Virus record (IMG/VR): IMGVR_UViG_3300032294_000424
Coordinates: 1-29,713 of that record
From: a virus
DNA: 29,713 bases
Reading direction: 5' to 3' (one strand)
Shown: one piece after another, positions 1-29,713 of the stretch
Position numbering within the stretch: position 1 is the stretch's first letter
Layout of the letters: every line of letters begins with the position of its first letter
Notes under the pieces: generated by a model
What the model was told of the DNA's origin: nothing
The model's input: the letters and a program-made list of their open reading frames with translations, nothing else
Databases searched by the model: none
Made by a program: the position numbers and the translations under genes

Positions 1-190
1 CACCGGCCGCTAACGGTAGCATTGCGGTAACAGTCGAACTGATGCTTCTATGCACTTCACTATAATAATTCTTTTTAGATTTCTCTAAACGTCTTATAGC
101 TTTATTACTTTTTTTATGACTCCCTGCTTTACGAAACAATGCCAACTTGACAAGATAGTTTCGTTCTTTGGGAGTATTTTTCTTTTTCAT
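1..190 (-). CDS. Small basic phage protein, C-terminus outside window
   Basis: An open frame of 63 codons starts at ATG 190-188 and runs off the left edge without a stop. A strong ribosome site (GGAGAG, 5 bases before the ATG) supports the start. The visible part begins MKKKNTPKERNYL and is rich in Lys and Arg, with a FRKAGSHKKSNKAIRR-type segment around residues 19-34. Short Lys/Arg-rich proteins of this look are common and uncharacterised in marine T4-like phages; I do not know a function. The frame also stays open upstream of the ATG to about 272, but has no other good start. It lies downstream of the tRNA array. Confidence 0.6.
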   Translation of the reverse strand, partial: MKKKNTPKERNYLVKLALFRKAGSHKKSNKAIRRLEKSKKNYYSEVHRSISSTVTAMLPLAAG

Positions 191-205
191 AATACTCTCC
201 TTTAA

Positions 206-275
206 AAATATGGGGCTCGTTATGTAAACGGGACGGCCACCTCCGTTGTTGTCGGCCGAGAAGTCCTCAACCCAT
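206..275 (-). other. GC-rich, possibly structured leader upstream of the small basic gene
   Basis: This stretch is much richer in G and C than its surroundings. On the minus strand it can form a CGGCC/GGCCG stem and a CGTT/AACG stem-loop. It sits between tRNA-Tyr and the ribosome site of the gene starting at 190. It has no T-loop or anticodon arm, so it is not an obvious tRNA. Its role is unknown. Confidence 0.25.
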
Positions 276-297
276 CATTACACTTGATACAACAAAC

Positions 298-382
298 TGG
301 TGGGAAATACTGGAATCGAACCAGTCGTGCCGTAAGGCGCCGGATTTACAGTCCAGTGCATCACCATTGATGCTTCTTTCCC
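298..382 (-). tRNA. tRNA-Tyr (GTA)
   Basis: The minus strand folds as a class II tRNA. The acceptor is GGGAAA/TTTCCC with a G-A mismatch at pair 7. The D stem is GCATC/GATGC, the anticodon stem CTGGA/TCCGG has loop CTGTAAA (anticodon GTA), there is a long variable arm, and the T arm has loop TTCGATT. The discriminator is A and CCA is encoded (300-298). Its 5' end lies 1 base from the CCA of tRNA-Glu, so the two are probably cut from one precursor. Confidence 0.93.
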
Positions 383-383
383 A

Positions 384-458
384 TGGTACTCGGTAGGGGA
401 ATCGAACCCCTCTTACCTGCGTGAAAGGCGGGTGTCCTAACCGATAGACGAACCGAGT
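384..458 (-). tRNA. tRNA-Glu (TTC)
   Basis: The acceptor pairs ACTCGGT/ACCGAGT perfectly. The anticodon loop is CTTTCAC (anticodon TTC), the T arm is GGGG-TTCGATT-CCCC, the discriminator is A, and CCA is encoded at 386-384. A consensus sigma70-type promoter lies just upstream (468-495), so Glu and Tyr can be transcribed separately from the rest of the array. Confidence 0.95.
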
Positions 459-467
459 AAAACTATA

Positions 468-495
468 ATTATACACTAATCTACAACTTTGTCAA
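468..495 (-). promoter_or_regulatory. Sigma70-type promoter for tRNA-Glu/tRNA-Tyr
   Basis: On the minus strand TTGACA (495-490) and TATAAT (473-468) are separated by 16 bases, a perfect match in both boxes. Initiation would fall near 461, at the 5' end of tRNA-Glu (458). It lies in the gap between tRNA-Pro and tRNA-Glu. Confidence 0.7.
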
Positions 496-533
496 CCATG
501 ATGTTGTTTCCATACAACACCTATACCTGGTAA

Positions 534-608
534 TGGTCGGAGTAGAAAGAATCGAACTTTCGAAATCTCGCTCCCAAAGCGAGTGACATACCACTTGCCG
601 ATACTCCG
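534..608 (-). tRNA. tRNA-Pro (TGG)
   Basis: The acceptor CGGAGTA/TACTCCG is perfect. The anticodon stem CTCGC/GCGAG carries loop TTTGGGA (anticodon TGG). The T arm is GAAAG-TTCGATT-CTTTC, with discriminator A and encoded CCA at 536-534. The anticodon reads A-ending proline codons, consistent with an AT-rich phage. Confidence 0.94.
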
Positions 609-683
609 ATAAAACTTATATTCATCATTATAATGGTTAATAAACCACATTATTATTCATATCAACCATTATGATAGTTAATA

Positions 684-757
684 TGGCATCCCGTGAGAGA
701 ATCGAACTCCCGCCAAGGCGTTTGGAGTGCCTTGTGCTACCATTACACCAACGAGAA
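684..757 (-). tRNA. tRNA-Trp (CCA)
   Basis: The anticodon loop CTCCAAA gives anticodon CCA. The D stem is GTGT/GCAC and the T arm is GGGAG-TTCGATT-CTCTC. The acceptor TTCTCGT/ACGGGAT has a T-T mismatch at the first pair and one T-G pair, so it is less regular than its neighbours. The discriminator is G, as in bacterial tRNA-Trp, and CCA is encoded at 686-684. Its 5' end lies 2 bases from tRNA-Ser. Confidence 0.88.
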
Positions 758-759
758 CT

Positions 760-849
760 TGGCGGAAGCGGTGAGATTCGAACTCACGGAGCTTTTACAC
801 TCGACAGTTTTCAAGACTGTTGCAATAAACCGGACTCTGCCACACTTCC
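760..849 (-). tRNA. tRNA-Ser (TGA)
   Basis: A class II tRNA: acceptor GGAAGTG/CGCTTCC, anticodon stem ACAGT/ACTGT with loop CTTGAAA (anticodon TGA), long variable arm, T arm GTGAG-TTCGAAT-CTCAC, discriminator G and encoded CCA (762-760). It is the first tRNA of the array in the direction of transcription and begins 4 bases after a strong terminator-like hairpin. Confidence 0.95.
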
Positions 850-853
850 AAAT

Positions 854-882
854 AAAAAAACCTAGTTTAAAAAAACTAGGTT
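854..882 (-). terminator. Rho-independent terminator directly before the tRNA array
   Basis: On the minus strand a perfect 10-bp stem AACCTAGTTT/AAACTAGGTT (882-873 with 868-859) has a 4-base loop and is followed by at least seven T (860-854). It would end transcripts from the metallopeptidase and 25-codon genes, yet tRNA-Ser starts at 849 with no room for a promoter. Confidence 0.8.
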
Positions 883-910
883 CGTTATAAATCTGGTACT
901 ACTTAAAAAT

Positions 911-988
911 TTACAAACGAACCCCCGCACACCATTCTCCTGAAGGTGTTCTAATATAATTGGAAGTTGTTATATGTAATTTTTTCAT
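911..988 (-). CDS. Possible 25-residue peptide
   Basis: A short frame starts at ATG 988-986 and ends at TAA 913-911: MKKLHITTSNYIRTPSGEWC followed by AGVRL. It fills the otherwise empty gap between the metallopeptidase gene and the terminator at 882. The ribosome site is weak (AATAGAAC), and there is no recognisable domain. The composition looks protein-like, but so short a frame could be chance. Confidence 0.35.
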   Translation of the reverse strand: MKKLHITTSNYIRTPSGEWCAGVRL

Positions 989-1017
989 TGTTCTATTATA
1001 TATGTTACTTTTTTAAT

Positions 1018-1521
1018 TTATTTCCAACCTAAAGGTTCAACATCTATTGGACCATCTGGATCCTGTATATTATAAAATACATTCCAAAGTTTTTCTTTGA
1101 TAGCAAACTTTGAGAATAATCCAACTTCTGTACCAAAGGCTTCTATTTCCCATGGTTGAACCCAATAATCAATGACATCAGAATTAATTTTTCTGCCTTT
1201 CCAACGAGTTAGTGTTTCGTTGGTCTCATTATATGCATATTGTTTAATGTGAGTCATTTCGTGAGCTAAACATTTCAATATTTCAGCTGCACCAATATTT
1301 GGGTTTAATTCAATTTCAAACTCTCTGGCTTTACGACTTTCGTTATACTCCAAAATCTGAGCATAACCATAAACATTCATTTTACCATTAAATTTGATTC
1401 TTAAATAGATGTTTTCCAACATCTTTGGTGTCATAAGTTCTTGAGCATAGAATACCGCCGCTCTTTTAACATACGGTCGAAAACGCTTTTTATCGGGACA
1501 ACCGACTATACTTAACTGCAT
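1018..1521 (-). CDS. Zinc metallopeptidase (SprT-like HExxH protein)
   Basis: The 167-residue protein carries AHEMTHIKQY at residues 86-95, a classical HExxH zinc site (His87, Glu88, His91), followed by PWEIEAFGTE at 123-132 where a Glu could be the third zinc ligand. This layout matches SprT-like or small phage metallopeptidases found in T4-like cyanophages; the family is known, the substrate is not. There is no signal peptide or membrane segment, so it should act in the cytoplasm. The ATG at 1521 is preceded by GGAGAG. The 100-base leader holds a late-type promoter and a palindrome, and a sigma70-type promoter lies inside the end of the upstream deaminase gene, so early and late expression are both possible. 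Confidence 0.75.
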   Translation of the reverse strand: MQLSIVGCPDKKRFRPYVKRAAVFYAQELMTPKMLENIYLRIKFNGKMNVYGYAQILEYNESRKAREFEIELNPNIGAAEILKCLAHEMTHIKQYAYNETNETLTRWKGRKINSDVIDYWVQPWEIEAFGTEVGLFSKFAIKEKLWNVFYNIQDPDGPIDVEPLGWK

Positions 1522-1583
1522 TTAGGTCTCTCCTTAATAAGTTGACCCAATAATTGCATTATTCCGTTATTACTCACACTACT

Positions 1584-1591
1584 TATTTATC
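1584..1591 (-). promoter_or_regulatory. T4-type late promoter (GATAAATA)
   Basis: The minus strand reads GATAAATA, fitting the NATAAATA late consensus recognised by gp55-RNA polymerase in T4-like phages. It is intergenic, about 63 bases before the metallopeptidase ATG. Confidence 0.5.
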
Positions 1592-1601
1592 TGCAACACT
1601 C

Positions 1602-1618
1602 ATTTCACCTGGTGAAAT
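1602..1618. repeat. Perfect 17-bp palindrome (8-1-8)
   Basis: ATTTCACC, one T, GGTGAAAT. It lies 4 bases past the dCMP deaminase stop, between the sigma70-type -10 box at 1639-1644 and the late promoter at 1584. No T-run follows it, so it looks more like a protein-binding site than a terminator. Confidence 0.5.
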
Positions 1619-1622
1619 TTTA

Positions 1623-2054
1623 CTACACCTTATCTACCATTATATCACATTTGGTTAGAAAGTCAAGCCCCTGCGAATCCCTGTAGGAATTACGGTAATA
1701 TACCTTTTTGATACCTGCTGTATAGATTTGTTTCGCACAATCAATACAAGGTGCATGGGTCAGGAACATCGTGGAACCATCTCCAGAGTCGGAACACTTT
1801 GCTAACTTAGCGATGGCGTTGGCCTCTGCATGAATCACCTCAGGCTTGGTTTTCGTTACTTGCCCACCATCTTCATGTTGTTCTATGATTTCTTCACATT
1901 CATTTGTCCAACCAGCAGGCATACCATTATAACCAATACTGATGATTCTATCTTCTTTGACAATAATGGTACCTACTTGTAACCTTTTGGCAGAAGATAA
2001 CTTCGCAAATCTTTCTGCCACATCCATGTAAGCGTTAATGAACTTCTGTTTCAT
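1623..2054 (-). CDS. cd: dCMP (deoxycytidylate) deaminase
   Basis: The 143-residue protein belongs to the zinc cytidine/deoxycytidylate deaminase family, which turns dCMP into dUMP, the substrate for thymidylate synthesis. Visible zinc-site motifs are HAEANAI at 75-81 (His75 ligand, Glu77 proton shuttle) and APCIDC at 101-106 (Cys103, Cys106). The N-terminal YNGMPAGW segment is typical of phage and ComEB-type enzymes. Its length is slightly short of T4 Cd. The start at 2054 lies 3 bases after the stop of the 60-residue gene, so they are co-transcribed. T4-like phages use the enzyme to raise dTTP supply for their AT-rich DNA. The last codons contain a sigma70-type promoter pointing at the metallopeptidase gene. 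Confidence 0.93.
   Translation of the reverse strand: MKQKFINAYMDVAERFAKLSSAKRLQVGTIIVKEDRIISIGYNGMPAGWTNECEEIIEQHEDGGQVTKTKPEVIHAEANAIAKLAKCSDSGDGSTMFLTHAPCIDCAKQIYTAGIKKVYYRNSYRDSQGLDFLTKCDIMVDKV
1639..1666 (-). promoter_or_regulatory. Sigma70-type promoter inside the end of the deaminase gene
   Basis: Minus strand TTGACT (1666-1661), 16 bases, TATAAT (1644-1639). Initiation near 1632 would give a leader of about 110 bases for the metallopeptidase, containing the palindrome at 1602-1618. Confidence 0.5.
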
Positions 2055-2057
2055 TTA

Positions 2058-2240
2058 TTACCACTCACCATTATCAAACCAAAGACGAATAGTTATTGGT
2101 AACAATTCTATAACGATTGCATCTTGTTCCCATGCTTCATTTGTTTTGTTGTATGCGAAATTAATTCTCCAATGAAAAGGATTTAATTTCAATGTTATAT
2201 TACAACCAGAGTATAGAAACCACTTAAATAATTTTTTCAT
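2058..2240 (-). CDS. Small unknown phage protein (60 aa)
   Basis: I take the ATG at 2240-2238 as start (MKKLFKWFLYSG...) rather than the TTG two codons earlier. The 60-residue protein is rich in Trp and Phe (FKWFLY, PFHWRINF, ITIRLWFD) and could be a beta-rich or membrane-proximal peptide, but there is no clear transmembrane helix. I recognise no family. It overlaps the end of the 72-residue gene by 17 bases and is followed within 3 bases by dCMP deaminase, so it belongs to the small early-type operon starting at 2639. Confidence 0.6.
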   Translation of the reverse strand: MKKLFKWFLYSGCNITLKLNPFHWRINFAYNKTNEAWEQDAIVIELLPITIRLWFDNGEW

Positions 2241-2442
2241 CTTCAATCTTTAAATAATGTTTTGTAATTTTATCCTTCAACATAGAAGGCATATCAACAT
2301 ATGGCCACTCTAGGTAGAATGGACAACCTTTTTGTCCCCACATATTTTTTGATAAAAACAATTTAGCCAGTTTCATATCTTCTTTTGAATGAGCTGAAAA
2401 ATTCCTTTTATTTGAAAAAAATGATTCCAACTTGTTGTTCAT
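2224..2442 (-). CDS. Small unknown phage protein (72 aa)
   Basis: The start at ATG 2442-2440 overlaps the stop of the preceding 66-residue gene (AAATGA), with GGAG 9 bases upstream. A longer frame reaching 2559 exists but would cover most of the neighbouring gene and has an unlikely composition. The protein starts MNNKLESFFSNKRNFSAHSK and ends with a charged segment; the middle contains WGQKGCPFYLEWPY. I recognise no family. The 3-base overlap suggests translational coupling in one operon. Confidence 0.65.
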   Translation of the reverse strand: MNNKLESFFSNKRNFSAHSKEDMKLAKLFLSKNMWGQKGCPFYLEWPYVDMPSMLKDKITKHYLKIEDEKII

Positions 2443-2639
2443 TTCACATACTCCATCTTGTCTTTTTTCATGTAGTGTATTACTTGAGTTTTCCATGGGT
2501 CGGGCAACTCTTTTACAACGGGAAGGAATTCGACACCATCGATGATTTCGATTGGCCAATTGGAATAAGTATAAAAGATGTCTGTACCATTAATGGCACG
2601 AACCTTTTTCAGAATAGATTTTGATTTCGCATTTTTCAT
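2439..2639 (-). CDS. Small unknown phage protein (66 aa), first gene of an early-type operon
   Basis: The protein starts MKNAKSKSILKKVRAINGTD and has a basic N-terminus followed by a WPIEIIDGVEFLPVV segment. No family is recognised. It is the first gene after a perfect consensus sigma70-type promoter whose expected initiation point (near 2639-2640) coincides with the ATG. No ribosome site is visible, so the transcript may be leaderless. An overlapping chain of genes follows down to dCMP deaminase. Confidence 0.65.
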   Translation of the reverse strand: MKNAKSKSILKKVRAINGTDIFYTYSNWPIEIIDGVEFLPVVKELPDPWKTQVIHYMKKDKMEYVK

Positions 2640-2645
2640 AATATA

Positions 2646-2674
2646 ATTATAACAAATTTATAGGGGGTTGTCAA
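2646..2674 (-). promoter_or_regulatory. Perfect consensus sigma70-type promoter
   Basis: Minus strand TTGACA (2674-2669), 17 bases, TATAAT (2651-2646): exact consensus boxes at the optimal spacing. The -35 box lies in the loop and arm of a terminator hairpin (2660-2684), and the expected start site falls on the ATG of the next gene. TATAAATT inside the spacer also resembles a late promoter. Confidence 0.75.
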
Positions 2675-2684
2675 GACCCCCTAT
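2660..2684 (-). terminator. Hairpin ending the hsp20 transcript
   Basis: A perfect 9-bp stem ATAGGGGGT/ACCCCCTAT with a 7-base loop lies 6 bases after the stop of the 24-codon frame. The following minus-strand sequence is AT-rich (TAAATTTGTT) rather than a pure T-run, so termination may be partial. The hairpin contains the -35 box of the next promoter. Confidence 0.6.
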
Positions 2685-2689
2685 ATTTA

Positions 2690-2764
2690 CTACTTAGGTT
2701 GAGTTTTTTGTGGATAATTCAACTGTTCCCACTCCTCATCGGATACAGGCCACCAGTTATACAT
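2690..2764 (-). CDS. Possible 24-residue peptide downstream of hsp20
   Basis: The ATG at 2764-2762 overlaps the last codons of hsp20 by 8 bases and the frame ends at TAG 2692-2690, just before the terminator hairpin. The peptide MYNWWPVSDEEWEQLNYPQK then TQPK is acidic and Trp-rich, a composition common for tiny phage proteins. The coupling with hsp20 favours a real gene, but no homologue is known to me. Confidence 0.45.
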   Translation of the reverse strand: MYNWWPVSDEEWEQLNYPQKTQPK

Positions 2765-3218
2765 TTTCTTTATCCTTGATGGTAATCTTTTTAATGGCAT
2801 CTTGAGTCTGCACTAAAGATTCCAACCAAACCTTTAACATACCATTTACCATTTCAGCATCTTTGATTTCAATCTTGTCTGCTAATGTAAATGTTCTTAC
2901 AAAGTTTCGGTTAGCGATACCCTTGAAAATGAAAGATTCATCTTCTTTGAGTTCATCTTCTTTTGCAGAACCTTGAACGACCAATTTATTACCTTGTAGG
3001 GTTACTTCAATATCAGACTTTGCAAATCCAGCAACTGCCAATTCAATGACATACTTATCTTTGCTTACTTGTTTGATATTGTATGGGGGATATGACGATA
3101 CATTTTTGCCCACAGTTTTGGCAATATCTTCAAGTTCATCAAAAAACTTGTCGTAACCTACTGTAAATGGGTCAAATTTGTGGAAGTCAAAAAGTGATGG
3201 TAATAGACCTTGAGTCAT
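2757..3218 (-). CDS. hsp20: Small heat-shock protein (Hsp20/IbpA-type chaperone)
   Basis: The 153-residue protein has the Hsp20 layout: an N-terminal arm with LFDFHKFDPFTVGYDKFFDE (as in IbpA), an alpha-crystallin domain from about residue 44 (YNIKQVSKDKYVIELAVAGF, then GNKLVVQGS), the conserved IANRNFVRTFTL strand near 102-113 and the NGMLKVWL motif near 125. It is an ATP-independent holdase that keeps unfolding proteins soluble; phage copies are frequent in T4-like cyanophages and may help capsid or host protein folding, which is inference. AAGGAG precedes the ATG. Upstream lies a promoter that reads as sigma70-type and late type at once, so it may be made throughout infection. Confidence 0.93.
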   Translation of the reverse strand: MTQGLLPSLFDFHKFDPFTVGYDKFFDELEDIAKTVGKNVSSYPPYNIKQVSKDKYVIELAVAGFAKSDIEVTLQGNKLVVQGSAKEDELKEDESFIFKGIANRNFVRTFTLADKIEIKDAEMVNGMLKVWLESLVQTQDAIKKITIKDKENV

Positions 3219-3280
3219 GCTTAGTTCTCCTTAATTAAGCGAGTTAATAAAATTGTGAACCCCTAAGGCATTCACAAATA

Positions 3281-3311
3281 TATTTATAACACATTTAACT
3301 AAGGATGTCAA
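3281..3311 (-). promoter_or_regulatory. Combined sigma70-type / T4 late promoter for hsp20
   Basis: Minus strand TTGACA (3311-3306), 17 bases, then TATAAATA (3288-3281). The first six bases of the second box, TATAAA, serve as a -10 box; the full eight are the exact T4 late consensus. It lies in the only long gap between regA and hsp20. Confidence 0.7.
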
Positions 3312-3325
3312 TACTTTTTGTGGTA

Positions 3326-3736
3326 TTAATAAGGACTGTTTGGTTTTTTACCAATGTTGTATTTTTGTACCAATTCCCATTCGTCTTTTTCTTTATGGGA
3401 TAGTATTTTAATTTGACTCAAAAATATTGGAGGTGGTTCCTCAGCTTGTTTTTTATTAACAATGGTTACCAAACCCCAATCCTGTAATAATTTTACAATG
3501 GCATTCCTGCGAGATAAGTCATTTTCGGTAATATCGGTAGGTTTTCCATCTAGTGCAAACAGTTCTTTAAAATGCACTATGTAGTATCTACCTTGTTTAT
3601 GTAGAATATGACAAGACTGGTATAGAATTCTATCTTTTTTAGACGCCACACCAATTCGTGTTAATGTTTCACGAACCTTTAAAAAATCATCTCGTTCTGT
3701 CAATGTAACTTCAACTAAATTAGTAATCGAGAACAT
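3326..3736 (-). CDS. regA: RegA translational repressor
   Basis: The 136-residue protein closely follows T4 RegA: FLKVRETLTRIGVASKKDRI at residues 18-37, then LYQSCHILHKQGRYYIVHFK, the LLQDWGLV segment in the middle, and a C-terminal WELVQKYNIG. RegA binds AT-rich sites around the starts of early mRNAs and blocks ribosome loading, including on its own operon. It comes directly after gp62 with touching start and stop codons, the same 45-44-62-regA order as T4. The C-terminal tail is slightly longer than T4's. Confidence 0.95.
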   Translation of the reverse strand: MFSITNLVEVTLTERDDFLKVRETLTRIGVASKKDRILYQSCHILHKQGRYYIVHFKELFALDGKPTDITENDLSRRNAIVKLLQDWGLVTIVNKKQAEEPPPIFLSQIKILSHKEKDEWELVQKYNIGKKPNSPY

Positions 3737-4125
3737 TACTTTTTCACTCCGCCTTTATTTGTTTTTGCTTTTATTTCAGCGATTTGTTCATCATTTAGAA
3801 TACGCAAAGCTTCTTTAGCTTTTTCATTAGAATAACCAAAGTATTCTTTTACACATTCTATATCTTTGTCAACCTCTGATTTCTGCCACGGTTGGAATTT
3901 CCGTTTCATAGGTCTTATGGTATTTAGAAAATATGAATATTGCATATCCACATCCAAAGACGGATGGATGTTCATCTCGTTTACATATAGAACGCAATCA
4001 ATATGATAGGACAAGGCTCGGTTGACTATAAATGGTTTGTAGTCTTTATAGTCATGTTCGCTCTCAAATACAGATTTTTTAGACGTGAGTATGGATGGTA
4101 TGATTTCTTTGAATAAATCTGGCAT
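3736..4125 (-). CDS. 62: Clamp loader small subunit gp62
   Basis: This 129-residue protein sits between gp44 and RegA, the fixed place of gp62 in T4-like phages. It has the expected MPDLFKEIIPSILTSKK start and the central FIVNRALSYHIDCVLYVNEM helix region with a downstream WQK segment. gp62 joins four gp44 subunits to make the ATPase that opens the gp45 ring and places it on DNA. It is shorter than the T4 protein (187 residues), as in marine relatives. Start and stop overlap both neighbours, so the three genes are translationally coupled. Confidence 0.88.
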   Translation of the reverse strand: MPDLFKEIIPSILTSKKSVFESEHDYKDYKPFIVNRALSYHIDCVLYVNEMNIHPSLDVDMQYSYFLNTIRPMKRKFQPWQKSEVDKDIECVKEYFGYSNEKAKEALRILNDEQIAEIKAKTNKGGVKK

Positions 4126-5057
4126 TATTTGAACTCACAATCCACCATGATTTCAGTCAAACAGGCAACCATGTTAATCTCATGGTCAGCCACGAAAGCT
4201 GATTGATATTGATATTTTGCGAGAATCAGAACCAACTGTGGTACGGAGTTTGGTTTAAGAACTTCATATAGACCATCATAAAGTTTACGATAAATCTTTA
4301 CGGGGTCGTTGTCCAAGTTGTTGGTGACCCACTTACGAGTAGATGCGAAATCTTTTTCTTTGAGAGACTTAATTAAATCATCAAGTTGTATATCAGCAAT
4401 ATTAGAGAGAATACCAGAATCAATTGCACCAGAAATTGAGTATCTCTGCAATTCATTAAGAATCCTGCGATTATCTGGAAAGTGTTTCGTGATAACTGCT
4501 GCCACGACATCTTTTGAATATTTGATTTTTTCTTGTTCAAGAATCCACTCAATTCGTTTGAACAGTTGAGCAGCCATCTTTTGTTTAGAACCGTTGATTT
4601 TAAAATCGATAACACTACACCTAGAGTGTATAGGGTCGATGATACGATTCTTAAAATTGCACGTAAAGATGAAAGAACAATTTGATGCAAATTCTTCAAT
4701 AGCTCCACGTAATGCTGGTTGAGTGGAGTTGGGATTAAGATAATCGGCCTCATCAATGATAATGACTTTGCGACCACCTGCCAGAGATACTGAAGAAGCG
4801 TAGTTTTTAATTTTATTGCGTAACACATCAATACCTGATTCATCTGAACCATTGATAATAATGTAATCGCAACCGACTTCATTACAAAGTGCCTTAGCGA
4901 TTGTAGTTTTTCCGACACCTGCTGTTCCAGAAAGTAATAGATTTGGTATCTCTTTTCTGTTAACGTATTCTTGGAACGTAGATTTAATGGCATCTGGTAA
5001 AATACAATCACTAATTGTTTTTGGTCGATACTTTTCGACCCATAATAAATGTTCCAT
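4125..5057 (-). CDS. 44: Clamp loader large subunit gp44 (AAA+ ATPase)
   Basis: The 310-residue protein opens with WVEKYRPKTISDCILP, the signature of RFC-type loaders. Walker A is GTAGVGKTT (44-52), Walker B VIIIDEAD (98-105), and the arginine-finger SRC motif lies at 145-147. Four copies with gp62 load the gp45 clamp for replication and late transcription. Length and order match T4 (319 residues). The start at 5057 is an ATG; 28 bases separate it from the upstream 91-residue gene. Confidence 0.97.
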   Translation of the reverse strand: MEHLLWVEKYRPKTISDCILPDAIKSTFQEYVNRKEIPNLLLSGTAGVGKTTIAKALCNEVGCDYIIINGSDESGIDVLRNKIKNYASSVSLAGGRKVIIIDEADYLNPNSTQPALRGAIEEFASNCSFIFTCNFKNRIIDPIHSRCSVIDFKINGSKQKMAAQLFKRIEWILEQEKIKYSKDVVAAVITKHFPDNRRILNELQRYSISGAIDSGILSNIADIQLDDLIKSLKEKDFASTRKWVTNNLDNDPVKIYRKLYDGLYEVLKPNSVPQLVLILAKYQYQSAFVADHEINMVACLTEIMVDCEFK

Positions 5058-5085
5058 TCAAAACTCCCATAATATAAATTACAAA

Positions 5086-5361
5086 TTATTTCACTTCACT
5101 CATACCTTCAAATAAGGCTTCAAACTCTTTAAACTCCTCAATTTCGGATTGTAGAGATTGATTATATTGAACTTTAGCTAAACGCTTGATTAACTTTTTA
5201 GGTACTTTCAAAGAATCAAATGTGGCATCAACAATATCTTTAATTTCATTATTTTTGTGTTCGATTTGTTGCATGGCCACATTAATTTCATCGATAGCTC
5301 CTTTCAGAGCTCTCAACTGATTCTCATCGAATGTACCAAATAATGTTTGAACTGTTTTCAT
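5086..5361 (-). CDS. Small alpha-helical protein, possibly DsbA-like DNA-binding protein
   Basis: The 91-residue protein is mostly helical and charged. The second half (NNEIKDIVDATFDSLKVPKK, LIKRLAKVQY, then EIEEFKEFEALFEGM) has the same pattern as T4 DsbA, a dsDNA-binding protein linked to late promoters (there IKDI...DELGVDGKMFNRLLALYHK followed by an acidic helix). The match is by eye, so the assignment is tentative. The ATG overlaps the stop of the preceding gene (TAATG), placing it in the gp45-gp44 operon, a sensible place for a factor working with the clamp in late transcription. Confidence 0.5.
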   Translation of the reverse strand: MKTVQTLFGTFDENQLRALKGAIDEINVAMQQIEHKNNEIKDIVDATFDSLKVPKKLIKRLAKVQYNQSLQSEIEEFKEFEALFEGMSEVK

Positions 5362-5552
5362 TAATTTAATTGACCCTGAATTACACCAACAACATTAATT
5401 TGTGATTCTTTTACAACAACATTACCTGTAACGGTATTGATAATGGTTCTTTCAATACCATCTTCTTCTGTAACTGTAAATACAACCACAACATACTTTG
5501 GGTTAACAGCGATTGAATTGTTTGTTGTGAAATCTGTAAAATGAACTAACAT
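5361..5552 (-). CDS. Small beta-rich protein, FlbD-like appearance
   Basis: The 63-residue protein (MLVHFTDFTTNNSIAVNPKY...) is built of short beta strands and contains GNVVVKESQINVVGV, which resembles the VVKES motif of FlbD-type small proteins. Function is unknown; the resemblance may be only to a general fold. GGAG precedes the ATG, and it sits between gp45 and the DsbA-like gene with overlapping codons. Confidence 0.65.
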   Translation of the reverse strand: MLVHFTDFTTNNSIAVNPKYVVVVFTVTEEDGIERTIINTVTGNVVVKESQINVVGVIQGQLN

Positions 5553-5554
5553 TA

Positions 5555-6229
5555 TTATTCTCCAATTTTGGTTTCTTTAGCTTCAAATGCAATCCAATAT
5601 TGGATATCATCTTTACTATTTTTAAAATGTGCGATACCTTTGAAAGAAATTTGAACATCATAACTTCCTGGAATCAACTTAATGTTTTCTGTTTTGAAAA
5701 CAATTTTATATGTCTTACCATTGCCTTGGCCAACTTCAATTGAGTTTGTGTGTGATGAGTTATCGTTGGCATCAAAGGTAAGAACTTCAATCTTTTCACC
5801 ATCAGATGATACTCCGATGTGTGGTGAAGAAAGAACGTTTGCTGTTTTTGTAATCCACTCATAATCTTCTTCTGCCAATTTGAATGTGCAATCAACTGAT
5901 GGAAGATTGATTTCTTTTTCTGGTGGAGTTACAATCATTTCTTTGGCGGTCATGCGATAAGATACTTCCTTACGACCTGATTTGAAAATGATATTTGAAT
6001 CATCGAAATCTAGTTCAGCCGAATCTTTGAACAAAGAGTTTACAGATAAGAACTGGTTTAAATCATAAACACAAAAATCTTTTGGAAATTCATCTTTAAG
6101 ATTGGCTTGTGCAAGAACTGTTTTACCACTTGATACTGTGGTTAGTTTGTTGCCTTTTTTGAATTGAATGCCTTGATTGATTGTAGAAAAATTCTTCAAG
6201 ACGGTTAGTGTTTCATTTGATAGTTTCAT
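5555..6229 (-). CDS. 45: DNA polymerase sliding clamp gp45
   Basis: The 224-residue protein begins MKLSNETLTVLKNFSTINQG, almost the T4 gp45 start, has FCVYDLNQFLSVNSLF around residues 52-67 and the IKLIPGSYDVQISFKG segment near 190. Three copies form the ring that tethers the phage polymerase; the tracking ring also activates gp55-dependent late promoters. Length equals T4 (228). GGAGAAAG lies just before the ATG. It leads the 45-44-62-regA block. Confidence 0.96.
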   Translation of the reverse strand: MKLSNETLTVLKNFSTINQGIQFKKGNKLTTVSSGKTVLAQANLKDEFPKDFCVYDLNQFLSVNSLFKDSAELDFDDSNIIFKSGRKEVSYRMTAKEMIVTPPEKEINLPSVDCTFKLAEEDYEWITKTANVLSSPHIGVSSDGEKIEVLTFDANDNSSHTNSIEVGQGNGKTYKIVFKTENIKLIPGSYDVQISFKGIAHFKNSKDDIQYWIAFEAKETKIGE

Positions 6230-6247
6230 ACTTTCTCCATTATAAAA

Positions 6248-6631
6248 TTACTGCTTCGAATAAATTATATCATGTTCATACAGAAACATCAAGCAGCACA
6301 TAGCGTGTGCCAAGTGATGTTTACCAGATTCGGGGTCTAATTCTTCACCTTGTTTCCATGCCCAAACGTGTCTTTGTAGTGCATCAAAATATCTTCGTTT
6401 GGCATCATCAACATATTTCCAATTATCACGAGCATACTTCTGAGCACCAAAGGTTAAAATTTCCACCGTTGCTTCCAATGCTTTTGATGGTAGTAAACCA
6501 TATTCAAGTTTACCACCATCAAATTTACGACCTTCTTCTGGAAAATGGACCAAATCTTCAGTCTGTTCAATTTTTGGTAAATCAACTTTATCGATTGAGA
6601 ACATAGCTTTGACTGTTGATTCGCTGAACAT
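6248..6631 (-). CDS. dATP/dGTP diphosphohydrolase-like protein (DUF5664 family)
   Basis: The 127-residue protein contains RKFDGGKLEYGLLP (residues 35-48), the ALEATVEILTFGAQKYARDN block and KHHLAHAMCCLMFLYEHD near the C-terminus. These are the hallmarks of the DUF5664 family, named dATP/dGTP diphosphohydrolase after phage enzymes. I infer a helical nucleotide hydrolase that would trim the purine dNTP pool, alongside the dCMP deaminase in the same genome. Its ATG overlaps the stop of the glycosyltransferase gene (TAATG). A second in-frame Met at residue 10 could also be the start. Confidence 0.72.
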   Translation of the reverse strand: MFSESTVKAMFSIDKVDLPKIEQTEDLVHFPEEGRKFDGGKLEYGLLPSKALEATVEILTFGAQKYARDNWKYVDDAKRRYFDALQRHVWAWKQGEELDPESGKHHLAHAMCCLMFLYEHDIIYSKQ

Positions 6632-7449
6632 TACATTTCACCAACAAAATTGGCAACTGCTGGCATATCACCAACAAAGTGATAAGTGCCGATGTGTGAA
6701 GTTTTCATCCAAGGACATAGGTGAATCTTGCCGCCAATCTTACGCCACATTTGGCAGAACATATAATCTTCACTTAGATAACGGTCAGAACCACCACCCG
6801 TGATTGAATTCTTAGTGTCAATAACTGTATCAAAGAAAGCATGAATGTAACGAGAACCGTCAAAGTGTGCTTGACCTACATGGTCAGGTTTATAACGAAT
6901 CATTGGATACGCTTCTTCCATCTTCTTGAATACTTCTCTCTTGACCATCATGAAACCTGTTCCGATTTCTAATACTTCGAGTGGTTCTGTAACGGAGAAT
7001 TGTGCGGTTCCTTTGACTGGATTAAACACATAATCACCTGTTACTTTTTCCAACATCTGTGGTTCAATATCAGGAAACTTTTCAACTGCTCTCTTTACAG
7101 ATTTCCATTTAATGGCCTTCTTAGGATAAGGACCTCCTGATACATCTTTGTCGAGCGCCAACAATGCGATGACATCCTGAGGATTAAAAGAAATATCTGA
7201 ATCTAAAAATAGTAAATGTGTGCAATCTGAACGATGCAGGTATTCGTCAACGAGATAGTTTCTCGCTCGAGTAATTAGGGACTCATTGAATAGAAATGAG
7301 AATTTGATGTTTATTCCGTATTGCATACAAAGACCTTGCAAATCTAAGCAAGCTTTCATATACAAACCGTGATTCATGCCACCATACATTGGTGTGGCTA
7401 CGAATAAACTTTTCTTTTGTAAATCTTCTTTTTTAATTTGTATTTCCAT
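6631..7449 (-). CDS. Glycosyltransferase-like protein (GT-A fold)
   Basis: The 272-residue protein has the layout of a short GT2-like glycosyltransferase: SLFVATPMYGG at 14-24, THLLFLDSDISFNPQDVI with a DxD metal site (Asp83, Asp85), a GTGFMMVKREVF acceptor-side motif near 163 and SEDYMFCQMWRKIGG near 225. It would transfer a sugar from a nucleotide sugar. The acceptor is unknown: DNA, a virion protein or host surface glycan are all possible. It is the first gene after a strong terminator and is co-transcribed with the DUF5664 and clamp genes. The start is ATG 7449 with GGAGCG upstream. There is no membrane segment. Confidence 0.78.
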   Translation of the reverse strand: MEIQIKKEDLQKKSLFVATPMYGGMNHGLYMKACLDLQGLCMQYGINIKFSFLFNESLITRARNYLVDEYLHRSDCTHLLFLDSDISFNPQDVIALLALDKDVSGGPYPKKAIKWKSVKRAVEKFPDIEPQMLEKVTGDYVFNPVKGTAQFSVTEPLEVLEIGTGFMMVKREVFKKMEEAYPMIRYKPDHVGQAHFDGSRYIHAFFDTVIDTKNSITGGGSDRYLSEDYMFCQMWRKIGGKIHLCPWMKTSHIGTYHFVGDMPAVANFVGEM

Positions 7450-7465
7450 TTGCGCTCCGATAATA

Positions 7466-7499
7466 TAAAAAAAGGGGTACCACGAGTGTGGAACCCCTT
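7466..7499 (-). terminator. Strong Rho-independent terminator after the winged-helix gene
   Basis: On the minus strand the arms AAGGGGT/ACCCCTT and CCAC/GTGG, separated by one A-A mismatch, form an 11-12 bp stem with a 4-base loop and are followed by seven T (7473-7467). It lies between the winged-helix gene and the glycosyltransferase; the ribosome site of the latter starts only a few bases later. Confidence 0.85.
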
Positions 7500-7513
7500 A
7501 CGCTTAGTCCGTA

Positions 7514-7783
7514 TTAAACAGACTGTGGGCGGATGCCATTAGCACGGCAGAAAGTCTTGAAAGACTTAGATGGTGTACCTAAACGGTAGAAAGTTTTCTT
7601 TGTGCCATCAACATTCTTACGGTTTGCGTAGATAGCATAACCTTCTTGACGGAGCTCAGAGATACGAGCAGAAACATTTGAAACACCAAAACGGCGTTGA
7701 GCCTGTTCGGTAGTAAAGGTGTTGTAACCTTCAGTTTGCATTAAAGCATTCAACATACGTTGTTTAGCTGATAATTTAGCCAT
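7514..7783 (-). CDS. Small winged-helix DNA-binding protein
   Basis: The 89-residue protein has a helix-turn-helix around residues 21-46 (TTEQAQRRFGVSNVSARISE LR) followed by a wing (EGYAIYANRKNVDGTKKTFY RL) and a short basic tail. Such proteins are widespread in T4-like cyanophages, with no proven target. It stands alone as a single-gene unit with its own promoter (7839-7868) and terminator (7466-7499). An inverted repeat overlapping that promoter suggests it controls its own expression, which is inference. AGGAG precedes the ATG. Confidence 0.8.
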   Translation of the reverse strand: MAKLSAKQRMLNALMQTEGYNTFTTEQAQRRFGVSNVSARISELRQEGYAIYANRKNVDGTKKTFYRLGTPSKSFKTFCRANGIRPQSV

Positions 7784-7817
7784 TGTGAAACTCCTATAAT
7801 ATAAAATTAAACAAAAC

Positions 7818-7831
7818 CTTGCCTGAGCAAG
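7818..7831 (-). other. Hairpin at the 5' end of the winged-helix mRNA
   Basis: CTTGC, four bases, GCAAG. The predicted initiation point of the upstream promoter (about 7832) puts this stem-loop at the very 5' end of the transcript, where such hairpins commonly protect mRNA. Confidence 0.35.
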
Positions 7832-7838
7832 TAATCAA

Positions 7839-7868
7839 ATCATAACATTATATATGTCATGGTGTCAA
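7839..7868 (-). promoter_or_regulatory. Sigma70-type promoter of the winged-helix gene
   Basis: Minus strand TTGACA (7868-7863), 18 bases, TATGAT (7844-7839). It lies in the 168-base gap upstream of the gene. The -35 box overlaps the inverted repeat 7865-7889. Confidence 0.7.
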
Positions 7869-7889
7869 GTATATTTGCGGTATACTTGA
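7865..7889. repeat. Inverted repeat overlapping the -35 box (operator candidate)
   Basis: Two perfect 9-base arms, TCAAGTATA and TATACTTGA, are spaced by 7 bases (TTTGCGG). The centre-to-centre spacing is about one and a half helical turns. Position over the -35 region is typical of a repressor or activator site. Confidence 0.55.
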
Positions 7890-7951
7890 TAATGTATCAT
7901 ATATGTGCCATTAAACCACTTAAAGTAACACTAATGATACTATACTGCCTA

Positions 7952-9217
7952 TTATCTGCCAACCTGCGGCAAATATTTTGACTTGGTTTCTTCCCAAGAC
8001 AAATAAATTAGGTCATCATAGAAAAGAGTTTCATATGAAACATTATTCTTTTTCTGTAATTGCCTAATTCGACCCTTAGCATACTTGGTTTTCCAAATAT
8101 TGGCAAGGGCTTCTTCACTGGTATCAAATGCTTTTACCAGTTTTTCATCTGTGATTTCTTTTCTCAAAAATTCATTTGTATTGTTATACAAGGGAGAGAA
8201 ATAGATACCACGCTGATGTTCGGTACGAATCAATTCTTTAGGAATGCCAAGTTTAGAGTAGGCAAAATTCAAAGAACGATTTTTATGGTCACGCTTTAGT
8301 GGAAGACCTTGTTGATTTTTGGCTTCCCACCATTCAAAATATTTTCTAGTATGATTCTCTTTAATCCAATCGAACACTAATTTTTTGGTTGCTCTTGATG
8401 GTTCGAAAGCAACAGAACCAGAAGAAAAACCCATAGGACTCCAATGCTCAAGTCCATCATATTGCGAAAGACCGTTTGCTTTGGTTTTTCCATATAGTGA
8501 CGTTGTAGTAACGCCAACAAGAGTGTCTCCATATTGTCTTTTCCAATCTGCTTGAACTGTGTCCGATAAACACATTAATGCCAACAATTTACCACCCATA
8601 TAATTAAAACCTAGAGGTTGTAATGGAACGATGGTGGAACCGATGGCCGTATGATTAATCATGTGTTGTTGTGTCTTAACATCTCTAGACCATCCAATTG
8701 CATTATCACGAGGAGTGAGGTCCAGGAAGTCTGAGGAGATGCAAATAACACCAAGATATTTACCTGTTACTTCGTCTGTCAAAACATAGAATAGATTACG
8801 ACCAATATTACTGTTGTTCTTCATTGTGGAAGAAAAAGTGCGAATGGCATTCCATCTTTCAGCATCAGGACCATTTGAAAGTACCATAATAGGTTTTAAT
8901 TTTTCAAAATCATCCGGTTCTTTTGGCATCCAAAAATTGGATTTAACATCCTTAATTAATTCATCTTGTTCAGGATTGACCATTTGAACTTCTTGTCCCC
9001 AAAGAGTGGACACATCATGAACAGGATATCGTTCTTTTACTTCACACCATTTTTGATATAGAGTATATTCACGAACATCCATTTGTGATGCATAAGTCAA
9101 ATCTTCAATGAGAATCTTTTTCATTGATTCTTCATCGATGTGTTCAAAAGAAGATGGCAGATTATTATCTTGCCATTCTTTCCATTGTTTTTCTACGAAC
9201 TCAATTGGTGTTGCCAT
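7952..9217 (-). CDS. DruA-like protein (DUF4338-type domain)
   Basis: The 421-residue protein has a core from about residue 135 to 265 resembling DUF4338, the domain of Druantia protein DruA: NIGRNLFYVL, GKYLGVICISSDFLDL, TPRDNAIGWS, a PLQPLGFNYMGGKLLALMCL segment, DWKRQYGDTLVGVTTTSLYG. In DUF4338 proteins the matching blocks are LGxxxxSS, RDxxIGW, a hydrophobic LxxLLSLxLR region and DWxxRYGxxxxLxETFV. This is motif reading, not a database hit. The N-terminal 130 residues and the basic C-terminus are not recognised. The function of the domain is unknown. Its ATG overlaps the stop of the deformylase gene (TAATG), so it is the last gene of the gp47-gp46 unit. Confidence 0.55.
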   Translation of the reverse strand: MATPIEFVEKQWKEWQDNNLPSSFEHIDEESMKKILIEDLTYASQMDVREYTLYQKWCEVKERYPVHDVSTLWGQEVQMVNPEQDELIKDVKSNFWMPKEPDDFEKLKPIMVLSNGPDAERWNAIRTFSSTMKNNSNIGRNLFYVLTDEVTGKYLGVICISSDFLDLTPRDNAIGWSRDVKTQQHMINHTAIGSTIVPLQPLGFNYMGGKLLALMCLSDTVQADWKRQYGDTLVGVTTTSLYGKTKANGLSQYDGLEHWSPMGFSSGSVAFEPSRATKKLVFDWIKENHTRKYFEWWEAKNQQGLPLKRDHKNRSLNFAYSKLGIPKELIRTEHQRGIYFSPLYNNTNEFLRKEITDEKLVKAFDTSEEALANIWKTKYAKGRIRQLQKKNNVSYETLFYDDLIYLSWEETKSKYLPQVGR

Positions 9218-9795
9218 TATTTTAGTTTCAACTTTTTCAATATTTTATTGCGTTTTTGCATACCCATTTGTAATGCTAAAGGTTTTACTTTGCTAGTATA
9301 CACGATTCCATTCATATGGTCAAGTTCATGTTGAAAACAACGAGCAGATATACCAGAAAGTGTTACCTCTCTCTTGTTGCCGTTGAAGTCTTGGTATTCA
9401 ACCGTAATGATTTCTGGTCTGGTAATTCTCAAGGCTAAGAAAGGAAACGATAAACATCCTTCAACCATGTGAACTTCGCCTTGAGACATTGTAATTTTTG
9501 GATTAAAAAATGCCACAAAATCTTCACCAGCTCCCATAACAAAGACACGATATGGTAGTCCACATTGATTGGCCGACAATCCAATACCGTGATGCATCTT
9601 ACAGGTTTCAACCAATGATGATGCCAACTCAGAAGGATTGATAGGAGGATTTTTAAAATCAAACTCAGGTAATGACTGTCTCAGAATAGGATGTTCACTA
9701 TGAACTAACTCTAACAGTTTAACCTTTTGGGTTACTTGCGTTTGTTTTTCCGTATCAATGATAATTAAATCATCTTTATTTTGCACTTCACTCAT
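9217..9795 (-). CDS. def: Peptide deformylase
   Basis: The 192-residue enzyme shows all three deformylase motifs: GIGLSANQ (70-77), EGCLS (112-116, zinc ligand Cys114) and HELDH (156-160, two zinc ligands and the catalytic Glu). It removes the formyl group from new N-terminal methionines. Marine T4-like phages, notably cyanophages, often carry one; host-photosystem maintenance has been proposed there, but nothing here shows such a host. An N-terminal extension of about 25 residues precedes the core. The ATG overlaps the gp46 stop, with AAAGG as ribosome site. Confidence 0.96.
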   Translation of the reverse strand: MSEVQNKDDLIIIDTEKQTQVTQKVKLLELVHSEHPILRQSLPEFDFKNPPINPSELASSLVETCKMHHGIGLSANQCGLPYRVFVMGAGEDFVAFFNPKITMSQGEVHMVEGCLSFPFLALRITRPEIITVEYQDFNGNKREVTLSGISARCFQHELDHMNGIVYTSKVKPLALQMGMQKRNKILKKLKLK

Positions 9796-11513
9796 TATAA
9801 CCTTTCTATAACTGAAAAATTGTTTTTCTTTACAAAACGAATTACACTTCTAAACTTATCAAACATCTGGTCAGACTTATGGCTAATCACAAACACATTA
9901 GTTTCAGATGATAAATCTTTCAATAAAGACATTAACAATTCAACTGATGCGGTATCTAAACTAGAATCAAATACTTCATCCAATATTAACAGATTAGTGT
10001 TAGTAGAATTCTTCAACTTGGCAATTTGACGCCAAGTAAACAATAGTGCCAGGTCAATCTTTTGTTTTTCACCTTCTGAAAAATTAGCATATGCGAATTC
10101 ATCACGGTGCCTAGATTTAATTGTTTCTTCAAAACTTTCATTGATGTTAAAGTTTACAAAGAAGTCCATTGAGGTCAAATACTTGTTAATCAACTTGTTC
10201 ATGACAGGTAAGTATTGCCTAATGATTTTGGTTTTAATGCCGGTATCTTTTAATAAATTTCCAGCAAACTCATAATATTGTTTTTCTGTTGAGAGTTCTT
10301 CTTGTTTTGTAATCAATTCTGCCAGTTCAGATTTGAATTCTTTTAACTTGGCATTTTCTTCTTCTAAATTATCTTTACGGTTAGATAAATCATTAACCTC
10401 ACCGTTTAATTTGTGTATAAATGTGTTCACGGCTGTGATTGTAGAATTGTGTTTTACAATCTCATTGTTGTGTGCCTGAATGTGTTTGATATACTTTTGA
10501 ATTTCTTCAATTCTCTGGCTTGTGGCAGTAATCTGTGTTGATATATCTGCCAAAGCTGTAGACACTTCACCTTTAGTTTTATCTAAAGTTGATACCATCT
10601 GCCCTTTATATTCTTGGTCAATACTTTGTTTACAGGTTGGACAGTTATCATTTTCTTCGTAGAAAGAAACTTCTTTATCAATCTTCTTGATTCGTGATTC
10701 TAGCTTGGCTTCTAATTGCAATAACTTGGAACTTTTCTTTTCCATAGCCATCTTATCAGAAATTTTACTATTCAAAACATCAATGTGTTTTTGGATTAAT
10801 TCAATATCTTTGGTAAGTTTTTTTACTTGTTCTTCGGATTCCAATACTTCTTTTAATTTCTTTTCAATCTCGGCATCGTTATGTTTCTTATGTTCCTCGA
10901 TGCTTTGTTTTTGGAAATTGATTCTTTCTGAAGTCAAGTCCATATCATATTTGTTTTTGGTTGTCAGGTCTTTAATTGCCGACATTTTCTCTTTAACGAT
11001 TGAATTCATTGATGAGAATATTTGTATGTCCAACAAATCTTCGATGATAGCTCGTCTATCACCAGGTGACAACTGCATGAAAGGAACAAATGAGGCAGAA
11101 CCTAGAATAACAACCTGAGTAAATGTTTTATAGTTTAGTTTTAAAATAAACTTTTCTAGATGTTCCTGGTAATCTTTTGCTTTGGCATCTTGGTCGACCA
11201 TTACATCATTACAATATACCTCAAACATATTGGGCTTGATGCCTCTAATTACCTTATAATTCTTTTTACCAATAGAAAACTCAATCTCAACGACACATTG
11301 TTGTTGATTGATTGAATTAAGTAATTGTGGTTTGTTGATTTTACGAAAAGGTTTACCAAAAAGACCAAAACACAACGCATCCAATATTGTGGATTTACCT
11401 GCGCCATTGTTACCTACAATGAGTGTGTTTGGTGATTTTGTTAAATTTATTTCTGTAAAACTGTTTCCTGTTGAAAGGAAATTTTTCCAACGAACTTTTT
11501 GGAAAATAATCAT
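9795..11513 (-). CDS. 46: Recombination nuclease subunit gp46 (Rad50/SbcC-like ATPase)
   Basis: The 572-residue SMC-like protein has Walker A GNNGAGKST (34-42), long coiled coils, a zinc hook CPTCKQ (Cys291, Cys294), the ABC signature FSEGEKQ (478-484), Walker B LLILDE (508-513) and a VISHK switch near 545. With gp47 it resects DNA ends for recombination-dependent replication and host DNA breakdown. The length is close to T4 gp46 (560). No clear ribosome site precedes the ATG at 11513; translation may depend on coupling with the 105-residue gene 12 bases upstream. Confidence 0.96.
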   Translation of the reverse strand: MIIFQKVRWKNFLSTGNSFTEINLTKSPNTLIVGNNGAGKSTILDALCFGLFGKPFRKINKPQLLNSINQQQCVVEIEFSIGKKNYKVIRGIKPNMFEVYCNDVMVDQDAKAKDYQEHLEKFILKLNYKTFTQVVILGSASFVPFMQLSPGDRRAIIEDLLDIQIFSSMNSIVKEKMSAIKDLTTKNKYDMDLTSERINFQKQSIEEHKKHNDAEIEKKLKEVLESEEQVKKLTKDIELIQKHIDVLNSKISDKMAMEKKSSKLLQLEAKLESRIKKIDKEVSFYEENDNCPTCKQSIDQEYKGQMVSTLDKTKGEVSTALADISTQITATSQRIEEIQKYIKHIQAHNNEIVKHNSTITAVNTFIHKLNGEVNDLSNRKDNLEEENAKLKEFKSELAELITKQEELSTEKQYYEFAGNLLKDTGIKTKIIRQYLPVMNKLINKYLTSMDFFVNFNINESFEETIKSRHRDEFAYANFSEGEKQKIDLALLFTWRQIAKLKNSTNTNLLILDEVFDSSLDTASVELLMSLLKDLSSETNVFVISHKSDQMFDKFRSVIRFVKKNNFSVIERL

Positions 11514-11525
11514 AATGTGATTTTT

Positions 11526-11843
11526 TTAAATGTCAATATATTGTTTTTGTGTAACCTTGATTTCTGATTGTCCAGTTTCTTCTAACAAAACTTTTTCCAT
11601 GTGTTGAATTTGTTCTTGACCTAACGATTCTTCAATATACGAAAAGAGAATGTCTTTACCTGAAAAATTAATATCTTCCAATGTAATGGGTTTCTCACCT
11701 TTATCATAAAGAATGTGTGCCACATAAAGTTTCTTTGTTTCACCTAAACAATGGTAAAAACGAATTTCAGTTATGACATTTTGTTTGCCTTGAACTTCTT
11801 CGGCACCTACTTGAATAACTTCATATTTAAATCTTGAATCCAT
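11526..11843 (-). CDS. Unknown protein between gp47 and gp46 (105 aa)
   Basis: The 105-residue protein starts MDSRFKYEVIQVGAEEVQGK and is predicted to be beta strands (residues 6-50) followed by an acidic helix (SYIEESLGQEQIQHMEKVLL). No family is recognised. Its ATG overlaps the gp47 stop (TAATG), and gp46 follows within 12 bases. T4 also carries small open frames in the 46/47 region, but I cannot show homology. Conserved co-transcription suggests a role with the nuclease. Confidence 0.7.
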   Translation of the reverse strand: MDSRFKYEVIQVGAEEVQGKQNVITEIRFYHCLGETKKLYVAHILYDKGEKPITLEDINFSGKDILFSYIEESLGQEQIQHMEKVLLEETGQSEIKVTQKQYIDI

Positions 11844-12934
11844 TATGCTTGCTCCGTGTTAATTGCCTCAACATACAATTCTCTAAGAACTGATTTGAGT
11901 TTTTCGTTATTGATATGTTCTTCCTTGATACTATCAACATACTTACCAATAATAGTCATAGTATCTTCTGCTTGGTCAATCATATCATCTTCTACACCTT
12001 CTGTCAAGTCTGTAAAATCTTCCGCAATGGTAATATCGATAGGATTTACATTGTAAAGATTATTCATGAACTTGTCAAATAGATAAGGATTAGTTTTGTT
12101 TAATACCACAACTTTTACATATGTGTTGGTATATTTACTTAAATCTTTGCTGGTAATTTCGGTAATTGTATTTTCTTTGTCATCATATGTGATGCGATGA
12201 AACATGACATTCGGATTAGGAACAAATTCTAAGTCACGAGTATTCAGGTCAAAGATGTGAAATCCTCTTGTGTCGTTGTAATCTTGCCATGTTAATTCAT
12301 ATGGATTACCCAAATAATAAACATTATCAGCATGACTTCTGTGGTGGTAGTGACCACTAAAAACCATATCAAATCGCCTGAAGATTTCACGATTCAAACC
12401 TTCTTCAGATGGCATACCACGATGCATAGCAAACCCTGCAATCTCAAAATGTCCCATGCAAAGGTCTGCATCAGTATTCTTAATGGTATCTAAACATTCT
12501 TGATAGTTCTCAGGACAAATCCACGGAATCATACAGATATTCACACCCAATGGGTTATCAGCAGTTTGGTTTAATTTAATTGTTTCTGGTGCATCAATGA
12601 CGTGAATGTTATCATATTCACGCAACAACAAATCTACTGAGTTGACATCGTTTGTGTTTTTAAAATAAGTATCATGGTTACCAGCCAACATATGAACCTT
12701 GATACCTTTTTTATGTAACTTATCAAAGAACATTTCTTTTGCTCTTTTGAGAGAGAAAAAGTTGATATATTTTCTGCGGTCAAATGTATCACCGAGAATT
12801 AAAACGGTATCAATATTGTTTTCTTCTAATACAGGGAAAAATGTTTCTGAGTAAAATTTATCATAGAAGTCCAAAAAATGGACAGAATCATTCCTAGAAC
12901 CAAAGTGTTGGTCCGTTATAATAGCCACCTTCAT
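11843..12934 (-). CDS. 47: Recombination nuclease subunit gp47 (Mre11/SbcD-like)
   Basis: The 363-residue phosphoesterase shows the Mre11 metal-site motifs: DQH (8-10), GDTFDRR (48-54), GNHD (85-88), GHFE (161-164) and GHYHHRS (194-200). It is the nuclease partner of gp46. The length matches T4 gp47 (339) with a slightly longer C-terminus. The ribosome site before ATG 12934 is weak (AGAAAG). Two sigma70-type box pairs lie inside the gene (11979-12007 and 12050-12078), in the direction of the downstream 105-residue gene and gp46. Confidence 0.96.
   Translation of the reverse strand: MKVAIITDQHFGSRNDSVHFLDFYDKFYSETFFPVLEENNIDTVLILGDTFDRRKYINFFSLKRAKEMFFDKLHKKGIKVHMLAGNHDTYFKNTNDVNSVDLLLREYDNIHVIDAPETIKLNQTADNPLGVNICMIPWICPENYQECLDTIKNTDADLCMGHFEIAGFAMHRGMPSEEGLNREIFRRFDMVFSGHYHHRSHADNVYYLGNPYELTWQDYNDTRGFHIFDLNTRDLEFVPNPNVMFHRITYDDKENTITEITSKDLSKYTNTYVKVVVLNKTNPYLFDKFMNNLYNVNPIDITIAEDFTDLTEGVEDDMIDQAEDTMTIIGKYVDSIKEEHINNEKLKSVLRELYVEAINTEQA
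11979..12007 (-). promoter_or_regulatory. Possible internal sigma70-type promoter in gene 47
   Basis: Minus strand TTGACA (12007-12002), 17 bases, TATGAT (11984-11979), inside coding sequence. A second pair, TTGACA and TACAAT at 17 bases, lies at 12050-12078. Either could supply extra gp46 transcript; coding constraint or chance is also possible. Confidence 0.3.
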
Positions 12935-12950
12935 GTTTTAATAAGCTTTC

Positions 12951-13109
12951 TTAGTCACCAGTTATTTCACTATTATCATAATCTAATCGCCTAACTTCAA
13001 GTATGGAACCAGTAGGTTGTTCACTTGCCCATGCAATAGCTTCGGTAAGTGTTTCAAATTTTTTGAAACGGCGTGCCTGTGATTGAATTAAATATTCGAC
13101 AATATACAT
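12951..13109 (-). CDS. Small conserved-looking protein (52 aa) between gp55 and gp47
   Basis: A complete frame runs from ATG 13109-13107 to TAA 12953-12951. The protein reads MYIVEYLIQSQARRFKKFET, then LTEAIAWASEQPTGSILEVR and a short acidic tail. The aromatic beta strand, basic turn and amphipathic helix suggest a small folded domain. A strong ribosome site (AGGAGA about 8 bases upstream) overlaps the end of the gp55 gene, which supports real translation. It fills most of the 180-base gap between gp55 and gp47. Function is unknown. Confidence 0.75.
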   Translation of the reverse strand: MYIVEYLIQSQARRFKKFETLTEAIAWASEQPTGSILEVRRLDYDNSEITGD

Positions 13110-13113
13110 TATA

Positions 13114-13650
13114 TCATTCTCCTAAAAATTTTTCAATCCCTTTAGGCTTCTTTACCTCTTTTTTCTTTTCTTTGGCATCCTCATAGTTCTCAATGAACTC
13201 GGCAATATTGTCATATAGTTCAAATTGTTTATTAGTGCCATCTTCAAACTCCAACATTTCGAATTCATCCAAAATACCCATCTGTTCTGTGGCTTTATAT
13301 TTCACATATAGTTGTTTTTTCTCTTTGGATATTCTTCGTAAAAAGGCAAAGTAAATAATTTGAGTAAAATAAGCAAAAGGATTCTTTGATTTTGATGGGT
13401 CAAAATTATTGAAATACATTAAACAATTTTCAATGCCATCAGAAACCATTTCGTCACGATAGGTATAATTGATGAAGTTTGGTTTGTGTGAAAGACCTTC
13501 GGCAATTTTCATAAAACACTCTCCAATATAATTTGGTATTGGAGGTTCTGTTCTCTTTTCTTTTTTTGCTAACTTGCAGGCCTCTTTGTAATCAATGAGT
13601 GCAGTTAAAAAGTCTGCGTTATTAATATAGTGTTTTTGTTTAGTTGCCAT
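13114..13650 (-). CDS. 55: Late-transcription sigma factor gp55
   Basis: The 178-residue protein follows T4 gp55: YINNADFLTALIDYK near the start, then AEGLSHKPNFINYTYRDEMV, SDGIENCLMYFNNFDPSKSK, NPFAYFTQIIYFAFLRRI and a C-terminal segment ending PKGIEKFLGE. gp55 replaces host sigma on RNA polymerase and recognises TATAAATA-type late promoters; its C-terminal tail contacts the gp45 clamp. Late-type boxes elsewhere in the window fit this. AGGAG precedes the ATG. Length is close to T4 (185). Confidence 0.95.
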   Translation of the reverse strand: MATKQKHYINNADFLTALIDYKEACKLAKKEKRTEPPIPNYIGECFMKIAEGLSHKPNFINYTYRDEMVSDGIENCLMYFNNFDPSKSKNPFAYFTQIIYFAFLRRISKEKKQLYVKYKATEQMGILDEFEMLEFEDGTNKQFELYDNIAEFIENYEDAKEKKKEVKKPKGIEKFLGE

Positions 13651-13745
13651 TTGTAAGTAAATCTCCTAATTCATTTGTACCACATAATGTTGTTGACATC
13701 TGCTTGACAAGTGTGTATAGTCGAGTATGTCCTGTTTTGAGAGTA

Positions 13746-14117
13746 TTAATGTAATGTATGTTCATTATTATCCAAATCTTCAAATGCATCCATAATATCT
13801 TCAATCTCCTCGTTAGTCAGTTCATCTGCAAACTTCTTTGCTTGTAACAACTCATTCATCTTTTTCACAGTATTTTCATAATACTCGGAGAACTCTTTGT
13901 TTGGATGAAAAAAGGTAAGAACATCTTCTTTTTTAATAACTGTTCTGTTTGAGTGTATTAATTGAACAGGCAACCAATGTCTCATAACTAATCCAGGTTC
14001 ATTATTTCTATATTCAATACCAACAGTCATGGGGTCAACTATCTCAATATCATCTGTATCAGTATAAATTTCACCAATAATATCTTCACCATTTTTTAAT
14101 CTAAGTATTTGTATCAT
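13746..14117 (-). CDS. LSm/Hfq-like small protein
   Basis: The 123-residue protein begins MIQILRLKNGEDIIGEIYTD followed by DDIEIVDPMTVGIEY, which has the Sm1-type pattern (LKNGxxIxGxI...Dxx...I.DPM). A variable middle and an acidic helical C-terminus (ELTNEEIEDIMDAFEDLD) follow. LSm proteins form rings that bind U-rich RNA; whether this one does is inference. Its ATG lies 17 bases inside the uvsW gene and gp55 follows, so it is co-expressed with the late sigma. Similar proteins occur in cyanophages without assigned function. Confidence 0.6.
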   Translation of the reverse strand: MIQILRLKNGEDIIGEIYTDTDDIEIVDPMTVGIEYRNNEPGLVMRHWLPVQLIHSNRTVIKKEDVLTFFHPNKEFSEYYENTVKKMNELLQAKKFADELTNEEIEDIMDAFEDLDNNEHTLH

Positions 14118-15609
14118 TTTTTAATCCTATCTTATAGATTTTAAATGGGAACTTCTCCTCATTATATATCTTAGTTCTTTCCACAAAGTGTTTTAAAGTA
14201 TAATTCATGTGTTTTTTATATCGCATATCATCAGCAATATCATAAAGTGTAGCTATTTCTTTGCCATCACTTTGTCGTAAACTTCGTCCAATACTTTGCA
14301 AAGTTCGAATACTCGATTTTGTTGGCATCGCAAATATAATGTTATGCAAATTCCTAATATTAATACCAGTGCTAAAAGTACCAAAAGAAGCCACAATAAT
14401 AGCATCGTTTTCTATTTCCATAATTTTTCTAATTTGTTCACGGTCAGTAGTCTCTGTACCACCATAAACAAAGAATATTTTTCTATCACCAATGTTCTTG
14501 GTGTTCTTAATCATATCATATAATATTTTACCATGTTTGTCAACCATTTGAAACAATATTAATGTATTTTTACCTAGGCTAACTGCAAGATTCTTAATGA
14601 ATTTATTTCTGGATTGATTATTAATTAAGTATGCAATTTCTTCTTGATAAGAACTGTCTTTATGTTCCAAACAAGCTTCTTCTGGATGTTTTAAAACTAA
14701 ACATTTAATGTCAAATTTGGCTAACTGATTTTTATCAATCAACTCTTTTGTCGATATGACTTTCTTAACTGTTCCAAATAAACCTTCCAAAACTAGTTTA
14801 TGTGTTTTAGTACCATCTAATGTTCCTGTCAAACCAATTCTGTATTTGGCATTGATACAAGATGTCAGTATTGTAGTTAATGATTGTGCTTTGAATAGGT
14901 GAGCTTCGTCACCTATGATATAATCAAATTGTTCAAAGTATTCTTTCGGCATTTTATACAATGATTGCCATGTGGAGATAATTAATTTTTTACTTGATTC
15001 TTTTTCCTTACCTTGATATATTCTATGCACATAGTTTTCTACAACAAAGTTTTCATCTTCATTGTAATCATTAAAGTCAGAATATAACTGTTCAACCAAA
15101 GATGTTGTAGGAACAATAACTAAACCTTTAAGATTTTGATATTGTAAAAACTGTCTAAACAACAAATATATAATGAGAGATTTACCAGAAGCGGTAGGAG
15201 ACAAAAGTAAAGCACGGCGCTTTTGCATAGCATGAATGAATGCCGCTATTTGATGTTCACGAACTTCTATAGGTTTTCCATTAGAATGAATGTTTAACGA
15301 TTCAATAAATTTTTCAGCATGATACTTTGAATATTCATCTTCAACATCTAAACTATCTTGATACTCAAAGGTGTAACCTCGTTCTTCACAGAACTGTTCT
15401 ACGTAATAAAGTAAACCACGATATAATTGATTATTTCTCAAATCAAATAATCTTATTTTACCATCCCATATTCTGTTTCGATAAGCAGGAACAAACTGAT
15501 AACCTGGCACGAAGAAAGTAAAAAATTCAGAAAGTTCTTTAGCAAAGTGTTTTTCACATTCTACTCTTACATAAACTTCATCTTTTTTGCAAATTAAAAT
15601 ATCACTCAT
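14101..15609 (-). CDS. uvsW: UvsW DNA/RNA helicase
   Basis: I start at ATG 15609 (MSDILICKKDEVYVRVECEK), which aligns with the T4 start; a GTG nine codons upstream is less likely. The 502-residue protein has the UvsW N-terminal domain (FVPGYQF...RNRIWDGKIRLFD), Walker A SPTASGKS (137-144), DEAH (234-237), STWQS motif Ia-type (212-216) and a C-terminal TLQSIGRSLRQ motif VI. UvsW unwinds R-loops and branched DNA, shifting T4 from origin-dependent to recombination-dependent replication. Its start overlaps the preceding gene by 8 bases and its end overlaps the LSm-like gene by 17. Confidence 0.95.
   Translation of the reverse strand: MSDILICKKDEVYVRVECEKHFAKELSEFFTFFVPGYQFVPAYRNRIWDGKIRLFDLRNNQLYRGLLYYVEQFCEERGYTFEYQDSLDVEDEYSKYHAEKFIESLNIHSNGKPIEVREHQIAAFIHAMQKRRALLLSPTASGKSLIIYLLFRQFLQYQNLKGLVIVPTTSLVEQLYSDFNDYNEDENFVVENYVHRIYQGKEKESSKKLIISTWQSLYKMPKEYFEQFDYIIGDEAHLFKAQSLTTILTSCINAKYRIGLTGTLDGTKTHKLVLEGLFGTVKKVISTKELIDKNQLAKFDIKCLVLKHPEEACLEHKDSSYQEEIAYLINNQSRNKFIKNLAVSLGKNTLILFQMVDKHGKILYDMIKNTKNIGDRKIFFVYGGTETTDREQIRKIMEIENDAIIVASFGTFSTGINIRNLHNIIFAMPTKSSIRTLQSIGRSLRQSDGKEIATLYDIADDMRYKKHMNYTLKHFVERTKIYNEEKFPFKIYKIGLKNDTNT
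14515..14543 (-). promoter_or_regulatory. Possible internal sigma70-type promoter in uvsW
   Basis: Minus strand TTGACA (14543-14538), 17 bases, TATGAT (14520-14515), within the coding sequence. It would transcribe the LSm-like gene and gp55 earlier or more strongly than uvsW. The same hexamer pair is used at the intergenic winged-helix promoter. Confidence 0.35.
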
Positions 15610-16090
15610 CGTCTGTTTCAATCCATGTGTGGTCACCTAACCACTTAACCTTGCAGATATAATTATATTCTTTAGGAGCTCCGGTAGTCCAACCTTTAGG
15701 TCCAATTGTAACCAATCTAGTAAAGTTTTTTCTTTCATCATAAACCAACCAATAAATTTGGCCATGATAAATTTGAAAATCATATTTTGCAGCATGAACT
15801 GCATCGGTAATCTCTAACCTTCTTTTTATTTCATCAGCTTGTTTTTGTAAGACTTTTACCAACTCCATAATTCTACTATATTCTTGCTCGGCGTGCATAC
15901 GAGCAACATTGACCATAATATCTTTTTGTTTTTGAACTGGTATCAGGTCAAATTTTGGTCCACCAACTTCTGTTGGATAAGGAGTATTGTTTTTGTTGAA
16001 GAAAGTAATTAATGAATTGTTCACATTGGCATCGTAACTATCTCTGCCTTTGGATATATTTGATTTTTTACTTTTCAAAACAACACTCAC
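15602..16090 (-). CDS. DUF2452-type conserved protein
   Basis: The 162-residue protein has a helical middle (ARMHAEQEYSRIMELVKVLQ, then KQADEIKRRLEITDAVHAA) and a beta-rich end (FQIYHGQIYWLVYDERKNFT, then LVTIGPKGW and DHTWIE). This pattern is that of DUF2452 proteins, found in T4-like phages and some bacteria with unknown function. The start is GTG 16090-16088, overlapping the preceding stop (GTGA), so translation is probably coupled. It is consistently next to uvsW in related phages as far as I recall. Confidence 0.65.
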   Translation of the reverse strand: MSVVLKSKKSNISKGRDSYDANVNNSLITFFNKNNTPYPTEVGGPKFDLIPVQKQKDIMVNVARMHAEQEYSRIMELVKVLQKQADEIKRRLEITDAVHAAKYDFQIYHGQIYWLVYDERKNFTRLVTIGPKGWTTGAPKEYNYICKVKWLGDHTWIETDDE

Positions 16091-16725
16091 TCTTTTTCAG
16101 TAAACTGATAGAACCATGAATCAGGAGTGCCAACACTCCATTTAGAAATATTTTCTACAGAATAAACTTCTGTGGGTATTTTGAAGTCTGGTGTTTTAAC
16201 TGTTGGTGGTACCAACGATACATCATACCATAGACATCGATTGTTTGGTTGACACGCAAATTGTCCATTGTCTAGTTGTATAAAATTGTATGACTTGTGT
16301 TCTTGAACACCTTCTGAAAAACTGGTGTCAATACGGTTAAAATCTGGTGCCGCAAAGTCAATTGTAAACAAATATTTTCCAAAATAAAATTTCTTATCTT
16401 TGCCAAAATACTTTACCTTGAGTCCACGCAAATTGGATTTTTCAATTACTGCCATGTCATATGACAAACAATCCCAAATTTGTAAATGGTCTAATGGCAA
16501 ATATTCATCAACTGTTTTCCAAACATAGGCTGAAATAGGCAACTTATCATAGAGAGCACCGTAATCAGTTAACATACACTCGATGCGAAATGCTTGACCT
16601 TTAATTGCCTTGGCCGTCATCCACACACAAGGCTCTAGTTCACCATGTCCTTTTTCGTGATTGTAAAGAAACTCTTTACGCACAAAGCATTTAACGGGTG
16701 GGATATTTGCAACAAGAAATGTCAT
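16087..16725 (-). CDS. Conserved T4-like phage protein, unknown function (212 aa)
   Basis: The start at ATG 16725 (MTFLVANIPPVKCFVRKEFL) is chosen because a perfect AGGAGG lies 7 bases upstream and the ATG overlaps the uvsY stop (TAATG). The protein contains GELEPCVWMTAKAIKGQAFR, the aromatic segment LPISAYVWK and a central LPLDHLQIWDCLSYDMAV region. It looks globular and cytoplasmic, with mixed alpha and beta. Similar proteins sit beside uvsY in T4-like cyanophages without a known role; I infer a link to recombination or DNA metabolism from location only. Confidence 0.65.
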   Translation of the reverse strand: MTFLVANIPPVKCFVRKEFLYNHEKGHGELEPCVWMTAKAIKGQAFRIECMLTDYGALYDKLPISAYVWKTVDEYLPLDHLQIWDCLSYDMAVIEKSNLRGLKVKYFGKDKKFYFGKYLFTIDFAAPDFNRIDTSFSEGVQEHKSYNFIQLDNGQFACQPNNRCLWYDVSLVPPTVKTPDFKIPTEVYSVENISKWSVGTPDSWFYQFTEKE

Positions 16726-17159
16726 TATTGTCCTCCTATGAATTTTTCCCAAGAGATGAAGTCTCTAAGTTGCCAAGTTCTCTGTTTCAGTTCATTCATG
16801 ATGGATTCTAAGACCGAGATAACTTCTTCATGATATACTTTCTTTTCAAGAAGGCGAATTAAGTCGTTGTCAGCTTCCAAGTAGGTGCTGACATCAGACT
16901 TTAAGGTAAACTGAAAAGGTTCCCAACCATATTCGGTCAATTCTTCTTGACCCATTTTGCCTGTGTAATATTCCCACTTAACCTTTCTCATACGGAGATA
17001 GTCAAAATGAGCCTTCTTTGAGGCAATTTTATGTTTGGTTAAAATAGAAAGATACTTGTTGTGCAGAGTAGGTATTTTAAGTAACTCTTTACCTGGTTCT
17101 GTCTGGTCGATTTGGGTATCTTTTTCCCAATGTTTTAATACTTGTTCTAAATTTTCCAT
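16725..17159 (-). CDS. uvsY: UvsY recombination mediator
   Basis: The 144-residue protein matches UvsY in length and pattern: an N-terminal MENLEQVLKHWEKDTQIDQT, the helical KKAHFDYLRMRKVKWEYYTG core at about 48-67 (T4: ALKARLDYYSG) and a C-terminal helix LKQRTWQLRDFISWEKF. UvsY hexamers load UvsX recombinase on gp32-coated single strands. It is the first gene after a sigma70-type promoter containing a 21-bp palindrome (17191-17219). Its own ribosome site is weak. Confidence 0.92.
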   Translation of the reverse strand: MENLEQVLKHWEKDTQIDQTEPGKELLKIPTLHNKYLSILTKHKIASKKAHFDYLRMRKVKWEYYTGKMGQEELTEYGWEPFQFTLKSDVSTYLEADNDLIRLLEKKVYHEEVISVLESIMNELKQRTWQLRDFISWEKFIGGQ

Positions 17160-17190
17160 AATAATTTCAATATATTAACACCAATTTCTA

Positions 17191-17219
17191 ATTATAACAT
17201 AACTTATGTTATATGGCAA
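17191..17219 (-). promoter_or_regulatory. Sigma70-type promoter of the uvsY operon
   Basis: Minus strand TTGCCA (17219-17214), exactly 17 bases, TATAAT (17196-17191). The expected start is near 17184, about 25 bases before the uvsY ATG. The spacer is filled by a palindrome. Confidence 0.7.
17193..17213. repeat. Perfect 21-bp palindrome filling the uvsY promoter spacer
   Basis: TATAACATAA, C, TTATGTTATA: two perfect 10-base arms around one central base. It spans the whole spacer and part of the -10 box, a classic repressor position. It is not followed by a T-run. Confidence 0.65.
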
Positions 17220-17221
17220 TA

Positions 17222-17755
17222 CTATGTTATAGTTTCAAAGTTAAAATAATCAAACTGGAGTACCACATCGGCTGTAATAACATCTTCTGCGGACTGTCTG
17301 GTATCAAAAACAATATCAGATAGTGATATTGGGAACATATTGAAGAATCTAACTCTGAGTATTGGATTATTCAATGATGAAAGGATTGTCAAGGTACCAT
17401 CTGAATAATTTTTTAAATTACCACTTGAATACTGGTTCTGTAGGTCTGTTAACCTTTTTCTCTCCTCAAAACTCTCTGGAGAGGCGATGGAACGGAACCA
17501 AGCGTGTAATTGTTGCCATCCGTCTAACTTCTCATCAACCAAGAACTGTATACTTAATGGGTTATAAAGTATCTTATTACCTGGTGCAAATATATCCAAC
17601 GTTGGAGTGTTGATTGGTGCCTGTCCTAGGTTAACACCTGGCAGATTAACTGATTGGCAAAAATATTGAACCGAACCAATTCTATCAAAAGTTAATAGAA
17701 ACTTTGTTGGTTGTAGTAAATTGGTATTGGCGGGTGTTCTAGTAAATACACTCAT
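17222..17755 (-). CDS. Tail-tube-like virion protein
   Basis: The start at ATG 17755 (MSVFTRTPANTNLLQPTKFL) is preceded by AAGAGA; a TTG nine codons upstream is unlikely. The 177-residue protein has the tube-fold pattern seen in gp19- and gp54-like proteins: LLTFDRIGSVQYFCQSVNLP GVNLG, then FAPGNKILYNPLSIQFLVDE KLDGWQQLHAWF and a C-terminal VRFFNMFPISLSDIVF...ADVVLQFDYF. It is distinct from the main tube protein gp19 at 24231. It occupies the place where gp3 (tail completion) lies in some T4-like cyanophages. A tube-end or baseplate-tube junction role is inferred. Confidence 0.65.
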   Translation of the reverse strand: MSVFTRTPANTNLLQPTKFLLTFDRIGSVQYFCQSVNLPGVNLGQAPINTPTLDIFAPGNKILYNPLSIQFLVDEKLDGWQQLHAWFRSIASPESFEERKRLTDLQNQYSSGNLKNYSDGTLTILSSLNNPILRVRFFNMFPISLSDIVFDTRQSAEDVITADVVLQFDYFNFETIT

Positions 17756-17783
17756 ATTTTTTTTCTCTTGAAATTCATACAAG

Positions 17784-17791
17784 TATTTAGG
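17784..17791 (-). promoter_or_regulatory. Late promoter (CCTAAATA) for the tail-tube-like gene
   Basis: Minus strand CCTAAATA, a variant of the late box, lies 29 bases before the ATG and right after the gp23 terminator. Confidence 0.45.
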
Positions 17792-17794
17792 TCG

Positions 17795-17823
17795 AAAAAA
17801 AAGAGGCTTCCGAAGAAGCCTCT
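17795..17823 (-). terminator. Terminator after the major capsid gene, UUCG loop
   Basis: Minus strand stem AGAGGCTTC/GAAGCCTCT (9 bp, perfect), loop TTCG, then eight T (17802-17795). It lies 38 bases after the gp23 stop and is a textbook strong terminator. Confidence 0.92.
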
Positions 17824-17860
17824 CTAAAGTATCACTCTATGGTGATTTGAACTTTTTAGA

Positions 17861-19183
17861 TTACATCAAGTTGCGAACTGCGAACAAGCGATAGTAAACG
17901 TTAGAACGTGAATTCAAACGACCATTGCCTGCTGTAGCGCCTTGTGCAAATGGGTTAGCAACCATACCGTAACGGGTTTTGAAACCAATCTTAGGTTGGA
18001 ATGTATACTGGTCAACTGCACGAACCATCTGTAATGGAACGTATGGGCAATAGAACAAACCAGCATCATATGGTGATGAACCCTTATAGCCTACAGTTAC
18101 CAATTCTTGGTTAGATGTGTATCCACCAAAGTATGGGTCAATGTAAACCTTGATACGACCGTGTAAAAGACCGGCAAATGTGTTACCTGTGTCATCTACT
18201 TGCAAGTCTGCTTGGAGAGCAGGAGTATATTGCAATACACCAGCCATAGCCATTGCAGAAGCAACGTCAGAAGAAACGATTAACACGTTACCTTTACCTC
18301 TACGAGTTTGCTTAGCGATAACGTTAGCATCACGCTCGATTTGGAAAATCAAACCTTTGAAACGCTCAACTGACCAACGGCCGTTTGAGTCTGTATCTAA
18401 GTCGAATGTACCAGCAGTTGTTGTACCGAATTGAGCACCACCAACGGCAGTGTTATAGATGGTACGAATAACTTCACGGTTAATTTCAGCAAGAATCTCT
18501 GTAGACAGAATGTTTGACAATTCTGTTTCAGCATCAAGACCATGAATTGCCTTCAAGTCTTGTGCAAGTTCTAAAGAGTATTCAGCTTTCAATGCACGAG
18601 ATTGAGCTGTTACAGTAACTTTCTCGATTGAGAAAGCCATTTGAGCAAATGCTGTGTTGCCGTCAGAACCTAGGTATTCAGCAACGCTTGTAGGCATAGC
18701 AATACCAGAAGTTGTGTTAGCAGATACTTGATTTTGGAAAGCTGTTGATGTATCTGTTGCAGTTGTGCCAGTGAAACCGTATGGGTTATTAGCAGAACCA
18801 ACACCAGAGAACATTGTGTTAGCTTCGTTGTAGAACGCTTCGCTACCAGTTTGGTCAGCGTAACGAGCACGCATCGCAAAAATCAAACCTGTAGGACCAG
18901 TCATTGGCTGAACACCAGCAACGTCATAGGCGATTAGGTTTGGTAATGCACGGCGAACCAATGAAATCAAGATTGGGTCAAAGTTCTGAACACCACCTGT
19001 AACGTTAGTTGGACCTGGGTCAGCAACTTCGTTCAAGGCACGGCGGTCTTGTGCGATAGCCTGTTGTTGATTTTCCAAAACAAGAGCTGTAACAGCTTTC
19101 TTGTATGGGTCTTTAATGGACTCAAGTTCTGGATGCTCCAAAACTGGTTGCCATTTCTTTTGTAGTTCTTCAGTCATATACAT
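17861..19183 (-). CDS. 23: Major capsid protein gp23
   Basis: The 440-residue protein has the gp23 N-terminus and head-fold segments: FDPILISLVRRALPNLIAYD (68-87), VAGVQPMTGPTGLIFAMRAR, the EFS-like ARALKAEYSLELAQDLKAIH region and a TRYGMVANPF C-terminal motif. It forms the hexamers of the head shell after assembly on the gp22 core. LNE at residues 50-52 fits the gp21 cleavage rule (L/I-x-E), so mature protein would begin near Val53; that is a prediction. AGGAAA precedes ATG 19183. A late-type box (19216) and a strong terminator frame it as a mainly single-gene late unit. Confidence 0.97.
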   Translation of the reverse strand: MYMTEELQKKWQPVLEHPELESIKDPYKKAVTALVLENQQQAIAQDRRALNEVADPGPTNVTGGVQNFDPILISLVRRALPNLIAYDVAGVQPMTGPTGLIFAMRARYADQTGSEAFYNEANTMFSGVGSANNPYGFTGTTATDTSTAFQNQVSANTTSGIAMPTSVAEYLGSDGNTAFAQMAFSIEKVTVTAQSRALKAEYSLELAQDLKAIHGLDAETELSNILSTEILAEINREVIRTIYNTAVGGAQFGTTTAGTFDLDTDSNGRWSVERFKGLIFQIERDANVIAKQTRRGKGNVLIVSSDVASAMAMAGVLQYTPALQADLQVDDTGNTFAGLLHGRIKVYIDPYFGGYTSNQELVTVGYKGSSPYDAGLFYCPYVPLQMVRAVDQYTFQPKIGFKTRYGMVANPFAQGATAGNGRLNSRSNVYYRLFAVRNLM

Positions 19184-19214
19184 TTGTATTTTTCCTTTTT
19201 GTGTATATTATGGC

Positions 19215-20417
19215 TTATTTAGCCAAAGTTTGTGAAATGGTTTTTACGTAGGCTTCCATTGAAGGGTCATTAGAAACTTTAGCTTTCTTTTCTTCTTCAA
19301 TTTGTACCTCATCGTCTAAAGCAGAACTGTCTGCAACTTTGATGTCAGCTTTAAAATATGATTCTTTTAAGGTTGACAACTTAGATGCAAATTCTTCTTC
19401 AGTAGTAAATTCCACGCCTTCTGCGAGCGATTTCAATTTTTCTACTTGAGTCTGCGACAGGCCTTCACACGCTGTGTAGATAGCCTCAATTTTTTTCTGT
19501 TCATTTAATTCTTTAGTTAACTCAACACCACGAGAAATTTGTTCATTTAAAGAACTCTCTAACTCAGATACCTTAGCAGTTAATTCCTCAACAACATCCA
19601 CTTTCTCAGCTGGAATATCGATGTAGTGTTCAACGAATAGGTCACGCAATCCTTCGATGAAATCTTCAACGATTTCAGAACGGAGAGATTTTTCAATTGC
19701 AACTTCATTCTCTTTCATCCATTCTTCAACCATATAGTTGAGATAGTCATCAACCTTAGCGGCCAAATCTTCTTTAATTTCTTCAACGGCTTGTTCGAAC
19801 TGTTCTTGCAATTCTGCTTCTGCTTCAACAATAACTTCTTCTGCACGAGCAATAACGGCAGCTTCAAAAATTGTGGCAGCTTTTTGAACGAATTCTTCAG
19901 AAAGATTTTCACCTGACATCAAGGCGTCAATATCTTCTTTCATCTTTTCTTTCAAAGCGTCTTTTTTAACCATCTTTTTAATCATGGCTTTATCTTCTTT
20001 CTCATCTTCATGGCCTTCTTCATCTTTTTCTTCGGCAACGATTTCTTCACCTTCGGCTTCAGTTTCTTCACCATAAGATTGGAATGTAGCACCAGGATTT
20101 TTAGCCATAGTTTGTTTGCTTGGTTTACCTTCTGGTTGTTCAATAGAACCTGTTTGTCCAGGTTGACCAGTAATTTTCTTAGCTGGCTCTGAACCTACTG
20201 GAGGTGTTGCACCAGGAGCAGTTGCTGATGGTGTACCTGAAGTGTAATCAGGAATTGCATCAGTTGTTTTTGTAGGTGTATGACCAACGTCTACTTCTTT
20301 AGTACCATAAGCGACATCGCCAGACAACTTAGCTGGTTTATCTTGACCACCTTTCTTAGCTGCAACACTGCCAGTAAGAATTTCTTTAGCGGCTTCGGAC
20401 AGATTAAATTTTCCCAT
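19215..20417 (-). CDS. 22: Prohead core scaffold gp22
   Basis: The 400-residue protein lies between protease gp21 and capsid gp23 and has scaffold composition: a Pro/Thr/Gly-rich N-terminal third (residues 40-110), an acidic EE/DE-rich stretch (115-145), then long amphipathic helices and coiled coil (to about 330) and a TLAK end. It is the main protein of the assembly core, later cut up by gp21. It is much longer than T4 gp22 (269 residues), mostly by the N-terminal low-complexity extension, as in cyanophages. AAGGAG precedes the ATG. Confidence 0.88.
   Translation of the reverse strand: MGKFNLSEAAKEILTGSVAAKKGGQDKPAKLSGDVAYGTKEVDVGHTPTKTTDAIPDYTSGTPSATAPGATPPVGSEPAKKITGQPGQTGSIEQPEGKPSKQTMAKNPGATFQSYGEETEAEGEEIVAEEKDEEGHEDEKEDKAMIKKMVKKDALKEKMKEDIDALMSGENLSEEFVQKAATIFEAAVIARAEEVIVEAEAELQEQFEQAVEEIKEDLAAKVDDYLNYMVEEWMKENEVAIEKSLRSEIVEDFIEGLRDLFVEHYIDIPAEKVDVVEELTAKVSELESSLNEQISRGVELTKELNEQKKIEAIYTACEGLSQTQVEKLKSLAEGVEFTTEEEFASKLSTLKESYFKADIKVADSSALDDEVQIEEEKKAKVSNDPSMEAYVKTISQTLAK
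19216..19223 (-). promoter_or_regulatory. Late promoter (GCTAAATA) for gp23
   Basis: Minus strand GCTAAATA overlaps the last codons and stop of gp22 and lies 33 bases before the gp23 ATG. The CTAAATA core is the same as at the tail-tube-like gene. Confidence 0.5.
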
Positions 20418-20445
20418 TTTGAAAATCTCCTTGATTTATATTGGA

Positions 20446-20453
20446 TATTTATA
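20446..20453 (-). promoter_or_regulatory. T4 late promoter (TATAAATA) for gp22
   Basis: Exact late consensus on the minus strand, 29 bases before the gp22 ATG, across or next to the gp21 stop. A second copy with one change (TATAAATC) lies at 20433-20440. Confidence 0.75.
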
Positions 20454-20454
20454 T

Positions 20455-21099
20455 TTAAAGTTTTTTCATGAAGTTCTCAAAAATGCGTAGACTTACTTCT
20501 TCGATTTCTCTACGTGATGCACTCTTAATTTGAGATACAGCCTGTGAGTAATCTACTTCGGTCCAAACACCATTGACTAACATCCATTCTTTGCCTTCCA
20601 TGATACCTTGCACAAAAGCACCAGGTGCGGAAGGGTCTGCTACAATATCTGCCGCTGTGGCCAGATAAAAATCGGGCTGAACAACATTAACTCCATTAAC
20701 ATTCTTCAAAGAGCCCATGCCTCGTGAAGATACTCCTAACTGTGCGCCACCTTCAATGAGGTTGCGAGCAATATTGCCCATTGGAGTATCTAAGATTTTT
20801 GCTTTACCAATCCATTGATTACCATCTTCTCTCAATGACATAATCATATGAGATACACGGTCCAAATTAATTGTTGGAGATTCTGGATGACCCAATTCTC
20901 CAAAAGCACGATGTTTATTAATATATTCTTCAGTATAACGAGCCACTTCTTTTTTCATGGTGTTATACTCATATAGACGACCATTGCGGTTCTTTTTTTC
21001 AGCGACAAGAAACGGACCTTCGATATGAAGTGATTTTTTACCATCAGATTCTTCGACTAAGTAACTTACCGTTTCATTAATCTCTTTAATTAGTTTCAT
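20455..21099 (-). CDS. 21: Prohead protease gp21
   Basis: The 214-residue serine protease of the herpesvirus-assemblin type shows GELGHPE with catalytic His71 and the GVSSRG motif with Ser124 or Ser125. FLVAEKKNRNGRLYE and PDFYLATAADIVADPSAPGA flank these. It matures the head by cutting gp22, gp23 and core proteins after L/I-x-E. Length is equal to T4 gp21 (212). It follows the basic core-like gene by 2 bases. Confidence 0.95.
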   Translation of the reverse strand: MKLIKEINETVSYLVEESDGKKSLHIEGPFLVAEKKNRNGRLYEYNTMKKEVARYTEEYINKHRAFGELGHPESPTINLDRVSHMIMSLREDGNQWIGKAKILDTPMGNIARNLIEGGAQLGVSSRGMGSLKNVNGVNVVQPDFYLATAADIVADPSAPGAFVQGIMEGKEWMLVNGVWTEVDYSQAVSQIKSASRREIEEVSLRIFENFMKKL

Positions 21100-21101
21100 T
21101 T

Positions 21102-21539
21102 TTAAAGTCCTAACGCTGTTCTTTTTCTTAAAGACAATCTTCTTTTTCTTAGTGCCTGTCTTAATTTAGCACGTCTTTTAAACTTTGAACGTCTTGCAGC
21201 CAACTTGCGATTTCTTCTTTCCGCTGGCATCATTCTTGTTAATTTGCCACCACGAAATGTAAAACCTTTAACAGCAGAAAACTTTCTTCGGCGTTGAATT
21301 TTACCTTTTCTAATTCGAACCTTAATCAGTTTTGTTCTACCCATTGATAAAACATTACCTTCTTCTAGTTCAACTGGTACTAATTCTAATTCAACACCAT
21401 AATCTTCACATAATTCAGCAGCAATTCTTACTTTAAGTAAGTTGATTTTTTCTTCGACCAACTTACTTAAATTATCATCTAATTCTTTTTTTGCTTCTAA
21501 AAGTTTATTAGACAGAAGTTTAGAAACAAAACCACTCAT
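21102..21539 (-). CDS. Basic prohead-core-like protein (gp68-like by position)
   Basis: The 145-residue protein begins with a helical, mildly acidic half (MSGFVSKLLSNKLLEAKKEL DDNLSKLVEEKI) and ends in a strongly basic tail rich in Arg/Lys (RNRKLAARRSKFKRRAKLRQ then ALRKRRLSLRKRTALGL). It sits between portal-side gp67-like and protease gp21, the place of T4 gp68. A role as a core protein that contacts DNA or the acidic scaffold is inference. The start touches the end of the upstream structural gene (TAATG). Confidence 0.6.
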   Translation of the reverse strand: MSGFVSKLLSNKLLEAKKELDDNLSKLVEEKINLLKVRIAAELCEDYGVELELVPVELEEGNVLSMGRTKLIKVRIRKGKIQRRRKFSAVKGFTFRGGKLTRMMPAERRNRKLAARRSKFKRRAKLRQALRKRRLSLRKRTALGL

Positions 21540-22054
21540 TATGGAGTTACGCCATAAGGAGGATAGTTAAAGGCTGCTGGGTCTTGGAACTGACCACCAC
21601 TATAATATTGACCATTCTTGTGTAGTTCAATAATTAAAGTGTATGAAGCATTGGCAGTTGTACCTACAGTCTTAATTACTAAATTGCCTGTAGGTCCTAC
21701 GGCATTATTTGTAATTGTGGGTAACTGATAGTTGGCATTCGTATCTGCAAAACCAACACCTAAAGCATAAACTGTGGCATCACTTGTTGTGCCTTGCCAT
21801 TTTAACTGTAGGTGTCCTACTTCCGCATCAACCGAAGCAATAACTCTTGAAATTGTAAATGCTGAATTGGCAAAACCGGGAGCAACAGTATTACCAACTT
21901 GATATGGTAAATTATTAGCATTCATGGCAAAAGCCAAAGACCTTGGGTCGATAAAGACTGTTTGATTTTCATCAGAATCGATAATACCAACACGCTTAAT
22001 AACGGTGCGTTTATTAGTATCTATAAGTATTTGAGTTGTATTTGAAATTGCCAT
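21539..22054 (-). CDS. Probable virion structural protein (171 aa)
   Basis: The 171-residue protein is almost all beta: KRVGIIDSDENQTVFIDPRS, LAFAMN, then VGHLQLKWQGTTSDATVYAL, YTLIIELHKNG and a Pro/Tyr-rich end. This layout (FIDP...LKW...YTLIIEL) is shared by small phage proteins found among head genes, seen as decoration or head-completion candidates. Its place between portal and protease supports a head role. No enzymatic motif is visible. Confidence 0.6.
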   Translation of the reverse strand: MAISNTTQILIDTNKRTVIKRVGIIDSDENQTVFIDPRSLAFAMNANNLPYQVGNTVAPGFANSAFTISRVIASVDAEVGHLQLKWQGTTSDATVYALGVGFADTNANYQLPTITNNAVGPTGNLVIKTVGTTANASYTLIIELHKNGQYYSGGQFQDPAAFNYPPYGVTP

Positions 22055-22057
22055 TTT

Positions 22058-22294
22058 TTATTCCTGTTTATTTTCTGTGCCGGTTTCTTCATCCATGCCA
22101 CCAGTCGTAGACCATTGCATAGATGTGTAAGGTACCGTTACATATTTATTAATCTTATCCACATAATACAAAGCCACTCTTTGATTATTAGGAAATTGAC
22201 GAATCGATTTTCTTTTCATAATCAAAACGGCAGGAGGGTCCATAGGTAAACCATGGTCCTCTTTTTCGTTAATTATCTGTTTAAGTGTTTTCAT
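22058..22294 (-). CDS. Small unknown protein in head operon (78 aa)
   Basis: The 78-residue protein starts MKTLKQIINEKEDHGLPMDP; a short MKTxKxxxxE helix at the start is frequent in T4-like head-associated proteins. RKSIRQFPNNQRVALYYVDK INKYVTVPY forms a likely beta hairpin, followed by an acidic tail. No family is recognised. Its start overlaps the end of the gp67-like gene by 14 bases. Confidence 0.6.
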   Translation of the reverse strand: MKTLKQIINEKEDHGLPMDPPAVLIMKRKSIRQFPNNQRVALYYVDKINKYVTVPYTSMQWSTTGGMDEETGTENKQE

Positions 22295-22463
22295 CTGTGT
22301 TCTCTTGTTCCACTTCTTGTTCGGGGAATAAATTTGTTGCTACCGCTTGTTTTGCAGCTTCAATGTGTGCAGAAACTTTATCATGGATAGCAGAATAGAG
22401 TGCATCACGAAACTCCACACCGTTACCATCTTGTGCATAATCAATTAATTTTCTTGTATCCAT
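22281..22463 (-). CDS. 67: Prohead core protein gp67-like
   Basis: The 60-residue protein has a helical body (MDTRKLIDYAQDGNGVEFRD, then ALYSAIHDKVSAHIEAAKQA) and an acidic tail (EQEVEQENTDENT). T4 gp67 is also small, helical and ends in a long acidic tail, and lies at this point directly after gp20. GGAGAA precedes the ATG, and a late promoter overlaps the gp20 stop 20 bases upstream. Confidence 0.65.
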   Translation of the reverse strand: MDTRKLIDYAQDGNGVEFRDALYSAIHDKVSAHIEAAKQAVATNLFPEQEVEQENTDENT

Positions 22464-22482
22464 TTAATTCTCCAAATAAAAA

Positions 22483-22490
22483 TATTTATA
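22483..22490 (-). promoter_or_regulatory. T4 late promoter (TATAAATA) overlapping the gp20 stop
   Basis: Exact late consensus on the minus strand. The TAA inside the box is the stop codon of the portal gene (22488-22486). It would serve the gp67-to-gp21 genes. Confidence 0.75.
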
Positions 22491-24162
22491 ATATCTGTTT
22501 TAGTTTAAGAAACACACCGGCACTCTCAGCTTGCTGACCCGTCTGACTTTGTTGTGCTTCTTTATCTAACACCGCCATTTGATGTTCTTGGTCGGCAGGA
22601 TTACCAGGTTGTTGTGGTACTTGAGACATCATTTGTGCTTGTGCCACATCATTTGTAACACCTACTGGTAAACCAAATCCTGCTTCTTTTTCTTCATCCA
22701 TTTCTTCTTGCATTACTTTAATTTCATCATCTGTCAATCGTAATACATTTCTTTGAATCCATGCTTGTGAGAAGTAACGACCTGTGTATGGGTCAACTGC
22801 ACCCAACAAACTAAGTCTTTCTTTCATCAGCTCAGCTTCTTTGAGTTCTGTGAAATTATTGTCTTTAATAAAGTTATAGTGAATATACTCTTTAAATTCT
22901 TTCCATTCTTCTTCGGTACAAATACCTTTGAGAATACATTGAACTCTTAACGCTTGGTCAAATAAATCTGAAAATCTAGAACGTAAACGGTCTACAAACT
23001 TAGCAAATTTAATTTCATCACGAGTTACTTCTGTTGAACGACCCAATGAAAAACCTTGGTTTGGTTCTAATCTAGAGATTGGAACATTTAAAGACTTATA
23101 AAGTTTCTTTTCGAAATATTTAACATCTTCTAATTCACCTAAGTTTTGACCACCAGGTAATGTAGAAATTTCTGTACCTTTACCGCCTTCTCTACGTGGC
23201 AACCAAAAATCTTCCATCATTGACAAAAACTTACGGTCATCACGAACTTCACCTGTGTTAGCATCATATACAAGTTTGTTCTTGTATTTTACCATGATGT
23301 CACGTAGATATTGTTCTGCTTTTAATTTTGGTAAATTACCAACGTCAATATAGAATATACGGCGTTCTGGTGCTCTAGAGATACGATAGATAACTGTCGC
23401 ATCTTCAATCATACGCAACTGGTTAAGTGGTTTGATTGCTTTGTGTAAGTAAGACAATACAACAGCACGGCGTGAGTCCATCAAACCAGAAACTACTGAA
23501 ATGATAGAATCAGTAGTAATACGTGTACCAATTGGACCAAAGTTTTGTGAAGAACCTGATGTTACTTTATCATTAAAAATGTAGTATTCATTAACTACAT
23601 TCATCATTTCAACACCAGTTCTTGGGTCTTTTTCTTTTTTAATCTCACGAACTTTTCTTAATTTTCGTGGGTCGATATATCGTAATTCTTTAATACCTTC
23701 TTGTGGTTTTGTTCTATCAATAATAATATGATAGTTTAATCGGCCATCCACATAGTATCTACGGAATATATCTTGTGCCATATTGTTATAATTTAACAAT
23801 CTGAGAACTGTTTCAAACTCAGATTTAATGGCTGATTTAATCTTTTCTGGTTGTTTTAAATCATCTAGAACTAATTTAATAATTTTACCGTCATCATCAG
23901 CACAAATGGCTTCACCAATAATGTCATCAATCGCTGATTCAATTTCTGGTTGCATAGCCATTTCACGGTAACGAGAAATGAGTTCTACATCATTCTTGGC
24001 GGTGCCGTCTAGGTCAACGTATGTACCATAATAAGCGGCAGATGTAATAGTTAATGCGCCATCGTCATTCGAAGGTGGCGTGAAAGATTGTTCTACTGAT
24101 TGCGATTCTTCTTGTTTTTCCCTAGCAATCGTAAAACCGAAAAGAGAGAATTTATTTGCCAT
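22486..24162 (-). CDS. 20: Portal vertex protein gp20
   Basis: The 558-residue protein has T4 gp20 segments: DVELISRYREMAMQPEIESA IDDI (near 60-83), LRYIDPRKLRKVREI (about 162), VVLSYLHKAIKPLNQLRMIE DATVIYRISRAPERRIFYID VG (about 233-274) and PGGQNLGELEDVKYFEKKLY in the second half. Twelve copies form the DNA entry ring on which the head and packaging motor assemble. A Gln-rich C-terminal tail (last 50 residues) has low complexity. The length is slightly above T4 gp20 (524). Confidence 0.97.
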   Translation of the reverse strand: MANKFSLFGFTIAREKQEESQSVEQSFTPPSNDDGALTITSAAYYGTYVDLDGTAKNDVELISRYREMAMQPEIESAIDDIIGEAICADDDGKIIKLVLDDLKQPEKIKSAIKSEFETVLRLLNYNNMAQDIFRRYYVDGRLNYHIIIDRTKPQEGIKELRYIDPRKLRKVREIKKEKDPRTGVEMMNVVNEYYIFNDKVTSGSSQNFGPIGTRITTDSIISVVSGLMDSRRAVVLSYLHKAIKPLNQLRMIEDATVIYRISRAPERRIFYIDVGNLPKLKAEQYLRDIMVKYKNKLVYDANTGEVRDDRKFLSMMEDFWLPRREGGKGTEISTLPGGQNLGELEDVKYFEKKLYKSLNVPISRLEPNQGFSLGRSTEVTRDEIKFAKFVDRLRSRFSDLFDQALRVQCILKGICTEEEWKEFKEYIHYNFIKDNNFTELKEAELMKERLSLLGAVDPYTGRYFSQAWIQRNVLRLTDDEIKVMQEEMDEEKEAGFGLPVGVTNDVAQAQMMSQVPQQPGNPADQEHQMAVLDKEAQQSQTGQQAESAGVFLKLKQIL

Positions 24163-24180
24163 AGTGTGTTATTCCAATTC

Positions 24181-24215
24181 AAAAAAACATAATGGAGAGA
24201 ACCGAAGTTCTCTCC
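24181..24215 (-). terminator. Terminator after gp19, UUCG loop
   Basis: Minus strand stem GGAGAGAAC/GTTCTCTCC (9 bp, perfect), loop TTCG, then ATTATG and seven T. The six bases between stem and T-run may make it leaky, which would suit gp20 having no promoter box of its own. Confidence 0.75.
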
Positions 24216-24230
24216 GTAAAATAAAGTAAA

Positions 24231-24773
24231 TTAACTTGTTGTGTCAGTTTCCCACCATTGATAGGCAAATGTTACGCCATATTCTTCAATAGTGTCATTT
24301 GAACCCCAATCTAAATCAATTGGTGCCAAATCAAGTGGATACATTCCAACAAATTTGTAAGTTTTCAAAGCTTCGCCAGTTTTACCATATTGAGTAACTG
24401 TTGCATCAACAGTATAATCTGATGGTCCTGTGGCTCCGCTATTACGCAAATTACTTGCATGACTATTAATTGCGTTCATCCAAGATTCCATGCTATTTCT
24501 AACAGTAAAATCTTCATCATTAATAATCTGAATCGTCCAGTCTGCAAAAGTTCTATTACCTGCGAACTTTAATTCACGACCAAAGTAAAACACAGGTACT
24601 TGTCCGATTGTTGAACCGGGTAACTGTGCAGCTTTAGCCATGAACGTTGCCTTTTGAGCAGCAGCCGAACCACCTGTTGCAATTGCTGGAAAAGTTAAAG
24701 AGACTTGGAATAGGTTAGGACGAGCACCGTCACCAACCATATTCGCTCTAAATTCTGCTACATTGAATGCCAT
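24231..24773 (-). CDS. 19: Tail tube protein gp19
   Basis: The 180-residue protein follows T4 gp19: GARPNLFQVSLTFP (16-29), KAAQLPGSTIGQVPVFYFGR ELKFAGNRTFADWTIQIIND ED (47-88), then KTYKFVGMYPLDLAPIDLDW and a TFAYQWWE end. It polymerises into the inner tail tube. AGGAG precedes the ATG, and AATAAATA 24 bases upstream may be its late promoter. Confidence 0.96.
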   Translation of the reverse strand: MAFNVAEFRANMVGDGARPNLFQVSLTFPAIATGGSAAAQKATFMAKAAQLPGSTIGQVPVFYFGRELKFAGNRTFADWTIQIINDEDFTVRNSMESWMNAINSHASNLRNSGATGPSDYTVDATVTQYGKTGEALKTYKFVGMYPLDLAPIDLDWGSNDTIEEYGVTFAYQWWETDTTS

Positions 24774-24796
24774 TCTTTTCTCCTATATCGTTGTAT

Positions 24797-24804
24797 TATT
24801 TATT
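24797..24804 (-). promoter_or_regulatory. Late promoter (AATAAATA) for gp19
   Basis: Minus strand AATAAATA overlaps the gp18 stop and lies 24 bases before the gp19 ATG. It fits NATAAATA. Confidence 0.5.
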
Positions 24805-26521
24805 AGAACTGCCCAACGACTTCAGTAAAGTCAACACCAGTTCTTACTGCAACGAAATTCAACTGGATAAAGTTGATTGCACGAGCAGGTTTAACATAAA
24901 TGTCACCAACAAACTGATTAGAATCTATAACTTGTGGGGTATTATTTGTAGTATCACAAACAACACGGAAGTCATAGATACCACGGCGACCTTGAACATC
25001 ACGCAAGAATGGAGTTACTAATGCAACAAACTGAGCACGAGTAAATTCATCATTGAACTCAAATAATGAGAACTGAGCTGCTCTAGAAATTGATTTCTCT
25101 AGAACAATAAACAAACGTCTAACGTTGATGCGGTCAAATGCTGAAGGTTTAGATTGTAGAGTTTTGTCTCCAAACAAAATTGTACCAGAACCTGGTGTGC
25201 TGATAACAGGATTTACACCTTTTGAATATAGTGTATCTCTTTCTGTTTTACTTGGATTCCATGCAAGTCTAACAACATTCTTCAACTGACCACGGTTGTA
25301 ACCAGCAGGTGAGAACCATGGGTCACGAACTGTATCGGTGTATACACAAGTACCAGCGATGTCACCATTCAATGGCACCCAACGATATACGTTGTTGTAT
25401 TTGTCAAACATATACTTCCAACCAGAGTCAGCAACTGCATATGAAGTTGAACGGTTTAAAGCATTAGTCCAGTTTACAATGTTAGTTGCTTCATTACCAG
25501 ACTGGTTAATGACGTTTGCTGATGGAGGTGAAACGAAAGCAATGCAATCCTTACGAGTTTCTGCAACGTTATCGATTGCCCATTGTTGAACAGTAACACT
25601 AGCGTTACCAGTCAATAACAGAGAAATATCAACAATATCAGAGTTCGTAAATGCACCATAACCTGTAATTAGGTTAGCATCGGTAGGCATATCGTCATTA
25701 GCTTTATTCAGATTACCTGTGTAAGAACCTGAAACTGTTGCAAAATTTGTATTAGCTAAAGGTCTACCCCATGTTGAAACGGTAGTAGAATAACTAATTG
25801 GGTCAATAGCATAGACGTAGGCAGACGAATTAAACAATACTTGTTTGTAGTAGTTTGAGTTACCTAAAGAATCTACTGCATTTAAACCTTTTGACAGGTA
25901 TGGCCATACTTCTAAAACTGTGTTTTTAGTACCGGTGAATAAACCACCTGTGTCAATGACGATAATATGAATTTCATCATTAGCTGCACCTGCTGCTGAA
26001 GCTTGAGCAGAAGTTCCTGGTGCACCAGTAAAGTATGATGAAACACCAATACCGTTTACGTTCCAAGTTGCAAAATTACCACCAGCGTCAATCGCTGCAA
26101 CAGTCAATGAGTTACCTAAAACACCGCAATAACGAGCTGTGAAAGGACCATATAAATTGTTGTTGTTTGAATTTAAGAAAGAAGCTTCAAACTGATTTTC
26201 ATTGGTAATTTGTAAGTTGGTAGAATTAATATCAGTATTAGATGTTGCGTTACGACAATTTGCACCTACAGCACGAACAACTTTTAAATCGTTACCGTAA
26301 GATAAGAATGAAGATGCTGTAAAGAAAGACGGTGCGGTATTAGAATCTGGTTGTCCAAAAATACGAACCAAACCGTTTTCGCTTCCTAAAGTAATTCTTC
26401 GATATGCTGGACCCCATGTAAATGCTCCAACAAAGCCACCGGCAGTAGTTGAAACTGAAGGAACGACTGTTGTTAAGTCGATTTCAGATACGTTTACGCC
26501 TGGAGAGATTTGAAATGCCAT
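24803..26521 (-). CDS. 18: Contractile tail sheath protein gp18
   Basis: The 572-residue protein starts MAFQISPGVNVSEIDLTTVV PSVSTTAGGFVGAFTWGPA, the gp18 N-terminus, and ends with the conserved sheath domain (INVRRLFIVLEKSISRAAQF, then FNDEFTRAQF and FRVVCDTTNNTPQ). It forms the contractile sheath. It is shorter than T4 gp18 (659 residues) because of smaller protruding domains. AAGGAG precedes the ATG, and late promoter boxes are at 26574-26597. Confidence 0.97.
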   Translation of the reverse strand: MAFQISPGVNVSEIDLTTVVPSVSTTAGGFVGAFTWGPAYRRITLGSENGLVRIFGQPDSNTAPSFFTASSFLSYGNDLKVVRAVGANCRNATSNTDINSTNLQITNENQFEASFLNSNNNNLYGPFTARYCGVLGNSLTVAAIDAGGNFATWNVNGIGVSSYFTGAPGTSAQASAAGAANDEIHIIVIDTGGLFTGTKNTVLEVWPYLSKGLNAVDSLGNSNYYKQVLFNSSAYVYAIDPISYSTTVSTWGRPLANTNFATVSGSYTGNLNKANDDMPTDANLITGYGAFTNSDIVDISLLLTGNASVTVQQWAIDNVAETRKDCIAFVSPPSANVINQSGNEATNIVNWTNALNRSTSYAVADSGWKYMFDKYNNVYRWVPLNGDIAGTCVYTDTVRDPWFSPAGYNRGQLKNVVRLAWNPSKTERDTLYSKGVNPVISTPGSGTILFGDKTLQSKPSAFDRINVRRLFIVLEKSISRAAQFSLFEFNDEFTRAQFVALVTPFLRDVQGRRGIYDFRVVCDTTNNTPQVIDSNQFVGDIYVKPARAINFIQLNFVAVRTGVDFTEVVGQF

Positions 26522-26573
26522 TTGTTATCTCCTTGAATATGATGTTATTTTGGCAGTTATGATACCATACAGA

Positions 26574-26597
26574 TATTTATGAAAGGCCATATTTAGA
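26574..26597 (-). promoter_or_regulatory. Two tandem late promoter boxes for gp18
   Basis: Minus strand TCTAAATA (26597-26590, across the gp17 stop) and CATAAATA (26581-26574), 53 bases or more before the gp18 ATG. The second fits NATAAATA. Confidence 0.6.
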
Positions 26598-28275
26598 GAT
26601 TCCTTAGTGTATCTCTCATTAGTCCGGAGTATACTTCTCCGTCACCATGAGATTCCCATACATCACCATCAATCACTTCGATACCAGGTCTTTCTATTCC
26701 AGTTTCAATAATTGGCGCTGGTAATGTTTCTTCGTCAATTTGATTCATGTTTTCTAACTGAATCTGTTTACGAATATCATGATTTACAATATCTTTAAAG
26801 TATTTTTGTGTAGCTGCCCACGCAAATATTACTAATGTCATTACTAAGTCATCATTTGCATCATCTTCCGCAGCAAATGAAGTTTTATTAGCCACAAAAG
26901 TGGTTAATTCAGAATAGGTATCAAAGTCAACAATTGTTAGTTTGTCACCTTCAATCAAGGTTTTTAAGTTAGAACAACCTATTCGTTTTACAGCAGGCGA
27001 CATTTTTAAACCCATCTGGACACCACGACCAAAGCCGGAGTGTAACTGTTGTGGTTTTTTATTGCCTGTAAATATTTTCCACAAGTTCTCGTATTCTAAG
27101 TCTTGATGAATAATATCTGCAACTTGTGGATTATTATTAATTTCAACTAAAATATACGCATCATTATATAACCTAGCTGCATTATATATGACCGTTGGAA
27201 AAAGAATTGGTGAAATTGATGAAGATTTGTATGTGGCCACCTGTTTATATGGTGTGCTAGAAATATCAAACACAGAAAAGGCTGAACTATCTAAGTTTCT
27301 GCCTTCAGAAATATCCACACAAATTGCATATAAATGGTCTTTCTTAGCACCATCATCACCTTTAATTGGGTATTCATAAATCTTCATCTTATCATGCTCA
27401 GCAATTGCTTCTTTATATGCAATTTGTTGAAGTTTTTGTCCTGAGATAAGTGTATTTGAAGAACCTAAGAACTCAGTTTCAAACTCTTGTCTAAACTGAT
27501 GTTCTGAAGTATTTTTAATTGTTTCTTCTTTCCAATCTTCATCACGACCTGGTACCATAGACCAATGAACTTCAAATGGAACATAATTATTTCTTTTATT
27601 AATGGCATCTGTCCAAATTTTGTAGAACAGATTCATACCATTAGGTGTAGAAACAATAATAATTTTTGTTTTTGTACCAGCAGTAATAACTGGATATACA
27701 GAAGTGAAGAACTCTGTTGCAATATTTGATGGTACGAAAGCGAACTCATCTAAGAATACGATGTTAAACGAACCAGAACGAGCAGCAGATGAGGAAGTAG
27801 AAGATGCAACAATAACAGAACCATTTTCTAACTCTACACGACCTTTGTTCCACTCAACAACACCTTGTTGCAACCACATTGGTAAGTTTTCATAAGCTAA
27901 CTGTAATTTACCAAGAATACCACGAGCAGTTTCACCACGGTTGGCCAACACAGCAATCGATTGTGAGTCCTGAAACAAAACAGTCCAGAGAAGATATGCA
28001 ACCGTTGTAGTTGTTTTACCAACCTGTCGTGGACACTTCATGATTGTGAAACGATTGTGATGGAAAGTGTTAATCATATCCTTTTGAAACTCATACATCT
28101 TAAAAGGAACAACACCTTCATCTAGTGTAATAATTTTGATATATTTTGCAAAGTAAATAGGGTCTTTAGAACACTTAATGTATTCTTCAACCTGTTCTTC
28201 TGTAAAATTAACCTGAACACCTACTCTTTTGAGTAGGGGGTTATCACGATACGATTCTTTTGTTTTAGGTGGCAT
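26593..28275 (-). CDS. 17: Terminase large subunit gp17
   Basis: The 560-residue packaging motor has Walker A CPRQVGKTT (81-89), Walker B NIVFLDE (171-177), a coupling motif IIIVSTPNGM and a nuclease domain opening with ICVDISEGRNLDSSAFSVFD I, the RNase H-like site of T4 gp17. It pumps DNA into the head and cuts it. The length is near T4's (610). The start at 28275 overlaps the glycosyltransferase-like gene by 11 bases. It is uninterrupted by intein or intron. Confidence 0.97.
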   Translation of the reverse strand: MPPKTKESYRDNPLLKRVGVQVNFTEEQVEEYIKCSKDPIYFAKYIKIITLDEGVVPFKMYEFQKDMINTFHHNRFTIMKCPRQVGKTTTTVAYLLWTVLFQDSQSIAVLANRGETARGILGKLQLAYENLPMWLQQGVVEWNKGRVELENGSVIVASSTSSSAARSGSFNIVFLDEFAFVPSNIATEFFTSVYPVITAGTKTKIIIVSTPNGMNLFYKIWTDAINKRNNYVPFEVHWSMVPGRDEDWKEETIKNTSEHQFRQEFETEFLGSSNTLISGQKLQQIAYKEAIAEHDKMKIYEYPIKGDDGAKKDHLYAICVDISEGRNLDSSAFSVFDISSTPYKQVATYKSSSISPILFPTVIYNAARLYNDAYILVEINNNPQVADIIHQDLEYENLWKIFTGNKKPQQLHSGFGRGVQMGLKMSPAVKRIGCSNLKTLIEGDKLTIVDFDTYSELTTFVANKTSFAAEDDANDDLVMTLVIFAWAATQKYFKDIVNHDIRKQIQLENMNQIDEETLPAPIIETGIERPGIEVIDGDVWESHGDGEVYSGLMRDTLRNL

Positions 28276-28993
28276 AGAATAAATCTTCTATTTTTATCTT
28301 TGCATGAGGTGAATGTGCATCTCTATGATAGTCTGTTCCAAAATGTGGTGTCCAACACTTAGAAAAGTTATTTAGAGGAACAACAGCTCTGTGTTCATAA
28401 CCAACAGGTGTATTAACATACATATTGCCTAAGTTGGCAGACTCACGAATACCATAGTAACCTTTTTGTCCTAGACTAAAGTAGTTTGAATTGATATGTT
28501 CTTCAACCATTTCTTTATCCATGATAAACATTCCTTGATATGGTTCTGCCAAAGAAACAAATTTTTGTCCTTCTACTTCCATGATTGGTCGACTTCTAAC
28601 CACATGAGTGCAATCTAAACTATACACCTGTTCATCTACAATTTGAACTCTGTGTGTGGCAGGTATAAAATTTAAATTGTTTCTTTTGAATAATTCTCTA
28701 GATTGTTGCCAATAATCAAAGACTTCTTTTTTAATTATTAGATTACCTTCAATATATGCAAAGTGTGTGAAATCTGATTTGAGAAACATTGGCATATAAT
28801 TTTTATGTTGCCAAGTCAAATGATATGGGTCATCTAGTTCATAAACATTGATGTGTAATTTATCATCAAAGTTTACATTACTATCTACTATGATTTTAAT
28901 ATTTGGTATTTTTGAAAGAGATTCATATGCTTTGTAGAAATTCTCCAATCTTTCTTCAACATAATGAAATGCCAACACCACAAATAACTTCAT
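28265..28993 (-). CDS. Glycosyltransferase-like protein between terminase subunits
   Basis: The 242-residue protein starts MKLFVVLAFHYVEERLENFY and has alternating strands and helices (NIKIIVDSNVNFDDKLHINV Y, then HLTWQHKNYMPMFLKSDFTH FAYIEGNLIIKKEVFDYWQQ). FAYIEGNLII could replace the DxD strand of a GT-A fold, with SLAEPYQGMFIMDKEMV as acceptor-side segment. I read it as a divergent glycosyltransferase; the exact family is unknown and catalytic residues are uncertain. It starts 1 base after gp16 and overlaps gp17, so it is within the packaging operon. Confidence 0.5.
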   Translation of the reverse strand: MKLFVVLAFHYVEERLENFYKAYESLSKIPNIKIIVDSNVNFDDKLHINVYELDDPYHLTWQHKNYMPMFLKSDFTHFAYIEGNLIIKKEVFDYWQQSRELFKRNNLNFIPATHRVQIVDEQVYSLDCTHVVRSRPIMEVEGQKFVSLAEPYQGMFIMDKEMVEEHINSNYFSLGQKGYYGIRESANLGNMYVNTPVGYEHRAVVPLNNFSKCWTPHFGTDYHRDAHSPHAKIKIEDLFYAT

Positions 28994-28994
28994 G

Positions 28995-29423
28995 TTAAGT
29001 TTTACCTTTTAATAATTTACTCAATTCAGCCGTTGAACCTACAAAGATGGCTTTGTCAATATTGGTGTTATTTGTTTCTTTCTTAACACCTTCCATTTCT
29101 CGAATTTCTTTTTGAATCTTTAATAGTCTATCGTTTGCTTCAACCATATTTTTTAACAAAGTACCATAAACTTCAAATGCTCTAGGATGTTGACCAGCTT
29201 TTGCAATCTCTAATATTTCTTCCATGGCTTCTTTGCCTTGGTCAATAATACCTTGTAAATTATCTTTTGATTGTTGATAAGCATCGGCTAAATCTTCACT
29301 TAAATTTTCTGAAGATACGGGAAGGGCTGGTAAATTATCTTTTTTTACCACAGGAAGTTTTTCTTTTTCTGTAATTGGAGTTACATCAAAAGCATCAGAT
29401 AAATTTTTGTTCAAATCAGTCAT
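28995..29423 (-). CDS. 16: Terminase small subunit gp16
   Basis: The 142-residue protein has the gp16 design: a disordered Pro-rich start (1-40), a central helical hairpin (DAYQQSKDNLQGIIDQGKEA, then HPRAFEVYGTLLKNMVEAND RLLKIQKEIREMEG; T4: SPRHMEVFATLMGQM) and the C-terminal AIFVGSTAELSKLL, matching T4 ATVFMGSPTELMDEI. It selects DNA for packaging and regulates gp17. No clear ribosome site precedes the ATG. Confidence 0.9.
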   Translation of the reverse strand: MTDLNKNLSDAFDVTPITEKEKLPVVKKDNLPALPVSSENLSEDLADAYQQSKDNLQGIIDQGKEAMEEILEIAKAGQHPRAFEVYGTLLKNMVEANDRLLKIQKEIREMEGVKKETNNTNIDKAIFVGSTAELSKLLKGKT

Positions 29424-29443
29424 ATAGTTATATAGTAATTATC

Positions 29444-29713
29444 TCAATTGTCGTATTCTGTTATCGTAGTGGTATATGTGTAATTGCTGTTTGCATTAGC
29501 ATTTGGTGGATTAGGTGTTACATCAATACGAACAAGTAACTCAGGACCAATTTCATACGATGTAAACACATAATTTGCATTTGTATCCATACCAATAATA
29601 GGCTGATTAGAAACAAAATTACCTTGTATGCCTGAAAGTGTCAATACATTATTAAACCAATTTGTAACTCTACCTGAAGCAGATGAATTTTCTGCTGAAT
29701 ATCCTTGATATAC
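29444..29713 (-). CDS. C-terminal end of a larger virion structural protein (partial)
   Basis: The frame is open from the right edge to TGA 29446-29444, giving about 89 residues. The sequence (VYQGYSAENSSASGRVTNWF, then NNVLTLSGIQGNFVSNQPII and a Thr/Tyr-rich YTYTTTITEYDN end) is rich in Gly, Asn, Ser and Thr, as in beta-rich repeat domains of phage structural or fibre proteins. The start is outside the window. It precedes gp16 by 20 bases. Confidence 0.65.
   Translation of the reverse strand, partial: VYQGYSAENSSASGRVTNWFNNVLTLSGIQGNFVSNQPIIGMDTNANYVFTSYEIGPELLVRIDVTPNPPNANANSNYTYTTTITEYDN

What the first reader, a model, noticed from the sequence alone, without database searches (positions are those of the whole stretch)
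7952..9217. DruA-like (DUF4338) protein inside a phage recombination operon
The core of this 421-residue protein reads like the DUF4338 domain of DruA, a component of the Druantia anti-phage system: LGVICISS, RDNAIGWS, GGKLLALMCL, DWKRQYGD, TTTSLYG. Here it is encoded by a lytic-type phage, translationally coupled to peptide deformylase and gp46/gp47. A phage copy of a defence-associated domain could be a decoy or antagonist of Druantia, a recombination enzyme, or a factor against rival phages. The domain's activity is not settled, so the gene is a good entry point.
Basis: partly seen in the sequence, partly recalled or inferred. Interest (0 to 1): 0.75.

Follow-up and report, generated by a model that had tools for sequence, protein, structure and literature searches.

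The report
Phage DruA/Mom-like predicted DNA-acylating enzyme
A T4-like aquatic phage carries, as a strictly conserved gene of its replication-recombination operon, a true relative of the bacterial anti-phage protein DruA whose fold and distant kin point to an enzyme that attaches a small acyl group to DNA, so the long-open question of what DruA does becomes testable.

Summary
The 421-aa ORF (9217..7952, minus strand) is a genuine DruA/DUF4338 protein (Pfam PF14236, E 1.8e-21; profile match to Druantia DruA, 99.6%, E 1e-24). It sits in a translationally coupled operon gp47–ORF105–gp46–pdf–DruA-like. It is not a stray defence gene: at least 491 IMG/VR contigs carry relatives, dN/dS is about 0.07, and the pdf/druA one-base overlap recurs. 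A second lineage sits between clamp-loader genes gp44 and gp62 in cyanophages; pelagiphage HTVC008M has both. AlphaFold (pLDDT 90) gives a GNAT acyltransferase fold. After its own kin, its seven nearest viral structures are all hits of a phage Mu Mom model. A transposase-fused DruA family links the two by sequence (DruA–Mom hhalign 94%, E 1e-7; controls E 0.26 or worse). Best explanation: a GNAT-fold enzyme that acylates phage DNA during replication, protecting or marking it. GNAT fold and DruA membership are well supported; DNA as substrate is inferred. The phage and Druantia proteins lack Mom's His-Tyr and Asp positions, so they are not Mom. No DruE-type helicase is nearby, so this is not Druantia. 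A decoy role is unlikely for such a conserved gene. DruA-likeness in six Synechococcus phages was already published; the Mom link and core-operon role appear new.

The parts
7952..9217 (-). DruA-like (PF14236) protein, 421 aa
   Evidence: AF2 pLDDT 90.4
8408..8827 (-). GNAT core, residues about 131-270 (strand-strand, insert with R170-D/N171 and G175, strand, helix, strand)
   Evidence: AF2 secondary structure; Foldseek PDB matches dominated by GNATs; Pfam match starts at 131
8582..8632 (-). IVPLQPLGFNYMGGKLL (residues 196-212): conserved strand-loop-helix at the place of the GNAT acyl-CoA loop (motif A); P201, G208, G209, K210, L211 shared with Druantia DruA
8429..8506 (-). TTSLYG...S-x-Y-x-x-L...G (residues 238-263): beta5 and following loop; S240, G243, S251, Y253, L256, G263 shared with Druantia DruA; Y253 is at the place of Mom Tyr159 by motif comparison
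   Evidence: loop 247-249 low confidence
8051..8287 (-). C-terminal extension (residues 311-389): helix, strand with R336-x-I-Y339, long basic helix with W375 and R383
   Evidence: conserved in phage and Druantia DruA (R336 and W375 in all); same order of elements in the Mom model with R216-Y217
9217..9795 (-). peptide deformylase gene, overlaps the DruA-like start by one base
   Evidence: phrog_2890; junction taATG; same -1 overlap in 103 related loci
9795..11513 (-). gp46 (SbcC-like recombination nuclease subunit)
   Evidence: phrog_77 8.8e-177
11526..11843 (-). 105-aa ORF of unknown function between gp47 and gp46
   Evidence: no PHROG or Pfam match
11843..12934 (-). gp47 (SbcD-like recombination nuclease subunit)
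   Evidence: phrog_100 4.4e-118
3736..5057 (-). gp44-gp62 clamp-loader genes, directly overlapping: the place where cyanophages carry the second DruA-like lineage is empty here

Best explanation
The protein is a phage lineage of the DruA/DUF4338 family, a GNAT-fold acyltransferase family related to phage Mu's DNA-modifying enzyme Mom. It is most likely made with the replication and recombination proteins and transfers an acyl group, probably from an acyl-CoA-like donor held by the QPxGxNxxGGKLL loop, onto bases of replicating phage DNA. This would mark or protect the phage genome against host nucleases. Shown here: DruA membership, GNAT fold, conserved operon place, purifying selection. Supported by distant profile and fold comparison: kinship with Mom. 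Inferred only: that it is catalytically active, that DNA is the substrate, the nature of the group, and the protective purpose.
For: Family: PF14236 E 1.8e-21; hhalign to Druantia DruA 99.6%, E 1.4e-24 over 259 columns, taking in the C-terminal extension. Fold: AF2 pLDDT 90.4, pTM 0.84; apart from malonyl-CoA decarboxylase and a few chance hits the PDB list is GNATs, TM by target length up to 0.56, though each match alone is weak; PMC10853773 independently calls DUF4338 a GNAT domain fused to DndF. Link to Mom: transposase-fused DruA proteins match Mom by hhalign (94-95%, E 6e-8 to 1e-7), with reversed controls at E 0.26 or worse and column-shuffled scores at most 20 against 57; two of them reach Pfam Mom at 1.3e-4 and 1.8e-4; they match phage plus Druantia DruA at E 1.8e-12. 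Structural neighbours: BFVD ranks 7-13 of the DruA-like model are all in the Mom model's list, rank 7 being Mom's rank 1. Context tied to DNA: gp46/gp47 operon in window and pelagiphages, gp44-gp62 operon in cyanophages, DDE transposase fusions, helicase neighbours in Druantia. Conservation: dN/dS 0.05-0.10.
Against: Direct phage-to-Mom profile comparison is not significant; the link needs the transposon family as intermediate. The invariant His-Tyr of Mom and its SFAD aspartate are not conserved in the phage or Druantia proteins, so the chemistry must differ or be lost. Foldseek E-values against PDB are above 0.001. Whole-protein charge is about -2, not typical of a strong DNA binder, although residues 300-345 and 365-395 are basic. 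No modified base is reported for these phages in the papers found. Many GNATs acetylate proteins, so the fold alone does not fix the substrate.
Confidence: 0.5

Rival explanations
1. A GNAT-type protein acyltransferase that modifies host or phage proteins (for example RNA polymerase, replication or translation factors), perhaps acting with the neighbouring peptide deformylase on nascent N-termini.
For: GNAT fold; coupling to pdf in most window-type loci; phiKMV-like phages use a GNAT (Rac) on RNA polymerase (PMC7824862).
Against: The cyanophage lineage sits in the clamp-loader operon, not with pdf; nearest structural family is Mom rather than protein GNATs among viral models; DruA relatives sit with helicases or transposases.
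Confidence: 0.2
2. A non-catalytic DNA-binding or replication-repair accessory protein that kept the DruA fold: a scaffold for gp46/gp47 or the clamp loader, or for recombination intermediates.
For: Gene position; Mom catalytic positions absent; basic C-terminal segments.
Against: The motif A loop GGKL and TTS..G/S.Y motifs are nearly invariant in both phages and Druantia DruA, as expected of an active site rather than a scaffold.
Confidence: 0.2
3. A decoy or antagonist of host Druantia, replacing DruA and blocking the system.
For: True homology to Druantia DruA over the whole domain.
Against: Only about 21% identity to Druantia DruA; ancient, two-lineage, core-operon gene under strong purifying selection across hundreds of contigs, unlike a captured accessory gene; tblastn with a Druantia DruA finds only one phage record. 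Whether the hosts carry Druantia was not tested.
Confidence: 0.04
4. A weapon against rival phages: modification that licenses own DNA while a partner nuclease destroys unmodified DNA.
For: Mom-family domains in jumbo phages are fused to endonucleases and read this way (PMC7824862); fold neighbours include endonuclease fusions.
Against: No nuclease domain in this protein; the coupled nuclease gp46/47 is the ordinary T4 recombination nuclease.
Confidence: 0.06

Closest known systems
DruA of Druantia type I/II systems (PF14236; e.g. pKF715A, pNWAT01, pMtWR-220)
   Same: Same Pfam family; profile match E 1e-24 across GNAT core and C-terminal extension; shared GR, D148, R170-D171, IGW, GGKL, S240, G243, S-x-Y-x-x-L, R336, W375
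   Different: Here in a phage operon with no large DruE-type helicase; about 21% identity; different N-terminal 130 residues; separate clade in the tree
DruA-like proteins of Synechococcus phages (S-PRM1 etc.)
   Same: Same family, phage-borne, already noted as DruA-like by Phold (PMC12774648, TM 0.73)
   Different: They form the gp44-gp62 lineage (about 25% identity to the window protein); the window belongs to the pdf lineage of pelagiphages
DUF4338-containing proteins of pelagiphages Mosig EXVC030M and HTVC008M
   Same: Closest isolates, 56-59% identity, same operon pdf-druA
   Different: Extra 2OG-Fe(II) oxygenase genes annotated in Mosig's operon; HTVC008M also has the second lineage
Mom DNA-modification acyltransferase (PF25680, phage Mu)
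   Same: GNAT fold with same order of core elements and C-terminal extension; linked by transposase-fused DruA proteins
   Different: No PF25680 match; His-Tyr and Asp positions of Mom absent; extra N-terminal 130 residues and RD-IGW insert
DruA domains fused to DDE transposases
   Same: PF14236, RD-x-W-IGW insert
   Different: Keep the Mom-like HHYLG and ETFVD...Y.AAN motifs and carry a transposase domain

Membership tests
DruA / DUF4338 (PF14236) | Profile score above curated cut-off | tested here: met
   77.1 bits against 27
DruA / DUF4338 (PF14236) | Shared conserved motifs with Druantia DruA across the domain | tested here: met
Druantia defence system | Adjacent DruE-type large helicase and other Dru genes | tested here: not met
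   Neighbours are gp47, ORF105, gp46, pdf and phage replication genes; the only helicase found in the window is UvsW-like (phrog_16)
Druantia defence system | Protects a host against phage | not testable with these tools
   needs experiment
GNAT acyltransferase fold | Central strands with motif A strand-loop-helix and beta5 in order | tested here: met
   AF2 model and Foldseek matches; consistent with PMC10853773
GNAT acyltransferase fold | Binds acyl-CoA and transfers acyl group | not testable with these tools
   needs biochemistry
Mom (PF25680) | Matches the Mom profile | tested here: not met
   No PF25680 hit up to E 10; direct hhalign not significant
Mom (PF25680) | Invariant His-Tyr before beta2 and SFAD aspartate after beta5 | tested here: not met
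   Mom alignments against phage and Druantia columns
Mom (PF25680) | GNAT fold with matching C-terminal extension | tested here: met
   secondary-structure order and shared fold neighbours
Transposase-fused DruA | DDE transposase domain in the same protein | tested here: not met
   only PF14236 matched above cut-off

The most novel reading that the evidence does not exclude
DruA-domain proteins of phages, Druantia and transposases form, with Mom, one superfamily of DNA-acylating enzymes; abundant pelagiphages and cyanophages carry an undescribed acylated base in their DNA, made co-replicatively by one or two DruA-like enzymes, and Druantia uses a relative of this enzyme on DNA.
Probability: 0.33. 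Interest if true: 0.82.

Novelty: new variant of a known kind. Interest (0 to 1): 0.56.

Why it matters
No DruA activity was described in the papers found here, and recent mechanistic work is on type III Druantia (DruH-DruE). A conserved phage homologue in some of the most abundant aquatic phages, with a specific and cheap prediction (an acyl modification on DNA), turns 'what does DruA do' into a mass-spectrometry question. If true, it adds a new base-modification route to T4-like phages, explains a widespread unknown gene (PHROG 19197), and joins defence, transposons and phages through one enzyme family.

Tried and rejected
Plus-strand reading (stops throughout). Sequence search of PDB: no relatives. 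NCBIfam: none. Genome scan with the window protein alone found nothing; with the alignment it found 9 loci, several clearly phage contigs binned as MAGs. Direct hhalign of phage or Druantia profiles with Mom failed. Druantia DruA found no viral contigs. A distant Mom alignment was too divergent for a collection scan. Promoter and terminator scans gave chance-level counts (27 against 25.7 expected; 5 against 3.0). A link with 5-carboxymethylcytosine hypermodification in Synechococcus phage S-B43 (PMC12783734) was considered; that paper names no GNAT and S-B43 was not among the phage records with the gene. Whether hosts carry Druantia was not tested.

Full report
Observation. The ORF is real and lies on the minus strand, 9217 down to 7952, 421 aa. 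It matches Pfam DruA (PF14236) at 1.8e-21, 77 bits against a cut-off of 27, over residues 131-352, PADLOC DruA at 4.9e-17 and PHROG 19197, which has no function. Its start codon shares one base with the stop of the peptide deformylase gene, whose start shares one base with the stop of gp46; ORF105 overlaps gp47 in the same way. PHROG searches identify gp47, gp46, deformylase, gp45, gp44, gp62, regA, gp55, UvsW, portal, capsid, sheath and terminase: a T4-like fragment of 29.7 kb.

Distribution. Closest isolates are Pelagibacter phages Mosig (59%) and HTVC008M (56%), then some 25 Synechococcus phage records at 29-40% over the core. One IMG/VR scan gave 491 contigs, the 80 kept at 87-92% identity; further scans gave 117 and 343. 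dN/dS against relatives is 0.05-0.10. Two lineages separate in the tree. The pdf lineage (window, pelagiphages) follows pdf, with a one-base overlap in 103 loci. The clamp-loader lineage of cyanophages lies between gp44 and gp62, commonly with a 4-base overlap to gp62. HTVC008M carries one of each; two contigs carry two copies in tandem. In the window gp44 and gp62 overlap directly, so the second copy is not at its usual place.

Family. Profile comparison of phage proteins with DruA from three Druantia loci, each with a DEAD/DEAH helicase nearby, gives 99.6%, E 1.4e-24 over 259 columns, including the C-terminal region. Residues common to 31 diverse phage proteins and Druantia DruA include G139, D148 (D/E in phages), G156, R170, P201, G208-G209-K210-L211, S240, G243, S251, Y253, L256, R336 and W375. 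The first 130 residues differ from Druantia DruA.

Fold. AlphaFold with 31 sequences gives pLDDT 90.4, pTM 0.84. PDB matches are individually weak but, apart from malonyl-CoA decarboxylase and a few chance hits, are GNAT acyltransferases, with TM by target length up to 0.56. An independent paper calls DUF4338 a GNAT domain and finds it fused to DndF (PMC10853773). The invariant P-x-G-x-N-x-x-GGKLL lies at the strand-loop-helix that holds the acyl-CoA pyrophosphate in GNATs (established knowledge of the fold; position from the model).

Link to Mom. Of 200 genomes drawn from the phylum of one hit genome (a gammaproteobacterial MAG by its record title), 12 had PF14236 over the cut-off. Several are DruA domains fused to DDE transposases, confirmed by Pfam. 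Their motifs HHYLG, NLAS and ETFVD..F.GT.YRAANW parallel Mom's HYS, RNSES and SFAD...G.VYQASNF. Profile comparison with Mom gives 94-95%, E 6e-8 to 1e-7, with reversed controls at E 0.26 or worse and shuffled scores of at most 20 against 57. Two of these proteins reach Pfam Mom below its cut-off at 1.3e-4 and 1.8e-4. The same family matches phage plus Druantia DruA at 1.8e-12. Direct phage-Mom profile comparison is not significant. By structure, the DruA-like model's viral matches ranked 7-13, after its own kin, all appear in the list for a Mu Mom model (pLDDT 77), rank 7 being Mom's first hit. The Mom model shows the same order of elements, including a C-terminal strand with an invariant Arg-Tyr (R216-Y217) and a basic helix, as against R336-x-I-Y339 here.

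Mechanism. I therefore favour an acyltransferase acting on DNA, made with the replication and recombination machinery. Fold and family are shown; Mom kinship is supported through an intermediate; DNA as substrate, activity and purpose are inferred. The His-Tyr and Asp positions conserved in Mom and mostly kept in transposase-fused DruA are replaced in phage and Druantia DruA, so the chemistry is not Mom's, and loss of activity cannot be excluded. The main rivals are protein acylation and a non-catalytic replication accessory role. The Druantia-decoy idea is weak because the gene is core, old, divergent and under purifying selection.

Prior knowledge. Phold reported DruA-like structure in six Synechococcus phages (PMC12774648), Mosig's gene is annotated DUF4338 and one cyanophage gene is annotated 'methylcarbamoylase mom'. 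I found no paper joining DruA with Mom or describing the operon context; subscription literature was not searchable.

Noticed in passing
L395:33-2048, L396:1513-2529, L397:3-770: Proteobacterial DruA domains fused to DDE/Tn5-like or H-repeat-type transposase domains; most keep Mom-like HHYLG and ETFVD motifs, suggesting a mobile-element role of the domain outside Druantia.
   Followed up: partly
L092:2280-4705, L093:969-3475: Two different DruA-like genes in tandem on contigs binned as a Thermoplasmata MAG (probably phage); HTVC008M likewise has two paralogues at separate places.
   Followed up: partly
L002:7989-9131 (HTVC008M): The HTVC008M copy lacks about 40 residues (window residues 343-379, including the conserved W375) that its IMG/VR relatives appear to keep; possible deletion in the isolate.
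   Followed up: no
BFVD A0A3G4ZXG3, A0A5K0UAJ3, A0A3G4ZRA1: Giant viruses (Faunusvirus, Yasminevirus, Dasosvirus) encode proteins with strong structural matches to the DruA-like model (E 2e-19 to 2e-9).
   Followed up: no
L099:8001-8723: A Thermoplasmata 'chromosome' record (CP070751) contains a cyanophage-type DruA-like gene and a gp43-like ORF next to masked stretches: likely phage contamination or misassembly of the MAG.
   Followed up: partly
window 11526-11843: 105-aa ORF tightly placed between gp47 and gp46 has no Pfam or PHROG match; other pelagiphages have a 2OG-Fe(II) oxygenase or an unknown gene at this place.
   Followed up: no
window 6631-7449: 272-aa protein (phrog_1574, unknown) with weak Anp1 glycosyltransferase similarity (E 1.3e-4, below cut-off).
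   Followed up: no
L001:1-7382 (Mosig): Four 2OG-Fe(II)/phytanoyl-CoA dioxygenase genes annotated around gp46/gp47 upstream of the DruA-like gene; possible base hydroxylases feeding a modification pathway.
   Followed up: no
L147:1492-2301 (Methylophilales phage Melnitz-3): A Kyanoviridae phage with a protein similar to Mu Mom, annotated only as DUF465; 165 IMG/VR contigs carry relatives of it.
   Followed up: no
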